Shown here in pieces: positions 1 through 64,000 of a stretch of DNA of 64,000 nt. The translations under genes were made by a program, and so were the position numbers. This DNA is from Tistrella mobilis. GTDB lineage: Bacteria; Pseudomonadota; Alphaproteobacteria; Tistrellales; Tistrellaceae. The stretch covers positions 124,001-188,000 of the forward strand of contig NZ_JBBIAB010000002.1 of the NCBI RefSeq assembly GCF_039634785.1, read 5' to 3'. The notes beneath the pieces are model-generated. The model was not told the DNA's origin, did no database searches, and saw only the letters and a list, made by a program, of their open reading frames with translations. Each line of letters begins with the position of its first letter. Position 1 is the first letter of the stretch.

Positions 1-213
1 GTCGCCGATCACGAAAACGGCATCGGCAGAGGGGGCGGGGCCGATGCCCTTCTCGACCGCCAGATCGTTCACCCGGTCGAAGGGCACATCCGACAGATAG
101 AAGGCGGCGCCGTTGCCGCGGCATTCCGCGATGATGGCCTTGTCGGCCAGCGCCGGCCCGGCCAGGGCAATGCCCAGGCCGGACAGCAGGGCGCCGGTCA
201 GCCGATGACGCAT
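1..213 (-). CDS. Secreted protein, N-terminal part only (runs off the window)
   Basis: The reading frame starts at ATG 213, behind an AAGGA ribosome site, and leaves the window at base 1 without a stop, so 71 codons are visible. The first 23 residues form a typical Sec signal peptide: MRHR, a hydrophobic stretch, then a likely cut after the ALA that precedes DKAII. A single Cys follows in the AECRGNG segment. The gene lies 43 bp downstream of the VWA-domain gene on the same strand, so the two are probably co-transcribed. I do not recognise the family from this much sequence; an extracytoplasmic protein is all that can be said. Confidence 0.7.
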   Translation of the reverse strand, partial: MRHRLTGALLSGLGIALAGPALADKAIIAECRGNGAAFYLSDVPFDRVNDLAVEKGIGPAPSADAVFVIGD

Positions 214-234
214 GTCGGGTTCATCCTTGGAAGC

Positions 235-270
235 GGTTATCGTGCCGGGGGGCGGGTTATCGTGCCGGGG
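235..270. repeat. 16-bp direct repeat across a stop codon
   Basis: A 16-bp sequence beginning GGTTATCGTG occurs at 235-250 and again at 255-270, separated by 4 bp. The second copy contains the TAA stop (257-259) of the VWA gene. The last codons and stop of that gene therefore look duplicated just downstream. Confidence 0.8.
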
Positions 271-2611
271 TGCGCGACGGGGCCAGAAGCTCCAGGGTCC
301 GGGCCGCATCCGACGCCCCACCCCCGGTGTCGCCCCCGGTGTTCCCGTCGGTGTCGCCCCTGGTGCCGCCGGTCCCGAGCGTCCTGCGGATCAGATCGAA
401 ATCCTGCGATGCGATGCCGGGCGTGAAGGCGCAGAGCCGGTTGCCGGGGCCGGCCTCGCGGCAGTCGGTTCCGCCCGGCTGGTTCAGGCCGATGAGGTGG
501 AAAGCCCCGGATCGGTCCAGATCGAAGAACCAGGTCGAAAGTTGTCGGCCTCCATCCCCGGTGGGGCGGGCCGCCTCTACCGACCAGCGCGCCGGCAACT
601 GCCCCGATATCGGCGGGTTGGGGTGGTCGAATGCGCAGGCCGTGTCGCCGCAGCGGCGGATCACCTGCCCGGTGGTCAGCGTGAACTGCAGGGTGCGGAT
701 GGCGGCGGCCAGCTTTTCATCGCCCCGGTCCGGGTCGGCGCACAGGCGCCCCACCCGGGTGATGTGGCAGGCATTGTCGCCCGGCGGCGGGGTTTCGGGG
801 TTCAGGAAGATCGATGCCGTGGCGCCGGTGGCGTCGATGAATGCGGCGCGGGGGAAGATGTCGGCGCCGGAGGCGGGCACGACCTCGGCCACCCGGTTCT
901 CGGGCAGGATGAAGCCGAGGCCGGTGGCGGCGTCGCGCATCTCGCAATAGGGCGCCGTCCGGTCGCCCGGCAGGCAGCGATGGGGATAGTCGGTCCAGGC
1001 CCGCGTTCCCGTCTCTCTGCCGTTTGCGCAGGCATCCGGGCCGTGGCCCCGGCCGTCGTCGCAGGTGGCGGCGGCCCCCGGCGCCGTTGCCGCGGCCGCA
1101 CCGGTCGCATCATCGGCGACGGTGCCGACCATGATCGGCAGCCGGGCCTTTTCGACCCGCGTGCCCGCGGCGTCGGTGGTTCTGTAGACCAGATCATAGG
1201 TGCCGGGCTCCGCCGGGGCCGTCAGGCTGTTGCCATTGGCCAGATCCCCCAGCGTGACCCCCCAGTCGACCTGGCGGTCGCCCTGCCAGATCTCGATCCC
1301 GTCGTTCCAGAGCTGGCTGCCGGTGCTGCCGACCGGGATCGCCGCACCCGGCGCCACCGCGGGCGGGGCGAGCAGGGTGACGGCCGGGTCGGTTTCGGTC
1401 TGGATGATCATCTCCTCGACCGGCTCTCCGCCCCAGCTTTCCAGCTTCAGGAGATAGGGGCCCGGTGTGGCCGGCAGATTGATCCCGGCCTGGCTGACGC
1501 CCGCTTTGCCTTCGACCGTGGAATAGGTGATGGCCTCGCCGCCATCGGGTGCATAGAGCCGCAGCGCCAGCGCCGCGCCGCCGGTTTCCTGGCCCGCCTG
1601 GGTGATGTTCAGGTCGATGGCCACGGTTTCCCCCCGGGCCGCATAGGGGCCGCGATCGCGCATTGCCGTGACCGGCAGCAGCCCCTGCATGGTGACGACG
1701 ATGTCCCGGGCCGCGCCGGTGGCGGTGAAGCGGGCCTCGCCGCGCCCGGCCTCTGCCGTGACGATGGCGGTATAGGTGCCGGGGGCCAGCTCCACGGCGA
1801 AAGGCTGATAGCGCGCCGCCCCCGACACCTTGCCCAGCACCAGTTCCTGCCCCGTGCTTTCGTCGCGCAGCGCCCATTCATAGGTATCGGGCATCGCCCC
1901 CGGATAGGAAAAGATCAGGCGCAGCCCGGTCGTCGCCACCGGCGGTGCCTCGGCGGTGGCACGCGACAGGGCCTCGGCCAGTTCCGCGCCCGATTGCGGG
2001 CGCATCAGCAGACCGCCGGTCTTGTCGGGAATGCAGGCCAGGGCGGCGGCTTCGGTTTCGGTCAGCCCGAACCCCACCACATGCGCCCGGATCCGGATTC
2101 CCTCTGCGGCAAGCTCTGCCGCAACCGCGCAGGGGTCGACATCGCAGGTCTCCAGCCCGTCGGTGACCAGCACGATATCGGCCTCTTCCGCCGTGCGGGG
2201 GATGTCGGCCGCAGCCCGGCGCAGCGACTGCCCCAGCGGCGTCTTGCCCCTGGGGTTCAGCCGCGCCAGCCGCGCCGACAGGGCGCGTGTCTCGTGCCGG
2301 CCGACCGGGGCGATCTGCTCGATATCCGAACAATCGCCCCGGCGATTATGACCATAGGCGATGATGCCGAGCGGGACCGACATGTCGCGCGACCCCAGGA
2401 ACCCGTCCAGCACGTCGCGTGCGACCTCTATCTTCGTCTTGCCGCCGGGCCCGGTCTTGTCGTCGGCAAGCCGCCCCCACATCGAGCCCGAGGCATCGAG
2501 GATCAGGATGGTGGCGCGGTCCGCCTCTCCGGCCTGGGCAACTGTCCCGGTGCCGCAGGTGATCAGGGCCGCAAGCAGGGCGCCGCCGGTCTTCAACAGA
2601 AGCTGTCTCAT
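257..2611 (-). CDS. Secreted von Willebrand factor A domain protein
   Basis: This 784-residue protein starts at ATG 2611; an upstream in-frame extension is unlikely because the signal peptide begins here (MRQLLLK, hydrophobic core, probable cut after AQA at residue 27). The VWA domain follows at once: a MIDAS motif DASGS (D39, S41, S43) and a typical LVTDGLETCD strand, which bind a divalent metal and usually a protein partner. After about residue 230 come beta-rich segments that look like repeated Ig-like or jelly-roll modules, and the C-terminal third is Cys-containing, consistent with a periplasmic or surface location. The very C-terminus is Gly/Asp/Thr-rich. The 3' end overlaps a short direct repeat. 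Partner and exact role are unknown. Confidence 0.85.
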   Translation of the reverse strand: MRQLLLKTGGALLAALITCGTGTVAQAGEADRATILILDASGSMWGRLADDKTGPGGKTKIEVARDVLDGFLGSRDMSVPLGIIAYGHNRRGDCSDIEQIAPVGRHETRALSARLARLNPRGKTPLGQSLRRAAADIPRTAEEADIVLVTDGLETCDVDPCAVAAELAAEGIRIRAHVVGFGLTETEAAALACIPDKTGGLLMRPQSGAELAEALSRATAEAPPVATTGLRLIFSYPGAMPDTYEWALRDESTGQELVLGKVSGAARYQPFAVELAPGTYTAIVTAEAGRGEARFTATGAARDIVVTMQGLLPVTAMRDRGPYAARGETVAIDLNITQAGQETGGAALALRLYAPDGGEAITYSTVEGKAGVSQAGINLPATPGPYLLKLESWGGEPVEEMIIQTETDPAVTLLAPPAVAPGAAIPVGSTGSQLWNDGIEIWQGDRQVDWGVTLGDLANGNSLTAPAEPGTYDLVYRTTDAAGTRVEKARLPIMVGTVADDATGAAAATAPGAAATCDDGRGHGPDACANGRETGTRAWTDYPHRCLPGDRTAPYCEMRDAATGLGFILPENRVAEVVPASGADIFPRAAFIDATGATASIFLNPETPPPGDNACHITRVGRLCADPDRGDEKLAAAIRTLQFTLTTGQVIRRCGDTACAFDHPNPPISGQLPARWSVEAARPTGDGGRQLSTWFFDLDRSGAFHLIGLNQPGGTDCREAGPGNRLCAFTPGIASQDFDLIRRTLGTGGTRGDTDGNTGGDTGGGASDAARTLELLAPSRTPAR

Positions 2612-2743
2612 CTGGCTTTTCTCGTCGACGGCCCGGCGGGCCGACCGAGGCCCCGGGCATTCCGGGGCACAGAATACGGGCGGGCGGAGACGGCGTCTTG
2701 GGGAGGGCGGCACCAGGGATCGGGGGCAACGGCACAGCCGCGG

Positions 2744-3706
2744 TCAGGATCCGTGCCGGGCGCGGGCCCGCACATCGCGCGGCGACAGGCCATAGCTGCG
2801 TTTGAACCGGGCGTTGAACCAGGACAGATCGCCGAAGCCCGCATCCATGGCGATCTGGCTGATCGTGCGCGCGGTCAGGGCCGGATCGGTCAGCATCCTG
2901 TGGGCGCGATCCAGGCGGCGCGCGGCGACATAGTCGCCGAACGAGGTGCCCTCTCCCTCGAACAGGGCGCGGATATAGCGCGGCGACAGCCCGTTGCGGG
3001 CGGCGACGGCGTTTGCCGACAGATCCGGCATCGCCAGGTGGTGCTCGATATCCGCCTTCACCGCCCGCAGGCGCGCGGCCCGTACACCGCGACCAAGGGC
3101 GATCTGGCTGGCGTCGCGCGTCGCCCCCAGCGCCATCACCGCCAGATCCCGCAGATGGCAGGCGCTTTGCGCGGCGTCTTCGGGGGGGAGATGCGGCAGT
3201 TCCCGGTGCAGGCTGCGGGCATAGCCGAACAGCAGCCGCCATTGGGCGGTCAGCGGCGCCGTGCGCCGCAGCATCGCATCCAGCCCGGCGCCGGCCGCGG
3301 CCAGATGGCGGCGGGGCAGAGAGACATAGCAGCCGACCGTGGGTTCGCCATGAAACCGCAGCACACCGGCAACCCCGCTCGGGTCGGCATAGATCAGGCC
3401 GGGCCGCAACTCGGCGGTTTCGCCGCCGGTCTGGGCGATCGAACAGCCGCCGGAGAGCGGGATGTGGAACATCACATTGTCGCCGGCATCGGCGGCATGG
3501 GCGGCGGTTCTGACGGCGGTGGAGGCCGAATGGCTGCCATGGCCGATCATCAGATCGGTGAGGATGGCGATCGAGGTTTCGGAATGAAAGGTCCGGGGGT
3601 CGTCGGGCGTGACGTCGACCCTGGTCATGGTCGACACCACGTTGCGGAACGCCTCGACCCGGTCTGCCACGTCGAAATCACCGGATCGGATGGACAGTAT
3701 CGTCAT
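2744..3706 (-). CDS. AraC-family transcriptional regulator
   Basis: The protein has 320 residues. The chosen start is ATG 3706, preceded by GGAGG with good spacing; a start five codons upstream lacks that. The N-terminal half resembles the AraC-binding-like (cupin-type) sensing region. The C-terminal ~100 residues carry the two helix-turn-helix units of AraC proteins, with the first around LSANAVAARNGLSPRYI and the second around TISQIAMDAGFGDLSWF, followed by the typical FKRSYGLSPRD ending. It lies downstream of the TRAP operon but behind that operon's terminator, so it is probably transcribed alone. Ligand and targets are not visible. Confidence 0.9.
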   Translation of the reverse strand: MTILSIRSGDFDVADRVEAFRNVVSTMTRVDVTPDDPRTFHSETSIAILTDLMIGHGSHSASTAVRTAAHAADAGDNVMFHIPLSGGCSIAQTGGETAELRPGLIYADPSGVAGVLRFHGEPTVGCYVSLPRRHLAAAGAGLDAMLRRTAPLTAQWRLLFGYARSLHRELPHLPPEDAAQSACHLRDLAVMALGATRDASQIALGRGVRAARLRAVKADIEHHLAMPDLSANAVAARNGLSPRYIRALFEGEGTSFGDYVAARRLDRAHRMLTDPALTARTISQIAMDAGFGDLSWFNARFKRSYGLSPRDVRARARHGS

Positions 3707-3802
3707 GGCCCCTCCACGCACCGCAAACCCGGCCCGGCGTGATCTGCCATGGCCGCCCGATCAGGGAACAAGACTGGTCGATCGGGCGGCTTTCCACAAC
3801 GC

Positions 3803-3840
3803 GAAAACCCCGCCCTGCGGCGGGGCGGGGCGGGGTTTTC
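3803..3840 (-). terminator. Rho-independent terminator of the mvaA-TRAP operon
   Basis: A perfect 12-bp stem (GAAAACCCCGCC at 3803-3814 with its complement at 3829-3840) closes a 14-nt loop and contains a run of four T on either strand. It lies about 20 bp after the dctM stop codon, as expected for the end of the minus-strand operon. Confidence 0.75.
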
Positions 3841-3859
3841 CGGCCGGCGGAGTGGTGCG

Positions 3860-5179
3860 CTACCCCGCCACCATCAGCTTCGGCAGCCACAGCACCAGTT
3901 CGGGGAAGGCCGCGCAGAGGCCCAACCCCACCAGCTGAAGCAGGACGAAGGGGATGATGCCGCGATAGACCGTGCCCATGCCGATCTCCGGCGGCAGCGT
4001 GCCCTTCAGATAGAACAGGGTATAGCCGAAAGGCGGGCTGATATAGGCGGTCTGGGCCGAGACCATGAACAGGATACCGAACCAGAGCGGGTCGAAATCC
4101 AGGAGCTGGATCACCGGCAGGAAGACCGGCACGCAGAGCAGGATGATGCCGATCTCGTCCAGGAACAGGCCGAGGAACACCAGCACGCCCATCATCGCCG
4201 CCAGCACCAGCCAGCGGTTGGCGTCCAGGTCGCGGATGAACTCCAGCAGGAAATCGGCGCCGCCGGTGCCGGTGAAGATCGCCACGAACGCCTTGGCGCC
4301 CATGGTGATCCACAGGATCATCGCGGTCACCTTGATCGTGTCGATGCCGGCGCCGGACAGCATGGAGAGGCTGAGCCGGCGTTCCACCGCCGCCGAGACG
4401 ATCGCGCCGGCCACCCCCACCGCCGCCGCTTCGGTCGGCGTGGCAATGCCGGCATAGATGCTGCCGAGCACGCCGATGATGATCAGGAAGGGCAGGATCA
4501 GCGCGCGCAGCGAGCGGATGCGCGCCCCCCAGGCGACGGGCGACGGGTCGCGCGGCGCGATCGACGGGTCGATCAGGCTGCGGATGATGATATAGGCGAC
4601 ATAGAGCCCCGCCAGCAGCAGGCCCGGAATGATGCCGCCGATGAACATCTGGCCGATCGAGACCTGGGCGGTGACGGCATAGACGATGGTCACCACCGAC
4701 GGCGGGATCAGGATGCCGAGCGTGCCGCCGGCGCAGATCGTGCCCAGCGCCAGGCGCTGGTCATAGCCGCGCTTCAGCATCGAGGGCAGGGCCAGGATGC
4801 CCATGGCCGCGACCGCGGCACCCACGATGCCGGTCATCGCCGCCATGATCGTGCAGATGATCACCGTGCCGATGGCAAGCCCGCCGGGCAGGCGGTTGAA
4901 CCACAGCTCCATCGCCTTGTAGAGCGATTCGATGATGCCGGACCGCTGCAGCACGCTCGCCATCATCACATAGAGCGGGATCGACATCAGCGAATCCGAG
5001 CGCATGGTGTCGAAGATCTGCAGCACGGTGATGGTCAGCGCCGCCGGATCCCAGAGCAGCACCGTGAACAGGATCGCAAGACCGCCCAGCACGAAGGCGA
5101 GCGGCAGGCCGGTCAGCATCAGCCCGACCAGCCCTGCGAACATCCAGATCAGGACGCCTTCCGACGCGATGCCGGTCAT
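3860..5179 (-). CDS. dctM: TRAP transporter large permease, DctM type
   Basis: This 439-residue, very hydrophobic protein has the length and segment pattern of the 12-helix DctM subunit, which with DctQ carries an organic acid across the inner membrane using a sodium gradient. The family-typical stretches GLPLAFVLGG near the N-terminus, the GILIPPS loop and the ISPPFGYTLFYLKG segment near the C-terminus are all present. The start ATG overlaps the dctQ stop by 4 bp (ATGA), which indicates translational coupling. A strong hairpin terminator follows. The substrate is not set by this subunit; the linked mvaA gene suggests mevalonate. Confidence 0.93.
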   Translation of the reverse strand: MTGIASEGVLIWMFAGLVGLMLTGLPLAFVLGGLAILFTVLLWDPAALTITVLQIFDTMRSDSLMSIPLYVMMASVLQRSGIIESLYKAMELWFNRLPGGLAIGTVIICTIMAAMTGIVGAAVAAMGILALPSMLKRGYDQRLALGTICAGGTLGILIPPSVVTIVYAVTAQVSIGQMFIGGIIPGLLLAGLYVAYIIIRSLIDPSIAPRDPSPVAWGARIRSLRALILPFLIIIGVLGSIYAGIATPTEAAAVGVAGAIVSAAVERRLSLSMLSGAGIDTIKVTAMILWITMGAKAFVAIFTGTGGADFLLEFIRDLDANRWLVLAAMMGVLVFLGLFLDEIGIILLCVPVFLPVIQLLDFDPLWFGILFMVSAQTAYISPPFGYTLFYLKGTLPPEIGMGTVYRGIIPFVLLQLVGLGLCAAFPELVLWLPKLMVAG

Positions 5180-5733
5180 GCCGCACCTGCCCGGGGCCGG
5201 CCGGCACCGTTCATCGGGTCGTCACCGCCGCCGAGCTGGATGGCGGCGCGCAGGAATTCCGCCACCGCCTGCAGGAACAGCAGGGCCAGCGCCCCCGGCA
5301 GGAAGAATTTGGTCCACCAGATCTCGGGGTTCCAGGATGAGAAGCTGGTCTCGCCCAGCTCCCAGGAATTGACCGCAAGCGGCCAGGAAAGCTCGATCAG
5401 CACCCAACAGAAGCCCATGATCACCAGCTGGCCGAAGGCATCGAAGACGAGTTGCAGCCGCCGGCCGACCGCCTTGTGGAGGATGTCGATGTTCACATGG
5501 CCGTGGATGTGCAGCAGCCAGGGCCCGGCGGTCAGGAAATAGGGGCCGAAGACCAGCGTGGCGGATTCCATCGCCCAGTTGGTCGGCGCATCGAAGAAAT
5601 AGCGCGAGACCACCTCGAACAGGATCACCGGCACGACCACGAACATGACGAGCGCGGCTAGCCGGGCGAGAAGATGGTTGAAGGCGGTGACGGCCGTGCA
5701 ATAGCCGCGGACCACCCCGACAAGGGCGGACAT
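5176..5733 (-). CDS. dctQ: TRAP transporter small permease, DctQ type
   Basis: The 185-residue protein has four predicted membrane helices and the usual DctQ length. The start ATG 5733 is chosen because a GGAGGATC ribosome site lies just upstream and because the first helix begins soon after; a longer frame reaching 5820 adds only Arg/Pro-rich residues. It overlaps dctM by 4 bp. A 425-bp gap with an inverted repeat separates it from dctP, which is unusual inside a TRAP operon and may lower its expression relative to the binding protein. Confidence 0.88.
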   Translation of the reverse strand: MSALVGVVRGYCTAVTAFNHLLARLAALVMFVVVPVILFEVVSRYFFDAPTNWAMESATLVFGPYFLTAGPWLLHIHGHVNIDILHKAVGRRLQLVFDAFGQLVIMGFCWVLIELSWPLAVNSWELGETSFSSWNPEIWWTKFFLPGALALLFLQAVAEFLRAAIQLGGGDDPMNGAGRPRAGAA

Positions 5734-5892
5734 CAGGATCCTCCGCACCGGAACCGGACGAAGGCGGCGGGACAAAGGCCCCGCCGCCCGGCGATGTTGT
5801 GTTGTTGGGGCAGGTGGCACCCGGCAGAAGCGCCACGGCGGTTGTCGCGGATGTCCGTTGCCGGCCTCACCCGTTTGTGCACGAACACCAAT

Positions 5893-5924
5893 ACCGTCAT
5901 CCCGGCGAAGGCCGGGATCCAGGT
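5893..5924 (+). repeat. Intergenic palindromic repeat, copy 1
   Basis: This copy has an internal palindrome around CCCGGCGAAGGCCGGG. Its reverse complement is found again at 6041-6072 with a perfect 32-bp match, so the two copies could form one long hairpin in the dctP-dctQ mRNA. Confidence 0.8.
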
Positions 5925-6040
5925 AGGCTTCTACGGAAATGGACGGCGATCATCCCTGGTGATGGATCGTGTCAGGCGTTGTGATCCACGCCATCTGCGG
6001 GCGAGCGCGAGGTGTTCGGCGTCCTTTTTTGTGGAGACAG

Positions 6041-6072
6041 ACCTGGATCCCGGCCTTCGCCGGGATGACGGT
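6041..6072 (-). repeat. Intergenic palindromic repeat, copy 2
   Basis: Inverted copy of the element at 5893-5924, identical over 32 bp. It lies about 90 bp downstream of the dctP stop on the transcribed strand. REP-like dispersed elements of this kind are common between genes in high-G+C alphaproteobacteria. Confidence 0.8.
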
Positions 6073-6158
6073 GTAAACGTCGTTCAGGAATTGTCCCCTG
6101 CGGATCCGGACATCGGCAGGACGAACGGAAGGAGGCGTCCGCCTCCCTCCTTCTCCCC

Positions 6159-7235
6159 TCAACCCAGCAGGCCCAGTTCCTTCATGAACCCGACCTGACT
6201 GTCCAGGATGCGGGTGGCGAGCGCGTCGTCCTTGGTGGCGACGCGCCACTGGGCCTCGGCCTTGGCGCGGTTGGCGCGGATGTCGGCCGGGTCGAGCTGG
6301 ACGATCTCCACGCCCGCCTCGCGGTATTTGGCCAGCGAGGCCACGTCCTGCACCACGATATGCTGGCGCAGCGCCGCCGAGGTCTCGCGGGCCGCCACCG
6401 CCAGCACCGCCTTGTATTCCGCCGGCAGGGCCTCGTAGGCGGCCTTGTTCGCCACATAGCTGGTGGCGGTGGTCGGCTGGTGGACGCCGGGCAGGATGAT
6501 GAATTTGGCAACCTCGGCCAGGCCGGCCTGGAGGTTGGCGGTCAGGTCGCCGCGGTCGGCGATGTCGATCACGCCCTTTTCCAGCGCGGAATAGACTTCG
6601 GCCGTCGGCAGCGGCGTCACCGCCACGCCCATGGCGCCCATCACGCTGGAGGCGAGGCCGACGAAACGGCCCTTCTTGCCCTGGAACTCTTCGATCGACG
6701 AGATCTTCACCTTCGAATGGATCGGCTCCTGGCCATAGACGGTGGGGGCGATATACATCAGCCCGGCCTTGCCATAGGCCTCGCGCGCCATGTCGAGACC
6801 GCCCTTTTCGTAGAACCAGGCTTCGTACTGGTCGCTTTCGGGGAAGCCGAAGGGCACGGTGGAGGTGAAGGCGAAGGCCGGGATCTTGCCGGCCTCGTAG
6901 CCGTCGAAGGTCTTCATCATCTGGAAGGCGCCGGCGCGGACCGCGTCGAAGGCCTGGTTGGCCGGCACCAGCTGGCCGGCGGTGAAGGTCTGGATCTCGA
7001 AGCCGCCGCCGGTCAACTCCTTCACCCGGTCGGCGAAGAGCTGTTCGAACTTCATCGGCGTGGTGTTGGCGTCCCACAGCGCCTGCATGCGCCATTTCAC
7101 CGGCTGGCCGGCGGCGCGGGCGACATGGGGTGCGGCAAAGGTGCCGGCACCGGCGGCCACCGCGGCACCGGCGGCGGCGATGCCGCCGGCGCGCTTCAGC
7201 AGGCCGCGGCGGGTGGTCTGGTCATGGCTGGTCAT
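6159..7235 (-). CDS. dctP: TRAP transporter substrate-binding protein, DctP type
   Basis: The 358-residue protein starts at ATG 7235 behind a GGGGAGA ribosome site. Its N-terminus has a twin-arginine type signal (TTRRGLLKRAGG, Ala-rich core, cut near ARA), so it is exported folded to the periplasm. The mature part has the DctP fold pattern: KWRMQALWD near the start, an Arg in the AVRAGAFQM region and the conserved GVID-ADRGD segment that lines the ligand cleft. It captures a small carboxylate and hands it to DctQM. It follows mvaA by 61 bp on the same strand, the best clue to its ligand (mevalonate or a related branched hydroxy acid). Confidence 0.92.
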   Translation of the reverse strand: MTSHDQTTRRGLLKRAGGIAAAGAAVAAGAGTFAAPHVARAAGQPVKWRMQALWDANTTPMKFEQLFADRVKELTGGGFEIQTFTAGQLVPANQAFDAVRAGAFQMMKTFDGYEAGKIPAFAFTSTVPFGFPESDQYEAWFYEKGGLDMAREAYGKAGLMYIAPTVYGQEPIHSKVKISSIEEFQGKKGRFVGLASSVMGAMGVAVTPLPTAEVYSALEKGVIDIADRGDLTANLQAGLAEVAKFIILPGVHQPTTATSYVANKAAYEALPAEYKAVLAVAARETSAALRQHIVVQDVASLAKYREAGVEIVQLDPADIRANRAKAEAQWRVATKDDALATRILDSQVGFMKELGLLG

Positions 7236-7286
7236 CGGTTTTCTCCCCAGGATCGTCAGCTGTACGTGACTGGCTGTTTGTGATTG

Positions 7287-7309
7287 GCGCCGGGGATCAA
7301 CCCCGGCGC
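7287..7309 (-). repeat. G+C-rich hairpin at the mvaA stop codon
   Basis: Perfect 9-bp arms (7287-7295 and 7301-7309) close a 5-nt loop that includes the mvaA stop. No T-run follows, so it is more likely an mRNA-stabilising or attenuating hairpin ahead of dctP than a terminator. Confidence 0.5.
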
Positions 7310-8601
7310 AGCTCGTCGAGAAGTTCGCGGGCGCGGTCGACGCGCACGTCATGGGCGGCGGCCAGCTGCTTTGCCACCGCCTCGATCTCGGCCCCTTCGG
7401 CCCCGGCCAGGATGGCGATGTTGCGGGCGTGCAGCGCCATATGGCCGCGCTGGATGCCTTCGGTCGCAAGTGCGCGCAGGGCGGCCATGTTCTGGGCCAG
7501 GCCCACCGCCACCGTCACCTCGGCCAGTTCCTGCGCGGTTTCGACCTTCAGAATGCGCAGGGCGGCCTGGGCGAGCGGATGGGTTTTGGTCGCACCGCCC
7601 ACCAGGCCCAGCGCCATCGGCATTTCCAGCGTGCCGACCAGATTGCCCTCGCGGTCGCGCTCCCAGGTGGTGAGCGAGGTATAGCGCCCGCCCTTCACCG
7701 CGAAGGCATGGGCGCCGGCCTCGATCGCCCGCCAGTCATTGCCGGTGGCGACCACGACCGGGTCGATGCCGTTCATGATGCCCTTGTTGTGGGTGGCGGC
7801 CCGATAGGGGTCGATCGCGGCGAATTCCGCCGCCTCGACGATGCCGGTCACCATGTCCTCGCCCGACACGGTTTTCGTGGCGAGTGCGGCGGGCGAGACC
7901 CGCACACTGGCGCGGGCCAGGCGCAGATCGGCCAGGTTCGACAGGATGCGCAGCCGCACCCGGCCGCCGGCCGCCTGTTCCACCAGCGGTGCCACCGCTT
8001 CGGCCATGGTGTTGACCGTGTTGGCGCCCATGGCGTCGCGGACATCGACCAGCAGGTGCATCACCACCATCGGCCCGACCCGGCTTTCCGGGAAGACATG
8101 GACCTCGATGTCGCGGCAGCCGCCGCCCAGGCTGACCAGTTTGGCATCCTTGGCATTGGCGGCGGCGATGATCGCCTCGCGCGCCGCCAGGATGCGCAGC
8201 CGCGCGCCCCAGGGGTCGGTCACGTCCAGAAGCTGCACCTGCGCCCGCATGATCGGCATGGTGCTGGAGGTCTCGAAGCCGATGTCGTTGCTGCGGGCGA
8301 TGCGCGCCATATACGACGCCGCCGCCACCACCGACGGCTCTTCGACCACCATCGGGATCAGATAGTCGCGGCCGTTGATGCGGAAATTGGTCGCCACGCC
8401 CATCGGCAGCTGGAAGGTGCCGATCACATTCTCGATCATGCCGTTGGCGCGATCGACGGCGAGCGCCGCGGGGTCGGCCAGCAGGGCCTGGTCGGCCGCA
8501 TCCAGCCCGGCCGCGCGGGCGAGTTCGGCCAGCCGCTCGGCCGGGGTGAGGTTGCGATAGTTTTCGAGGCGCGAATTGAGCGCGCTGCCGCAGGCCTGCA
8601 T
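7297..8601 (-). CDS. mvaA: Degradative hydroxymethylglutaryl-CoA reductase (class II)
   Basis: This 434-residue enzyme interconverts mevalonate and HMG-CoA (mevalonate + CoA + 2 NAD+ in the degradative direction). It resembles the Pseudomonas mevalonii enzyme (428 residues) along its whole length. The catalytic set is intact: Glu88 in VVEEPS, Lys273 in THNKG, Asp289 in ATGNDW and His387 in QRGHMALH. The [16 protein letters not shown] and [11 protein letters not shown] blocks also match. The start ATG 8601 follows GGAGG. It heads an operon with a TRAP importer, which fits uptake and use of external mevalonate rather than isoprenoid synthesis. No HMG-CoA lyase gene is adjacent; a lyase-like gene lies at 43.7 kb. 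Confidence 0.95.
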
Positions 8602-8674
8602 GTTTCCTCCGTGTGTCCGGCGTCCCGGCCTTCGCCGGCCCCGGAAGCATGGCGCATCGCAGGGCGGGGAAGGA

Positions 8675-8704
8675 TTGTGACTTGGGCAATGATTGTCCTA
8701 TGAT
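8675..8704 (+). promoter_or_regulatory. Possible sigma-70-type promoter of the MocR gene
   Basis: TTGTGA at 8675-8680 and TATGAT at 8699-8704 are 18 bp apart, in the divergent region between mvaA and the MocR gene. The match is by eye only. Confidence 0.3.
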
Positions 8705-8746
8705 CCGGGGGACGGACAAGGGACGGTCGGACGGTTCATCACCATG

Positions 8747-8774
8747 ACTGTCCCAGTCAGGTTCATGGGACAGT
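8747..8774. promoter_or_regulatory. Inverted repeat, candidate MocR operator
   Basis: ACTGTCCCA (8747-8755) and its exact complement TGGGACAGT (8766-8774) are separated by 10 bp and lie just before the MocR-type start codon, between it and the divergent mvaA operon. This is the expected place for an autoregulatory and mvaA-controlling site. Confidence 0.6.
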
Positions 8775-8792
8775 TCGGCGGACGGCTTCAAT

Positions 8793-10190
8793 ATGGCAGA
8801 CACACCCCCGCGTCAACCCAGTCGCATCGACCAGCTGGTCGAGCTGATTACGGCGCAGATCACCGGCGGCCTGCTGAAAACCGGCGAGCGCCTGGCCTCG
8901 GTCAGGGCGGCGGCCGGGGATCATGGGGTGTCGAAGAACACGATGGCCGAGGTCTATGACCGGCTGGTCGCGGCGGGGCTGCTGGAGTCGCGGCCGGGAT
9001 CGGGCTTCTATGTCACCGGCGGCAACCGCCGGCCGCTGCCGCGCCAGAACCCGGATGTGGAGGCGGCGGTGGATGTCGTCTCGCTGCTGCGCGAACAGCT
9101 GGACCAGCATTACGAGGTGCGCCCCGGCGACGGCCGCCCGCCCCAGGCCTGGATGGAAGGCTCTGAAATCGGCCGGTTTTTCGGCCGGTTCAAATGGCCG
9201 AAGGGCGAGGCGATCGACCATGGCTATGGCAGTTCCTGGGGGTTTCTGCCGCTGCGGGAGCGGATCGCCATGCTGCTGGCGGAACGCGGCATCAAGGCCG
9301 GGGTGGGGCAGGTGCTGCTCACCTACGGCGCCAATCACGGGCTGGACCTGATCATCCGCCATCATCTGGAGCCGGGCGATACGGTCTTCGTCGACGACCC
9401 CGGCTATTACCCGCTGTTCGGCAAGCTGACGCTGGCCAAGGTGCGGATCATCGGCATCCGCCGTGGCCCCGAAGGGCCGGATCTGGAGGATCTGGCGGCG
9501 AAGCTGGCCCATCACCGGCCGAAACTGTTCTTCACCCAGTCCCAGGGCCATAACCCGACCGGCCATGGCCTGACCATGGGCACGGCCTATGGCCTGTTGC
9601 AGGCGGCGGAACGCCACGGCTTCCAGCTGGTCGAGGACGACGCCTTCGCCGATGTGATGCCGGCCTCGGCGCCCAGGCTTGCCGCCCTCGATCAGCTGAA
9701 CCGGGTGCTGTATGTCGGCACCTTCTCCAAGACCTTCTCGGCCAGCCTGCGCTCGGGCTATGTCGCGGCGGCGGCGCCGGTGGCGGCGGCGCTGCAGGGC
9801 ATCAAGATGCTGACGGTGGTCGCGACCTCGGATTATGTCGAGCGCTTCATCTACAACTTCATTTCCGACGGCCATTATGTCCGCCATCTGCGCCGGCTGC
9901 GCGCGCGGGTGGGCGAGGCTGCGACCACGGCGGCCGGCGCGCTGTCTGAAATGGGGCTGGACGTGGCGACGCCGGCCCATGCCGGCTTTTATCTCTGGGT
10001 CGGCCTGCCGCCCGGCACGGACGAACTGGCGCTGGCCCGCGCCGCGGCGGAGCGCAGCATCTTCCTGGCACCGGGCCAGGTCTTCGCTCCCGACCGCGCC
10101 CCCCGCGCCCCCGCCATCCGGGTGAACGTCGCCCATGCCGCGGATCCGCGGTTTCTGGCGTTCATGCGCGAGGTGGCGGCCGGTCGGTGA
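8793..10190 (+). CDS. MocR/PdxR-type regulator (GntR winged helix plus aminotransferase domain)
   Basis: Residues 1-75 form a GntR winged helix (HTH around GVSKNTMAEVYDRL, wing ending RPGSGFYV). Residues ~130-465 form a fold-type I aminotransferase domain with the PLP-binding Lys313 in GTFSKTFSA, Asp282 and Asp283 in the EDDAFAD loop, Asn254 in HNPTG and Arg320. MocR proteins use PLP or an amino acid adduct as a signal and seldom act as enzymes. It is divergent from mvaA-dctPQM, with a perfect 9-bp inverted repeat in between, so control of that operon is likely. The length of 465 residues is normal. It ends 4 bp from the convergent dehydrogenase gene. Confidence 0.92.
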   Translation: MADTPPRQPSRIDQLVELITAQITGGLLKTGERLASVRAAAGDHGVSKNTMAEVYDRLVAAGLLESRPGSGFYVTGGNRRPLPRQNPDVEAAVDVVSLLREQLDQHYEVRPGDGRPPQAWMEGSEIGRFFGRFKWPKGEAIDHGYGSSWGFLPLRERIAMLLAERGIKAGVGQVLLTYGANHGLDLIIRHHLEPGDTVFVDDPGYYPLFGKLTLAKVRIIGIRRGPEGPDLEDLAAKLAHHRPKLFFTQSQGHNPTGHGLTMGTAYGLLQAAERHGFQLVEDDAFADVMPASAPRLAALDQLNRVLYVGTFSKTFSASLRSGYVAAAAPVAAALQGIKMLTVVATSDYVERFIYNFISDGHYVRHLRRLRARVGEAATTAAGALSEMGLDVATPAHAGFYLWVGLPPGTDELALARAAAERSIFLAPGQVFAPDRAPRAPAIRVNVAHAADPRFLAFMREVAAGR

Positions 10191-10194
10191 CCGG

Positions 10195-11244
<1,050 letters not shown>

Positions 11245-11334
11245 GGGGGCTCCCTCGGGAACGGTGTGGTTGCCCGGGGGTTTTAGCACGGCCGGGAGAT
11301 CGTGTAGCCCGCAATCGACCAGGCGGCCCATTCC

Positions 11335-11382
11335 CCCTGTACGCCGGGCCCCCCCTGTACGCCGGTCATCCCTGTATGCCGG
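11335..11382. repeat. Tandem 13-bp core repeat at the yjfF 3' end
   Basis: The core CCCTGTACGCCGG occurs at 11335-11347 and 11353-11365, and with one change at 11370-11382 (period 17-18 bp). The third copy encodes the last residues of YjfF, so the gene end has been duplicated downstream. Confidence 0.8.
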
Positions 11383-12406
11383 GCACCCGTGCCGGTTCCC
11401 GCACGGTCTTTGGCGGGTCGGCCACCGGCGTTGCGGGGGCGTGGGCGCCGCTGGCCGCGCGCGTGGCCAGATGGGTCAGCAACTGCTGCAGGGCGATGAA
11501 CAGGAACAGCAGTATGCCGGTCACGATCTTGATCCACCAGCTGGACAGGCTGCCGTCGAAGGTGATGTAGGTCTGGATCAGCCCCTGGATCAGGATGCCG
11601 ATGAAGGTGCCGAACATGCTGCCGGCGCCGCCCGAGAGCAGGGTCCCGCCGATCACCACCGCGGCGATGGTGTCCAGCTCCACCCCCACACCGGTCAGGG
11701 AATAGCCGGACGCGGTGTAGAACGAGAAGACGATGCCGGCCAGCCCCGCCAGCAGGCTGGACAGCGTGTAGATGGCGATGGTCGTCCGGCCGGTGCGGAT
11801 GCCCATGAGGGCGGTGGTGTCGCGGCCGCCGCCCATCGCGAAGACATTGGTGCCGAAACGGGTGTAGTGGAGCAGGATCCCGCCCAGGACGAAGGTCGCC
11901 AGCATGATCATGCCGATGATCCGCAACCGGCCGCCCCCGGGCAGGCGGAGGGAGAAGGCAGCCACCTGCTGATAGAGCGCATCGTCGATCGGCAGGCTGT
12001 CGGTGGACAGCAGGAAGGCCACGCCCCGGGCCAGGAACATGCCCGCCAGGGTGACGATGAAGGGCGGCACGTCGAAATGATGGATGATGGCGCCCATGGC
12101 CGCGCCGAACAGGGCGCAGATGGCCAGCACCAGGCAGAAGGCGAGAAGCGGCGGCAGACCCCAGCTGCCGATGCCGAGCGCCAGGAAGACCGTGGTGAAG
12201 GCCACCACCGATCCGACCGACAGGTCGATGCCGCCCGAGATGATCACGAAGGTCATGCCCACCGCCAGAATGCCGAGGAAGGCATTGTCGGTGATGAGGT
12301 TCATCACCACCCGGGTGGAGGCGATGTTGGGGTATTGCAGGGCGCAGAACAGGAAGCCCAGCAGGAAGACGGCGGTGGTGACGATGACGGGCAGGTGGCG
12401 GCGCAT
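11366..12406 (-). CDS. yjfF: Sugar ABC transporter permease, YjfF type
   Basis: The 346-residue permease belongs to the ribose/galactofuranose (BPD_transp_2) family, with 8-10 hydrophobic segments. Signature stretches are the [14 protein letters not shown] loop near residue 60 and the EAA-like [10 protein letters not shown] loop that docks the ATPase. ATG 12406 overlaps the ytfT stop by one base, so the two are coupled. A longer frame going upstream runs antisense-like through ytfT and is not real. It pairs with YtfT, YtfR and YtfQ; in E. coli this system imports galactofuranose. The C-terminal tail is hydrophilic and ends in a short DNA repeat. Confidence 0.88.
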
Positions 12407-13470
12407 CAACGCGTCTCCCGAAGCAGGCGGTTCCGGGGATGGCGTCCCCGAAGCAGGCGATCCCGGGCCGCGGCGAGGCGCGGGGTCTGGAGCAGCAGCA
12501 CCGCCAGCACCACCGTCGCCTTGATCACCAGGTTCAGCTCCGGCTGATAGCCGCTGAGCAGGATGCCGGTGTTCATGGCCTGGATGATCAGCCCGCCGAC
12601 GGCGGCCAGCACCAGGCTGAACCGCCCGCCGAACAGCGAGGTGCCCCCGATCACCACCGCCAGGATTGCGTCCAGCTCCAGCCAGAGACCGGCATTGTTG
12701 GCGTCCGCGCCGCGGATATCGGCGGCGGCGATCACGCCGGCAAGGGCGGCGCAGAAGCCGCACCACATATAGACCGCCAGGATCATCAGCCGGGTGTCGA
12801 TGCCGGCCAGGCGGCTGGCCCGGGCATTGGCGCCGGTCGCCTCGATCATCAGGCCGAGTGCTGTGCCGCGGGCGAGCAGCACGGCGACCAGCAGGGTCGC
12901 CGCCGCCAGCACCACCGGGGCCGGAATGCCCAGCAGCGACCCGCCGCCGAGCCAGGCGAGATCGGGCGAGGAGAAGGTGACGATCCGCCCCTCGGTGATC
13001 AGCTGGGCGATGCCGCGGCCGGCGACCATCAGGATCAGGGTGGCGATGATCGGCTGGATGCGGAGCACGGCCACCAGCAGCCCGTTCCACAGCCCGCAGA
13101 GCAGCCCGGTGCCGAGCGCCGCGGCCAGGCAGACGGCCAGCGAATGGCTGTCGGCCAGGCTGGCGGCCACCGCGCCCGAGATGGCCATGACCGCGCCGAC
13201 CGACAGGTCGATGCCGCGGGTGGCGATGACCAGAACCATGCCCGTCGCCAGCAGCACCACCGGCGCGCCGCGATTGAAGACGTCGACCAGGCTGCCGAAC
13301 AGGCGCCCGTCCTGAAGGCGCAGGTCGAAGAACTGGGGCGACACCATCCAGTTGATCAGCAGGATCAGGATCAGGGCGCCGATCTGGGCGCTGCCTTTCC
13401 TGGGATAGGCGATGGACACTGTCTTGGCTCCCCCCGTCCTTGTGCCGGATACCGTGTTCTTGTTCTGCAT
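12406..13470 (-). CDS. ytfT: Sugar ABC transporter permease, YtfT type
   Basis: The 354-residue inner-membrane permease has the TRGIDLSVGAVMAISG motif around residue 90 and the ATGANARASRLAGID cytoplasmic loop that contacts the ATPase. It begins 6 bp after ytfR and shares one base with yjfF. Two different permeases in one operon indicate a YtfT/YjfF heterodimer, unlike the single gguB permease further upstream in the same gene run. The substrate is inferred to be a furanose-form hexose or pentose. Confidence 0.88.
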   Translation of the reverse strand: MQNKNTVSGTRTGGAKTVSIAYPRKGSAQIGALILILLINWMVSPQFFDLRLQDGRLFGSLVDVFNRGAPVVLLATGMVLVIATRGIDLSVGAVMAISGAVAASLADSHSLAVCLAAALGTGLLCGLWNGLLVAVLRIQPIIATLILMVAGRGIAQLITEGRIVTFSSPDLAWLGGGSLLGIPAPVVLAAATLLVAVLLARGTALGLMIEATGANARASRLAGIDTRLMILAVYMWCGFCAALAGVIAAADIRGADANNAGLWLELDAILAVVIGGTSLFGGRFSLVLAAVGGLIIQAMNTGILLSGYQPELNLVIKATVVLAVLLLQTPRLAAARDRLLRGRHPRNRLLRETR

Positions 13471-13476
13471 TGGCCG

Positions 13477-14985
13477 TCAGTCTGCGGCGATGGCGGCCAG
13501 CACCCGCTGTTCGTTGACCGCCTCGCCGGTCAGATGGGCGACATGGCTGCCGTCGCGCAGCACGGTCACCCGGTCGGAATAGGACACGATCTCCTCCACC
13601 TCGGACGAGATGACCAGCATGGCCAGCCCGCTGTCGCACAGGCTGCGGATCAGGCGGATGATTTCGGCATGGGCGCCGACATCGATGCCGCGGGTCGGCT
13701 CGTCCAGGATCAGGATCCGGGGTTCGGTGGCCAGCCAGCGGGCCAGGATCGCCTTCTGCTGGTTGCCGCCCGACAACAGGCCGATGGGCTTGTCCGGATC
13801 GGCCGGACGGATGTCGAGCGCCTTGATGAAATGGTCGGCGATCTCTTTCTGGCGTTTGCGCGACAGGGGCCGCGTCCACCCCATCCGGGCCTGCAGGGCA
13901 AGGATGATGTTCTCGCGCACCGACAATTCGGCGACGATGCCCTCGGTCTTGCGTTCCTCGGGGCAGAAGCCCAGCCCCTGTTTCAGGGCATCGCGCGGCC
14001 CCAGGATCCGCGCCGGGCGGCCGTCCAGATGCAGCGTGCCGCCATCGGCCCGGTCCGCGCCGAAGATCAGGCGCGCGGTTTCCGTCCGCCCCGACCCCAG
14101 CAGGCCCGAAAGCCCCAGAACCTCGCCGCGCCGGAGCGTCAGATCGAAGGGCGCCACGGCCCCCTTGCGGCCCAGCCCCTCGGCGCGGAGCAGCGGCGGG
14201 GTGTCCTCCTGGTCCTGGGTGGCACGCGCGCGTTCCTCCTCCACGCTCTGAAGCTCGCGTCCCAGCATCATGCCGACCAGCTCCATGCGCGGCAGCCCGG
14301 CGACCGGCCGTTCGCCGACCAGGCAGCCATTGCGCAGCACCGTCAGCCGGTCGCAGATCTCCTGCACCTGATCCAGGAAGTGGGTGACGAACAGGATGCC
14401 CATGCCCTGGTCGCGCAGCTGGCGCATCACCCTGAACAGCACCTCCACCTCGCGGCCGTCCAGGCTGGCGGTGGGTTCGTCCAGGATCAGCACCTTCGCC
14501 GACATGTCGACGGCGCGGGCGATGGCGACGATGTGCTGTACCGCCACCGGATAGTCGCCCAAGGGCGCGCCGACATCGATCCTCAGGCCGAAGCCCTGCA
14601 GAAGATCGCGGGACCGGCGGCGCATCTCGCGGTCGCGGACAAGGCCGAAACGGGTGGGCTGGCGGCCGAGGAACAGGTTCTGCGCCACGGTCAGATTGGG
14701 CAGCAGCGCCACCTCCTGATAGACCGTGGCGATCCCCGCGGCCAGGGCCTCGTCACCCGATCGGGGGCGGATCTCAGCACCCGACAGCTGCACCTCGCCG
14801 CCATCGCGGGGCGTGATACCGGTGACCGTCTTGATCAGGGTCGACTTGCCGGCGCCGTTTTCCCCCAGCAGGGCATGGATCTCGCCCGCGCGCAGGGTCA
14901 GATCCACCGATTTCAGGGCCTGGAACCCGCCCGGAAAGGTCTTGGACAGGCCGCGCACGCACAGCAGTTCCGGCGCCTCGTTCAT
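13477..14985 (-). CDS. ytfR: Sugar ABC transporter ATPase, YtfR type (two ATP-binding halves)
   Basis: This 502-residue protein is a fused tandem ATPase. The first half has Walker [10 protein letters not shown] and Walker B LILDEPTASLD. The second half has a degenerate Walker A (GSGRTE), signature LSGGNQQK and Walker [13 protein letters not shown], as is usual for ribose/galactose-type importers. ATG 14985 is preceded by GGAGGGGGAGA, and a start at 15018 is less likely. It powers YtfT/YjfF. The gene lies 81 bp after the binding-protein gene ytfQ. Confidence 0.92.
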   Translation of the reverse strand: MNEAPELLCVRGLSKTFPGGFQALKSVDLTLRAGEIHALLGENGAGKSTLIKTVTGITPRDGGEVQLSGAEIRPRSGDEALAAGIATVYQEVALLPNLTVAQNLFLGRQPTRFGLVRDREMRRRSRDLLQGFGLRIDVGAPLGDYPVAVQHIVAIARAVDMSAKVLILDEPTASLDGREVEVLFRVMRQLRDQGMGILFVTHFLDQVQEICDRLTVLRNGCLVGERPVAGLPRMELVGMMLGRELQSVEEERARATQDQEDTPPLLRAEGLGRKGAVAPFDLTLRRGEVLGLSGLLGSGRTETARLIFGADRADGGTLHLDGRPARILGPRDALKQGLGFCPEERKTEGIVAELSVRENIILALQARMGWTRPLSRKRQKEIADHFIKALDIRPADPDKPIGLLSGGNQQKAILARWLATEPRILILDEPTRGIDVGAHAEIIRLIRSLCDSGLAMLVISSEVEEIVSYSDRVTVLRDGSHVAHLTGEAVNEQRVLAAIAAD

Positions 14986-15066
14986 GGATCTCCCCCTCCC
15001 AGGGATCAGGGACAGCATTGCCCGCCGGCCCCGGGAAACCGGTTCCCGGGGCCGGCGGGCAGGCGG

Positions 15067-16026
15067 TCAGTAGCCGAGCGACTTGCGCGCGTCGTACTGG
15101 CCCATCGGGTCGTCGGCCTTGGTATAGAGCTTCGATTCGGTCTGGATCCACTTCGGCGGCGCCTTGCCGTCCTTGTAGGCGGCCAGCGCGTCGAAGGCCG
15201 GGCCGGCCATGTTCGGGGTCAGCTCCACCGTGGCATTGGCCTCGCCCTCGGCGATCGCCTTGAAGATGTCGGGCACCGCGTCGATGGAGACGACCAGGAT
15301 GTCGGTGCCCGGCTTCAGCCCGGCTTCCTTCATCGCCTGGATCGCGCCCAGCGCCATGTCGTCGTTATGGGCATAGAGCGCGCAGATCGTCTTGCCGCCG
15401 CCTTCGGCCTTGATGAAGCTCTCCATCACCTCCTTGCCCTTGGCGCGGGTGAACTCGCCGGTCTGGCTGCGGATGATCTTCACATTGTCGGCCCCGGCGA
15501 TGCCCTTTGCGAAACCTTCCTTGCGGTTGGTGGCGACCGAGGCGCCGACCGTGCCCTGAAGCTCCACGACATTGCAGCTCTTGCCGGCGACGGTGTCGAC
15601 CAGCCATTTCCCGGCCACCTCGCCCTCGTGCACGCTGTCGGAGGTGACGGCGGTCAGATAGAGCGAGGGATCTTTGGTCTCGATGCTCCGGTCCAGAAGC
15701 ACGACCGGGATTTCGGCATCCTTGGCCTCTTCAAGGACGGCATCCCAGCCGGTGGCCACGACCGGGGCCAGGAAGATCGCGTCCACGCCCTGGGCGATGA
15801 ACGACCGGATCGCCTTGATCTGGTTTTCCTGCTTCTGCTGGGCATCGGCGATCTTCAGCGTGATGCCCCGCTTTTCGGCCTCGACCTTGGAGACCGAGGT
15901 CTCCGCGGCGCGCCAGCCGGATTCCGAACCGATCTGCGAAAAGCCGACGGTCATGTCCGCCGCGATGGCGGGTGTGGCGAGGGCGGTGAACAGAACGCCT
16001 GCCAGCAGCCGGGTTTTCAATGTCAT
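15067..16026 (-). CDS. ytfQ: Periplasmic sugar-binding protein, YtfQ type
   Basis: The 319-residue protein starts at ATG 16026 behind GGGAG; the first 22 residues are a Sec signal (cut after AIA, then ADMTVGFSQ). The mature part matches the type I periplasmic binding fold: VGFSQIGSESGWRAAE at the N-terminus, QGVDAIFLAPV in the hinge region and NDDMALGAIQAMKEAG near the C-lobe. This is close to the galactofuranose-binding YtfQ pattern, where the first strand is also GFSQ-G-ES-WR. It starts the second ABC importer of the long operon, 128 bp after galM. Confidence 0.9.
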   Translation of the reverse strand: MTLKTRLLAGVLFTALATPAIAADMTVGFSQIGSESGWRAAETSVSKVEAEKRGITLKIADAQQKQENQIKAIRSFIAQGVDAIFLAPVVATGWDAVLEEAKDAEIPVVLLDRSIETKDPSLYLTAVTSDSVHEGEVAGKWLVDTVAGKSCNVVELQGTVGASVATNRKEGFAKGIAGADNVKIIRSQTGEFTRAKGKEVMESFIKAEGGGKTICALYAHNDDMALGAIQAMKEAGLKPGTDILVVSIDAVPDIFKAIAEGEANATVELTPNMAGPAFDALAAYKDGKAPPKWIQTESKLYTKADDPMGQYDARKSLGY

Positions 16027-16154
16027 CTCCGTGATCTCCCTAGATGCCGCCCCGTCTGATCGGGGGCGGTCATGCCGTGATGAGCGAGCGATGCCGATGC
16101 GCAACCGGCAGAGGGGGGCCGCCCGCGCACCCCCGCCGGTTCAACCCTGTCCGT

Positions 16155-17159
16155 TCACCGCATATCGGTGAAGGCCAGGGCCGTATGCTGTTCATAGACC
16201 TCTCCCGGCCGCAGCAGGGCCGGGGGAAAGCCCGGGTGATTGGGGGCATCCGGCCAGAGCTGGGGTTCCAGCGCCAGGCCGGCATGGGGGGCGAGGGGAC
16301 GGCCGTCGAGGCCGGGCATGCCGGCGGCGATCATCGCCCCGTCATAGACCTGCAGCCCCGGCTCGGTCGTCTCCACGGTCAGGGTGAGCCCGCCATCCGG
16401 CGCCGTCAGCCAGGCCACGGGCCGGATCGGGCCCCGGGCGTCGGAGAGGCAGAAATTGTGGTCGAAACCGCCGGCCGGCCCACCCTGTATCAGCGTCACA
16501 CCCCGGCGCAGATCGAAGGGGGTGCCGGTCACGGGGCGGCGTTCGCCGGTCGGGATCAGGTCGTCATCCACCGGCAGATAGCTGTCCGCCGCGACCCTGA
16601 GGCGATGGCCGGCGATGGTCGGGCGGCCCGACAGGTTGAAATAGGAATGATGGGCGAAGTTGCAGAGGGTTTCGGCATCGCTGGTGGCCCGCACATCGAT
16701 CCGAAGCACCGGGCCGGGGGCGATGCTGAAGCCGACCTCCACCTCCAGATTGCCCGGAAAGCCCATATGGCCGTCGGGCAGGCGGTCGGTCAGGCTGACC
16801 CGGTCGGCCGCCACCGCCCGGATGCGCCAGTTCCGGCGGGAAGATCCGGCCGCCCCGCCATGCAGCAGGTGCCGGCCCCGGAAATTGGCATCCAGTTGCA
16901 CGATCTGCCCGCCGACCGGCGCCCGGGCGCCGCCGATACGGTTGGCATAGCGTCCGACCATCGCGCCGAAATAGAGGTCGGGATGGGCCAGATAACCCTC
17001 AAGACGATCGAAGCCCAGCACCAGCGGATGGGGCAGGCCGTCGAGCCGCAGATCCTGAAGGATGGCGCCGAGCGTCAGGAAGCGGGCCGTCAGCCCGTGG
17101 GCCGCGATTTCGACCCGTTCCACGATCTCGCCGCTGGGCAGTGCTCCGAAACCGCTCAA
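16155..17159 (-). CDS. galM: Aldose 1-epimerase (mutarotase)
   Basis: The enzyme (334 residues) interconverts alpha and beta forms of an aldose such as galactose or arabinose. A TTG start at 17159 is chosen: GGAGG sits 7 bases upstream, the first residues (FGALPSGEIVERVEI) match the usual family start, and the TTGA overlaps the preceding stop by 4 bp. Family motifs are GRYANRIGGA near residue 75, a conserved His in HHSYFNLSG near 170 and the catalytic Glu in LALEPQLWPD near 300. It supplies the right anomer to the dehydrogenase encoded upstream in the operon. The rare start codon may reduce its level. Confidence 0.9.
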   Translation of the reverse strand: MSGFGALPSGEIVERVEIAAHGLTARFLTLGAILQDLRLDGLPHPLVLGFDRLEGYLAHPDLYFGAMVGRYANRIGGARAPVGGQIVQLDANFRGRHLLHGGAAGSSRRNWRIRAVAADRVSLTDRLPDGHMGFPGNLEVEVGFSIAPGPVLRIDVRATSDAETLCNFAHHSYFNLSGRPTIAGHRLRVAADSYLPVDDDLIPTGERRPVTGTPFDLRRGVTLIQGGPAGGFDHNFCLSDARGPIRPVAWLTAPDGGLTLTVETTEPGLQVYDGAMIAAGMPGLDGRPLAPHAGLALEPQLWPDAPNHPGFPPALLRPGEVYEQHTALAFTDMR

Positions 17160-18034
17160 CTGACATCCTCCGCCAGGATCACCCGGGGTTCGGGCAGGCC
17201 GGCCACGGCCGTCTCCGCCGCCAGCCAGGTCAGCCCGGCATCGGGGGAGGGATCGCCATCGGCGGCGCTGGTGACGTAAAGGCTGCGGAAGTCGGGCCCG
17301 CCGAAGGCCGGGCAGGTGGTCTGGGCGACCGGCAGGGCGATGCTGTCGATCACCCGGCCGTCCGGGGAATACCGCACCACCTGGCCCGTTCCCCAGCGGG
17401 CATTCCACAGGCAGCCTTCGGCATCCACCACCGCGCCGTCGGGGTGGATGCCCTCGGGCCCCAGATCCAGAAAGACCTGGGGCGCGCCCGCAGGCCAGCC
17501 CGCGGCATCCAGCGGCTGGCGCCAGATCACGGCCTCGCTGGTATCGGCGTAATACGCGGCCGAGCGGTCGGGCGCGAAGCAGATGGCGTTGGGAATGCCC
17601 ATGCTGCCGCGCAGCCGCTCCAGCCGGCCCCTGTACCAGCGATAGATGGCGCCGTGCCCCGGCGCACCGGTTTTGGCCATGGTGCCGATCCAGAACCCGC
17701 CCCAGGGATCGGCCCGGCCGTCATTGGAACGGGTGAGCGGGTTCTCCGCCTCCAGCGCCACCAGATCCGTCCGGTTGCCGGTCCCGAGGTCGAAGACGAA
17801 AAGCGCCCGTTCCGAGGCGATGAGCAGGCGGTCGTCATCCACCCATCCGGCCGCGGAGACCATCTCGGGGAACAGCCAGGACAGATCCTCGCCGGCCGGG
17901 CTGCGCGACAGCAGGCGGCCGGCCAGAATGTCGAACCAGAACAGCTGGCCGCGGCGCGGATGCCAGAGCGGACCCTCGCCGAGCCGGCAGATCCGGGTGT
18001 CGTAGATACGTGCGTCCTGGCTGGGCGCGGTCAT
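17156..18034 (-). CDS. SMP-30/gluconolaconase-family sugar lactonase
   Basis: The 292-residue six-bladed beta-propeller hydrolyses an aldonolactone to the aldonate. Metal ligands typical of the family are visible: Glu in RLGEGPLW near the start, Asn in SNDGRADPWG mid-protein, another Asn in GIPNAICFAPD and Asp in HPDGAVVD. ATG 18034 gives the normal family length; ATG 18058, overlapping the dehydrogenase gene by 11 bp, is an alternative. In the L-arabinose pathway of Azospirillum the same step follows arabinose 1-dehydrogenase. Here the genes are adjacent to the sugar dehydrogenase, dehydratase and semialdehyde dehydrogenase. Confidence 0.9.
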   Translation of the reverse strand: MTAPSQDARIYDTRICRLGEGPLWHPRRGQLFWFDILAGRLLSRSPAGEDLSWLFPEMVSAAGWVDDDRLLIASERALFVFDLGTGNRTDLVALEAENPLTRSNDGRADPWGGFWIGTMAKTGAPGHGAIYRWYRGRLERLRGSMGIPNAICFAPDRSAAYYADTSEAVIWRQPLDAAGWPAGAPQVFLDLGPEGIHPDGAVVDAEGCLWNARWGTGQVVRYSPDGRVIDSIALPVAQTTCPAFGGPDFRSLYVTSAADGDPSPDAGLTWLAAETAVAGLPEPRVILAEDVS

Positions 18035-18047
18035 GATGGAGACCCCG

Positions 18048-19592
18048 TCATCTGGCATCCGGCGGCAGCAGATCCACCGGCAGGTTCTGATAGCACACCG
18101 GCCGCAGGAAGCGCCGGATCGCCAGCGTGCCGACCGAGGTGGCGCCGAAATTGGTGCTGGCCGGGTAGGGCCCGCCATGGACCATGGCATCGGCCACCTC
18201 CACCCCGGTGGGGAAGCCGTTGGCCAGGATCCGGCCGGCCTTGCGCTCCAGCACCGGCAGCAGCGCGGCCGCGAGCCCGGCATCCTCCGCATCCATCTGC
18301 AGGGTGCAGGTCAGCTGTCCGGCCAGGCCACGGGCCAGTCTGAGCATCCCGTCGGCATCCGCCACCCGTACCAGCAGCCCGGCGGGGCCGAAGACCTCGT
18401 CCGCCAGTTCCGGATGCGCGAACCAGGTGGCGGCGTCGACCTCGAAGAAGCCGGGGGCCGCCTGGCGTGCGGCGTTGTCGCCCAGGACATGGGTCGTCAC
18501 CCCCGCGATGCCGGCGATCCGCGCGCGTCCACGCGCATAGGCGGCGCCGATGCCGGCGGTCAGGGTGGTCTGCGGCCCGGTGGCGGTCAGCGCTTCGGTG
18601 GCCAGGGCGACGAAACCGTCGGCATCCGGCCCGTCGATCGCCACGACCACGCCCGGATTGGTGCAGAACTGCCCGGCGCCCATGGTGAGCGAGGCCGCCC
18701 AGCCGCGGGCGAGTTCCGGGCCCCGTGCGGCGAGCGCATTGGGCAGCAGGAAGACCGGGTTGATCGAGCCCAGCTCGCCGAAGAAGGGGATCGGCTCCGG
18801 CCGCGCGGCACACAGATCGAAGAGTGCCCGGCCGGCGCCCAGCGAGCCGGTGAAGCCCACGGCGCGCATGGCCGGATGGGTCACCAGCGCCGCGCCCAGA
18901 TCATGGGTATTGCCCTGGATCAGCGCGAAAACGCCCGGGTCGATGCCGCAGGCGGTGATCGCCTCCAGGATCGCCTCGGCGACGATCTCGCCCGTGCCGG
19001 GATGGGCGGGGTGGCCCTTCACGATCACCGGGCAGCCGGCGGCGAGCGCCGCGGCCGTGTCCCCGCCGGCGGTGGAGAAGGCGAGGGGGAAGTTGGAGGC
19101 GCCGAACACGGCGACCGGCCCGATCGGGCGCTGGATCATGCGCAGTTCGGGCCGCGGCAGCGGCGCGCGGTCGGGCAGGGCGGCATCCTGGCGGCGGTCC
19201 AGATAGTCGCCCGCGCGGATATGCCCGGCAAACAGGCGCAGCTGGCCGACCGTCCGCCCGCGCTCACCCTCCAGCCGCGCCGCGGGCAGGCCGGTTTCCC
19301 GGCTGCCGATCGCGGTGATGGCGGGGCCGCGGGCCTCGATCGCCGTGGCGATGGCCTCAAGGAAGCGGGCGCGCTCGTCCCGTGTGCTGGCGCCGTAGCT
19401 GTCGAAGGCGCGATCGGCCGCAGCGGCGGCACGATCGACCTCGGCCCTGCCTCCGGTCGCGAAAGCCTGGGCGGCACCCTCGGTCGGCTCGGACAGGAAC
19501 GTCCCGGAACCGGCCAGCCAGGCGCCGTCGATGAGATGCTGTCCCCGGGGCGTAAAACCGGGGGATGAAACGGTGGATGCGGTCGAAGTCAC
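18048..19592 (-). CDS. Aldehyde dehydrogenase, 2,5-dioxovalerate (ketoglutaric semialdehyde) type
   Basis: The 514-residue protein is an NAD(P)-dependent aldehyde dehydrogenase. The catalytic Cys310 lies in MGAGQFCTNPG and the general base Glu273 in FFGELGSINP; the cofactor loop is in FGASNFPLAFS. The SINPVFLLP and GQFCTNPG pattern is the one seen in alpha-ketoglutaric semialdehyde dehydrogenases, which finish non-phosphorylative pentose and hexarate pathways by making 2-oxoglutarate. The GTG start at 19592 has AAGGAT upstream. It sits between the sugar dehydrogenase (31 bp) and the lactonase gene. Confidence 0.9.
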   Translation of the reverse strand: MTSTASTVSSPGFTPRGQHLIDGAWLAGSGTFLSEPTEGAAQAFATGGRAEVDRAAAAADRAFDSYGASTRDERARFLEAIATAIEARGPAITAIGSRETGLPAARLEGERGRTVGQLRLFAGHIRAGDYLDRRQDAALPDRAPLPRPELRMIQRPIGPVAVFGASNFPLAFSTAGGDTAAALAAGCPVIVKGHPAHPGTGEIVAEAILEAITACGIDPGVFALIQGNTHDLGAALVTHPAMRAVGFTGSLGAGRALFDLCAARPEPIPFFGELGSINPVFLLPNALAARGPELARGWAASLTMGAGQFCTNPGVVVAIDGPDADGFVALATEALTATGPQTTLTAGIGAAYARGRARIAGIAGVTTHVLGDNAARQAAPGFFEVDAATWFAHPELADEVFGPAGLLVRVADADGMLRLARGLAGQLTCTLQMDAEDAGLAAALLPVLERKAGRILANGFPTGVEVADAMVHGGPYPASTNFGATSVGTLAIRRFLRPVCYQNLPVDLLPPDAR

Positions 19593-19623
19593 GCCGGACG
19601 ATCCTTTGCCATGAAGGGGCCCC

Positions 19624-20571
19624 TCACTCGATGAAGGGATCGGTGGTCAGGCGGCGGCCCAGCATGAAGGCATCGGCCACATGTTTCAGCGGCGACAGGT
19701 CCACCTCGCTGGTGCGGGTTGCGATCAGCCGGGCGAAGCGGGCATAGAGCCCGTCATATTCCGATCCCAGCGCCTCGCCCTGCGACAGGTTCTGCCCGCC
19801 GGCCGATACGGTGGCGCCGCCATCGGCAAGCGACAGCACGCCGTCATCGGTTTCGAATTCCATGGCCCAGCTTTGCGGGCCTTCCTGGCGGAAGTCGAAA
19901 TCGGCGGCGATGGGGGCGGCACCGGTCAGGTAGGACAGGCGCGCGGCGATGGGGGTTTCCTGGTTTTCGGGAAATTCCAGCTCGGCACCGGTCAGACGAA
20001 GCGGCGCGGGCAGGATCTCGGTCAGGATCGAGAGCGCGTTGATCCCCGGGTCGAAGACGCCGAGCCCGCCGGCCTGCCAGATCCAGCGCTGCCCCGGATG
20101 CCAGCGGCGCACATCCTCGCGCCAGGTGATCGTCCCGCGGAGGATCTGCCGCCCGGCGAGCCAGGCCTTCGCCGCCGGCACGCCCGCGGCGAAGCGGGAA
20201 TGCCAGGTCGCGAACAGCACCCGTCCCCGCGCCGCCGCCAGGTCGATCAGGGCTTCGACCTCGGCGATCGTCGCACCCGGCGGCTTTTCCAGCATCACAT
20301 CCAGCCCGGCCTCCAGCGCCTCGCACGCCATGGCATGGCGCACCTGGGGTGGTGTGCACAGGGCCACCGCGGTGACCTCGGGCTGGGCCGCGATCAGCGC
20401 GGCCAGGGTCTTATGGGCCGGAATGCCCTCCAGCCCGGCATTGCGGCTGACGGTCGCGGCCAGCCGGAAGGCCCCGGATTTCAGGATCGAGGGATGGTGC
20501 TGGTCGATGGCGATCTTGCCGAGCCCGACCAGGGCGATCGGCGTCACGGCCAGGGTATCAGTGGCTGTCAC
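19624..20571 (-). CDS. Gfo/Idh/MocA-family sugar 1-dehydrogenase (L-arabinose/D-galactose type)
   Basis: The 315-residue NAD(P) enzyme has an N-terminal Rossmann motif (ALVGLGKIAIDQH) and the family EKPP motif with the catalytic Lys near residue 95 (MLEKPPGAT). The C-terminal half has an open beta-sheet with WQAGGLGVFDPGINAL, where Asp and Asn face the sugar. This pattern matches Azospirillum L-arabinose 1-dehydrogenase and related galactose 1-dehydrogenases (about 310 residues), which oxidise the sugar to its lactone. The GTG start at 20571 has AAGGAGG upstream and lies inside the dehydratase gene (14-bp overlap). Arabinose or galactose is inferred from the context. Confidence 0.9.
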   Translation of the reverse strand: MTATDTLAVTPIALVGLGKIAIDQHHPSILKSGAFRLAATVSRNAGLEGIPAHKTLAALIAAQPEVTAVALCTPPQVRHAMACEALEAGLDVMLEKPPGATIAEVEALIDLAAARGRVLFATWHSRFAAGVPAAKAWLAGRQILRGTITWREDVRRWHPGQRWIWQAGGLGVFDPGINALSILTEILPAPLRLTGAELEFPENQETPIAARLSYLTGAAPIAADFDFRQEGPQSWAMEFETDDGVLSLADGGATVSAGGQNLSQGEALGSEYDGLYARFARLIATRTSEVDLSPLKHVADAFMLGRRLTTDPFIE

Positions 20572-22300
20572 GGGGCACCTCCTTGCCGCGGCAGCCGCGC
20601 AGGAAATCGAAGTCGACGCCGGTATCTGCGCCCATCACATGGTCATGGAACAGGCGCACATAGCCGCCCTCTGGCGGGGAGACGGGGCTGGTCCAGGCGG
20701 CCAGGCGCCGGGCGATCTCGGCTTCGGGCACGTCCAGGTGCAGGGTGCGGGCCTCGACATCCAGCTCGATCATGTCGCCGTCGCGCACGATCGCCAGCGG
20801 CCCGCCCACCGCCGCTTCGGGCGATGTGTGGAGCACCACCGTGCCATAGGCCGTGCCCGACATGCGGGCGTCGGAAATCCGCACCATGTCGGTGATGCCC
20901 TTGCGCAGCACCTTGGGCGGCAGCCCCATATTGCCCACCTCCGCCATGCCCGGATAGCCGCGGGGGCCGCAATTCTTCAGCACCATCACGCAGCTCTCGT
21001 CGATATCCAGGCTCTCGTCATTGATCCTGGCCTTGTAGTGTTCAATGGTCTCGAACACCACCGCCCGGCCCCGATGCTTCATCAGATGCGGGCTCGCCGC
21101 AGACGGCTTGATCACCGCGCCCAGGGGCGCCAGATTGCCGCGCAGCACGGCGATGCCGCCATGGGGGGTGAGCGCCTTGTCCACCGGCCGGATCACGTCC
21201 TCGTTCCAGTTCCGGGCGTCCTTGACCTCGTCCCAGAGCGTCTCGCCCGAAACCGTCAGGACATCCCCCTGCAACAGGCCGTCCTCGCACAGCCGCTTGA
21301 TCACCACCGGCAGGCCGCCGGCATAGAAGAATTCTTCCATCAGGTATTTGCCCGACGGCATCAGATTGACGATGGTCGGCACGTCGCGTCCCAACCGGTC
21401 CCAGTCGTCGAGCGTCAGGTCGACACCCACCCGGCCGGCGATGGCCAGAAGATGCACCACCGCATTGGTGGACCCGCCGATGGCGCCGTTGACCCGGATG
21501 GCATTCTCGAAGGCCGGCCGGGTCAGGATGTCCGAGGGTTTCAGATCGTCCTTGACCATCTCGACGATGCGCCGGCCGGTCAGATGCGCCATGACCCGGC
21601 GCCGGGCATCCACCGCCGGGATGGCGGCATTGCCGGACAGCGCCATGCCCAGGGCCTCGACCATGCTGGCCATGGAACTGGCCGTGCCCATGGTGTTGCA
21701 GGATCCGGCGCTGCGCGACATGGCCTGCTCGGCCTCAAGGAAGTCTTCCCGGGTCAGCTTGCCGGCCTTGATGTCTTCCGACATCTGCCAGAGCGCCGTG
21801 CCCGAGCCGACCCGCTCGCCCCGGAACCAGCCGTTCAGCATCGGACCGCCGCTGACCACGATGGCGGGCAGATCGACGCTGCAGGCGCCCATCACCAAGG
21901 CGGGGGTGGTCTTGTCGCAGCCGGCCATCAGCACCACGCCGTCGACCGGCTGGGCGCGCAGCGCCTCTTCCACATCCATGGCCGCCAGATTGCGGTAGAG
22001 CATGGCCGTGGGCCGCAGGCTGCTTTCGGCGGCGGAGAAGACCGGAAACTCCACCGGCAGCCCGCCCGCCTCGTAGACCCCGCGCTTCACCCGTTCGGCC
22101 AGGTCACGCAGATGGGCGTTGCAGGGGGTCAGCTCCGACCAGGTGTTGCAGATGCCGATCACCGGCCGGCCGTCGAACAGATCGTAGGGCAGGCCCTGAT
22201 TGCGCATCCATCCGCGGTGATAGATGTTGTCCCGGCTGGTGCCGCCATACCACTCCTGGGAACGGAGCCGGCGCGGCCATGGTGCCTTGGTGAATGCCAT
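20558..22300 (-). CDS. L-arabonate dehydratase (IlvD/Edd family)
   Basis: The 580-residue iron-sulfur enzyme dehydrates an aldonate to the 2-keto-3-deoxy acid. The three Cys expected to hold the [2Fe-2S] cluster are present: Cys60 in SELTPCN, Cys128 in MAGCDKTTP and Cys201 in AGSCNTMGTA, one position off the numbering of the characterised Rhizobium arabonate dehydratase (579 residues). The C-terminal SDARMSGTAYGTVVLH block holds the catalytic Ser. It is more like the sugar-acid group than like IlvD itself, as the neighbours also indicate. It starts 18 bp after gguC. Confidence 0.92.
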   Translation of the reverse strand: MAFTKAPWPRRLRSQEWYGGTSRDNIYHRGWMRNQGLPYDLFDGRPVIGICNTWSELTPCNAHLRDLAERVKRGVYEAGGLPVEFPVFSAAESSLRPTAMLYRNLAAMDVEEALRAQPVDGVVLMAGCDKTTPALVMGACSVDLPAIVVSGGPMLNGWFRGERVGSGTALWQMSEDIKAGKLTREDFLEAEQAMSRSAGSCNTMGTASSMASMVEALGMALSGNAAIPAVDARRRVMAHLTGRRIVEMVKDDLKPSDILTRPAFENAIRVNGAIGGSTNAVVHLLAIAGRVGVDLTLDDWDRLGRDVPTIVNLMPSGKYLMEEFFYAGGLPVVIKRLCEDGLLQGDVLTVSGETLWDEVKDARNWNEDVIRPVDKALTPHGGIAVLRGNLAPLGAVIKPSAASPHLMKHRGRAVVFETIEHYKARINDESLDIDESCVMVLKNCGPRGYPGMAEVGNMGLPPKVLRKGITDMVRISDARMSGTAYGTVVLHTSPEAAVGGPLAIVRDGDMIELDVEARTLHLDVPEAEIARRLAAWTSPVSPPEGGYVRLFHDHVMGADTGVDFDFLRGCRGKEVPRDSH

Positions 22301-22318
22301 GAGCGATGGCCCTTCCCG

Positions 22319-23320
22319 TCAGAGTGATGCCACGCGAAGCGCGCCGCCATCGGCGACGGGGTCCGGGGCGATGGCCAGGCGGTTGCGCAGCGGCAGGCCG
22401 AAACCGGGCACCTCGATCTCGAACACATCGCCGGGTTCCGTGCGCAGCCCGGCCGCAAAGGAGAGCGTGGCGGTCCCGAACATGTGGACATGCACGTCGC
22501 CCGGGTGGCGGAACAGGTCGTATTTGAAGTGGTGGTGCTCCAGATTGGCGAAGCTGTGGGACATGTTCTCTTCGCCCGACAGGAAGGGGGCGTCGAACAG
22601 CACCTCGTCGCCGCGCAGCACCCGGGACCGGCCCTCGATGTTGGCGGGCGGCGGGCCGATCCGCAATTCGGGGCCGAAGGCGCAGCGGCGCAGCTTGGAA
22701 TGGGCCAGGAACAGGTAATTGGTCCGTTCCGTCACATGGTCGGAGAATTCATTGGCCACCGCGAAGCCCAGCCGCCAGGGCGTGCCGTCGGGCCCGATCA
22801 CATAGAGCCCCGCGATCTCGGGCTCCTCGCCGCCGTCCAGCGCGAAGGCGGGCGACAGCAGCTCGGCCTCGGGCGCGGCCACGCTCTCGCCATTGCCCTT
22901 GTAGAACCATTCGGGCTGAACACCCACCTGGCCCTGGGCCGGCTTGCCGCCCTTCAGCCCCATGCGGAACATCTTCATGGAATCGGTCATGCCGGCCTCG
23001 TCGTCGCCGCCGCCATGCATGCTGTTCCGTGTGGAGGCCGAGCCCAGATGGGTCAACCCGGTGCCGGTGACATAAAGATGGGCCGGGTCGGGATGGTCGA
23101 TCGGCGGCAGGATCCGCCCCTCGCGACAGGCCTGTTCCAGGTCGACCGCCCGGCCGGGGGTGATCTGGCCCAGCGCTTCGGCCAGTGTCCGCCCCCGGTC
23201 CAGGCAATGCATGGCCAGGGCATAGGTGGTGTCGAAGCCGGTGACCTCGTGGGCCTCGGTGCCGTCGCGCACCACCACCGCCCGTGTGCCGTCTGTCCGC
23301 ACGATCTGGGAAAGCAACAT
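22319..23320 (-). CDS. gguC: GguC/AraD1-family protein (fumarylacetoacetase fold)
   Basis: The 333-residue protein has the C-terminal FAH-type hydratase/hydrolase fold found in GguC of Agrobacterium and in proteins called AraD1. A metal-binding pattern can be seen in the second half (EPEIAGLYVIG, FAVANEFSDH and the acidic GEENMSHSF region). It follows gguB by 4 bp, in the same order as the Agrobacterium chvE-gguABC group, and leads into arabonate dehydratase. No DapA-like 2-keto-3-deoxyarabonate dehydratase is present in the window, so GguC is the best candidate for that step or an equivalent one. The assignment of that step is inference. Confidence 0.85.
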   Translation of the reverse strand: MLLSQIVRTDGTRAVVVRDGTEAHEVTGFDTTYALAMHCLDRGRTLAEALGQITPGRAVDLEQACREGRILPPIDHPDPAHLYVTGTGLTHLGSASTRNSMHGGGDDEAGMTDSMKMFRMGLKGGKPAQGQVGVQPEWFYKGNGESVAAPEAELLSPAFALDGGEEPEIAGLYVIGPDGTPWRLGFAVANEFSDHVTERTNYLFLAHSKLRRCAFGPELRIGPPPANIEGRSRVLRGDEVLFDAPFLSGEENMSHSFANLEHHHFKYDLFRHPGDVHVHMFGTATLSFAAGLRTEPGDVFEIEVPGFGLPLRNRLAIAPDPVADGGALRVASL

Positions 23321-23324
23321 GGCC

Positions 23325-24530
23325 TCAGCCTTTCTTCTTGTTGTAGACGTCGAACACCACCGCGGCCAGCAGCACCAGGCCCTTGATGACCTGCTGCCAG
23401 TCGATGCCGATGCCGAGAATGGACATGCCGTTGTTCATCACGCCCATGATGAAGGCGCCGACCACGGCACCGACCACGGTGCCGACACCGCCGGCCATGG
23501 ACGCGCCGCCGATGAAGACGGCGGCGATCACGTCCAGCTCGAACGATACGCCCGCCTTGGGTGTGGCGGTGTTCAGGCGGGCGGCGAAGACCAGCCCGGC
23601 CAGGGCTGCGAGCATGCCCATATTGGCGAAGGTCAGGAACACCAGCTTCTCGGCCGGAATGCCCGACAGCTTGGCCGCCTTCTCGTTGCCGCCGATGGCA
23701 TAGATCCGCCGCCCGATGACCGTGCGGTTGGTGATGAAGGAATAGATCGCGATCAGCAGCGCCATCACGATGAAGACGTTCGGCAGGCCCCGGAAGGTCG
23801 CCATCAGATAGCTCATATAGACAAGCGCGATGGTGATCAGGGCGTATTTGCCGGCGAAGAAGGCGAAGGGTTCTTCCACAAGCCCGGTCGCGGCCTGCTT
23901 GCGGCGGCTGCGCACCGCCATCACCAGAATGCCCGCCGCCACGGCGATACCCGTCACCAGCGACAGGGTGTTGAAGCGTCCGCTGCCGAAGATGTCGGGC
24001 ACGAAGCCCGAGGCGATCAGCTGGAAATTGGCGGGAAAGGGCCCGACCGACTGACCGGCCAGCAGCCAGAGCGTCAGCCCCTTGAAGACCAGCATGCCGG
24101 CCAGCGTCACGATGAAGGACGGGATCTTGAAGAAGGCGACCCAGAAGCCCTGGGCCATACCGATCAGCGCGCCCACGGCCAGGCAGATCAGCCCGGCCAG
24201 GACATAGGGCACCTCCCACTGGACGATCATCACCGCGGCCAGCGCGCCTACGAAGCCCAGCACCGATCCGACCGACAGGTCGATATGGCCCGAGACGATC
24301 ACCAGCAGCATGCCGACCGCCATGATGACGATATAGCTGTTCTGCAGGATCAGATTGGTCAGGTTGACCGGCTTCAGCAGGATGCCGTCGGTGGCGACCT
24401 GGAAGAACACCATGATGACGATCAGCGCCAGCAGGATGCCGTATTCCCGCATGTGCTTGCGCAGATAGGCGCCCATGGTGAGCCCGGAAGCGGGGCCAGC
24501 CTCACGCTCGGATGGTTTCGCCAGGTCCAT
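23325..24530 (-). CDS. gguB: Sugar ABC transporter permease, GguB type
   Basis: This 401-residue inner-membrane protein has more than eight hydrophobic segments and the [17 protein letters not shown] motif near residue 85, with the coupling loop at [14 protein letters not shown]. It is longer than YtfT/YjfF and of the xylose/ChvE-associated (XylH-like) type, working as a homodimer. The ATG at 24530 lies within gguA (29-bp overlap); a shorter start at 24476 (MGAYLRK) is possible. It carries the sugar delivered by ChvE. Confidence 0.92.
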
Positions 24531-26064
24531 GGGTCTGGTCTCCGGAAGTGACGATCATCGCCATGATCTTTTCCTGGGTGGCATCGGCCGTCGGCAGCTC
24601 GCCCACGAAACGCCCCTCGTTCATGACGTAGAGACGGTCGGTGATGCCCAGCAGCTCGGGCATTTCCGAGGAAATCACGATGATCGATTTCCCCTGGGCC
24701 GCGAGCGCGGCGATGATCGAATAGATCTCGAACTTCGCGCCCACATCGATGCCGCGGGTCGGCTCGTCCAGGATCAGGATGTCGGGGTCGGCGAAGAGCC
24801 ATTTGGACAGCACCACCTTCTGCTGGTTGCCGCCCGACAGGTTCACGGTCTCCTGCTCGATCGAGGCGCATTTGATGTTGACCCGCGCCCGGTAGTCTTC
24901 GGCCACGCCGGCTTCGCGGGCGTCGTCCACCACCCCGGCATTGGCCACCGCATCCAGGTTCGCCAGCGGCACGTTGCGGCGGATGCTGTCGGCCAGCACC
25001 AGCCCCAGACCCTTGCGATCCTCGGTGACATAGGCGAGCCCCGCCCGGATGGCGCGGGGGATGGTCGACAGATCGGCGGGCCGGCCGTGGATCCTGACCG
25101 TGCCGGATATGCCCTGGCCATAGCTGCGGCCGAACAGGCTCATCGCCAGTTCCGTGCGGCCGGCGCCCATCAGCCCGGCAATGCCCAGAACCTCGCCCTG
25201 CCGCAGGTGGAAATTCACGCCCTTGACCACCAGCCGGCCCTGATGGGTGGGGTGGTGAACCCGCCAGTCGGCAACCTCCATCACCGTGTCGCCGATGCGG
25301 GGGGTGCGCGGCGGATAGCGGTCGGACATCGACCGTCCCACCATGTCGCGGATGATCTCTCCCTCGCCGTAAGAGCTGTCGGACATGTCGCGGCTGGCGA
25401 CGGTGGTGCCGTCGCGCAGCACCGTCAGGCTGTCGGCCACCCGCGAGACCTCGTTCAGCTTGTGAGAGATCAGGATGGCGGTCAGGCCCTCGCGCGTCTT
25501 CAGCTCCACCAGCAGGTCGAGCAGGGCCTCGCTGTCGCGTTCGTTGAGCGAGGATGTCGGCTCGTCCAGGATCAGCAGCCTGACCTTTTTGGACAGCGCC
25601 TTGGCGATTTCCACCAGCTGCTGCTTGCCGAGGCCCAGATCGTCGACCCGGGTGTCCGGGTTTTCCTTCAGCCCCACCTTGGCGAGCAGGGCGGCCGTGC
25701 GGCGCCTGGTCTCGGGCCAGTCGATGACCCCGCGCCGGGCGATCTCGTTGCCGAGGAAGATGTTCTCGGCGATCGACAGTTCGGGCACCAGGGCCAGTTC
25801 CTGATGGATGATGATGATGCCGCGCGCCTCGCTGTCGGCGATGCCCCGGAAGGCCATGGGCTGGCCTTCATACAGGATCTCGCCCTCATACGACCCGGCC
25901 GGGTAGACCCCGCTCAACACCTTCATCAGGGTGGATTTGCCCGCCCCGTTCTCGCCCACCAGCGCCCGGATTTCCCCGCGCCGCACGGCGAGATTGACGC
26001 GGTCCAGCGCCTTCACCCCAGGAAATTCCTTGGTGATCCCGCGCATCTCAAGGATGGCGTCCAT
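24502..26064 (-). CDS. gguA: Sugar ABC transporter ATPase, GguA type (two ATP-binding halves)
   Basis: The 520-residue tandem ATPase has Walker [10 protein letters not shown] near residue 40 and Walker [13 protein letters not shown] in the first half, then LSGGNQQK and [11 protein letters not shown] in the second. ATG 26064 follows GGGAGG. It drives the ChvE-GguB importer. It is a paralogue of YtfR in the same gene run, but differs enough that a recent duplication is unlikely. Confidence 0.93.
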
Positions 26065-26126
26065 CCGTTCCTCCCAAGGGGTCTCGCCCGAAGCCGTCCT
26101 TTGCCCCGGGCGAGGGATCCCGCCGG

Positions 26127-27197
26127 TTACTCGATCTCGGAGGCCTTGTAATAGCCGCTGTCGATCAGCACCGGCCGCCAGTTGGCGGCGGTGACCGGAA
26201 CCGGCTCCAGCAGATAGGAGGGAACGACCTTCTTGCCGTTGTCATAGGTGGTGGTGTCGTTGATTTCGGGCTCGCCGCCGCCCATCACGGCGTCGACCAT
26301 GCCGACCGTCACCCGGGCGAGTTCGCGGGTGTCCTTGAAGATGGTCGAATACTGGTCGCCGCGCAGGATGGCCTTGACCGAGGGGACTTCGGCATCCTGG
26401 CCGGTGACGATGGGCATGGCCATGTCGCCCGAGCCGTAGCCCACCCCCTTCAGCGACGAGATGATGCCGATCGACAGGCCGTCATAGGGCGAGAGCACCC
26501 CATGGACCTTCTTGCCCGTGTAGTTGGCCGAGAGCAGATTGTCCATGCGCGCCTGGGCCACGGCGCCGTCCCAGCGCAGCGTGCCCACCTTGTCCATGCC
26601 CATCTGGCCCGAGGGGATCACCACCGAGCCGTCCTTGATCAGCGGATCGAGCACCGACATCGCGCCGTTGTAGAAGAAATAGGCGTTGTTGTCGTCGGGC
26701 GAGCCGCCGAAGAGTTCCACGTTCCAGGGCTTCTGGTCGGGGAAGCGCTGTTTCAGCCCTTCGACCAGGGTGGTGGCCTGCTGGACGCCGACCTTGAAAT
26801 TGTCGAAGGTGGCGTAATAGTTCACATGCTCGCTGTCGCGGATCAGCCGGTCATAGGCGATCACCTTGATGCCGGCGGCGTCGGCGTTGGCCAGCACGTT
26901 CGACAGGGTGGTGCCGTCGATCGCGGCGATGACCAGGACGTCGACGCCCTTGGTCACCATGTTTTCGATCTGCGCCAGCTGGTTGGGAATGTCGTCTTCG
27001 GCATATTGCAGATCGGTCTCGTAGCCGGCGGCCTTGAACTGCTCGACCATCGAGCTGCCGTCGGAGATCCAGCGGGCAGAGGATTTGGTGGGCATGGAGA
27101 TGCCCACATACCCCTCGCCGGCCGATGCCAGGTCCGCGCCCCCCATGGCGATCACGGACAGGCCGGCCGCAAGCGCGACCGTCTTCAATGCCCTCAT
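26127..27197 (-). CDS. chvE: Multiple-sugar-binding periplasmic protein, ChvE type
   Basis: The 356-residue protein starts at ATG 27197 (GGGAGG upstream), with a 26-residue Sec signal ending ASA and a mature start at [11 protein letters not shown]. ChvE of Agrobacterium has 354 residues and the same [16 protein letters not shown] beginning. Ligand-side residues include the KSSARW segment, DRLIRDS near 130 and an [12 protein letters not shown] loop. It binds monosaccharides such as L-arabinose, galactose and glucose. In Agrobacterium the same protein also signals to VirA, which is not expected here. It is divergent from a gbpR-like LysR gene. Confidence 0.93.
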
Positions 27198-27336
27198 CTT
27201 TTCCTCCCTTCGCGGCGCCCCCTGGTTCAGCCCCGCTTCTGCGGAGTCCGCCGGGACGGCCCTTGCTTTTGTGGCGCAACTCATCGGCGGACGGTCCGCC
27301 CGGTCATTGCCGCTGGGTCTATTGGTAAGAGGATTG

Positions 27337-27390
27337 GATATGCCGGTCAAATCGGCATAATCGTATTGGATATATCATTCCCGGCATATC
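27337..27390. promoter_or_regulatory. Palindromic half-site cluster, candidate GbpR operator
   Basis: TATGCCG (27339-27345) and CGGCATA (27353-27359) form a perfect inverted repeat with a 7-bp spacer. A wider pair, GATATGCCGG (27337-27346) and CCGGCATATC (27381-27390), is also perfect. Three half-sites thus lie 140-195 bp before the chvE start and just upstream of the LysR gene. A possible chvE -35 box (TTGACC, minus strand, 27345-27350) overlaps them. Confidence 0.65.
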
Positions 27391-27421
27391 ACATGCATCG
27401 GCAGGACGGGAGGTGGCCTTC

Positions 27422-28399
27422 ATGGAGAGCGGCCCGAACAAGGTGGGGCGGCGCGACCGGCTGATCGGCCGTGGCATCAAATTCCGTCATCTGCGGGTGC
27501 TGGCAGAGCTGCTGGACACCCCGCAGGTCAGCGCGGCCGCGGCCCGGCTGAACATGACCCAGCCCACCGCCTCGCGCCTGCTGGCCGAGGCGGAGACCAT
27601 CGTCGGCGTGCCCTTGTATGAACGCCATCCGCGGGGCATCCGCCTGACCGTGATGGGGGTAACCCTGGCCGACCGCGCCCGGCGCCTGCTGCGGGATCTG
27701 GACCAGACCGATCGCGAGATCGAGGATATGGGCCGTGGTACCCGGGGCACCGTCAATATCGGCGCGGTGACCGGGCCGGCGCTGGAGATCATCCTGCCGG
27801 TGATCCGCCAGCTGCGCGTGACCCATCCCGACATCCGCGTCAACGTATCGGTCGACCTGTCGGACAAGCTGGCCGGCGAGCTTCTGGCGGGGGCGGTGGA
27901 TTTCTACATCGGCCGCCTGCCGGCCGATCGGGATCCGCGGAGCTTCGTGATCCGCACCATCGGCGAGGAACCCTTGAGCCTGGTGGTCCGCAAGGGCCAC
28001 CCGCTGACCCGCAAACCCGCCCCGACGCTGGAAGACTGCGTCGCCTATGACTGGATCCTGCAGCCCCAGGGCGGGCTGATGCGGACCACGGTCGAGGCTT
28101 ATCTGCTCGGCCGCGGATGCACCCTGCCGGACCGGGTGCTGGGGACCTCCTCGATCCTGCTGACGCTGGCCCTGATCGCCAGTTCGAACGGCATCGGCAC
28201 GCTGGCGCGCACCGTGGCGCGGTTCTATGCCGATCACGAAGGCATGGGCATGGGCATCGTGACCCTGCCGGTGGCCGAGGATATGCGGGTGACGCCCTAT
28301 GCCCTGATCCGTTCCCGCGATGTCGACCCGACACCGGCGGCAGAGACCGTGTTCACCATGATCCACGAACGCATCGGCGGCCTGGACCTGCATGCCTGA
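27422..28399 (+). CDS. gbpR: LysR-family regulator of sugar uptake, GbpR-like
   Basis: The 325-residue protein has an N-terminal LysR HTH (VSAAAARLNMTQPTASRLL, residues ~35-55) and a C-terminal periplasmic-binding-like effector domain from about residue 105. The start ATG 27422 is favoured over the GTG at 27413 because GGGAGG is 8 bp upstream. It faces chvE across the palindromic half-sites, as gbpR does in Agrobacterium, where GbpR controls chvE in response to sugars. It probably controls the whole chvE-to-ytf gene run. Confidence 0.88.
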   Translation: MESGPNKVGRRDRLIGRGIKFRHLRVLAELLDTPQVSAAAARLNMTQPTASRLLAEAETIVGVPLYERHPRGIRLTVMGVTLADRARRLLRDLDQTDREIEDMGRGTRGTVNIGAVTGPALEIILPVIRQLRVTHPDIRVNVSVDLSDKLAGELLAGAVDFYIGRLPADRDPRSFVIRTIGEEPLSLVVRKGHPLTRKPAPTLEDCVAYDWILQPQGGLMRTTVEAYLLGRGCTLPDRVLGTSSILLTLALIASSNGIGTLARTVARFYADHEGMGMGIVTLPVAEDMRVTPYALIRSRDVDPTPAAETVFTMIHERIGGLDLHA

Positions 28400-28444
28400 C
28401 CGGCCAGGCCCGCAGGTCTGGCCGGGGCGGAATGTCGCGGCAGG

Positions 28445-28478
28445 CAATAATATTCTTCTGATATACATATATTGTCTG
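28445..28478. promoter_or_regulatory. A+T-rich stretch, probable promoter
   Basis: A short A+T-rich island (TATTCTTCTGATATACATAT region) in otherwise G+C-rich DNA lies 25-55 bp before the next start codon. Exact -35/-10 boxes are not clear. Confidence 0.35.
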
Positions 28479-28500
28479 CCCCCTGCCGGAGCCCCTTCCC

Positions 28501-28974
28501 ATGGACGAGGTCACCATCGCGCGCGTCATTCACGTCCTGGCGGTCCTGCACTGGATCGGGGGGCTGTGGCTGGTCACCTTCGTGCTGCTGCCGGCCGTCG
28601 GCCGGATGGCGGAACCCGCCCGGCGGCTGGAGGTGTTCGAGGCGATCGAGGGGCGGTTTTCGGGCCAGGCGCGGGTGTCGGTGGTGCTGGCCGGGCTGTC
28701 GGGGTTCTGGATGACCTGGCGGCTGGATGCCTGGTGGCGCTTCGCCGAGCCCGGCTATTGGTGGATGCATGCCATGGTCGTGCTGTGGGCGATCTTTGCC
28801 GTGATCCTGCTGATCGCCGAGCCGCTGGTGCTGCATGCCTGGTTCCACCGGGCCGCCGCCAGCCGGCCCGAGGCGGTGTACCGGCTGGTGCTGCGTGCCC
28901 ATCGGGTGCTGGCGGCGGTGGCCGCGGTCACGGTGGCGGGCGCCGTGGCTGGCGCCCATGGCATGCTGTTCTGA
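28501..28974 (+). CDS. Small integral membrane protein, CopD-like
   Basis: The 157-residue protein has four predicted membrane helices (about residues 8-30, 55-75, 85-107 and 130-152). Conserved-looking His residues occur in the first (VIHVLAVLHWIGG) and third helices (WWMHAMVV) and near the last (LRAHRVLAA), a layout seen in CopD/cytochrome-b561-like proteins that may bind haem or copper. ATG 28501 has GGAG nine bases upstream. No partner is adjacent, so the role is open. Confidence 0.75.
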   Translation: MDEVTIARVIHVLAVLHWIGGLWLVTFVLLPAVGRMAEPARRLEVFEAIEGRFSGQARVSVVLAGLSGFWMTWRLDAWWRFAEPGYWWMHAMVVLWAIFAVILLIAEPLVLHAWFHRAAASRPEAVYRLVLRAHRVLAAVAAVTVAGAVAGAHGMLF

Positions 28975-28990
28975 TCGGCGGGGATGCCGG

Positions 28991-30019
28991 TCAATCCATC
29001 TCGATCACCAGCTTGCCGAAGGGGCCGCGGTCGAGATGGGCGAAGGCCTCGCGGATGGCGTCGGGCCGATAGCGCCGGGCGATGACCGGCTGAAGGCCCA
29101 GCATGTTCACCGCGCGGACGAAATCTTCCAGCCCGCGCCGGTGGCCGACGGCGATGCCCTGGATTACCGGCGCCTTGGTCAGCAGCGGTTTGACATTGGC
29201 CGATATTTCGGCGCCGTCGAGCACGCCGATCACCGAGATCCGGCCGCCGGGGGCGAGCGCGCGGAGCGAGGTGCCGAGGCCGGCGCCGCCCGCCACCTCC
29301 AGCAGATGATCGACCCCGCGCCCGCCGGTCGCCGCCACCACCGCCGCGGCCCAGTCGCCCGCACTGCGATCGATGCCGTGATCGGCGCCGAGGGCGCGCG
29401 CCTGCGCCAGCTTGTCGGCCGAGCCCGAGGTGACCAGCACACGTGCGCCATGCGCCCGTGCGATCTGCAACCCGAACAGCGCCACCCCGCCGGTGCCCTG
29501 AACCAGCACCGTGTCGCCGGCGCGGATGCGGCCGTATTCCACCAGCGCCATCCAGGCGGTCAGCCCGGCCACCGGCAGGGTGGCGGCGCCGGCATCGTCG
29601 AGGCTGCGGGGTGCCGCCACCAGCCAGTCTGCGGGCAGCACCGCATGGGTGGCGAGCAGGCCGGGCAGGGTGCCGGCCAGGGTGTCGAGCGGCAGCGGCC
29701 AGGCGCCGCCCGGCCTGCGGCCGTCGATCCAGTCGGGGATGAACTGCGCGATCACCCGGTCGTCGGTTTTGAAACGCGAGACGCCGGCACCGGTCGCCAG
29801 CACGCGGCCGGCCATGTCGGAAGCGGGGGAGACCGGCAGGCTGAGCGGCAGGCCCATGCCGGTCTCCACCACCATCTTGTCGCGATAATTCAGCGCCACC
29901 GCGCCGATCTTCACCAGGACCTCGCCCGGGCCGGGCCTGGGGATGGGCCGGGTTTCGGGCCGGAGGGTCGCGATGTCGTGGGCGCTGATCGTCCAGCGGG
30001 TCATGGTGCCGTCGGTCAT
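28991..30019 (-). CDS. Zinc-independent NAD(P)-dependent alcohol dehydrogenase / quinone-reductase-like
   Basis: The 342-residue medium-chain protein has the N-terminal GroES-like part (PGPGEVLVKIGAVALNYRD) and a Rossmann part with VQGTGGVALFGLQIA. The Cys clusters that hold zinc in classical alcohol dehydrogenases are absent, which places it in the zinc-free quinone-reductase-like group. It is divergent from a LysR gene 127 bp away, its likely regulator. The substrate is unknown. Confidence 0.88.
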   Translation of the reverse strand: MTDGTMTRWTISAHDIATLRPETRPIPRPGPGEVLVKIGAVALNYRDKMVVETGMGLPLSLPVSPASDMAGRVLATGAGVSRFKTDDRVIAQFIPDWIDGRRPGGAWPLPLDTLAGTLPGLLATHAVLPADWLVAAPRSLDDAGAATLPVAGLTAWMALVEYGRIRAGDTVLVQGTGGVALFGLQIARAHGARVLVTSGSADKLAQARALGADHGIDRSAGDWAAAVVAATGGRGVDHLLEVAGGAGLGTSLRALAPGGRISVIGVLDGAEISANVKPLLTKAPVIQGIAVGHRRGLEDFVRAVNMLGLQPVIARRYRPDAIREAFAHLDRGPFGKLVIEMD

Positions 30020-30146
30020 GGGGCCTCTCTCCGGCGGGGGGATGATGGAGCCCGCAGGCTAGCCCGGAATTTCAGTCGCCAGTTGCGCCGATATGTCGGA
30101 AGATTGGCGCCTGGTAGGCAACAAAAGACGGGTCATACGGCGGATC

Positions 30147-31049
30147 ATGGACCGGTTGAGCGGCATCGGCGTCTTCGTGGAGGCGGCGGAGGCGGGCAGT
30201 TTTTCGGCGGCGGCCGAACGGCTGGCCTTATCGCGCTCGGCGGTCGCCAAGACGGTGGGCCGGCTGGAGGCGCGGCTGGGCGTGCGGCTGTTCCACCGCA
30301 CCACCCGCGCCCAGGCGCTGACCGAAGAGGGCCAGGCCTTTCTGGAGCACTGCCTGCGGGGGCTGGCCGAAATCCGTGCGGGAGAGGCGATGCTCGACCA
30401 CGGCCGCCGCGCGGTTTCAGGGCGTCTCAGGGTGTCGCTGCCGGTGCTGTTCGGGCGGCGCTGCGTTGCGCCGATCCTGACCGGGCTTGCCCGCGAACAT
30501 CCGGGGCTGGAACTGGACCTGCATTTCACCGACCGGCTGGTCGATCTGGTCGAGGACGGCATCGATCTCGCCATCCGCAACGGCCCGCTGGAGGATGCCG
30601 CGGGGCTGATGGCCCGCCTGGTCGCCCGCCAGCGGATGACGATCGTGGCCTCGCCCGACTATCTGGCCCGGCGCGGCACGCCCGCCGATCTGGCGGCGCT
30701 GGCCGATCACGACTGCCTGGTCTATCTCCGCGGCGGCCGGGTGCGCGGCTGGCTGTTCCCGATGCCGGACGGCCGCGATGCGGTGATCCGCCCGGCGGCG
30801 CGGCTGCGCTTCGACGATCTGGAGGCCCTGGCCGATGCGGCCGCGGCGGGGCTCGGCCTGACCTGGCTGCCCTGCTGGCTGGTCCGCGACCGGATCCGCG
30901 CCGGCACGCTGGCCGAAGTGCTGACCGACCAGCCGGCCACCGTCTTCACCAGCCACGCGATCTGGCCGCGCAGCCCGCACCCCGACCTGAAGCTGCGGCT
31001 GGCCGTCGACCGGCTGGCCGCGCGGCTGCCCGGCGCGGCGGAGCTTTGA
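30147..31049 (+). CDS. LysR-family transcriptional regulator
   Basis: The 300-residue protein is of the CrgA/DmlR-like LysR group. The HTH is near the N-terminus (GSFSAAAERLALSRSAVAK) and the effector domain begins around residue 90 (GRLRVSLPVLFGRRCVAP). ATG 30147 is chosen since MDRLSGIGVFV is the common family start; the upstream extension is Arg-rich and atypical. It probably controls the divergent zinc-free dehydrogenase gene. Confidence 0.88.
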   Translation: MDRLSGIGVFVEAAEAGSFSAAAERLALSRSAVAKTVGRLEARLGVRLFHRTTRAQALTEEGQAFLEHCLRGLAEIRAGEAMLDHGRRAVSGRLRVSLPVLFGRRCVAPILTGLAREHPGLELDLHFTDRLVDLVEDGIDLAIRNGPLEDAAGLMARLVARQRMTIVASPDYLARRGTPADLAALADHDCLVYLRGGRVRGWLFPMPDGRDAVIRPAARLRFDDLEALADAAAAGLGLTWLPCWLVRDRIRAGTLAEVLTDQPATVFTSHAIWPRSPHPDLKLRLAVDRLAARLPGAAEL

Positions 31050-31083
31050 GCGGGGAACGGTGCGGCGTGCCCTTGCCGGGGCC

Positions 31084-31353
31084 TTAGCGCATTTCCGGGG
31101 CCATCGTGAGGCGCGTCTTCATGTCGGCGGCCGTCAGAATGGGACTCGGAAAGTCGTCTGCGAGCACCAGCAGATCACGGTCCCCGGTGAGGAGTGCAGT
31201 GGCGTGGCCGGCGAGTGCCAGCACCAGGAAGGGCTGATCGAACGGATCGCGGCAATCCGGGACCGCAGGCGGTGGGACGGGGATCAGCACTGTCTCGCAC
31301 CAGGGCAGATCGTCAGCCAGCAGGTCCTCGTGCCCAGGCAACGGCATCGGCAA
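31084..31353 (-). pseudogene. PIN-domain toxin fragment, N-terminus missing
   Basis: The visible 89 residues match the second half of PIN-family toxins: a VPDCRDPFDQPFLVLALAG block followed by LLTGDRDLL and a PILTAADM ending, which carry the later acidic metal ligands of the RNase site. The first ~60-80 residues, with the first catalytic Asp (usually in a DTN motif), are absent. Instead the frame overlaps the end of the antitoxin gene by 41 bp. An internal deletion that joined the antitoxin end to the toxin middle explains this. The product is unlikely to cut RNA. Confidence 0.7.
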
Positions 31354-31540
31354 TATCTGCTTCCGACAGGTTCAATTCTTCCAGCTTGGCCCGGACAGCA
31401 TCAGCGCGGTTGATGCGAACCGGGGTGAGTATGATGCGGCCGTTCTCTTCGACCACATCGAAATACTCCGCGCCCTCTACCGCAGCGACCACCGCCTTTG
31501 GCAGAGTGAGTTGGTTTTCAGATGTCAGCTTTGCAAGCAT
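31313..31540 (-). CDS. AbrB/MazE-like antitoxin
   Basis: The 75-residue protein has an N-terminal swapped-hairpin DNA-binding region (MLAKLTSENQLTLPKAVV) and a C-terminal toxin-binding tail (LSEADIADAVAWARG) typical of the antitoxins paired with PIN-family toxins. It is complete, while the toxin behind it is truncated. GGAAAT (31562-31567) and ATTTCC (31580-31585) upstream form a small inverted repeat that may be its autoregulatory site. Confidence 0.8.
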   Translation of the reverse strand: MLAKLTSENQLTLPKAVVAAVEGAEYFDVVEENGRIILTPVRINRADAVRAKLEELNLSEADIADAVAWARGPAG

Positions 31541-31638
31541 GTAGATGTTCCTGGGAAGTAAGGAAATACTGACATCATGATTTCCAGGATTCAAGGGGAT
31601 GTGAGGCTGCCGGACCCGGTTGGAGCCCGGCGCCATCG

Positions 31639-32283
31639 TCACCCCCGGCACCGGTCCAGATACCCCACCAGCATCTCCCCCAGCGCCTGACCGAAGGCCT
31701 CGACCGCGGCCGGTGATTGGGGGGTTTCCGAGTAGTCCTTTCCGACCGATTTCAGCGTGCGCATGATCACCTCGCCGGTGAGCGCGCGGCGGGCGTCGTC
31801 GGCGTCGGGGAGGGCTTCGTGCATGAAGGCGGCGAGGGTGTCGTGGATCCAGGCGCGGGCGGCGCGGGCCTCGGGGGCATCGCGGTAGAGCGGGGCGGCG
31901 TCGTCGAGTGCGCGGCGGATGGCGGCCTCTTCGCATTCCGAGCGGAGGAAAGTGGCTGCCAGATCGCGCAGCCGGTCGGCCGGCGTGCGGCTGGTGTCCG
32001 ACAGGATCGCATGCATCTGGCGGCCGGTCCGCTGCCATTCATCGCTTTGCAGGCGGAACAGGATCGCCGCCTTGTTGGGGAAATACTGGTAGAGCGAGCC
32101 CACGGCCACGCCCGCCCGTTCCGCCACCCGCGCGGTGGTGAAACGCTGCGCGCCCTCGGTCGTCAGAACCTGAACCGCCGCTTCCAGGATCGCCGCCACC
32201 AGCCCCTCGGACCGGGATTGTTGCGGGCGTTTTCGCAAGGAAATCCGCGGGGTCGGGGCAGGGGGCATCAGGGGCTCCGCCAA
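31639..32283 (-). CDS. TetR-family transcriptional regulator
   Basis: The 214-residue protein has the TetR HTH in residues ~25-70 (FTTARVAERAGVAVGSLYQYFPNKAAIL) and an all-helical ligand domain after it. It is divergent from a methyltransferase-MFS pair with a near-perfect 24-bp inverted repeat between them, so it most likely represses that pair and itself. The ligand may be the compound the MFS protein exports. Confidence 0.9.
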   Translation of the reverse strand: MAEPLMPPAPTPRISLRKRPQQSRSEGLVAAILEAAVQVLTTEGAQRFTTARVAERAGVAVGSLYQYFPNKAAILFRLQSDEWQRTGRQMHAILSDTSRTPADRLRDLAATFLRSECEEAAIRRALDDAAPLYRDAPEARAARAWIHDTLAAFMHEALPDADDARRALTGEVIMRTLKSVGKDYSETPQSPAAVEAFGQALGEMLVGYLDRCRG

Positions 32284-32295
32284 TGCGATTAGCGT

Positions 32296-32319
32296 GAATG
32301 CGACGATCTCGTCATATTC
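32296..32319. promoter_or_regulatory. Inverted repeat, candidate TetR operator
   Basis: GAATGCGACGA (32296-32306) and TCGTCATATTC (32309-32319) are inverted copies with two mismatches, centred in the divergent region. The size and place suit a TetR dimer pair. Confidence 0.6.
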
Positions 32320-32412
32320 TTAGGGCGAGGCGGCGCCCCTCTCAATCCGAAATCACCGAGACCCGAAACCCCCGAGACCTGAAATCTCTGTGTCCGAGAG
32401 GGATGTTGCCCC

Positions 32413-33084
32413 ATGTCGACCCTGATCACCACGCCCGTGGCGCCACTGCTCGACCGCCTGTTCGCCGAGGCCGCCGCGGCAGAAATCCCGCCGGCCCTGG
32501 CCCGGCTCTCTGCCGAAGAGCGCGATCGGCTGATGCGCAGCCGAAGCCTCTATCGCGATCTCTATCATGGTCTGGCCGAGGTCGCGCTGCCGGTCTCGCC
32601 CACAACCGGGCGTCTGCTTTACATGCTGGCATGCAGCCTGAAGGCGCAGACGATCGTCGAATTCGGCACCTCCTTCGGCATCTCGACCCTGCATCTGGCG
32701 GCGGCGCTGCGCGATACGGCCGGTGCGGATGGTGCGGGCCGGATCATCACCACCGAATTCGAGCCCGCCAAGGCCGCCCGTGCGCGCGACAACCTGCGGG
32801 CCGCCGGCCTGGCCGATCTGGTCGAGCTGCGCGAGGGCGATGCGCTGGAAACGCTGGCCCGCGATCTGCCGCCGGCGATCGATCTGGTGCTGCTCGACGG
32901 CGCCAAGGTGCTCTATGCCGAGATCCTGGCGCTGATCGAGCCGCATCTCCGCCCCGGCGCCCTGGTGGTGGCCGACAATGCCGAACACGCCCCCGACTAT
33001 CTGGCCCGGGTCCGCGACCCGGCCAATGGCTGGCTGTCGGTGCCCTTTGGCGGCGATGTCGAACTGTCGATGCGGCTCGGCTGA
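32413..33084 (+). CDS. O-methyltransferase-like SAM-dependent enzyme
   Basis: The 223-residue protein has the class I SAM-methyltransferase core of the caffeoyl-CoA/catechol O-methyltransferase family: the motif I segment TIVEFGTSFGISTLHLA near residue 80, an acidic ribose-binding residue in IITTEFEP and the LVLLDGAK strand where Asp binds metal. The substrate is unknown. It lies 48 bp before an MFS efflux gene and opposite a TetR gene, a common layout for modifying and exporting a toxic small molecule. Confidence 0.85.
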   Translation: MSTLITTPVAPLLDRLFAEAAAAEIPPALARLSAEERDRLMRSRSLYRDLYHGLAEVALPVSPTTGRLLYMLACSLKAQTIVEFGTSFGISTLHLAAALRDTAGADGAGRIITTEFEPAKAARARDNLRAAGLADLVELREGDALETLARDLPPAIDLVLLDGAKVLYAEILALIEPHLRPGALVVADNAEHAPDYLARVRDPANGWLSVPFGGDVELSMRLG

Positions 33085-33132
33085 CCATCGGCGGCCGCCT
33101 CTTTCCCGCCCTTCCTTGTGGTGGAGCGTCCC

Positions 33133-34317
33133 ATGACGACCTCTTCAGCCGGTGCGCAGGCGCGGCTTCTGCTGCTGGTTGCCGTTCTTTTCCTTTCGTA
33201 TCTCTGCGTCGCGATCCCGCTGCCGGTGGTGCCGGTGCAGGTCACCGACGGGCTGGGCCTGGGCAATCTTCAGGCCGGTCTGGCGGTGGGCATCGCCTTC
33301 CTCGCCACCATCCTCACCCGCGGCCCGGCCGGGCGGGTATCGGACCGCGCGGGGGCGAAGATCGCGGTCGGGCGCGGCCTGGCGCTTTATGCCGCGGGCG
33401 CCCTGGTCTCGCTGCTGGCGGGGCTGACATCACTCGCGCCGATAACTGCGTTTGTGGTTCTGCTCGCCGGTCGGTTGCTGGTCGGCCTGGGCGAGAGCCT
33501 GGTCGGCGTCGGCGTGGTCGCCTGGGGCATCGGCATTGCCGGGCCGGCGCGGGCCGGCCGGGTGCTGGCGCTGGTGGGGGCTGCGATCTATGGCGCGCTG
33601 GGCCTGGGCGGCCCGCTCGGCCTGCTGCTGATGGAGTATGCGGGCTTCATGGGGGCCATGGCGGTGGCGGCATTGTTGCCCTGCCTGGGCCTGATTGCCG
33701 TCGCGGCCATGCCGGGGGTGGCCCCGCATCCCGATGCCGCGCGCCCCTCCTTCCTGTCGGTGATGGGGCGGATCTGGCGGCACGGGCTGATCGTCTGCCT
33801 GCAGGGCATCGGCTTCGCCGCGATCGGCGCCTTCTTCGTGCTGCTGTTCCTGAACCGGGGCTGGGCCCATGCCGGGCTGGGGCTGGCCGCCTTCGGCGCC
33901 GGTTTCGTGCTGGTGCGCATCCTGTTCGGCCATCTGCCCGACCGGCTGGGCGGGCTGCCGGTCGCCACGGCTTCGCTGGCGGTAGAGGCGGCGGGCCAGA
34001 TCCTGATCTGGGCGGCGCCGCTGCCGGAGCTGGCGCTGGCCGGCGCCTTCCTCACCGGGCTCGGCTGTTCGATGGTGTTTCCCGCCATGGGGCGCGAGGT
34101 GGTGCATCTGGTGCCGCCGCATCTGCGCGGCACGGCGCTGGGCGGCTTTTCCGCCTTTCAGGATCTGGCCTATGGCCTGACCGGCCCGCTGGCCGGGCTG
34201 GTCGCCGACCGTGCCGGCTATGGCCCGGTCTTCCTGATCGGCGGCTGTGCGGCGGGGGCGGGCTTCCTGATCGCGCTGCTGATCGGCCGGCGCCGTCACC
34301 AAACGGTCGCAGGATGA
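33133..34317 (+). CDS. MFS transporter, YhhS/arabinose-efflux-like
   Basis: The 394-residue protein has 12 predicted membrane helices. The signature loop between helices 2 and 3 is present as GPAGRVSDRAGAK, and a related loop in the second half as FGHLPDRLGG. ATG 33133 has GGAG upstream, and the GTG at 33118 is less likely. It is co-directional with the methyltransferase gene and probably under the same TetR protein. Export of a small molecule is the expected role. Confidence 0.88.
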   Translation: MTTSSAGAQARLLLLVAVLFLSYLCVAIPLPVVPVQVTDGLGLGNLQAGLAVGIAFLATILTRGPAGRVSDRAGAKIAVGRGLALYAAGALVSLLAGLTSLAPITAFVVLLAGRLLVGLGESLVGVGVVAWGIGIAGPARAGRVLALVGAAIYGALGLGGPLGLLLMEYAGFMGAMAVAALLPCLGLIAVAAMPGVAPHPDAARPSFLSVMGRIWRHGLIVCLQGIGFAAIGAFFVLLFLNRGWAHAGLGLAAFGAGFVLVRILFGHLPDRLGGLPVATASLAVEAAGQILIWAAPLPELALAGAFLTGLGCSMVFPAMGREVVHLVPPHLRGTALGGFSAFQDLAYGLTGPLAGLVADRAGYGPVFLIGGCAAGAGFLIALLIGRRRHQTVAG

Positions 34318-34374
34318 CCCCGCCGATGCCACACGCCCGTCTCCAGGTTGGACTCAGGCAGAAGGAGTGTGGTG

Positions 34375-35124
34375 ATGCCCATCCGTCTTCCCAAAACGAC
34401 CCGTCTGCGGCTGCCCCATCTGCGGTTGCCCGATCTGCGGTTGCTCGTCCTGGGGGCGCTGGTGGTGGCCATGCCGGCCCGCGCCGATCAGGGGCCGCTG
34501 AAGCTCGCGGCCCTGACCAACCGGCCGTCGCAGGCCCCGGTCACGCCGCGCGCCCTGGCCCCCCGGCTGGACGGCAGCCTGCCGCCCGGCCGGCTGCCGG
34601 CCCCGGACGAGGTGTTGAGCTACCGGCCGGACCCGGCGGTGCGCCGGCGCAATTTCGAGGTGTTCGTCGATCGCCTGCGCGCCCATGATGCCGGCGCCGC
34701 CGAAAATCTCGACCGGCTGCTGACCGACAACGACGTCATCGCCGCCGCCCGCGACTGGCTGAAACCCTATGGCATGCGGCCGGAAAACGTGGCCGATGCC
34801 ATGGCGGTCTATCTCTCCACCGCCTGGGCCGCGGTCCGCGGCAGCGATGCCGACCCGGCGCCCGAGGTGATGCGCGGCCTCAGCGACCAGCTGGCGGCGG
34901 CCATCGGCGCCACCCCCGGCTTCACCCGGGCGAGCGATGCCGAAAAGCAGGAACTGGCCGAATCGATGATCGTTCAGGCGGTCATCATCTCCCGTCATGC
35001 CAGCGCCGCCCGCGACCACCCCGAGCTGCAGAAGCGGGTCGGCGAGGCGGTGGCGCGGGGCGCGCAGGCGACCTTCGGGCTGGACCTGACCCGGCTGGAT
35101 CTTACGGTGGAGGGGTTGCGGTGA
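34375..35124 (+). CDS. Secreted protein of unknown function, DUF6683-like
   Basis: The 249-residue protein starts at ATG 34375 behind AAGGAG. The N-terminus is an unusual signal peptide: three tandem LRLP-type pentapeptides encoded by a 15-bp repeat come before the hydrophobic core, with a likely cut after ARA. The mature part is helical, with VRRRNFEVFVDRLRAHDAG and a GMRPENVADAMAVYLSTAW block that recall the DUF6683 family; that match is from memory. It lies between the MFS gene and a convergent flavoprotein gene. Confidence 0.75.
   Translation: MPIRLPKTTRLRLPHLRLPDLRLLVLGALVVAMPARADQGPLKLAALTNRPSQAPVTPRALAPRLDGSLPPGRLPAPDEVLSYRPDPAVRRRNFEVFVDRLRAHDAGAAENLDRLLTDNDVIAAARDWLKPYGMRPENVADAMAVYLSTAWAAVRGSDADPAPEVMRGLSDQLAAAIGATPGFTRASDAEKQELAESMIVQAVIISRHASAARDHPELQKRVGEAVARGAQATFGLDLTRLDLTVEGLR
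34405..34449 (+). repeat. Three in-frame 15-bp repeats in a signal peptide
   Basis: Units at 34405-34419, 34420-34434 and 34435-34449 start with CTGCGG and encode LRLPH, LRLPD and LRLLV. They lie in the region before the hydrophobic core of the signal peptide. Confidence 0.85.
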
Positions 35125-35146
35125 GGGCCGCGCCGGACGGGGACTC

Positions 35147-36067
35147 CTACCCGCCGAAGACCAGCGACCGGTGCGCGCCCACCCCCGCCCGCACGCCCGA
35201 GGCGAGGGCCAGACTGGCATTGTGCATGGGAAAGGCGATGTCGCCCGCGGCGTAGACGCCCGCAACCGAGGTCAGGCCCCAGTCGTCGGTCGCGATCCAG
35301 GGGCCGGTCGGGCCGGTTTCGGTGCGGCAGCCCAGCATCCCGGGCAGGGGGGTGGTGAAGGCGGGTTCGGGGGCGACGAACAGGCCGGTCATCGGCAGCG
35401 TGCGGCCGTCCGCCAGGCGCAGGCCGGTAAGGGCCGGGGCGGGGCCCAGCAGCTCCGCCACCGGCACGGTTTCGATGGTGATCCCGGCCGCGGCCAGGCG
35501 GGCGGCGGTTTCGGCATCGGGGGCGGGGATGCCGTCCAGCAGCAGCGTCGTCGGCCCCCAGTCGGTGAAGAGCAGCGCATGCGCCGCCATGTCGGGGCGG
35601 GTGGCGAGCACGCCGATCGGCCCGCCCGCCGTTTCATAGCCATGGCAATAGGGGCAATGCAGCACGCCATGGCCCCAGCGTTCGGCCAGCGCCGCGGCCA
35701 GCTTGCGGCCGGCCCCGGCGCCGGGCATGCGGTCGGCCAGGCCATGGGCCAGGATCAGCCGGGCGGCCGACATCTCGCGGCCATCGGCCAGCTGCACCAG
35801 GGAACCGTCATCCATGGCGGCAGCGGCGGCCACTTGGCCGCCGATCAGCGTTGCCGCCGGATAGGCGGCAAGCTGGGCGCGGGCCTCTCCCAGAATCGCG
35901 GCAGGGCTGCGGCCATCCTGCCCGGGCATGCCGTGCAGCGCGGGCGAGAACCGGTTGCGCGGCTGGCCGGCATCGATCACCGCCACCCGCCGCCGCGCGC
36001 GGGCCAGCTGCATCGCCGCCGCCAGCCCCGCAAAGCTGCCGCCGACCACGATCGCGTCGAAGTGCAT
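35147..36067 (-). CDS. Thioredoxin-reductase-like FAD/NAD(P) oxidoreductase
   Basis: The 306-residue flavoprotein has an N-terminal FAD-binding motif (IVVGGSFAGLAAAMQLARA), a redox CxxC pair in HCPYCHGYE near residue 140 and a C-terminal YAAGDIAF block that closes on FAD. The classical NADPH motif is weak (GVLATRPDMAAH), which places it with the short thioredoxin-reductase-like group. It is divergent from an Rrf2 gene across a perfect 18-bp palindrome, so redox or nitrosative control is plausible. Confidence 0.88.
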   Translation of the reverse strand: MHFDAIVVGGSFAGLAAAMQLARARRRVAVIDAGQPRNRFSPALHGMPGQDGRSPAAILGEARAQLAAYPAATLIGGQVAAAAAMDDGSLVQLADGREMSAARLILAHGLADRMPGAGAGRKLAAALAERWGHGVLHCPYCHGYETAGGPIGVLATRPDMAAHALLFTDWGPTTLLLDGIPAPDAETAARLAAAGITIETVPVAELLGPAPALTGLRLADGRTLPMTGLFVAPEPAFTTPLPGMLGCRTETGPTGPWIATDDWGLTSVAGVYAAGDIAFPMHNASLALASGVRAGVGAHRSLVFGG

Positions 36068-36092
36068 GGATCTCTCCTGATCACGTATCGTT

Positions 36093-36110
36093 TAAAGTTA
36101 CGTAACTTTA
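36093..36110. promoter_or_regulatory. Perfect 18-bp palindrome, candidate Rrf2 operator
   Basis: TAAAGTTACGTAACTTTA is a perfect palindrome in an A+T-rich pocket, 26 bp before the flavoprotein start and 120 bp before the Rrf2-type start. Its length and position fit a homodimeric winged-helix regulator. Confidence 0.75.
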
Positions 36111-36229
36111 GGAGTGGCGTGGCCAGCCCGTCAAGACTCATGTCGCTTCCGCTCTTGCGTGACGGGGCTGCATGATGGGATGAAGGGATCGAAGCCCGCC
36201 TGCCACCCTTGACCGCCCGGACCCACGCG

Positions 36230-36706
36230 ATGAGATCCGACAGCCGCCTGTCGCGCATGCTGCATGTGCTGATCCACATGAACCGCCATGACGGCCCGAT
36301 GACCTCGGACGCCATCGCGGCGATGCTGTCGACCAATCCTGTGGTGGTGCGCCGCACCATGGCCGGCCTGCGCGAGGCGGGCCATGTGCGCTCGGAAAAG
36401 GGCCATGGCGGCGGCTGGACCCTGGCGCGGCCGCTGGCCGACATCACGCTTCTGGATGTGTACCGGGCGGTGGGCGACCCTGCCATCTTCGCGATCGGGC
36501 TGGCCCGCGACAACCCGGACTGCCTGGTGGAACAGGCGGTGGATGCGGCGTTGGCTGACGCGCTCGCCGCGGCCGAGGCGGTGCTGCGCGCCCGGCTGGC
36601 TGCGGTGACGCTTCAGGATCTGGCGCAGGATTTCGAGCGGCGGCTGGCCGATACCGGGCTGACGGGGCCGGCCTGCCCGGTAGAAACCTCTCCGGTCGAG
36701 GGCTGA
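36230..36706 (+). CDS. Rrf2-family transcriptional regulator
   Basis: The 158-residue protein has the Rrf2 winged helix (MRSDSRLSRMLHVLIHM, then SDAIAAMLSTNPVVVRRTMAGL and the RSEKGHGGGWTLARP wing). The three clustered Cys that hold Fe-S in IscR/NsrR are absent; only scattered Cys remain, so sensing must work in another way (YwnA-like group). ATG 36230 is preferred over an upstream TTG by comparison with family starts. It probably controls the divergent flavoprotein. Confidence 0.88.
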   Translation: MRSDSRLSRMLHVLIHMNRHDGPMTSDAIAAMLSTNPVVVRRTMAGLREAGHVRSEKGHGGGWTLARPLADITLLDVYRAVGDPAIFAIGLARDNPDCLVEQAVDAALADALAAAEAVLRARLAAVTLQDLAQDFERRLADTGLTGPACPVETSPVEG

Positions 36707-36719
36707 GACCGCGCCACCG

Positions 36720-37454
36720 TCAGAGCAGCGGGATCACCATCAGCGTCGTGCAGACCGCATTCGCCAGCATGCCGGCTGCCGCCATCGCCGCCATGTCGCC
36801 GCCGCGGGGGGCGGCATGGGCCACGCCGATCGCATGGCTGGTGAGGCCGAGGGTGAAGCCGGTGACGCGGTCGTCGTCGCGCAGGCCCGCCAGCCGGGTC
36901 AGCGCCAGCCGCGCCAGCAGCGGCGTGACCATGGCGCCGAACAGCCCGTTGCCCAGAATGCCGAGCATGGTGACGTCCATGGTGCTGCCCAGGCTTTGTG
37001 CCAGCGGGATCGCGACCGGCGCCGTGACCGCGCGCAGGCCCAGCCCCAGCTGGTCGGCCAGGGGCAGGCCCAGCAGCGGGCCGATCAGGAAGATGCCGAG
37101 GAACGAGGTGGCGCCGCCGGCGATCGTGCCCGCCACCAGCGGCCGCCAGACCGCGCGCAGATAGACCCGCATCCGCCAGAGCGGCACGGCCATGGCGGCG
37201 GTTGCCGGCAGCAGGGCGGCCGAAAGGGGCGTGGTCGCGCGGCCGTAGTCACCGACCGGAAGATCGATCGCGGTCAGCACGCCGGTGATCAGCACCGCCG
37301 CGGTCAGCACCGGGGTCAGAAAGGCCGATCCCCGCGCCGCCGCCCATAACCGCCGCGCCGCGGCCCAGGCCGCGAAGGTGAGCGCCAGCAGCGCCACCCC
37401 CTGCCAGGAAAGCGCCCGTGCCCAGGCCAGAAGCTCGGTGACGGGATCAGTCAT
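36720..37454 (-). CDS. lrgB: LrgB-family membrane protein
   Basis: The 244-residue protein has six or seven hydrophobic segments and the LrgB signature regions, including LRAVTAPVAIPLAQSLG and the GLTSHAIGVAHA block near the C-terminus. LrgB-type proteins act with LrgA in murein hydrolase control or in export of pyruvate/glycolate-like acids. It overlaps lrgA by 8 bp, so the pair is translated together. Confidence 0.85.
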   Translation of the reverse strand: MTDPVTELLAWARALSWQGVALLALTFAAWAAARRLWAAARGSAFLTPVLTAAVLITGVLTAIDLPVGDYGRATTPLSAALLPATAAMAVPLWRMRVYLRAVWRPLVAGTIAGGATSFLGIFLIGPLLGLPLADQLGLGLRAVTAPVAIPLAQSLGSTMDVTMLGILGNGLFGAMVTPLLARLALTRLAGLRDDDRVTGFTLGLTSHAIGVAHAAPRGGDMAAMAAAGMLANAVCTTLMVIPLL

Positions 37455-37854
37455 GGCCGCGCGCCCCGCGCTCCGCCGCCGGGATCGGCGGCTGCCGCCT
37501 CAGGCGGGTGAACACGCCCACCGTCACCGCCACCGTCACCGGCAGGGTCAGGCCGATGGCGAGCAGCAGCCCCGGCAGCCGGCCGGGATCTTCCACCATC
37601 GCCTGCAGGGCCCGGGTGGCGGGCGGGATGAGGAACAGCCCCAGCAGCGGCAGCAGAACATCCCCCGCCGCCTCGATCGGCCGCCGCGCCGCCGGCAGCC
37701 AGGCGAGCACGGCCAGCACGATCGGCACCGCCAGAATCTGCCCCGGCAGCCCGATCCCGGTCACCGCCGACAGCCAGCTGCCGACCATGCAGGCCAGCCC
37801 GAACCCGACCGTCCCGACGCAGACCGCGCCGGCCTTCTTCCACCCCGTCGCCAT
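37447..37854 (-). CDS. lrgA: CidA/LrgA-family membrane protein
   Basis: The 135-residue protein has four membrane helices and the holin-like LrgA pattern (GIGLPGQILAVPIVLAVL, then LLPLLGLFLIPPATRAL). ATG 37854 has AAGGG upstream. It is the first gene of an lrgA-lrgB pair. No LytTR or LysR regulator is adjacent. Confidence 0.82.
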   Translation of the reverse strand: MATGWKKAGAVCVGTVGFGLACMVGSWLSAVTGIGLPGQILAVPIVLAVLAWLPAARRPIEAAGDVLLPLLGLFLIPPATRALQAMVEDPGRLPGLLLAIGLTLPVTVAVTVGVFTRLRRQPPIPAAERGARGHD

Positions 37855-38044
37855 GAAACCCTTCGCGATGCTGTGTGTGGCGGCGGGCAGTATGCATCAG
37901 GGGAGGGGGGAAGGGGTAATGCGGTTGGGGCGGGGCGCTTGGGGCGGGGGTGGTATCGGCCGGCTGTCCTGGAAAGCGGCCGGGGCCTTGCCGCTATGGC
38001 GTGGATGGCTTAGTCTTTAGAACGATTGGTGAACGAGGTGCGCT

Positions 38045-38341
38045 ATGGCGGACGTCGAGAAGATGACGGTTGTCCTGCCGCCAGACATGGCAGGGGCCGT
38101 CCGTGATGCAGTGCAGACGGGCCAATACGCCTCGACCAGCGAGGTGATCGGCGAGGCCGTGCGCGAATGGCACGATCGTCGCGATCTGCTGGGCTACACG
38201 GTCGACGAATTGCGCGATCTGGTTCAGGCCGGTATCGACAGCGGCCCGTCGATCGACGCCGAAGAGGTCTTCGCGGGACTTCGTGAGAAGCTGCGCGCCC
38301 GCCCTTCCGACGACAGAGTCAGGCTTTCCGACGACCTATGA
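38045..38341 (+). CDS. parD: ParD-type ribbon-helix-helix antitoxin
   Basis: The 98-residue protein has the RHH DNA-binding strand and helices in the first half (MTVVLPPDMAGAVRDAV, then YASTSEVIGEAVREW) and an acidic, less ordered tail that would wrap around ParE. The start has GAGGTG upstream. The stop overlaps the next ATG (ATGA), as in coupled parDE operons. The toxin frame that begins there is cut short. Confidence 0.85.
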   Translation: MADVEKMTVVLPPDMAGAVRDAVQTGQYASTSEVIGEAVREWHDRRDLLGYTVDELRDLVQAGIDSGPSIDAEEVFAGLREKLRARPSDDRVRLSDDL

Positions 38342-38370
38342 AGCTTCGGCTTCTTCCGCAGGCGGCGGCG
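38338..38370 (+). pseudogene. ParE toxin remnant (first 11 codons)
   Basis: The first codons, MKLRLLPQAAA, are a normal ParE beginning, coupled by ATGA to parD. After codon 11 the frame turns into Ser/Arg/Thr-rich text with no ParE helices or beta-sheet pattern, so the rest of the toxin gene has been replaced or deleted. Confidence 0.6.
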
Positions 38371-38725
38371 GCATCGCCGATCCCCGCCAGCGCCACCTTG
38401 CGCAGGCGCGGCGTGGCGACTGTCTCGGGCGCCGCCAACCGGGTCATCACCCGGTCCAGCAGATCGGCCGGCATTCCACCCGACTGCCGCCAGGACCCCG
38501 CGACCGCGAGCGTTTCAGTCCCGCGCCCGCTCTCTGCCCCCAGGACCTCCGCCACCCGGGCGGTCACCAGATCCCGCACCACCACCACGACCAGCCGCAT
38601 GGCGCCCCCCATCCGATCAACCCTGGGGCGAGGCAATCATCCGGACGGGTGAGCGTGGAGAGTGAAGGGTCACAGGATCGGAGGGGGCGCTTTTGAAAAG
38701 GGAGAGGGCAAGACACAGGAAAGCG
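38371..38725. other. No confident gene
   Basis: This stretch follows the ParE breakpoint. A minus-strand frame (38319-38600, starting MRLVVVVVRDLVTARV) has plausible codon use but no family I recognise and no ribosome site, and may be a remnant. Nothing else is evident before the 36-bp repeats. Confidence 0.4.
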
Positions 38726-38828
38726 CATGACCGGAGCGATTGGTCATGGCTTCAAACTCCCGGACGGCCTGAGCGTCGGCGGTTCTCGTTTCCATGACCG
38801 GAGCGATTGGTCATGGCTTCAAACTCCC
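38726..38828 (+). CRISPR. Candidate two-repeat CRISPR-like array
   Basis: Two identical 36-bp repeats (38726-38761 and 38793-38828) flank a 31-bp unique spacer (38762-38792). Each repeat starts with a perfect 7-bp stem, CATGACC/GGTCATG, around a 9-nt loop, followed by a single-stranded tail ending TTCAAACTCCC. Repeat and spacer sizes are normal for CRISPR. An A+T-rich stretch (about 38830-38970) lies on one side like a leader. With only two repeats this could also be a 67-bp tandem duplication; no cas gene is adjacent, though a cas1 gene lies at 63 kb and an RT fragment at 39 kb. Confidence 0.45.
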
Positions 38829-38977
38829 CCTCTTCCAGGCCATTGTCAAGATATCCTGTTTTCGCCCATTTTCCATCGGGACCGAGGTCATTTCATACAT
38901 ACGTATTCGTCCCGTGAAGACATACAGATTTCTGTAATAATATCAGACAATTATAAATTCCACAGGGTCTTTCCGCC
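38829..38977. other. A+T-rich stretch after the repeats
   Basis: This ~150-bp region is clearly richer in A+T than the rest of the window (for example TCATACATACGTATTC and ATAATATCAGACAATT segments). It has no gene and could be a CRISPR leader or the promoter of the RT fragment. Confidence 0.45.
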
Positions 38978-39235
38978 ATGTTCGACCGTCTGCCCGCTCC
39001 CGATCGGCTCCGGGAAGGCTGGTCCAAGATGTTGCGCAACCGCGGCGGCCCGGGTGGTGATGGTGAAAGTCTGGATGCCTTCCGTATCGGTGTCGAGCCC
39101 CGGCTTGCCCGGCTGGCGGCGGATGTGCGGGGTGGGACCTGGCGGCCGGGGCCCTATCGTCTGCTCGATCGCCTGAGAGAGGCGACCGGGGACGCCCGTC
39201 TGGTCGACCTGGTCGGTCTCTGGCTGGGTGCATAA
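38978..39235 (+). pseudogene. Reverse transcriptase fragment, internally deleted
   Basis: The frame encodes 85 residues. Residues ~8-61 match the start of bacterial reverse transcriptases (LREGW, NRGGPGGDG, SLDAF and TWRPGPYR blocks of the RT0/X region). The next residues, LLDRLREATGDARLVDLVGLWL, resemble the segment after the first catalytic Asp block of group II-like and CRISPR-associated RTs. The ~100 residues between, with the fingers and first Asp motif, are missing, and the thumb and YADD motif are absent. An in-frame internal deletion and a lost 3' end explain this. It is not an active polymerase. Confidence 0.6.
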
Positions 39236-39329
39236 AATGCACAGACATCATTGGCCTGTGATTTTTTCCGGTGCCCGAGCAGCTCCGGAACATTGCTGAG
39301 GGGGCCGGTGCTTCTGCAATCCCAGATCA

Positions 39330-39500
39330 TCAGGCCGTCCGCTCCTGCACCTTCTGGCGCGGGCGGGTGATGGAGATCGATCCGGCATAGACGATTCCGG
39401 GCATGATCTGTTTCCAGGTAACGGCCGCAGCATAGATGCGACCAATCTCCGCGGAACTCTGGCACCCATCATCGCAGGTCGCCTGAGCGATCATATGCAT
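39330..39500 (-). CDS. Small protein of unknown function (56 residues)
   Basis: The frame starts at ATG 39500 with GGTGAGGG six to nine bases upstream. It encodes a mixed-composition protein (MHMIAQATCDDGCQSS at the start, two Cys three residues apart, and a GIVYAGSISITRP stretch near the end). It is divergent from the cupin gene and shares the region with two GntR-type palindromes, which raises the chance that it is real. No family is recognised; a gene remnant is possible. Confidence 0.4.
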   Translation of the reverse strand: MHMIAQATCDDGCQSSAEIGRIYAAAVTWKQIMPGIVYAGSISITRPRQKVQERTA

Positions 39501-39530
39501 CACGTCCCTCACCTTTCCGGCGGCGCTATA

Positions 39531-39542
39531 TTGTCCGGACAA
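39531..39542. promoter_or_regulatory. GntR-type palindrome, site 1
   Basis: TTGTCCGGACAA is a perfect 12-bp palindrome of the TTGTCnnGACAA type bound by FadR/VanR-like GntR proteins. It lies between the small minus-strand ORF and the cupin gene. Confidence 0.65.
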
Positions 39543-39581
39543 ATCTCCTTGCGCCCACCCCCACCCTCTGCATACAGTAAC

Positions 39582-39593
39582 TTGTCCAGACAA
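39582..39593. promoter_or_regulatory. GntR-type palindrome, site 2
   Basis: TTGTCCAGACAA has the same arms as site 1, 51 bp away, and lies 52 bp before the cupin start. The pair is the likely target of the GntR protein encoded at 41.8 kb in the same cluster. Confidence 0.65.
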
Positions 39594-39645
39594 AACGGCC
39601 GCACCCCAGCCGGCCGGGCACAAGCAACAACCAGGGAGACGGGGC

Positions 39646-40029
39646 GTGGACGACCAGCGCATTATGCAGCGGACCATCCATTTGCACGTCAATTCGGCGG
39701 ATGTGGTGCCGGAAGTGATCAACCGGGTGGAGGGGGTTGAGGAACAGGGGCATGTCACGGTCAGGAAAATGGCCGTGGGCGAGCATATCCTGTTTCTGGA
39801 AGTCTTCCGCAAGAAAGGGCTGATCGATCCGGTGCACAAGCACATGGATCATGAGACCGTGGCCTATCTGATCAGTGGAAAGATGCGGCTGGTGATTGGT
39901 GGCGAGGAGTTCATTGCCACGGCCGGCAGTTCCTGGGTCCATCCGGTCGGGGTTGAGCATTACAGCGAGGCGCTGGAGGATTGTCTTCAGGTCGAGGTGA
40001 AGTCGCCGCCGCGCAAGACCTGGGAGTGA
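39646..40029 (+). CDS. Single-domain cupin protein
   Basis: The 127-residue protein has the cupin metal pattern: HKHMDHETVAYLISGKM (His residues and Glu) in motif 1 and a HPVGVEHY block with His in motif 2. The GTG at 39646 is chosen since GGGAG lies at the right distance; ATG 39664 is an alternative. Small cupins like this bind a metal and a small acid and may be dioxygenases, isomerases or binding proteins. It is the first gene of the cluster and overlaps or abuts the oxygenase gene. Confidence 0.85.
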   Translation: MDDQRIMQRTIHLHVNSADVVPEVINRVEGVEEQGHVTVRKMAVGEHILFLEVFRKKGLIDPVHKHMDHETVAYLISGKMRLVIGGEEFIATAGSSWVHPVGVEHYSEALEDCLQVEVKSPPRKTWE

Positions 40030-40034
40030 GGGCC

Positions 40035-40874
40035 GTGGCGACGCTTGCGACCCATCACCCGGCGCCGCTGTATACAGAGGCCGGCCTTCCCACCCGGCCG
40101 CGCTGGCGATCGGCCGCCGAAGCGCCGTTGACCGCGGAAAACCTGCGTGCGCTGCTGGATGACGAGATCCCGGCGATCCGCATCCCCGGCTTCGCGAGCC
40201 CTGCCGAATGCGCGGCCTTTGCGCAGGCGGTCTCGGACGCGGATCTTTCCTATTACAGCGTCAAGCGGCGGATCGGCTATATCGGCCTCGCCCAGTACGA
40301 GTATCGCTGGGACCGGCCCAAATCCGACTATTTCCGCGATGCCGCGGCGGTCGAGGCGCGGCGCGATGCGGTGCAGGCCCGGGCCTTCGATGCGGTCGGG
40401 CGGCTGATCGACCGGCTGGCGGCGGTGAGCCCCGCCGGGGTCGGCATCGCCGAAGAGGCGGGCGGGCGCTATTACGCCGGCATCATCCGGCATGCCTCGG
40501 AAGGCGTGGATCTGCATGCCGACTGGGCGCCGGTCAATTCGCCCGCCTATGACATCGCGGCGATCGATGCGCAGCTCGGCTGGAATTTCTATGCCCAGGA
40601 GCTGGTGGAGGGGGGCGAGACCACCATCCATCACGCGCCCTGGACGCCTGCGCATGCGCCGGGCGAGATCCCGCAAAGCTACGGCCTGCCGCCTGAGACC
40701 GTGGCCGGCGCCGAGCGCTTCACCTTCCGGGCGGTCGCGGGCGACGTGGTCATCTTCAACACCCGCAACCCGCACGAGATCGCGGGCGGCCGCGCCGCCC
40801 CGGGCCATGACCGCATCTCCATCGGCTCCTTCATCGGCCGCCTCCCCTCGGGCCGCCTGGTTCTGTGGTCGTGA
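40035..40874 (+). CDS. 2-oxoglutarate/Fe(II)-dependent oxygenase-like protein
   Basis: The 279-residue protein shows the double-stranded beta-helix iron site: His and Asp in VDLHADWAP (HxD) and the distal His in RNPHEIAGG, followed by an Arg in HDRISIGSF that would bind the 2-oxoglutarate carboxylate. The GTG at 40035 follows GGGAG; a GTG at 40026 that overlaps the cupin stop (GTGA) is also possible. It would hydroxylate or oxidise a small substrate. Its coupling to the cupin gene suggests a shared pathway. The substrate is unknown. Confidence 0.75.
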   Translation: MATLATHHPAPLYTEAGLPTRPRWRSAAEAPLTAENLRALLDDEIPAIRIPGFASPAECAAFAQAVSDADLSYYSVKRRIGYIGLAQYEYRWDRPKSDYFRDAAAVEARRDAVQARAFDAVGRLIDRLAAVSPAGVGIAEEAGGRYYAGIIRHASEGVDLHADWAPVNSPAYDIAAIDAQLGWNFYAQELVEGGETTIHHAPWTPAHAPGEIPQSYGLPPETVAGAERFTFRAVAGDVVIFNTRNPHEIAGGRAAPGHDRISIGSFIGRLPSGRLVLWS

Positions 40875-40926
40875 TGGATGACAATCACCAACCTCAACTA
40901 ATCCTGGCTCCCAGCCGCCATTGAGG

Positions 40927-41017
40927 CGGCGGCCAAGGGCGCGGAAGCGCCCGCCCGGCGAGGGGCTAAAAGACTCGGCGGCCAAGGGTGCGGAGCACCC
41001 GCCCGGCGAGGGGCTAA
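40927..41017 (+). repeat. Two tandem hairpin units with a compensatory base change
   Basis: Units at 40927-40969 and 40976-41017 are almost identical. Each has a 6-bp stem: GGGCGC/GCGCCC (40937-40942, 40947-40952) in the first and GGGTGC/GCACCC (40986-40991, 40995-41000) in the second. The C-G pair has become T-A on both sides, so the stem is kept. They lie before the racemase-like gene. Confidence 0.75.
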
Positions 41018-41039
41018 CGCAAATATGAAAGAGACTCAC

Positions 41040-41783
41040 ATGGGCGACAGTCTCGGGTGGCGTGCCAAGTTCGGCGTGCTGGTCCCCAGCACCAATACCA
41101 GTGTCCAGCCTGAATTCGACCGGATGGCGCCCCCTGGCGTCACCAGCCATATTGCCCGGATCGCGATCCCCAATATTGCGATCCACAATGACGACGACTT
41201 CAACGAGCTGATCCGGCTGATCGCCGAGGCGCAGATGGCCGCGGTGGACAGCGTGATGTCGTGCGAGCCCGACCGGCTGGTGCTCGGCATCTCGGCCGAA
41301 ACCTTCTGGGACGGGCTTGCCGCCAGCCGGAAGCTGAAGGCGGAGCTGGAGGCCCATACCGGGCTGCAGGTCTCGATGGGCTCCGATGCCTGCCAGGCGG
41401 CGCTGGGCATTTACGGGGCGAAGCGCATCGCGGTGATCACGCCCTATCAGCCGGTCGGCGACCGCAATGTGGTGCGCTTCTTCGAGGAATGCGGCTACGA
41501 GGTGCCCCGGATCAAAGGGCTGAAATGCGCAAGCCCGGTGAAGATCGCCCATGTCCAGGAGGCGGAACTTGCCGCCGCGATCCGCGAGGTCGACGGGCCC
41601 GATGTCGACGCCGTGGTTCAGGTGGGCACCAATCTCGCCATGGCACGGCTGGCCGGTTTCGCCGAAACCTGGCTGGGAAAGCCGGTGATCGCGATCAACA
41701 CCGCCATCTTCTGGCATGCCCTGCGCGCACAGGGGATCGACGACCGGATCGATGGCTGGGGATCGCTGCTGCTGAAGCACTGA
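41040..41783 (+). CDS. Asp/Glu racemase, arylmalonate decarboxylase or maleate isomerase family protein
   Basis: The 247-residue protein has the two-domain fold of this superfamily (KFGVLVPSTNTSVQPEF at the start, YGAKRIAVITPYQPVGD in the middle). Members act on small carboxylic acids by cofactor-free proton transfer using one or two Cys. At the two usual places this protein appears to have LVLGISAETFW and VVQVGTNLAM, with Ser and Gly where Cys is common, so its chemistry may differ. ATG 41040 is chosen; ATG 41025 is possible. It follows the oxygenase gene after the hairpin repeats. Confidence 0.8.
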   Translation: MGDSLGWRAKFGVLVPSTNTSVQPEFDRMAPPGVTSHIARIAIPNIAIHNDDDFNELIRLIAEAQMAAVDSVMSCEPDRLVLGISAETFWDGLAASRKLKAELEAHTGLQVSMGSDACQAALGIYGAKRIAVITPYQPVGDRNVVRFFEECGYEVPRIKGLKCASPVKIAHVQEAELAAAIREVDGPDVDAVVQVGTNLAMARLAGFAETWLGKPVIAINTAIFWHALRAQGIDDRIDGWGSLLLKH

Positions 41784-41797
41784 AGAAGGCTGCCATC

Positions 41798-42532
41798 GTG
41801 ACGTCCCTCACCGACATCGAAACCGCCCCACCCGAAACCGCCCCACCCGAAACCGCCCCACCCGAAACCGCCCTCGCGCGCGCCTATGCCACCATCCGCA
41901 CCGGCATTCTGGACGGCCGCTTCCGCCCCGGGGACCGCTTGCGGGAAGAGCATCTGGCCGAGACCGCGGGCGTCAGTCGCACACCGGTTCGCGAAGCGCT
42001 CCGCCGGCTCGCCACCGAAGGGCTGGTGGAGCTGACCCCCGGTCTCGGCGCCTTCGTGTCGAGCTGGAGCGTGGCCGATCTGGAGGCGATCTTCGCCGTG
42101 CGGGCGCTGGTCGAGGCGGCTGTGGCGGAGCAGGCCGCCCGGCATCTGACGGCCGCGGATATCGATGCGCTGGAGGCGCTGGCAGAACGGATGGAGGATC
42201 TGGCGGGCCGCCGGCCGGCCGGCTTCCTCGACCGGATCACCGGGCTCAACCATGAATTCCACACCCGCATCGCCGCCGCCTGCGGCAATGACCGCCTGGC
42301 CGGGCTGCTGACCCAGACCGTCGATCTGATCCTGGTTCACCGCACCTTCCGGCGCTATCACGACCGCCAGCTTGTCCGCAGCATGGCCCATCACCGCGAG
42401 CTGGTGGACGCCTTCCGCGCGCGGGATGCCGATTGGGCGGGCGCCGTGATGCGCGCCCATGTCCATGCCGCCCGCCATGCGCTGGTGGCCGATCTTTCCC
42501 TCTCCCCTCCGGCCGAACCGAAAGCCCCCTGA
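41798..42532 (+). CDS. GntR-family regulator (FCD/FadR-type)
   Basis: The 244-residue protein has a GntR winged helix (LREEHLAETAGVSRTPVREALRRL, about residues 45-68) and a C-terminal all-helical FCD domain with metal-binding His (LNHEFHTRI, MAHHRELVDA, HVHAARHAL). Start: GTG 41798. Residues 8-26 contain an in-frame ETAPP repeat encoded by a 15-bp tandem repeat, so the N-terminus is Pro-rich and probably disordered. It abuts the CoA transferase gene and probably binds the two TTGTC-GACAA sites before the cupin gene. Confidence 0.9.
   Translation: MTSLTDIETAPPETAPPETAPPETALARAYATIRTGILDGRFRPGDRLREEHLAETAGVSRTPVREALRRLATEGLVELTPGLGAFVSSWSVADLEAIFAVRALVEAAVAEQAARHLTAADIDALEALAERMEDLAGRRPAGFLDRITGLNHEFHTRIAAACGNDRLAGLLTQTVDLILVHRTFRRYHDRQLVRSMAHHRELVDAFRARDADWAGAVMRAHVHAARHALVADLSLSPPAEPKAP
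41819..41874 (+). repeat. 15-bp tandem repeat encoding ETAPP
   Basis: GAAACCGCCCCACCC is repeated at 41819-41833, 41834-41848 and 41849-41863, with a partial fourth copy to 41874. It is in frame in the GntR gene, so copy-number change would alter length but not frame. Confidence 0.9.
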
Positions 42533-43729
42533 ATGCGACCGCTCGACAATGTCATCATCCTCGACTTCACCCATATGCTCTCGGGGCCCTATGGCACGAT
42601 GCTGCTGGCCGATCTGGGCGCGCGCACCATCAAGATCGAACCGGTGAAGACCGGCGAGGGCACCCGCAAGCTGCTGGCCAAGGATCCCGATCATTCGATC
42701 GAGGGCATGGGCGCCTATTTCCTGACGCTTGCCCGCAACAAGCAGTCGGTCGCCGTCGACCTCAAGACCGAAGAGGGCCGCGCGCTGGTTTATGATCTGG
42801 TGCGCAAGGCCGATATCGTGGTCGACAATTACAGCCGCGGCGTCACCGGCCGGCTGGGCATCGACCACGAAACGCTGTCGGCGATCAACCCGCGGATCAT
42901 CACCTGTTCGGTGACCGGCTTCGGCGAGACCGGCCCCAATCCCGACCGGCCGGCCTTCGACCTGGTCGCCCAGGGCATCGGCGGCGGCATGTCGCTGACC
43001 GGCGAGGCCGGCGGCACGCCCCTGCGGGCGGGCATTCCGATCGGCGATCTGGGCGGCGGGCTGTTTGCAGCGATCGGCATTCTGGCGGCGCTTAACCAGC
43101 GCAACCTTACCGGCCAGGGCCAGCATATCGACATCTCGATGCTCGACTGCCAGCTGTCGATGCTGAACTACATGGCGACCATGCAGTCGCTGTCGGGCCG
43201 CGAGCCCGGCCGGTCGGGCAACGGCCATTTCGTCCATGTGCCCTACAACACCTATCGCACCAGAACCCGCCACGTGATTCTGGCGGTGATCACCGATCAG
43301 TTCTGGCAGCGGCTGGTCGACATTCTGGATGCGCCGGACCTGCGCCGCGACGCCTATCTCACCCAGCCCGGCCGCTGGGCCGATCGCGAGGTGATCAACG
43401 CCCGGCTTCAGGAGATTCTGGAGACCGAGAGTTGCGAGCACTGGCTGGCGCGGTTCGGCAACCAGATCCCCTGCGCGCCGGTCAACGACATCGCCCATGC
43501 CATGGCCGACGAGCAGATCCGCGGCCGGGGCATGGTGGTGGAGGTGGCCCATCCCTCGGGCCGGCGGGTCGAGATGCCGGGCAATCCGGTCAAGATGTCG
43601 GGCATGACCGACGAGGTCTATACCCCGCCGCCGCTGCTGGGCACCCATACCGACGAGGTGCTGGAAGAGCTGCTGGGGCTGGGCGCCGAGGCCCGCTGCG
43701 CGCTGCGCGCCCGCGGCATCATCGGCTGA
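42533..43729 (+). CDS. CaiB/BaiF-type (family III) CoA transferase
   Basis: The 398-residue protein moves CoA between carboxylic acids. The family start (VIILDFTHMLSGPYGTMLLADLGA), the KIEPVKTGEGTR loop and the catalytic Asp in RPAFDLVAQG near residue 145 are present, as is the GGGLFAAIGILAAL helix. Length is normal. It begins directly after the GntR stop and is followed by an HMG-CoA-lyase-like gene 21 bp later. It probably activates the pathway acid to its CoA thioester before cleavage. Confidence 0.93.
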   Translation: MRPLDNVIILDFTHMLSGPYGTMLLADLGARTIKIEPVKTGEGTRKLLAKDPDHSIEGMGAYFLTLARNKQSVAVDLKTEEGRALVYDLVRKADIVVDNYSRGVTGRLGIDHETLSAINPRIITCSVTGFGETGPNPDRPAFDLVAQGIGGGMSLTGEAGGTPLRAGIPIGDLGGGLFAAIGILAALNQRNLTGQGQHIDISMLDCQLSMLNYMATMQSLSGREPGRSGNGHFVHVPYNTYRTRTRHVILAVITDQFWQRLVDILDAPDLRRDAYLTQPGRWADREVINARLQEILETESCEHWLARFGNQIPCAPVNDIAHAMADEQIRGRGMVVEVAHPSGRRVEMPGNPVKMSGMTDEVYTPPPLLGTHTDEVLEELLGLGAEARCALRARGIIG

Positions 43730-43750
43730 GCACGGCAGAGGGAGGACAGC

Positions 43751-44710
43751 ATGAGCGATCGCGTCACCATCACCGAGGTCGGCCTGCGCGACGGGCTGCA
43801 GAACCAGCCGGTGCATGTCGCCACCGCCGACAAGCTGCGTCTGGCCGGGCGGCTGCTGGAGGCCGGCCTCACCTCGCTGGAGGTCACCAGCTTCGTCAGC
43901 CCGAAGGCGGTGCCCCAGCTGGCCGATGCCGATGCCCTGCTCGCCGGCCTGCCGGTGCGGGCGGGGGTGGACTATATGGCGCTGGTGCCGAACATGCGCG
44001 GCTATGAACGCGGCACCGCCGCCGGCGCCCGGGCGGTGGCGCTGGTGCTTTCGGCCACCGAGACGCTGAACCGGCGCAACATCAACATGTCGCTGGATCA
44101 GGCCCGCACCGTCTGCCGCGAGGTGATCGGGCGGGCCAAGGCCGAGGGCGTGTTCGTGCGCGCCTATGTCGCCGCCGCCTGCGCCTGCCCTTACGAGGGG
44201 CAAACCCCGCTCGCCCGGGTGGTGGCGCTGACCGAAGAGATGTTCGCGGCCGGCGCCGATCAGGTCGCGATCGCCGATACGATCGGGGCCGGCAACCCGG
44301 CGCAGATCCGCGACATCGTGGCCGCACTTGCCGGCGGTGTCGGCACCGACCGGCTGGCGCTGCATCTGCACGACACCCGCGGCCTGGCGCTGGCCATGGC
44401 CTGGGCGGGGCTGGAGGCGGGCATCCGCCGCTTCGATGCCGCGTTCGGCGGCCTGGGCGGCTGCCCCTTCGCGCCCGGCGCCGCCGGCAATCTCGCCACC
44501 GAAGACCTGGTGTTCATGCTGAGCGAGGCGGGTATCGAGACCGGTATCGACTGGCGCCGGCTGTTCGATGCGGTCGCCCTGGCCGAAACCCTGCTCGACC
44601 GGCCATTGGGCGGGCGCATGGCGGCCTGGTGGCGCCAGGCCCAGGCGAAGGAGGCCCAGGCGAAGGAGGCCCAGGCGAAGGAAGCTGCCCGCCGGGAGAT
44701 GCCGGCATGA
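43751..44710 (+). CDS. Hydroxymethylglutaryl-CoA lyase-family enzyme
   Basis: The 319-residue TIM-barrel enzyme cleaves a 3-hydroxy-3-methyl-acyl-CoA. Key residues of HMG-CoA lyase are present: Arg in EVGLRDGLQN, the metal His pair in LALHLHDTRG and the active-site Cys in GGLGGCPFAPGAAGN. The C-terminus carries QAKEA repeats from a 15-bp tandem repeat and is hydrophilic. The stop overlaps the next ATG (ATGA). It may cleave the CoA ester made by the neighbouring transferase and could also finish mevalonate breakdown started by MvaA. Confidence 0.9.
   Translation: MSDRVTITEVGLRDGLQNQPVHVATADKLRLAGRLLEAGLTSLEVTSFVSPKAVPQLADADALLAGLPVRAGVDYMALVPNMRGYERGTAAGARAVALVLSATETLNRRNINMSLDQARTVCREVIGRAKAEGVFVRAYVAAACACPYEGQTPLARVVALTEEMFAAGADQVAIADTIGAGNPAQIRDIVAALAGGVGTDRLALHLHDTRGLALAMAWAGLEAGIRRFDAAFGGLGGCPFAPGAAGNLATEDLVFMLSEAGIETGIDWRRLFDAVALAETLLDRPLGGRMAAWWRQAQAKEAQAKEAQAKEAARREMPA
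44639..44683 (+). repeat. 15-bp tandem repeat encoding AQAKE
   Basis: GCCCAGGCGAAGGAG occurs at 44639-44653, 44654-44668 and, with one change, 44669-44683, in the 3' end of the lyase gene. It encodes a charged tail after the folded domain. Confidence 0.9.
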
Positions 44711-45021
44711 TCGTCGAACAGCGCTGCTACACCATCGCCCCCGCCCATCTGCGCGACTTCCTGACCGTGTTCGAGCGCGAGGGGCTGGGCATCATCCGGC
44801 CGATCCTGGGCAATCTGATCGGCTATTTCACCACCGAGGTCGGCATGATCAACGGCGTGGTCCATCTCTGGGGCTATGACGACATGGCCGATCGCGAGAG
44901 GCGCCGCGCCATGCTCGCCGCCTCGGAAGACTGGCGCGCCTTCCTGCCCAGGGTGACGCCGTTCATCCAGGCGATGGAAAACCGCATCCTGGTGCCCACC
45001 GCCTTCTCGCCGCTGCGCTGA
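44707..45021 (+). CDS. NIPSNAP-family protein
   Basis: The 104-residue protein has the ferredoxin-like NIPSNAP pattern (MIVEQRCYTIAP at the start, LWGYDDMADRERRRAML in the middle and NRILVPTAFSPL at the end). Such small proteins are often found with acyl-CoA and aromatic pathways, and their role is unknown. It overlaps the lyase gene by 4 bp (ATGA). Confidence 0.85.
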   Translation: MIVEQRCYTIAPAHLRDFLTVFEREGLGIIRPILGNLIGYFTTEVGMINGVVHLWGYDDMADRERRRAMLAASEDWRAFLPRVTPFIQAMENRILVPTAFSPLR

Positions 45022-45067
45022 TTGCGCCCCCCTTCCGGCATCGTCCCTTCCCATCGAGGATCCGCCC

Positions 45068-45721
45068 ATGACCGCCGACACCGATCTCACCACGGATTAT
45101 CAGGGCGCCGGCTTCATGGGCGCGCTCGGCTTCGGCCGGCGCCCGGCGCTGGTGATCGTCGACGTGGTCCAGGCCTATTTCGACCCCGGCTCGCCGCTTT
45201 ATGCCGGGGTGGAGGACATGCTGGCGGAGATCCACCGCCTGCTGGCCGCGGCCCGTACCGCCGGGATTCCGGTGATCTTCACCAATGTCGAATACCAGGC
45301 GGGCGGCGCCGATGGCGGGCTGTTCTATCGCAAGGTCGCAGCGCTCAAGGTCTTCGACCGCGGCTCGCCCTTGGGCCGCTTCGCCCGCGGGCTGGAGCCC
45401 GCGCCCGGCGAAATCGTGGTGACCAAACAATATGCCAGCGCCTTCTTCGGCACCTCGCTTGCCTCGACACTGACGGCACGCGGCGTGGATACCGCCATCA
45501 TCACCGGTGTGAGCACCAGCGGCTGCGTCCGCGCCACCGCCCTCGACGCCCTCCAGCACGGCTTCATCCCCATCGTCGTCCGCGAGGCGGTGGGCGACCG
45601 GGCGCCGGGGCCGCATGAGGCCAATCTCTTTGACCTGCAGGCGAAATATGCCGATGTGGTGGGGGTGGAGGAGGTGATTGGAAGGCTGGCCGCCACCGGC
45701 CGGGATCCCGCCGGTTCATGA
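45068..45721 (+). CDS. Isochorismatase-like cysteine hydrolase
   Basis: The 217-residue protein has the catalytic triad of this family: Asp in LVIVDVVQAYF (about residue 32), Lys in VVTKQYASAF and Cys in GVSTSGCVRATAL. The last block is also typical of N-carbamoylsarcosine amidase-like members. It hydrolyses an amide or vinyl ether of a small molecule. A GAGG site lies before ATG 45068. It follows the NIPSNAP gene by 46 bp and is probably the last gene of the plus-strand operon. Confidence 0.88.
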   Translation: MTADTDLTTDYQGAGFMGALGFGRRPALVIVDVVQAYFDPGSPLYAGVEDMLAEIHRLLAAARTAGIPVIFTNVEYQAGGADGGLFYRKVAALKVFDRGSPLGRFARGLEPAPGEIVVTKQYASAFFGTSLASTLTARGVDTAIITGVSTSGCVRATALDALQHGFIPIVVREAVGDRAPGPHEANLFDLQAKYADVVGVEEVIGRLAATGRDPAGS

Positions 45722-45814
45722 ACCGACCCGAAGCCTGTTGCCGCTCTCCCGGAAAACGGGGATCCTGACCGGAGAAAGGCCGGCAGAAACGCACAACCCG
45801 GATGGACGGGCCGG

Positions 45815-46711
45815 ATGGACTGGAATGATCTCAGAGTCTTCCTCGCGGTGGCGCGGAGCGGCGGTCTGACCCGGAGCTCGGCCGAGCTGAGGGTGAGCCA
45901 GTCCACCGTCAGCCGCCGCATCGCCCAGCTTGAGGCGAGCATCGGCATGACGCTCTTTCAGCGCCATCAGACCGGCTATTTTCTCTCGGACGAGGGGCGT
46001 GAACTGCTGCGGCATGCCGAGCTGGTCGAAGACAGCGTCATGGCGCTGGAGCGGGGGGTGGCGGGGCTGGACAAGGCGCCGGCCGGCAGCGTGCGGCTTG
46101 CGACCTCGGAAAATCTGGCGACCGATCTGATCATTCCGGCGCTGCCGGCCTTTCGGGAGCGCTATCCGGGCATCTGCCTGGACATCGTCACCAGCACCGC
46201 CACCGCCGAGCTTGGCCGGCGCGAGGCGGATATCGCGCTCAGGGTGGTCCGGCCGGAACGCGGCAATCTGACGGTCAGGCGCGTCGGCCACATGACCTAT
46301 TCGGTCTATGGCAGCCGGGATTATGTTGCGCGCCACCCGCCCGTCGAGGGCGAGCCGCTCGGCGGGCGGCATGCCATCGTCTGGGATGACGGCCATGCCT
46401 TCATGCCGGCGGCGGTCTGGCTGGCGCGGGAACATCCCGGCTGCCGCATCGCCCTGGTCACCAGCAGCCTGCCGGCCCAGATCGCCGCCGTACGCGCCGG
46501 GCTGGGGCTTGCCGTCATCCCGGATTTTCTGGCCGCGCCCGAGGATTTCGTGCCGGTCATCCCTTCGGACCGGCTGTTCAGCAACGATGTCTGGCTGGTG
46601 ACCCATGCCGATCTCGTGGCCTCGGCCCGGGTCCGGGCGGTCGGGGATTTTCTGGCCGACCAGGTGATGCGCACCAACCCCGCGCTGTCGGGGCGCGGGC
46701 CGGGTGCCTGA
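45815..46711 (+). CDS. LysR-family transcriptional regulator
   Basis: The 298-residue protein has the HTH near its start (GLTRSSAELRVSQSTVSRRIAQLE) and an effector domain from about residue 90. The MDWNDLRVFLAVARSG start is common in this LysR group. It lies after the catabolic genes and is convergent with an aldo/keto reductase gene, so the target is not clear; it may be a second regulator of the cluster. Confidence 0.9.
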   Translation: MDWNDLRVFLAVARSGGLTRSSAELRVSQSTVSRRIAQLEASIGMTLFQRHQTGYFLSDEGRELLRHAELVEDSVMALERGVAGLDKAPAGSVRLATSENLATDLIIPALPAFRERYPGICLDIVTSTATAELGRREADIALRVVRPERGNLTVRRVGHMTYSVYGSRDYVARHPPVEGEPLGGRHAIVWDDGHAFMPAAVWLAREHPGCRIALVTSSLPAQIAAVRAGLGLAVIPDFLAAPEDFVPVIPSDRLFSNDVWLVTHADLVASARVRAVGDFLADQVMRTNPALSGRGPGA

Positions 46712-46773
46712 TCTGACCTTCCGGCCCCTGACCTGCCGGCCCCCGACCTCTTGGCCCCCGGCCTGCGTGTCGC

Positions 46774-47835
46774 TTACGAGGTACGGGTGGTGCGGCCGGC
46801 CCAGAGGTCGACCGGCCCCAGGCGGTCGGCGCCCTGGGTGGCGAGCATCCAGCCCGGATATTCCGGCGGCAGCTCGCTGACGGCGTCGAGCCGCGCGATC
46901 TCGTCGTCACCAAGCACGATATCGACGGCGGCGATGTTGTCCTCCAGCTGGCTCAGCCGTTTCGCGCCCACGATGACCGAGGTCACGACCGGCTTCGACA
47001 GCAGCCAGGCCAGCGCGATCCGGGCCGGGCTGCAGCCATGGGCCTCGGCGATCGGCTTCAGCACGTCGATCACGTTCCAGGCGCGGTCCTTGTCGACCAC
47101 GAGGAAGTCGAAAGACGAGCGGCGTGCGCCTTCCGGCGACTGGTTGTCGCGGCTGAACTTGCCCGACAGCAGCCCGCCGGCCAGCGGGCTCCAGACCAGC
47201 AGGCCCATCTTCTCGGCGTCGAGCAGGGGCTTCAGTTCCCGTTCCAGATCCCGCCCGGCGATCGAGTAATAGGCCTGCAGCGTGTTGAACCGCTCCAGAT
47301 TGAGCCGGGCCGAGATGCCGAGCGCGGTTGCGATCCGCCAGGCCTGCCAGTTCGACACGCCCAGATAGCGGACCTTGCCCTGCCTGACCAGATCGTCGAG
47401 CGCCCGCAGCGTCTCCTCGACCGGCGTCACCATGTCGGCGGCATGGATCTGGTAGAGGTCGATATGGTCGGTCTGAAGGCGCCGCAGGCTGGCCTCGACC
47501 GCGTCCATGATGTGGCCGCGCGACGCGCCGACATCGTTCCGGCCGGGGCCCATCCGGCTGTAGACCTTCGTCGCCAGCACGACCTCGTTGCGGGGGATCC
47601 CCAGATTCCTGAACGACTGGCCGAGCGTCTGCTCGCTCGCCCCGGCGGAATAGACATCCGCCGTGTCGAAGAAGTTGATGCCGGCATCGATGCCGGCCTT
47701 GACCAGCGCATCGGCGCCCGCCTGGTCGACGTCACCGATATGCTCGTACACACCGGTGCCGTCGCTGAAGGTCATGGTACCCAGGCAGAGCTGCGAGACC
47801 AGAAGCCCGGTATTGCCCAATGTCCTGTATTTCAT
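46774..47835 (-). CDS. Aldo/keto reductase
   Basis: The 353-residue NADP-dependent reductase has the catalytic set Asp and Tyr in FFDTADVYSAG, Lys in VVLATKVYSRM and His in LYQIHAAD. The length and the MKYRTLGNTGLLVSQLCLGTM start are those of the YghZ/plant-like AKR group. ATG 47835 follows AGGAG. It is followed upstream by a SnoaL-like gene and is convergent with LysR. The substrate is unknown. Confidence 0.9.
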   Translation of the reverse strand: MKYRTLGNTGLLVSQLCLGTMTFSDGTGVYEHIGDVDQAGADALVKAGIDAGINFFDTADVYSAGASEQTLGQSFRNLGIPRNEVVLATKVYSRMGPGRNDVGASRGHIMDAVEASLRRLQTDHIDLYQIHAADMVTPVEETLRALDDLVRQGKVRYLGVSNWQAWRIATALGISARLNLERFNTLQAYYSIAGRDLERELKPLLDAEKMGLLVWSPLAGGLLSGKFSRDNQSPEGARRSSFDFLVVDKDRAWNVIDVLKPIAEAHGCSPARIALAWLLSKPVVTSVIVGAKRLSQLEDNIAAVDIVLGDDEIARLDAVSELPPEYPGWMLATQGADRLGPVDLWAGRTTRTS

Positions 47836-47962
47836 CCTGCATCTCCTGAAGACAAGGCCGCCCGTTCGGGCCGGATATGCTCCGGCGCCGTGCCCTCGGG
47901 CCATGGCGGGTGGTCTGATTGTGGTGACGGGTGATCGGGTCCGCGGCGGCCGCGGCGCGATC

Positions 47963-48370
47963 TCAGGCGGCGGTGTCCGGCGCGCCGAAGATTTCGTTGA
48001 TGTGCAGCGAGTCGGTGAACTCCTGGCCGCGCGCGATCCGGCCGTTACGGAAATGAAGAAGGAAATGATAGGTGTTGCGATAGTGCCGGCCGTCCTTCAT
48101 CGGCAGGTCGCCCCGCGCGACGATCGCCAGCCGGTCCGCCTCTCCGGTGATTTCGCCATAGTCGAGCACCAGATGGCCGGCGGCATTCTCGAACAGCGTC
48201 GGAATGGCCGCGAGATAGGGGCCCTTGGCATGGGTGCCCGAGAATTTGTTTCCGGGCATGATCCACCATGTCAGATCCTCGGTACTGAGCCGGGACATGG
48301 TGTCGGTATCGCCCCGCCCCAGCGCATCCAGAAAGGCTTTGGCGGTCTGTTCATGCTGCTCTCGGTTCAC
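47963..48370 (-). CDS. SnoaL/NTF2-like small protein
   Basis: The 135-residue protein has the cone-shaped SnoaL-like fold pattern (AKAFLDALGRGDTDTMSRL, then LTWWIMPGN and a C-terminal FLLHFRNGRIARGQEFTDSLH strand). Members bind or convert small polar molecules. The GTG at 48370 is chosen because GGAG sits 8 bp upstream. It lies 127 bp before the aldo/keto reductase gene on the same strand. Confidence 0.82.
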   Translation of the reverse strand: MNREQHEQTAKAFLDALGRGDTDTMSRLSTEDLTWWIMPGNKFSGTHAKGPYLAAIPTLFENAAGHLVLDYGEITGEADRLAIVARGDLPMKDGRHYRNTYHFLLHFRNGRIARGQEFTDSLHINEIFGAPDTAA

Positions 48371-48549
48371 GGCGCGTCTCCTTTCCGGCCGTTCGTGCGT
48401 CACGTCACGACCTCAGACTGCCGTCTCCGTTTTCGGAAAAATATGCCGAAGATCGGGTGATAATTTTCTGAATATGGAAAATGGAAGGGCCGACGCCGAT
48501 CCGTGGGATGGATGCGGCGCCGGCTCTGTTTTTGGGATGCGAAGCGGGT

Positions 48550-49227
48550 TCAGATGCTCTTGCGCACCGCCCTGATCTTGCCGCTGCGGCCGCCGCCGCA
48601 ATAGAAGGTGCCGTTGCCGTCGCTTTCCAGCCCCGAGACCGAAATCCCCGGGGGCATGGCGATGACGGCGATCACGCGGCCGGTGTCGGGATCGATGCGG
48701 CGCAGATCGGCCGTCTGCTGCGCGCCGTCCCAGCTGCCGTGCCAGAGTTCGTCGCCCGCCCAGGTGACGCCCGTGACCATGCGGTCCGAGGTGATCTGGC
48801 GGAGCACGGCGCCGGTTTCGGGGTCGATCTGCAGGATCCGGCGGTCGTCGAACTGGCCAACCCAGAGCGTGCCCTCGCCCCAGGCGAGGCCCGAGGCGCA
48901 GCCATTGCCCGGGCAGGGGATGGTGCCCTGCTCCGCGCCGGTTTCGGGGTCGAGCCGGCGGATCACCGGCCCTGCGATCTGATAGAGAAACCGGCCGTCG
49001 AAAGCGGTGCCGGCCTCTCCCGGCACCGGCAGCCTGCGCACCACCCGGCCATCCGAGGGGTCGAGCACATTCACCGCCGGGCCGACGGCGAACCAGACAT
49101 GGCTGCCGTCGAAACTGACCCCGTGCACGGCATCGACCCCGGGCCAGGGGCCGTAGTCGCGCAGGATCTCGGCATCGGCCGTGGCGGGCGTGGCGGCGGC
49201 GGTGGGGGATGTGAGGGTCTTGGTCAT
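48550..49227 (-). CDS. Beta-propeller protein (streptogramin-lyase/PQQ-like repeats)
   Basis: The 225-residue protein has repeated blades with VNVLDPSDGRVVR, IRRLDPETGAEQG, ILQIDPETGAVLR and LRRIDPDTGRVIA. ATG 49227 follows GGGAGG. It has no signal peptide, so it is probably cytosolic. The next gene upstream encodes a large HTH regulator; the two form a likely sensor-regulator or enzyme-regulator pair. The role is unknown. Confidence 0.8.
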   Translation of the reverse strand: MTKTLTSPTAAATPATADAEILRDYGPWPGVDAVHGVSFDGSHVWFAVGPAVNVLDPSDGRVVRRLPVPGEAGTAFDGRFLYQIAGPVIRRLDPETGAEQGTIPCPGNGCASGLAWGEGTLWVGQFDDRRILQIDPETGAVLRQITSDRMVTGVTWAGDELWHGSWDGAQQTADLRRIDPDTGRVIAVIAMPPGISVSGLESDGNGTFYCGGGRSGKIRAVRKSI

Positions 49228-49345
49228 GGGAACCTCCCTTGGGATCTGCGGTGGGATCATGTCCGAGCCTCAGCCTGGATCGGGGAGGGGTGGGGGTGAG
49301 AGTAACAATGCTGTCGGGAAGGCGCGGCCGGCTCGCCGCAACAGC

Positions 49346-50554
49346 CTATACCCCCGGCAGCAGCATGATCGTCGGAAAACCGCCGAGGGCCGGGACCGTC
49401 CAGCGGCGGGTGCGGCCGCGGCCGGTGGGGCGGACGCGGCCCGTGGCGGCAAGCCGTTCCATGAGGCGCTGTATGGTGCGCGCGCTGGTGCCGAGGGCGA
49501 TGGCGAGGGCCGTGGTCGACCAGGCTTCGCCATCGGCGAGCAGGGCGAGGATGCGGCCGCAGCCGGCCTCGATCGGCGGGTCGAGCAGGGCGACCGGGCC
49601 CGGGCGGGCGGGGTGCAGAACGAAGCCGGCCGGGGTGGCGTGGATCCGGGCGAGCGGGTGGAGCAGGCGGCGCAGGCGGCCGATCTCGACCCGGAGCCGG
49701 GCGCGGTGGCTGTCGTCGGCGGTGCGGCCGCCGAAACCTTCGCGGATCAGCACCGCGCGCGGCACATCGGCCGGATGGGCCAGCGCCAGCTGGCGGGCCA
49801 GGGCGAAGAGCACCGGGCGGGTGGCCAGCGGGCGGATGTCGGTGGCATCGCGGACGATCAACCGGCAGGCATCGACGACCAGCGCCGCCTCTGCCGGCAG
49901 GGCCTCTATTTCGGCCAGCGTGACCATGCGGTCGGTGCCGGCCCGGACCAGCCGGGCCGCCGGGGCGTCGAGCTGGTGGCGGGCGGTCGCCACTTCGGCG
50001 GCGAGTTCGGCGATGCCGCTGGCCGCGGCCGCCGCGGCGGCGGCATCGAGGTCACGGGCGGCTTCGGCAGCCGCGATCCGGCGGGCGGCGATGCCGGCGC
50101 GGGTCAGGTGCAGCCCGGCCGCAAGCGCCGGCGGGATCCGGCCGGGGTCGAGCCCGGCGATCGCGTCGCCGGCGGCGCCCGGCTGGCCGATCAGCAGCAG
50201 GCGGCGGGCCTCGATGATCCGGGCATGGGCGGCATTGGCGTGGTCGCCGGCCGTCTCCAGCACCGCGCGGGTGCGGTCCAGCAGCCCTTGGGGCCAGGCG
50301 ATGTCGCGCAGCACCAGGGCGATTTCGGCCTCGGCCAGGGTGCAGCGCGCCCGCGCCGCGGGGTTGCCGCGGCCGAAGCCCCGTCCGGCCCGGGCGAGCA
50401 GATCCCGCGCCCGGCCGAATTCGCCGAGCCTTGCCATGACGATGCCGCGCAGCGCCAGCGCCGGCGGGTCGTCGCGGAGCGACACGCGATTGAGGGCGCC
50501 CAAAAGGTCGCCCGCCGCCAGGGCGCGGGCGGCGGCGGTGATCAGCGCATCCAT
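49346..50554 (-). CDS. HTH regulator with TPR-like N-terminal domain
   Basis: The 402-residue protein has an all-helical N-terminal two thirds, rich in Ala and Arg and reminiscent of TPR repeats (LARAGRGFGRGNPAARARC and similar). The last ~60 residues contain a winged HTH (ALAIALGTSARTIQRLMERLAATGRVRPTGRGRTRRW). It is transcribed toward the propeller gene 118 bp away and probably controls it. The ligand is not visible. Confidence 0.75.
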   Translation of the reverse strand: MDALITAAARALAAGDLLGALNRVSLRDDPPALALRGIVMARLGEFGRARDLLARAGRGFGRGNPAARARCTLAEAEIALVLRDIAWPQGLLDRTRAVLETAGDHANAAHARIIEARRLLLIGQPGAAGDAIAGLDPGRIPPALAAGLHLTRAGIAARRIAAAEAARDLDAAAAAAAASGIAELAAEVATARHQLDAPAARLVRAGTDRMVTLAEIEALPAEAALVVDACRLIVRDATDIRPLATRPVLFALARQLALAHPADVPRAVLIREGFGGRTADDSHRARLRVEIGRLRRLLHPLARIHATPAGFVLHPARPGPVALLDPPIEAGCGRILALLADGEAWSTTALAIALGTSARTIQRLMERLAATGRVRPTGRGRTRRWTVPALGGFPTIMLLPGV

Positions 50555-50617
50555 GGGCTCCCCGCCGATGCTCTCCCGGCCATGAGCGACAAGACTAGCA
50601 TGCAGCGGGGGCGGCCG

Positions 50618-51784
50618 TTACTGCCGCACGCCCATGCGGTCCAGCGCCTCCGGGGTCAGCGGTTCCTGTCCGTCGCTGCCGGTTGCCGCCCGGTCGGGGG
50701 CATGGAGGGCTGCGGTCACGTCGTTGCGCAGCCGCGGCAGCCCCTCCGGGCAGTCCTCCTGCATCCAGACCAGCATCTTCTCGCGGATTTCGCAGCGCAG
50801 ATCCCAGGCGGTGGGGGAGTTGTGGGCGCTCATCAGCGCGCGGATGGTGACCGTGCGTTCGGTGGTGTCGATCACCTGCAGCACGCCGACCTTGCCGTCC
50901 CAGAGTTTGCTCTGCTTCAGAAACTCGTCGAGCTTTTCGCGCATGCGGGCGAAGGACATGGCGTAGTCCACCTGCCAGATCACCGTGCCGATGATGCCGG
51001 CGGTCTCGCGGGTCCAGTTCTGGAAGGGTTTTTCGATGAAATACGAAATCGGCAGCACCAGCCGGCGCCAGTCCCACAGCCGGATCACGACATAGGTGGC
51101 GGCGATTTCCTCCACCCAGCCCCATTCGTTTTCCACCACCACCGCATCCTCGATGCGGATCGGCTGGGTAAGGGCGATCTGGATGCCGGCGATCAGATTG
51201 GCCAGGATCGACTGGGCGGCGAAGCCGATCACGATGCCGGCGACACCGGCCGAGGCGAACAGGCTGACGCCGTACTGGCGCACCGACGGGAAGGTCATCA
51301 GCATGGCCGCCACCGTCACCACCACCACCAGGCCGATGCCGACCCGTTGCAGCAGCATCAGCTGGGTGCGGTGCTTGCGCGCCACCAGATTGTCGTCGAC
51401 ATCGATGCGATAGCGGCGGCGGCTGACATCGGCCAGCGCGCGCAGCACCGAGACGGCGATCCAGCCGATCAGCGCGATCACCCCCAGCTGCAGCACCCGG
51501 CCGATGATGGCGCCTGCGTCGTCGTCGACGGCGAGTTCGGGGGCGATCGCCCGCAGCGCGATCAGGATGAACGCCAGACGCACGGGGCCCCGCACCCGGC
51601 GGAAGACTTCGGTGCGGAAGCCCTTGCCGGTGCGCGGCACCACGATGGTGAGCAGGCGGAAGAACAGGCGGTGGGCGATCAGCGCCACGCCCACCGCCAC
51701 GATCAGCAGTAGCAGATAACCGGTCCCGGCCGGCATGGCGGCGGCAAGCTCCGCCAGCCAGCGCGGGGTTCTGAGCAGGTCCAT
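50618..51784 (-). CDS. MscS-family mechanosensitive channel
   Basis: The 388-residue protein has four to five membrane helices and the MscS pore helix with small residues (FASAGVAGIVIGFAAQSILANLIAGIQIA region), followed by the beta-domain (IRIEDAVVVENEWGWVEEI) and the C-terminal vestibule. The protein opens under membrane tension. The ending is hydrophilic. It is transcribed toward the HTH regulator, with 63 bp between. Confidence 0.92.
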   Translation of the reverse strand: MDLLRTPRWLAELAAAMPAGTGYLLLLIVAVGVALIAHRLFFRLLTIVVPRTGKGFRTEVFRRVRGPVRLAFILIALRAIAPELAVDDDAGAIIGRVLQLGVIALIGWIAVSVLRALADVSRRRYRIDVDDNLVARKHRTQLMLLQRVGIGLVVVVTVAAMLMTFPSVRQYGVSLFASAGVAGIVIGFAAQSILANLIAGIQIALTQPIRIEDAVVVENEWGWVEEIAATYVVIRLWDWRRLVLPISYFIEKPFQNWTRETAGIIGTVIWQVDYAMSFARMREKLDEFLKQSKLWDGKVGVLQVIDTTERTVTIRALMSAHNSPTAWDLRCEIREKMLVWMQEDCPEGLPRLRNDVTAALHAPDRAATGSDGQEPLTPEALDRMGVRQ

Positions 51785-51823
51785 GATGTTCCGACTCCGT
51801 GGGCGCTCAGGCCTTCACTTGCC

Positions 51824-52948
51824 CTAGGCCCGGCTGCCCGGGGTCAGCGAGACCTTCAGCCAGCCATCGGCCTGGCGGTCGAACTGCCGATAGGCGTCGA
51901 TCGCCGACATCAGCGGGGCGTTGCGGGTGAGCACGGTGGCGGGGTCGATGGTGCCGGCCGCCACCAGATCCACCAGCCGCGGCAGATAGCGGCGATGGTT
52001 GCAATTGCCCATGTTGATCGTGACGTTGCGCATCATCGCCTGGCCGATCGGGAAGCTGTGCACATTCGGCGGATAGACGCCGATGATGGCGAGCGTGCCG
52101 GCCTTGGCCATGGCCGCAATGGCCTGGTCGAGCACCTGGGTCGCGCTCTCGCCCGGCTTTTCGCCCGGGGCGGCGGCATCCACGCCCACCGCATCGATCA
52201 CCCGGTCGACGCCGATGCCGCCGGTCAGCGCGCGGATGGCTTCCACCGGGTCCTCTTCCTCGAAATTCACGATCTCGGCGCCCTTGGCGCGGGCGGCTTC
52301 CAGCCGGTCGGGCAGGCGGTCGACGGCGATCACCCGCTCGGCCCCCATCAGCCGGGCCGAGATGATCGCGAACTGGCCCACCGGGCCGCAGCCGAACACC
52401 GCCACCGTGTCGCCCTCGGTGATCTCGGCGATATCGGCGCCGAAATAGCCGGTGGGGAAGATGTCGGAGAGCATGATCGCCTGATCGTCGGTGATGCCGT
52501 CGGGCAGCTTGACCAGGCCGACATTGGCATGGGGGATGCGGGCATAGTCTGCCTGCAGCCCGTCGAAGGGGCCGGTCTGGGCCGGGCCGCCGAAGAAGGC
52601 GGTGCCGGCCTGGGGGCCGTTGGGGTTGGCGGTGTCGCATTGCGCGGTATAGCCGGACCGGCAATAGGCGCACCAGCCGCAGCTGATCGTCGACGGCACC
52701 ACAACCCGGTCGCCGGGTTTCAGATTGCGCATCTGCGACCCCGGTTCCTCGATGATGCCGATCGCTTCATGGCCCAGGATCGTGCCCGGCTTCATGCCCG
52801 GCATGGTGCCGCGGACCATGTGCAGATCGGTGCCGCAGATGGCGCTGGCGGTGATGCGGATGATGGCGTCGGTCGGGGCCTGAAGCCCCGGATCGGCGAC
52901 GGTGTCGAGACGGATATCGCCCACGTCGTGGAAAACGACGGCTTTCAT
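51824..52948 (-). CDS. Zinc-dependent alcohol dehydrogenase (formaldehyde-dehydrogenase-like)
   Basis: The 374-residue medium-chain enzyme has catalytic zinc ligands in AICGTDLHM and LGHEAIG, and a structural-zinc-type segment (CGWCAYCRSGYTAQC). The NAD site is AVFGCGPVGQFAI. An insertion with NPNGPQAGTAFFGG after the Cys cluster is typical of the glutathione-independent formaldehyde-dehydrogenase-like group. The start ATG 52948 follows AAGGACC. It lies next to the molybdenum hydroxylase genes. The substrate is unknown. Confidence 0.9.
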   Translation of the reverse strand: MKAVVFHDVGDIRLDTVADPGLQAPTDAIIRITASAICGTDLHMVRGTMPGMKPGTILGHEAIGIIEEPGSQMRNLKPGDRVVVPSTISCGWCAYCRSGYTAQCDTANPNGPQAGTAFFGGPAQTGPFDGLQADYARIPHANVGLVKLPDGITDDQAIMLSDIFPTGYFGADIAEITEGDTVAVFGCGPVGQFAIISARLMGAERVIAVDRLPDRLEAARAKGAEIVNFEEEDPVEAIRALTGGIGVDRVIDAVGVDAAAPGEKPGESATQVLDQAIAAMAKAGTLAIIGVYPPNVHSFPIGQAMMRNVTINMGNCNHRRYLPRLVDLVAAGTIDPATVLTRNAPLMSAIDAYRQFDRQADGWLKVSLTPGSRA

Positions 52949-53010
52949 GTCACGGTCCTTCCGGTCGGGCAGCGGCCGGGGGCCGCCGCGTCAGGAGGGG
53001 CAGGGGCGGG

Positions 53011-55338
53011 TCAGGTGGGCGCGGGAGAGCCGGGGATCACATCCGGAGAGGCCGGCAGGAACAGCCGGTCGATGCGGATCGGCAGGCGCCGGAAGCGGCG
53101 GCCGGTCGCGTGGTGGACGGCATTGGCGATGGCGGCGGACATGCCGACATTGCCAAGCTCTCCCAGCCCCTTGATGCCCGAGGGGTTGCCGGCGCGATCG
53201 TCCTCGTCGAGCAGGATGACATCCACCTGCCCGATATCGGCATTCACCGGCATCAGATAGTTTTCAAGATCGTGGTTCAGCACGCGCGCCGCCCGGCGGT
53301 CCAGCTCGGTCTCTTCCATCAGCGCGGTGGAAAGCCCCCAGATCATGCCGCCGATCAGCTGGCTGCGCGCGGTCAGCGGGTTCATGATCCGGCCGGCGGC
53401 GAAGGCGCCGGTCATGCGCGGCACCTCGATTTCGAGCGTGCGGCGGTTGATGCGGATTTCGGCGAATTCAGCGCCCATGGCATAGCGCAGCAGATCGCCC
53501 GATCCGCCGCCGCGCATCGGCGTGCGGCCGGCGCGCAGCTTCTCCACCGCATCGGGCTTCAGCCCGTCGGGGATGAAGTCGGCCGTCTGGCTGATCGCCT
53601 CCAGCCCGGCCGCTTCCAGCGCGGCGTCGAGCGCCATATAGGGGCCGTCGGCCTCGATCCGGCCGTCGCGGAGGCGGAGCGTCGCCGCATCCAGCCCGGC
53701 CAGCGGCCCGGCATCCGGGGCGGTCAGCCGGGTGAAGAGCGTCGTCTTCACCGCCTCTGCGGCCCGCGCCACCGCCGAACAGACGCTGGCGGTGGAGTTG
53801 GATCCGCCCGAGACGGGGGCCGGCGGCAGGTCGCTGTCGCCGGTTCTGACCGTCACCCGTTCGGGCGCCACGCCCAGAACCTCGGCGGCCATGCGGGCGG
53901 CGGCGGTGCGGATGCCGGTGCCGAGCTCGTGGCTGGCGGTTTCGACCGTCACCCGGGCGTCGGCGGCAAGCCGCACCCGGGCGGTGGCGGCGGCGATGTT
54001 GGCGGGGTAGACGGTGGCGGCGCAGCCCATGCCGATCACCCAGTCGCCATCGCGCATCGACCCCGGCACCGGGTCGCGCCGGTCCCAGCCGAAGGCCTTT
54101 GCGGCGGCATCGAAACAGGGCATCAGCATCCGGCTGCTGTAGCGCTTGCCCGACAGCGGGTCGGTCGCGGTATCGTTCCGCCGCCGGAAGTCGATCGGCT
54201 CCATGTCGAGCGCCGCCGCCATCTCGTCCATCGCCTGTTCCAGCGCGTAGACATAGGGCACTTCGGGCGGCGAGCGCATATAGCCGGGGGTCGGGCGGTC
54301 GGCATGGACCAGCGACAGCTTCGTCTGGACCGCCCCATAGCCGTAGAGCCGGGCGGTGACCGAATTGCCGCCGACCAGATAGGGGTCGGCGCGCGAGGTG
54401 ACCTCGGCGCCGTCATGCACGAAGGCGGTGATCCGGCCGTCGCGCGTGGCGCCCATGCGGATCCGCTGGCGGGTCTCCGCCCGGTGGGTGCCGGCGGTGA
54501 AGCCCTGGGCGCGGCTGACCACGCAGCGGAGCGGCCGGCCGAAATGCCGGGCGGCGAAGGCGATCAGCGCCGTGCGCGCGGTGATCGGCCCCTTGCCGCC
54601 GAAGGCGCCGCCGACGAATTCCGCCACCACCCGCACCCGGGCGGCATCGATGCCCAGCTGGCGGGCCAGTTCATGGCGCCAGCCGTTCACGTTCTGCGAG
54701 GGTTCATAGACCGTCAGCCGCGCCTGATCGCCCTCGCCGTCCCAGACCGCGGTGGTGGAATAGAGTTCGAGCGCATTGTGGTGCTGCACCGGCGTTTCGT
54801 AATCGGCCTCGATACACACCTCGGCGGCGGCGAAACCGGCCTCGACATCACCCTGGCCGGGATCCTTGCGGCCGGCGGCCTCGGCGGCGGCGACGGTTTC
54901 GGCGCCGGCATCGTCGAAGCCGGTGGCGGGGGCCTCGGCCTCGATCCGGAAGCTCACCCGGGCGGCGGCCTCGGCCGCGATCTCGGCGGTCTCTGCCGCC
55001 ACCACCGCCAGGATCTCGCCGTCATGGCGGATCAGCCGGTCCTGAAGCGGTGCGATCGACGATGCGGCGACGCCGAAGCGGGGCAGGCCGATGCGGCCGG
55101 TGACGTCGTCGACGGTCAGCACCCCCAGCACGCCGGGCAGGGCGGCGGCCTTTGCGGTGTCGATCGCCGCCAGCCGGCCGCGGGCCACGGGCGAGACGAC
55201 CAGGGCTGCATGGGCCAGGCCGGCAATGGCGGTGTCGGCGGGATAGACGGCCCGGCCGGTGACCTTGGCGCGCCCGTCGATGCGGGGTGTCGTGGCAGGG
55301 AGGGAGGTGGCGGGCAGGGAGGTGGGGGGCAGGCTCAT
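53011..55338 (-). CDS. Molybdenum hydroxylase large subunit (xanthine dehydrogenase family)
   Basis: The 775-residue protein binds the molybdenum cofactor. Two Mo-cofactor blocks are seen (GGAFGGKGP near 245 and GTGIRTAAARMAAE near 500), and the catalytic Glu is in GLGELGNVG near the C-terminus. The start ATG 55338 follows GGAG and overlaps the FAD-subunit gene by 4 bp. The N-terminus has repeated TSLPA from a 15-bp DNA repeat before PRIDGRAKVTG. It oxidises an aldehyde or heterocycle with water. The gene set matches the YagR/PaoC type. Confidence 0.92.
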   Translation of the reverse strand: MSLPPTSLPATSLPATTPRIDGRAKVTGRAVYPADTAIAGLAHAALVVSPVARGRLAAIDTAKAAALPGVLGVLTVDDVTGRIGLPRFGVAASSIAPLQDRLIRHDGEILAVVAAETAEIAAEAAARVSFRIEAEAPATGFDDAGAETVAAAEAAGRKDPGQGDVEAGFAAAEVCIEADYETPVQHHNALELYSTTAVWDGEGDQARLTVYEPSQNVNGWRHELARQLGIDAARVRVVAEFVGGAFGGKGPITARTALIAFAARHFGRPLRCVVSRAQGFTAGTHRAETRQRIRMGATRDGRITAFVHDGAEVTSRADPYLVGGNSVTARLYGYGAVQTKLSLVHADRPTPGYMRSPPEVPYVYALEQAMDEMAAALDMEPIDFRRRNDTATDPLSGKRYSSRMLMPCFDAAAKAFGWDRRDPVPGSMRDGDWVIGMGCAATVYPANIAAATARVRLAADARVTVETASHELGTGIRTAAARMAAEVLGVAPERVTVRTGDSDLPPAPVSGGSNSTASVCSAVARAAEAVKTTLFTRLTAPDAGPLAGLDAATLRLRDGRIEADGPYMALDAALEAAGLEAISQTADFIPDGLKPDAVEKLRAGRTPMRGGGSGDLLRYAMGAEFAEIRINRRTLEIEVPRMTGAFAAGRIMNPLTARSQLIGGMIWGLSTALMEETELDRRAARVLNHDLENYLMPVNADIGQVDVILLDEDDRAGNPSGIKGLGELGNVGMSAAIANAVHHATGRRFRRLPIRIDRLFLPASPDVIPGSPAPT

Positions 55339-56351
55339 CGGCGGGTCTCCGTGACCGAAAGATCCCCGGCGGCAGGCAGGGCGCGGGCGGCAAGCAGGGC
55401 GCGGGCGATCAATGCGGCCCCCAGATCGCGCTTGAAGGCGTTGTCGGGCCGGACCACGGCATCGGCGAAGGCGGCGACCCCGGCGGCATGGGCGCATTCC
55501 TCGGTCAGGCGTTCGCCGGCCAGCAGCTGTTCGGCCGGAAAGGCCCGCCAGGGGATGGTGGCGACGCCGCCCAGCGCCAGGCGCACCTCGCGCACCCGGT
55601 CGCCGTCCAGGTCCAGCGCGCAGGCGACCGAGACCAGGGCGAAGGAATAGGAGGCCCGTTCCCGGCGCTTCAGGAACAGCGAGCGCCGCGCCCAGCCCGG
55701 GGCGGGCAGGTGGATGGCGGTGATGGTCTCGTCGGCATCCAGCGCGGTTTCGACATCGGGCGTCGCCCCCGGCAGGCGGTGCAGCCGGGCCAGTTTCATG
55801 CGCCGGACCCCGCCCTGGCCGGTGATTTCGATCTGGGCATCCAGCGCCAGTGCGGCCTGGGCGAAATCGCCGGGATAGGCGGCGATGCAGCTGTCGCTGG
55901 TACCAAGAATCGCATGATGGCGGGTGATGCCCTCCATCGCGCCGCAGCCGCTGCCGCGCTCGCGCTTGTTGCAGGGCCAGCTGACATCGCGGAAATAGGG
56001 GCAGCGGGTGCGCTGCAGCAGGTTGCCGCCCAGGCTCGCCATGTTGCGGATCTGCGGGCTCGCCGCCAGCTCCAGGCTTTGCACCACCATCGGCAGGGCG
56101 GCGCCAAGCTCCGGGTCGGCGGCGGCCTCGGCCATGCGGGTCAGCGCGCCGATCCGGAAGGTGCCGTCGGGCAGGCGGGTGATGCCGCGCAGCGCCGGCG
56201 GCGACACCCGGTCCAGATCGACCAGGGCCGTGGGGCGTTCCACCCCCAGCCGCATCAGATCGACCAGATTGGTGCCGCCCGCGATCTGCCGGGCACCGGT
56301 GGGGGCCGGGTCGTGGACGGGTGTCGGGGGATGAAGCCGGAAGGGTTGCAT
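55335..56351 (-). CDS. Molybdenum hydroxylase FAD subunit
   Basis: The 338-residue protein has the FAD-binding AGGTNLVDLM and ASLGGNLLQRTRC segments. A Cys-rich insert (CPYFRDVSWPC, then RGSGCGAMEG) is the pattern that holds the extra [4Fe-4S] cluster in PaoB/YagS. The start ATG 56351 shares one base with the 2Fe-2S subunit stop. It passes electrons between the iron-sulfur subunit and FAD. The C-terminus has small repeats (ARALLAARALPA). Confidence 0.92.
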   Translation of the reverse strand: MQPFRLHPPTPVHDPAPTGARQIAGGTNLVDLMRLGVERPTALVDLDRVSPPALRGITRLPDGTFRIGALTRMAEAAADPELGAALPMVVQSLELAASPQIRNMASLGGNLLQRTRCPYFRDVSWPCNKRERGSGCGAMEGITRHHAILGTSDSCIAAYPGDFAQAALALDAQIEITGQGGVRRMKLARLHRLPGATPDVETALDADETITAIHLPAPGWARRSLFLKRRERASYSFALVSVACALDLDGDRVREVRLALGGVATIPWRAFPAEQLLAGERLTEECAHAAGVAAFADAVVRPDNAFKRDLGAALIARALLAARALPAAGDLSVTETRR

Positions 56352-56839
56352 CACGCACCCCCCATCCGGCCGGCCGCCGCACGCACCGCGGCCACGATAT
56401 TGGGATAGGCGGCGCAGCGGCAGAGATTGCCCGACATGTGCTCGCGGATCCGCGCATCGTCGGGCTGCGGTTCGGCCGCGATCAGCGCCACGGCCGACAG
56501 GATCTGGCCGGGGGTGCAATAGCCGCACTGGAAGGCATCGTGATCGATGAAGGCCTGCTGCATGGGGTGCAGCGCGCCCTCTCCCTCGTCCTCGCTCGCG
56601 CTCTCGGGCGTCAGCCCTTCGATGCTGGTCACGCGGGCGCCATCCAGCCGGGCGGCGAGGGTCAGGCAGCCGAGCACGGCCCGGCCGTCGACCAGCAGGG
56701 TGCAGGCGCCGCACTGGCCGTGGTCGCAGCCCTTCTTGGCGCCGGTCAGCCCCAGCCGGTCGCGCAGCAGATCCAGCAGGCTGAGCCGGGGGTCGATGGT
56801 CACGCGGCAGGGGCGGCCGTTGACCTCCAGGCCGACCAT
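56351..56839 (-). CDS. Molybdenum hydroxylase 2Fe-2S subunit
   Basis: The 162-residue protein (from ATG 56839) has two [2Fe-2S] sites: GCDHGQCGACTLLVDG plus a later Cys, and FQCGYCTPG with LCRCAAYPN. Start choice: ATG 56839 (GAAGG upstream) gives the usual length. ATG 56914 would add a Pro/Gly/Asp/Arg-rich repeat (PPGDR) encoded by a 15-bp DNA repeat and would overlap the acidic-protein gene. No Tat signal is seen, unlike E. coli PaoA, so a cytosolic enzyme is likely. Confidence 0.88.
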   Translation of the reverse strand: MVGLEVNGRPCRVTIDPRLSLLDLLRDRLGLTGAKKGCDHGQCGACTLLVDGRAVLGCLTLAARLDGARVTSIEGLTPESASEDEGEGALHPMQQAFIDHDAFQCGYCTPGQILSAVALIAAEPQPDDARIREHMSGNLCRCAAYPNIVAAVRAAAGRMGGA

Positions 56840-56854
56840 CAGGCCTTCGGCCCA

Positions 56855-56899
56855 GCGGTCCCCAGGCGGGCGGTCCCCAGGCAGGCGGTCCCCAGGTGG
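56855..56899. repeat. Three 15-bp tandem repeats before the 2Fe-2S subunit start
   Basis: Near-identical units (GCGGTCCCCAGG plus 3 bases) lie at 56855-56869, 56870-56884 and 56885-56899. On the minus strand they encode PPGDR if translation begins at ATG 56914. Confidence 0.85.
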
Positions 56900-56903
56900 G
56901 CGG

Positions 56904-57245
56904 TTACCCGGCATCGTCGTCATCCGTGTCGCGGCGGTCGGGGGGCCAGCCTTCGGGGAAGCGGTCCTCATCCTCGGTCTCCCCATCTTCGTCGTCGTCG
57001 AACACATCCTCGGCGGCGCGGCGGGTTGCCTCTTCGGTCGGGTCCAGGCCCTCGGCCTCGCCGGTGACGGGGTCGGTGATCACGTCATCCGGCCGGGCGG
57101 GCGCTTCGTCGCGCGGGACATTGCGGAAGCGCCCGCCATCGGGGCTGCGCGTGTCGCGGGCATCGGCCTCGCGCCCTTCGGCGCTGCCCAGGATCTCGGC
57201 ATCGCTGGGGTCCGGCTGCCGGCGGTTCCGGTCGGCTGTCGCCAT
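56904..57245 (-). CDS. Acidic, probably disordered small protein
   Basis: The 113-residue protein is rich in Asp, Glu, Arg and Pro and lacks hydrophobic segments (AEDVFDDDEDGETEDEDRF near the end). ATG 57245 has AGGAG about 12 bp upstream. No domain is recognised. Its end overlaps the upstream extension of the 2Fe-2S subunit gene. A function in stress or nucleic-acid binding is possible but not supported. Confidence 0.6.
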   Translation of the reverse strand: MATADRNRRQPDPSDAEILGSAEGREADARDTRSPDGGRFRNVPRDEAPARPDDVITDPVTGEAEGLDPTEEATRRAAEDVFDDDEDGETEDEDRFPEGWPPDRRDTDDDDAG

Positions 57246-57377
57246 GGCGGCGGTATCTCCTGCTCAGGCGGGCGGTTACCAGGGCTGAACCCCCGACCGC
57301 GCGGGAGGTTCCCGGATCATAGGGGAACTCTCCCTCCGTCCGGCCGGTTGACCGCCATCCCCAGGAAGGAGGCCGCG

Positions 57378-57704
57378 ATGACCAGGCAGAGCCCGGAGCA
57401 GAGAACAACCAGCAGGGATGACCGGATCAAGGAACACATGCATCGGTTGTGGAAGGAAGAGGGCGCCATCCCGGGGCGCGAGGCGGACTACCGCGGCCGT
57501 GCCGAAGAGCTGGTGGCGATCGAGGACAACCAGCACCTGACCACCTTCCGCCCCGGATCCCCCCGCGACCGCATCCGCAACGACCCCACCGAACCGCTGG
57601 AGGCGGTGGAGAACCAGGGCGAGTTCCCGACCCTGACCGACCAGGGCGAAGAGCGCACCACCCCCCGGCCGGTGCCGCCCCGGGATGACGACATTCCGGG
57701 GTGA
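57378..57704 (+). CDS. DUF2934-like small protein
   Basis: The 108-residue protein starts at ATG 57378 behind AAGGAGG. The N-terminal DDRIKEHMHRLWKEEG with GREADYRGRAEELV resembles the short DUF2934 motif. The second half is Pro/Asp/Arg-rich and probably disordered (PRDRIRNDPTEPLEAVENQ). A hairpin terminator follows 19 bp after the stop. It is divergent from the acidic-protein gene. Confidence 0.7.
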   Translation: MTRQSPEQRTTSRDDRIKEHMHRLWKEEGAIPGREADYRGRAEELVAIEDNQHLTTFRPGSPRDRIRNDPTEPLEAVENQGEFPTLTDQGEERTTPRPVPPRDDDIPG

Positions 57705-57722
57705 GAGGCCGACGACAACGAG

Positions 57723-57757
57723 AAAACCCCGCACCCTCGGTAGAGGATGCGGGGTTT
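57723..57757. terminator. Bidirectional hairpin terminator
   Basis: AAACCCCGCA (57724-57733) pairs with TGCGGGGTTT (57748-57757), with a smaller inner stem in the loop. It ends the plus-strand DUF2934-like gene and could also serve the minus-strand csp gene 100 bp away, since T-runs occur on both sides. Confidence 0.7.
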
Positions 57758-57857
57758 CCGAAAGTGCCTCGGGTATCGTCAGGCGTCACGAAACTCCGTG
57801 GTGGTAGCTACGCCTGCGAACGCGCCTCTCGCCTGTGGGTCAGGTCGAGCCGTCGGC

Positions 57858-58070
57858 TCAGTCGATCAGGGAGAGGTTGGCGGCCGCCAGCTTGCCGCTG
57901 CGGCGGTCGGCGATCAGCTCGTAAGAGACCTTCTGGCCCTCACGCAGCTCGGTCAGGCCCGAGCGCTGAACGGCGCTGATGTGCACGAAGGCATCGGCTC
58001 CGCCCTCGTCGGGCTGAATGAAGCCGAAGCCTTTGGTGGCGTTGAACCACTTCACGGTTCCCGTCGCCAT
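57858..58070 (-). CDS. cspA: Cold-shock protein, CspA family (copy 1)
   Basis: The 70-residue single-stranded nucleic-acid-binding protein has RNP1 (KGFGFIQ) and RNP2 (DAFVHIS). ATG 58070 is the family start ([10 protein letters not shown]). It is nearly identical to copy 2, with differences at about a tenth of residues. Both have a related leader (GACGAAAGG upstream). It probably serves as an RNA chaperone during cold or general growth. Confidence 0.96.
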
Positions 58071-58249
58071 GAGGGGACACCCTTTCGTCATCGTCGTTGT
58101 GCAGTGTCGTCCGCAGCCCAGGCGCGGACGGACGGCGGGCCCCCCATCATCCCTGGTGCCCGTCGACGAGAAAAAGGGTGCGGCTTTTCGGGGCGGGTTT
58201 CAAGTGCGGCCTTTCGTCCCCAGGCGTTTCGGCACGATCCGCAGACGCG

Positions 58250-58283
58250 AAAAACCCCGCCCCGGTCGAAACCAGGGCGGGGT
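58250..58283 (-). terminator. Rho-independent terminator of csp copy 2
   Basis: ACCCCGCCC (58254-58262) pairs with GGGCGGGGT (58275-58283). On the minus strand the stem is followed by five T. It lies 58 bp after the stop codon of csp copy 2, and upstream of csp copy 1, so the two copies are separate units. Confidence 0.8.
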
Positions 58284-58341
58284 CTTTCTTGGAGACATCG
58301 TCACCGTGGCGCGCCACCCGAAGGGGCGCACCGGAACCGGA

Positions 58342-58551
58342 TCAGAGAAGCTCCAGATTGGCAGCTGCCAGCTTACCGCTGCGGCGGTCAGCGATCAGCT
58401 CGTAGGCAACCTTCTGGCCTTCGACCAGCTCGGTCAGGCCCGAACGCTGCACGGCGCTGATGTGCACGAAGGCGTCGTTTCCGCCCTCGTCAGGCTGGAT
58501 GAAGCCGAAGCCCTTGGTGGTGTTGAACCACTTCACGGTTCCCGTAGCCAT
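58342..58551 (-). CDS. cspA: Cold-shock protein, CspA family (copy 2)
   Basis: The 69-residue protein shares the KGFGFIQ and DAFVHIS RNA-binding motifs and the [13 protein letters not shown] ending with copy 1. ATG 58551 has GAAAGG eight bases upstream, inside a leader much like that of copy 1. Its own terminator lies 58 bp after the stop codon. The two copies are probably a tandem duplication that has kept separate regulation. Confidence 0.96.
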
Positions 58552-58847
58552 GGGAATAACCTTTCGTCGTCGTCATAAGGGCACCCGCATCGCGTGCGGA
58601 TGGTCGAAATCAGATCTCAAACAAGACAAATTCGAATGGGTATACGAAGTTCATCGGCTAGAGGTCTGGGAACCGGGTAGGCTCGTACTCGACGCTGCCG
58701 AAGGTGGGGCCTTTTCGTCCCTCTGGCAAGCCGGTATTTCATTTTTTTGGGGGGCAGGCCCAAAATAATCCTCTCATGGCGGTGGACGGCGAGGGGAAAA
58801 CGCGGCCCGCGGTCATTGCGGCCACGCGCATTCCCGCGGGGCCCCTG
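58552..58847. other. Intergenic region between csp copy 2 and ligD
   Basis: No gene is seen. The half next to csp is less G+C-rich (ACAAGACAAATTCGAATGGG region) and probably holds the csp promoter and a long leader. No clear promoter boxes were identified. The other half ends at the ligD stop, with no obvious T-run terminator. Confidence 0.4.
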
Positions 58848-61283
58848 TCAGGCCACACCCAGCGCCCGCAACGCTGCCGCCGTCAGCCCCTGGCGGGGCG
58901 GCACCAGCCCGGCCCAGGGGTCGGTTGCGGGCAATGGATCGCCCAGGCGGAAGGCATCGGCCCGGTCGATCCCGGCCAGCATCTGCCAGTCGACCGGCCG
59001 GGCCACCGGGGCGCCGGCCCGGGCGCGGGGCGACCAGGGGCAGATGGCGGTGGCGGCACGGTCGTTGCGGAAATGGTCGATGAAGATCCGGCCCTTGCGC
59101 TTCGCCTTGCTCATGGTCGCGACGAAGCGGTCGGGGTCGTGGTCGGCGAAGCGCTGCGCCAGGGCCTTCGCCGCCGCCTTCACCACCGGCCAGTCGTGCC
59201 GGCGGGCGATCGGCACCACCACATGCACGCCCTTGCCGCCGGTCAGCAGCGGCACCGAGGCGAGATCCAGCGCTGCCAGCGCGTCACGCATGTCGAAGGC
59301 CGCCTGGCGGACGGCCGCGAAATCCACCGCCGGATCCGGGTCCAGATCGAAAACCAGCCGGTCCGGGCGCTCGGGCCGGTCGATGCGCGATCCCCAGAGA
59401 TGCAGTTCCAGAACCCCGATCTGCGCCGCGCCCACCAGGCCTTCCGGATCGCGGACCAGAACATACTCTTCGGTATTGCCCTGTGCGTCGGTCAGCTTGC
59501 GGCTGGCGAAACCGCGGGGCAGGCCGCGGCCGGCATGGCGCTGGAAGAAACAGGCCTTGCGGCGGCCTTCGGGGCAGCGCACCAGGCTGACCAGCCGGTC
59601 TTGCAGATGCGGCATCATCAGCGCCGCGACGGCATCGAACCAGTGGGCGAGATCGCGCTTGGTGATGCCCTGTTCGGGGAACAGAACCCGGTCGGGATGG
59701 GTCAGGCGCACGCCGCGCAGGCTGTCTCCGGTCTCGTCCATCGCTTCTGCCTCCTCGACGGCCATCACCCGGTCCGCCTCAACTTCGGCCGCCGGCTTGT
59801 CCTCGCGCGGGCCCAGATAGCGGCCCTGGCGGATCAGCCCCTCGCCGGTCAGGCCGCCATGGGCGATCTGGACCACGATCCGCGGCTCCACCCAGCGCGC
59901 CGCCCGGGCCACGGCGGGCGGCACGCTGTCGCGGTCGACGGGCGGGGTCTTGCGGGCCAGCGCCGTCAGCCGTGGCGCCAGCCAGGCGAAATCCCTGTCG
60001 CTGAAACCGGCGCCGACCCGGCCGGCATAGCGGCAGGTGCCGCGATCCTGAACCGCCAGCAGCAGCGAGGCGAAGGGCCGCCCGGCTTCGGAGGGCGAGG
60101 TGCCGACCACGACATACTCCCCCGCCTGACCGCATTTGACCTTGAGCCAGGCATGGCCGCGGCCCGGGCGATAGGGCGCGTCGGCCCGCTTGGCGATCAG
60201 CCCCTCATGGCCCGCCGCACAGACCTGGTCCAGCAGGTCCCGCGCCGGGCCGGGGCTGTGGTCGACAAGGTGGATGCCGTCGCCCGCGGGCGCCCCCAGC
60301 AGCGCCCTGAGCCGGGCCTTGCGGGCGGTCAAGGGCAGGTGGCGCAGGCTTTCCCCGCCCTCGGCCAAGAGGTCGAAGACGCCGTAATGCAGCCCCTCGC
60401 CCCCGGCGGAAAGCGCCGCCTGCAGGGCGGAGAAATCGGTGCGGCCGTCTGCCGTCATCGCCGTCACCTCGCCGTCCAGCAGCACGCCGTCCAGGCCCGG
60501 CCGTGCCGCCAGCGCCCGGGCGATGCCGGGGAAGCGGTCGGTCCAGTCGAGGCCCGATCGGGTGCGGATGACGGCCCGGCCGCCCGACACCGCGGCGAGG
60601 GCGCGATAGCCGTCGAGCTTGATTTCGAACACCCAGCCGGGCCCGCGCGGCGGCCGGTCGGTCAGGGTGGCGAGCATCGGCGCGACGAAGCCGGGCAGGG
60701 GGGCGACAGCACTTTCCGGCTGAACCGCCACGCTGCCGGGGTGGCGGCGGGTCACCTCGCCCGTCGGGTCGGCATCGGCGTCGTCGCGCTTGATCAGCAG
60801 CCAGTTCTCGGCCTTTTCCGGCGCCCGCCCGGCCCTGGCCGCCGGCTTCATGCGCACCAGCACGAACCGGCCATGCAGCCGCTCGCCATGGATGACGAAG
60901 TCCAGCCGCCCCGCGGCGAGCCCCGCCGCCGGGTCGCCGATCGGCTCCCAATGGCCGCGATCCCACAGCACCACCTCGCCCGCGCCATACTGGCCCGCGG
61001 GGATCTGCCCCTCGAAGCCGGCATAGGCGAGGGGGTGGTCTTCGGTGCGCACCGCCAGCCGCTTCTGCCTGGGGTCCAGGCTGGGGCCGCGGGTGATCGC
61101 CCAGCTTTTCAGCACCCCCGCCCATTCCAGCCGGAGATCGTAATGCAGCCGCCGGGCGTCGTGCTTCTGGATGGCATAGGTCAGCCTGCCGCCTTCAGGG
61201 CTGCGCCCGCTCCCGGCCTCCGGCTCGGGCGTGCGGTCGAAGCGACGCTTGCGGCGATAGCTGTCGAGCGGGTCGGCGGCCAT
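58848..61283 (-). CDS. ligD: DNA ligase D (phosphoesterase, ligase and polymerase domains)
   Basis: The 811-residue enzyme repairs double-strand breaks with Ku. Domain order is phosphoesterase (about 30-185, HYDLRLEW and LVRMK blocks), ATP-dependent ligase (about 195-490, with the adenylated Lys222 in EIKLDGYR and EGLIAKR) and primase-polymerase (about 520-800, with the DLDPDP metal site and the LVFDLD strand), as in Pseudomonas LigD. ATG 61283 is used; GTG 61292, overlapping the ku stop, is an alternative. It is co-transcribed with ku. Confidence 0.95.
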   Translation of the reverse strand: MAADPLDSYRRKRRFDRTPEPEAGSGRSPEGGRLTYAIQKHDARRLHYDLRLEWAGVLKSWAITRGPSLDPRQKRLAVRTEDHPLAYAGFEGQIPAGQYGAGEVVLWDRGHWEPIGDPAAGLAAGRLDFVIHGERLHGRFVLVRMKPAARAGRAPEKAENWLLIKRDDADADPTGEVTRRHPGSVAVQPESAVAPLPGFVAPMLATLTDRPPRGPGWVFEIKLDGYRALAAVSGGRAVIRTRSGLDWTDRFPGIARALAARPGLDGVLLDGEVTAMTADGRTDFSALQAALSAGGEGLHYGVFDLLAEGGESLRHLPLTARKARLRALLGAPAGDGIHLVDHSPGPARDLLDQVCAAGHEGLIAKRADAPYRPGRGHAWLKVKCGQAGEYVVVGTSPSEAGRPFASLLLAVQDRGTCRYAGRVGAGFSDRDFAWLAPRLTALARKTPPVDRDSVPPAVARAARWVEPRIVVQIAHGGLTGEGLIRQGRYLGPREDKPAAEVEADRVMAVEEAEAMDETGDSLRGVRLTHPDRVLFPEQGITKRDLAHWFDAVAALMMPHLQDRLVSLVRCPEGRRKACFFQRHAGRGLPRGFASRKLTDAQGNTEEYVLVRDPEGLVGAAQIGVLELHLWGSRIDRPERPDRLVFDLDPDPAVDFAAVRQAAFDMRDALAALDLASVPLLTGGKGVHVVVPIARRHDWPVVKAAAKALAQRFADHDPDRFVATMSKAKRKGRIFIDHFRNDRAATAICPWSPRARAGAPVARPVDWQMLAGIDRADAFRLGDPLPATDPWAGLVPPRQGLTAAALRALGVA

Positions 61284-61288
61284 CGGCC

Positions 61289-62191
61289 TCACCCCGCCTT
61301 GCGCCGGCCGCTCCGTGCCGGCCGTGTCTTGCCGCTGTCCTTGCCATTGTCCTGGACCGAGCGACGCAGCGCCTCGACCAGATCGACGACCTTGCCGCCG
61401 CCGCCGGTCTCTTCCGCGGCCTCTTCGCCCAGCTCGACCGATTTTTCGGCCGCCTTGGCGTCGATCAGCTGGCGCAGGGCCTGGGTGTAATTGTCCTTGA
61501 ACCGTGCGGGCTCGAAGGCCGAGGTCTTCCGCTCGATCAGCTCGGCCGCCAGGTCGAGCAGTTCCGGATCGCTCGCCTCTTCGTCGATCGAGGTGAAGAA
61601 GGGGGCGGCGCGCTGGACCTCGTCGGCGAAGCGGAGCGTCTCCAGCATCAGCCCCTGGCCGCAGGGCTTGAGGGCGGCGACATATTCCCGCCCGCGCATC
61701 ACGAACTGGCCGAGGCCGATCCGCCCGGCGCGTTTCAGCGCATCGCGAAGCACGGCATAGGCCTCGATCGCCAGCTCGCCGTCGGGGACCACGTAATAGG
61801 GCCGTTCGAACCAGATCGGCGCAATCTCGTCGGGGCCCACGAACTGCACCAGATCCAGGGTGTGGCGGGTTTCCACCTTCAGCGCATCGATCTCGTCCTG
61901 ATCGATCAGCACCCAGCGGCCCTGGCCCAGTTCGAAACCCTTCACGATCTCGTCGGTATCGACCGGCCCGACCCCGGGCACGATCTTCTGATAGCGGATG
62001 CGCCGGCGCGAGGGCTCGTGGACCTGGTGGAACTGGATCCGCGCGCCGCTTTTCACCGCGGCATAAAGCTTCACCGGCACCGATACCAGGGCAAGCCGCA
62101 TATTGCCGGTCCAGACCGGGCGTGCCGAGGGGCGATTGGCCGCCGCCTCGCCGTCATCCTGTCGTTTCGGTTTCGCCGCCTTGCGCGCCAT
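61289..62191 (-). CDS. ku: Ku protein for non-homologous end joining
   Basis: The 300-residue protein starts at ATG 62191. The bacterial Ku core is present: WTGNMRLALVSVPVKLY at the start, HQVHEPSRRRIRYQKIVPG and the GRWVLIDQDEIDALK region. It forms a homodimeric ring that holds DNA ends. The C-terminal tail is Lys/Arg-rich (KTRPARSGRRKAG), a region that helps recruit LigD. An upstream extension to 62608 is not used. The gene order ku-ligD is standard. Confidence 0.95.
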   Translation of the reverse strand: MARKAAKPKRQDDGEAAANRPSARPVWTGNMRLALVSVPVKLYAAVKSGARIQFHQVHEPSRRRIRYQKIVPGVGPVDTDEIVKGFELGQGRWVLIDQDEIDALKVETRHTLDLVQFVGPDEIAPIWFERPYYVVPDGELAIEAYAVLRDALKRAGRIGLGQFVMRGREYVAALKPCGQGLMLETLRFADEVQRAAPFFTSIDEEASDPELLDLAAELIERKTSAFEPARFKDNYTQALRQLIDAKAAEKSVELGEEAAEETGGGGKVVDLVEALRRSVQDNGKDSGKTRPARSGRRKAG

Positions 62192-62354
62192 GGGTCGCCT
62201 CTCGTCTGCTCCGGGCCTGATTCCGTCAACCCGGCCGCTGCGGCAGCGGTTCCCGGACCCCCGAGACCCCGGACTCCCGAGACTCCGGAACCATGGGGCG
62301 GGCTGCCGGGTTCGCGCTGCAAGGGTAAGACCAGCCGAAGGAGGTATCCGACCC

Positions 62355-62468
62355 ATGTCGTTCTTCCGCAAGTTCGACGAAACCGCCATCGCCTTCCTGC
62401 ACCAGGACAAGACCGCCGACGGCAAGACCAGCCGCTTCTTCAAATTCGTGCGGCGCGAGGAGGGGTGA
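62355..62468 (+). CDS. Very small protein (37 residues) of unknown function
   Basis: The frame MSFFRKFDETAIAFLHQ... starts at ATG 62355 with AAGGAGG ten bases upstream and ends at 62468, three bases before the flavoprotein gene. Strong ribosome site and close spacing suggest that it is translated. It is basic and aromatic, with no recognised domain. It is too short for most annotation pipelines. Confidence 0.6.
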   Translation: MSFFRKFDETAIAFLHQDKTADGKTSRFFKFVRREEG

Positions 62469-62471
62469 TCC

Positions 62472-63116
62472 ATGGCGGGGCCGAAAACGATCCGGGCGTT
62501 CGGCATCAACTGCACGCTGAAGGGCGGCGATGCCGAAAGCTCGACCGATCTGCTGCTGTCGCAATTCCTGAACCGGCTTGGCCGCGACGGGGTGGAGACG
62601 GCGAGCATCCGCGCGGTCGATCACGACATCAAACCCGGCATCACCGCCGATGAAGGGCCGGGCGATGCCTGGCCGGCGATCCGCCGCCAGGTGCTGGACG
62701 CACAGATCCTGGTGATCGGCACACCCATCTGGCTGGGCCAGCCCTCCAGCGTCTGCAAGCGGGTGCTGGAGCGGCTGAACGCCTTCCTGACCGAAACCGA
62801 CGAGGCGGGGCGGCTGCGCTCTTACGGCCGGGCGGTGGCGCTGGTGGTGGTGGGCAATGAAGACGGCGCCCATCATGTCGCGGCCGAGGTCTATCAGGGC
62901 CTGGCCGATGTCGGCTTCACCATCCCGCCCAATGCCGTGGTCTATTGGGTGGGAGAGGCGATGGGCAAGACCGACTACAAGGATCTGCCCGCCATGCCCG
63001 ACAAGATCGGCACCACCATCGATCTGGCGGCGCGCAACGTGCTGCATCTGGCCCGGCTGCTGGCCGAAAACCAGTATCCGCCCGATGGCCAGCCGGCGAA
63101 GTTCCGCGATCAGTAG
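62472..63116 (+). CDS. Flavodoxin/NADPH-dependent FMN reductase family protein
   Basis: The 214-residue protein has the flavodoxin-like fold: a FMN-phosphate loop near the start (GINCTLKGGDAESSTDLLL), then VIGTPIWLGQPSSVCKRVLERL and a VVVGNEDGAHHVAAEVYQGL segment that packs on the flavin. Such enzymes reduce quinones or flavins. It is the second gene of a two-gene unit with the 37-residue protein and is convergent with cas1 (29-bp gap). Confidence 0.85.
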   Translation: MAGPKTIRAFGINCTLKGGDAESSTDLLLSQFLNRLGRDGVETASIRAVDHDIKPGITADEGPGDAWPAIRRQVLDAQILVIGTPIWLGQPSSVCKRVLERLNAFLTETDEAGRLRSYGRAVALVVVGNEDGAHHVAAEVYQGLADVGFTIPPNAVVYWVGEAMGKTDYKDLPAMPDKIGTTIDLAARNVLHLARLLAENQYPPDGQPAKFRDQ

Positions 63117-63145
63117 CCGCCCCGTCGTCGGTCGTCACCCCGGCG

Positions 63146-64000
63146 CTAATAGTCGATCAGGCAGGGGCTGAACACGCCCGTCTCTTCGACATGCGCCGCC
63201 CAGCTGGCGAGCCGGCCGTCGATCAGCGCGCGCCAGCTGGCCTTTTCGCCGTCGGGGCCGGTCGCCACGCGGTCGAGCTGGGCTTCCCAGGTCTCCAGCA
63301 CCCGCCGGCCGGGCTGGGGCAGGATGCGCCAGCCGCCATCCTGCCCCCGCCCGACGTCGGTAGGGGCAATGCGAGGGAGGGGGCGGCGGATGATGTCGTC
63401 GGGCTGCAGGATGCGGTTGTTGAACAGATAGACGGTGCAGGTCTCGACCAGCGGGGCGGCGAAGACCTCCACCAGATCCGCCACCAGCCCGTCCTCTGCC
63501 GTCGCCACCTCGTGGCAGGCGCCGAAGCCGGGATGCAGGCCATGGCGGGTGGCGGCGGTGCGGATTTCGCGCGCCAGCAGCGCCGTCAGCCAGTCCAGCA
63601 CCAGATTGACCGGATCGGTCGCCCCGCGTCGCAGCCGGCGGCGCAGGGTCCAGCCATGGCCGATCAGCTGGCCCAGGGCCGGCCAGTAGACCAGGGCGGC
63701 CTCGTCCGCCACCGCCAGCAGGTCGGGCACCGTATCCGCCACCCGCAGCTTGCGCCGGATGCGCTTCAGCCGCTCGGCCGCCCCCTCGACCGATACCAGC
63801 CGCTTGCGGCGGTCCAGCCGCTTCAGCAGGGCCTGCATGTTCTGCAACCGGGCATCCACCACCAGCCGCGCCAGGGCGTGGCGGCGGGCCGGGTCCAGCA
63901 GATGGCGGGCCTGGGCCAGATGGCGCGGCGCCTGATGCATCGGCGGGGGCGCCAGCCAGGCCTGAACCCCGCCCATGCCGTCCAGCAGCGCCACCGGGAT
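63146..64000 (-). CDS. cas1: CRISPR-associated integrase Cas1 (5' end outside the window)
   Basis: The visible 284 residues, open at the window edge, match the C-terminal helical domain of Cas1, which inserts new spacers. The metal ligands are present: Glu in ADEAALVYWPAL, His in GFGACHEVATAE and Asp in GLVADLVEVF. The N-terminal LDPARRHALARLVVDARLQNMQALL helix and the C-terminal RVLETWEAQLDRV and SWRALIDGRLA blocks also fit. A stretch of ~20 residues after ILQPDD (RPLPRIAPTDVG region) looks like an insertion. No cas2 follows downstream; other cas genes would lie beyond 64000. Confidence 0.85.
   Translation of the reverse strand: MPVALLDGMGGVQAWLAPPPMHQAPRHLAQARHLLDPARRHALARLVVDARLQNMQALLKRLDRRKRLVSVEGAAERLKRIRRKLRVADTVPDLLAVADEAALVYWPALGQLIGHGWTLRRRLRRGATDPVNLVLDWLTALLAREIRTAATRHGLHPGFGACHEVATAEDGLVADLVEVFAAPLVETCTVYLFNNRILQPDDIIRRPLPRIAPTDVGRGQDGGWRILPQPGRRVLETWEAQLDRVATGPDGEKASWRALIDGRLASWAAHVEETGVFSPCLIDY

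What the first reader, a model, noticed from the sequence alone, without database searches (positions are those of the whole stretch)
38726..38828. Two-repeat CRISPR-like array with no adjacent cas genes
Two perfect 36-bp repeats with a 31-bp unique spacer have the exact geometry of a CRISPR unit. Each repeat carries a 7-bp stem (CATGACC/GGTCATG), and an A+T-rich, leader-like stretch adjoins. An RT fragment lies 150 bp away and a cas1 gene 24 kb away in the same window. It could be a relic or a trans-acting mini-array.
Basis: partly seen in the sequence, partly recalled or inferred. Interest (0 to 1): 0.75.

Follow-up and report, generated by a model that had tools for sequence, protein, structure and literature searches.

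The report
Shipwrecked piece of a CRISPR locus
A two-repeat CRISPR array with its leader in a Tistrella bacterium is the leftover core of an immune locus that close relatives still carry whole, so it is a genuine but most likely retired CRISPR array.

Summary
In detail: two identical 36-bp stretches, 31 bp apart, at 38726-38828. They are a real CRISPR array: repeat 37 bp, spacer 30 nt, crRNA strand minus, AT-rich leader 38825-38977. The same genome has five other small arrays of near-identical repeats with the same leader, and two single-repeat copies. Both congeners searched carry an intact type III-D locus: Cas10, RAMP proteins, Cas6, CorA-like gene, array, leader, RT-Cas1, Cas2; one is Tistrella mobilis KA081020-065 plasmid pTM1. 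Window 38356-39227 aligns at 84-96% with the middle of that locus: CorA-like gene start, array, leader and RT-Cas1 start, the last with an in-frame 261-bp deletion between 12-bp repeats. The scrap sits inside a broken parE-like gene, at a different place from the relatives' locus. No III-D effector gene was found in this genome. Verdict: a dislocated relic, probably inactive. The "cas1" 24 kb away is an RT-Cas1 paralog that lost RT catalytic residues but kept the Cas1 ones.

The parts
38045..38341 (+). parD-like antitoxin gene, left neighbour of the scrap (not part of the CRISPR locus)
   Evidence: Pfam ParD_antitoxin E 1.9e-4, 22.2 bits against a cut-off of 21; 95.8% DNA match to G002 over 37921-38375
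38338..38375 (+). first 11 codons of a parE-like gene (named by its place after parD, not scanned), broken by the junction with the CRISPR scrap; homologies to both sides overlap at 38356-38375
   Evidence: G002 has an unbroken frame after parD; the window match to it stops at 38375 and III-D locus homology begins at 38356
38356..38600 (-). N-terminal scrap (about 80 codons) of the CorA-like gene of the III-D locus
   Evidence: stretch 38356-38825: 93% DNA identity to G002, 90% to G001; protein; intact G001 homologue matches PADLOC CorA-like, E 7e-31; the scrap itself matches no model
38721..38757 (-). trailer-end CRISPR repeat without its GTTTC end, as in the G001 terminal repeat
38758..38787 (-). 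single 30-nt spacer; not found among the other spacers compared
38788..38824 (-). leader-side CRISPR repeat, 37 of 37 identical to the leader-side array-2 repeat of G001 and of G002
38825..38977 (-). CRISPR leader (AT-rich); first 40 nt 39/40 identical to G001 and to G002; shares the TCCCC..CTTCCA..TTGTCAAG and TTCCAC..GGT elements, allowing for a few changes, with 14 other leaders
38978..39235 (+). truncated RT-Cas1 pseudogene (85 aa; homology to 39227) with an in-frame 261-bp deletion across the 12-bp repeat now at 39158-39169
63146..64000 (-). RT-Cas1 fusion paralog (3' part; 610 aa in all, runs beyond the window); RT catalytic residues lost, Cas1 residues kept. Not part of the scrap; the only RT-Cas1 gene of full length found in this genome

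Best explanation
The feature is the surviving middle of a type III-D CRISPR-Cas locus with an RT-Cas1 fusion. In the intact locus the array and leader lie between two divergent genes, a CorA-like gene on one side and RT-Cas1 on the other. Here an approximately 870-bp piece with the start of the CorA-like gene, a one-spacer array, the leader and the start of RT-Cas1 sits at another place, joined to a parE-like gene at a G+C-rich overlap. The rest of the locus was not found in this genome. In an intact relative the array would be transcribed from the leader on the minus strand, cut in the repeat by Cas6, and the crRNA loaded into the Cas10/Cas7 complex; RT-Cas1 with Cas2 would add spacers next to the leader. 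Shown here: anatomy, homology, failure to find the effector genes in the assembly. Inferred: the immune mechanism (from established knowledge of the families) and present inactivity.
For: Alignment of window 38356-39227 to the intact locus in both congeners. Intact locus identified gene by gene in G002 with PADLOC, Pfam and NCBIfam, and in G001 by protein comparison with G002 for 7 genes and RefSeq annotation of pTM1. Leader-side repeat 37/37 and first leader bases 39/40 identical. DNA of the locus searched in the own genome returns the scrap, the RT-Cas1 paralog, the other arrays and copies, and four short hits. RAMP search of the own genome finds one stub at a contig end against 3 and 9 matches in the congeners, 3 in each inside the III-D locus. 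RT fragment truncated at 85 codons of 663-671, with a 261-bp deletion between 12-bp repeats. Window flanks match congener DNA at a place without CRISPR.
Against: Repeat and first leader bases are better preserved (76 of 77 positions) than the rest of the leader (95/112 and 100/113), which could mean recent decay or continuing use. The single spacer is not one of the congeners' spacers, so the piece is not a simple contraction of either known array. The own-genome DNA search scored only 40 of 692 first-look candidates and did not cover most of cas2. The assembly has 62 contigs, so a III-D effector on unassembled DNA cannot be excluded. No transcription data.
Confidence: 0.9

Rival explanations
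1. It is a working mini-array served in trans, by effector and adaptation proteins encoded elsewhere in the genome or re-supplied by another plasmid.
For: Six multi-repeat arrays with conserved leaders persist in this genome; an RT-Cas1 paralog with the Cas1 residues kept is present; a survey reports that arrays with identical repeats gain spacers at comparable rates whatever their distance from the cas genes (PMC12814883, abstract passage).
Against: No III-D RAMP gene by family search (6 of 6 candidates scored) and no DNA match to the effector operon or its cas6 among the 40 of 692 candidates scored, four short unfollowed hits apart. The I-C proteins present belong to a system that, from established knowledge, uses another repeat and Cas5c for processing.
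Confidence: 0.08
2. It is an orphan array kept as an anti-cas guard against an incoming III-D locus, as proposed for E. coli I-F orphan arrays.
For: Orphan arrays without a detected effector, in a genus where the III-D locus of one strain lies on a plasmid; precedent described in PMC12814883 (passages).
Against: None of the 13 spacers taken from this genome matches the two congener cas loci or other held DNA within 8 mismatches, themselves apart.
Confidence: 0.01
3. It is a chance or ordinary tandem duplication unrelated to CRISPR.
For: Only two repeats and one spacer at this place.
Against: Same repeat with different spacers of 29-39 nt in 11 further arrays of three genomes; leader conserved; direct alignment to a locus annotated with cas1, cas2 and RAMP genes.
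Confidence: 0.005

Closest known systems
Type III-D CRISPR-Cas locus with RT-Cas1 on Tistrella mobilis KA081020-065 plasmid pTM1 (NC_017957.2, 403.6-419.2 kb)
   Same: Identical leader-side repeat, leader 39/40 in the first 40 nt, same divergent arrangement of CorA-like gene, array, leader and RT-Cas1
   Different: Window copy has one spacer (8 in the corresponding pTM1 array), lacks effector genes, Cas6 and most of RT-Cas1, and has other neighbours
Orphan CRISPR arrays (arrays without their cas genes in the genome; passages of PMC12814883)
   Same: Array and leader without the matching effector
   Different: Here the original locus can be identified and scraps of two of its genes remain beside the array
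RT-Cas1 adaptation module of Azospirillum lipoferum 4B plasmid AZO_p2
   Same: Gene annotated cas1, 672 codons, whose DNA matches the RT part at 67% over 31% of a 2-kb query; followed by cas2
   Different: There beside type III-B cmr genes and cas6; its repeat was not compared

Membership tests
CRISPR array | near-identical direct repeats of a few tens of bp, often with partial dyad symmetry | tested here: met
   37-bp repeat with 7-bp stem, 2 copies here
CRISPR array | unique spacers of similar length | tested here: met
   30 nt here; 29-39 nt in 32 spacers of three genomes, none shared; with one spacer here this rests on the sister arrays
CRISPR array | AT-rich leader on one side, shared by arrays of the same system | tested here: met
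   18 leader-side segments aligned: 15 share the leader, window included; one isolated repeat (C2:231409) has none and two C6:32400-type copies share only its first part; GC
CRISPR array | spacers derived from phages or plasmids | tested here: inconclusive
   window spacer: no convincing match in phages, plasmids or IMG/VR; 3 of the 11 sister arrays with spacers searched in phages only: no match at E 0.05
Type III-D CRISPR-Cas (intact locus in congeners) | cas10 plus III-D type Cas7/Cas5 RAMP proteins | tested here: met
   G002: Cas10 E 1.4e-34, Csm4 III-D E 4.7e-64, Cas7_IIId E 8.9e-40, TIGR03986 E 4.1e-64 over its cut-off; Cas6 strong in PADLOC (E 1e-201) but below Pfam's cut-off. G001 by protein comparison. 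No Cas10 tree was made
Type III-D CRISPR-Cas (window locus) | effector genes cas10 and RAMPs present | tested here: not met
   RAMP family search of the own genome: one stub elsewhere; DNA of the locus: no effector match beyond four short unfollowed hits among the 40 of 692 candidates scored
Functional crRNA-producing array | transcription and Cas6 processing | not testable with these tools
   no RNA data; the matching cas6 was not found by DNA search
RT-Cas1 fusion (38978-39235) | complete RT and Cas1 domains | tested here: not met
   85 codons against 663-671; catalytic RT motifs and the Cas1 domain missing

The most novel reading that the evidence does not exclude
In this strain a lone RT-Cas1 fusion that has lost its RT catalytic residues, but kept the Cas1 ones, still serves several orphan III-D-type arrays (the window one included). 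These would be a dormant spacer library without an effector, usable again whenever a III-D plasmid enters the cell.
Probability: 0.06. Interest if true: 0.6.

Novelty: new member of a known kind. Interest (0 to 1): 0.27.

Why it matters
With intact relatives for comparison it shows how a CRISPR locus is taken apart: what survives is the stretch between two divergent genes that holds array and leader, and the repeat outlasts the genes. For annotation, a minimal two-repeat array with a real leader can be genuine and still be retired. The dispersed leader-bearing arrays of Tistrella and the RT-dead RT-Cas1 paralog offer a tractable system for asking whether orphan arrays are ever re-used.

Tried and rejected
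Rfam scan of the window: no family. The search for related loci with the RT-Cas1 paralog in genome contigs: 34 candidate stretches, none confirmed; since pTM1, which carries a relative 61% identical in its Cas1 part, is in that collection, this miss says little. Spacer against phages: 75 records, 20 listed, lowest E listed 0.05, 87% over 31 bases, one of which is repeat; plasmids: 70 records, 20 listed, lowest E listed 0.5; IMG/VR: 0 matches for 27 nt, 11 stretches for an 18-mer core, of which one contig (L158, two places) comes within 6 mismatches of 30 and the other ten do not: taken as chance. Anti-cas spacers: none found. Repeat pattern in genome contigs: 6 stretches, 3 of them on pTM1 and 3 single matches in unrelated MAGs, not followed. 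I first read two plus-strand ORFs between the arrays (448 and 673 aa) as cas genes; RefSeq annotation and a second scan show one minus-strand CorA-like gene instead. Simple contraction of a congener's array: rejected, no spacer is shared; a G002 terminal spacer that the pattern missed was compared apart (13 mismatches). Promoter scan of 38300-39300: none; one terminator-like site at 39240-39260, minus strand, against 0.5 expected. RNA fold of the two-repeat transcript: z -2.16, 4 of 200 shuffles as stable, and the two repeats pair with each other in the predicted minimum; not used. Papers: searches. The search for Tistrella with CRISPR listed 9 papers, judged by title and start of abstract only; none looked to be about CRISPR in that genus. 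One search was too broad to be useful.

Full report
What is there. The window holds two identical 36-bp stretches at 38726-38761 and 38793-38828; no match with up to 3 mismatches arose in 100 shuffles of the window. The window is G000:C2:124001-188000 of a 6.16-Mb, 62-contig genome. A search of the whole genome for the palindromic core CATGACC-N9-GGTCAYG found it, exact on at least one strand, at 19 places, 13 on contig C2 and 6 on C13. One more copy with one mismatch, C6:32405, belongs to the family; the four other one-mismatch places, on C1, C6, C10 and C16, do not look like this repeat. In the strand that ends in GAAAC the repeat is 37 bp: GTTTGAAGSCATGACC-N9-GGTCATGGAAAC. On this reading the window array is on the minus strand: leader 38825-38977, repeat 38788-38824, spacer 38758-38787, and a trailer-end repeat 38721-38757 whose last five bases are different.

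The own genome holds six arrays of this repeat with two or more copies: window (2), C2:213651 (3), C2:230497 (4), C2:232586 (3), C13:62325 (4) and C13:121489 (3, one degenerate), plus isolated copies at C2:231409 and C6:32400 and two decayed ones at C2:231056 and C2:233077. Eighteen leader-side segments from three genomes were aligned. Fifteen share the leader, from TCCCC..CTTCCA..TTGTCAAG to TTCCAC..GGT with a few changes; the two C6:32400-type copies share its first part only, and the isolated copy C2:231409 has none. The lowest-GC 91 bases of the window start at 38868, in the leader.

The intact locus. Two other genomes of the genus were available; both hold the repeat, RAMP-family genes and one RT-Cas1 gene. 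In G002 (L092) the order is Cas10, a 755-aa Csm4/RAMP protein, a 544-aa protein with two RAMP stretches, a 799-aa TIGR03986 protein, Cas6, a single repeat with leader, the CorA-like gene on the opposite strand, the main array, leader, RT-Cas1, Cas2. G001 has the same seven genes that I compared, 43 to 98% identical at protein level; the two Cas7 proteins are the divergent ones (65% and 43%), the other five 88-98%. The CorA-like match was made on the G001 protein. G001 contig 2 has the length and content of plasmid pTM1 of Tistrella mobilis KA081020-065; RefSeq annotates three RAMP proteins, cas1 and cas2 there and calls Cas10, Cas6 and the CorA-like protein hypothetical. The tool lists G001 as the same species as the window's genome. 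I call the locus III-D on the strength of PADLOC III-D models and TIGR03986; I did not build a Cas10 tree.

The window piece is the middle of that locus. Window 38356-38825 aligns to G002 at 93.4% and to G001 (to 38824) at 90.4%; 38726-39169 at 88.4% and 88.6%; 39158-39227 at 95.7% and 84.3%. Read base by base, this is the first part of the CorA-like gene, the trailer, an array, the leader and the beginning of RT-Cas1. The leader-side repeat is 37 of 37 identical to both congeners and the first 40 leader bases 39 of 40; the rest of the leader 95/112 and 100/113. The RT-Cas1 scrap skips 261 bp of the G002 gene between two copies of CGTCTGCTCGAT, of which one remains at 39158; 261 is a multiple of three, so an 85-codon frame survives, but homology stops at 39227 and the frame ends at 39235. 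Of 60 compared codons the scrap differs from G002 by 8 silent and 6 amino-acid changes, and from G001 by 8 and 7, while the two intact genes differ from each other by 2 and 3. That would fit decay, but the numbers are small.

It is out of place. DNA to the left (36000-37927 in G001, to 38375 in G002) and to the right (from 39528) matches congener DNA at G001:C2:308.8-316.1 kb and G002:C2:449-458 kb at 92-97%, with other genes (in G001 a GTP-cyclohydrolase-like and an MFS-like frame, named from the translation by eye) in between and no CRISPR (one search scored 40 of 913 and 40 of 827 candidates). The congeners' III-D locus lies elsewhere: 403-419 kb in G001, and on another contig in G002. The left junction cuts a parE-like gene after 11 shared codons; homologies to both sides overlap by 20 GC-rich bases, 38356-38375. 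The 300 bases 39228-39527 match nothing held beyond chance. In G000 the place that corresponds to the G001 locus has anchors at C2:226.6-228.4 kb and C2:262.0-273.2 kb on one contig; between them lie two of the orphan arrays. The left anchor is only 1.8 kb long, so this placing is tentative.

The rest was not found. The DNA of the G002 locus (L092:300-15300) searched against the own genome gave 17 matches from 40 scored of 692 candidates: the scrap (3 rows), the RT-Cas1 paralog (3 rows), other arrays or isolated copies (7 rows), and four matches of 33-69 bases on C8, C17, C14 and C6 that I did not follow. The search did not cover most of cas2. The RAMP family search scored 6 of 6 candidates and gave one match, a stub (Cmr1-like by eye) about 0.3 kb from the end of contig C34. 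So no III-D effector and no matching Cas6 was detected. Type I-C genes cas3, cas5, cas8, cas7, cas4 and cas1 are present (cas2 not scanned), with no direct repeats of 24 bp or more within 400 bp of each other in the 20 kb examined.

The cas1 24 kb away. It is a 610-aa RT-Cas1 fusion, 57% identical to the intact G002 RT-Cas1. The RT half reads LDGTITHVTD where the intact genes have LDADITRFFD, and AAGE where they have FADD; these are the catalytic aspartates by my recollection of RT motifs. The Cas1 half keeps E, H and D at the columns that I recall as catalytic (GEAAAIYW/DEAALVYW, LHE/CHE, SDLIE/ADLVE). No array lies within 24 kb; its neighbours are an FMN-reductase-like and a short-chain dehydrogenase gene; I ran no cas2 search. 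No second RT-Cas1 was found in either congener.

Spacers. Thirty-two spacers were taken from three genomes (13, 13, 6) by the pattern, leaving out the 314-316-bp units and one G002 terminal spacer next to a degenerate repeat, compared separately with the window spacer (13 mismatches). No two of the 32 are alike: the closest pair has 13 mismatches in 30. Mean GC is 55.6%, against 69.2% for the window; the window spacer itself is 73%. Apart from themselves, none matches held DNA of these genomes exactly or within 6 mismatches; three have hits with 7 or 8, and two shuffled controls also reached 8. Leaders that look alike across species carry unrelated spacers, so the arrays were probably turning over after the species split; this is inferred from leader similarity, not from mapped synteny.

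How it would work and whether it does. By established knowledge of type III systems, the leader would drive a transcript across the array, Cas6 would cut it, and a Cas10 complex would use the crRNA to detect target RNA; RT-Cas1 with Cas2 would add spacers. [quoted passage not shown] In this genome the reading and cutting parts were not found, so the array is most likely silent or its transcript unused. Silas et al. (PMC5513706, passages; author name recalled) treat RT-Cas1 in type III systems; 'Tistrella' occurs 0 times in its main text.

Verdict. The relic reading is well supported and its origin is now known. Interest is modest: orphan and decayed arrays are known, and what is unusual is how clearly the parent locus can be identified.

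Noticed in passing
63146-64000 and on to G000:C2:188978 (L044:5147-6979, minus strand): RT-Cas1 fusion paralog, 610 aa, open frame; RT motif A aspartate and FADD lost, Cas1 E/H/D kept; no array within 24 kb; neither congener searched has a second RT-Cas1.
   Followed up: partly
L093 (G002:C2:57430-61111 and 69633-71078); L010 (G000:C2:230703-231445): A satellite of about 353-bp units, each one 37-bp CRISPR repeat plus a 314-316-bp stretch that is otherwise the array trailer; runs with 7 and 5 repeat copies in G002, a short run in G000.
   Followed up: partly
38045-38375: parD-like antitoxin gene intact, parE-like gene cut after 11 codons by the CRISPR scrap; G002 has both frames unbroken.
   Followed up: partly
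L051 (G000:C6:152919-160803): Type I-C cas genes with no repeat array detectable in the surrounding 20 kb.
   Followed up: partly
L059:9317-9703 (G000:C34 end): N-terminal stub of a RAMP-family gene, Cmr1-like by eye, about 0.3 kb from a contig end.
   Followed up: no
L052:7408-11331 (G000:C2:435407-439330, minus strand): 1307-aa DRT1a-type defence reverse transcriptase with a nitrilase-like part (PADLOC Drt1a, 1354 bits).
   Followed up: no
5892-6073: REP-like palindromic element (by eye) that recurs near orphan arrays in all three genomes.
   Followed up: no
39228-39527: About 300 bp between the CRISPR scrap and the right flank with no convincing match in the DNA held.
   Followed up: partly
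L090:4311-8209 against L092:4116-8151: The two Cas7-type proteins of the III-D locus are only 65% and 43% identical between the congeners while the other five compared proteins are 88-98%, as if this part had been exchanged.
   Followed up: no
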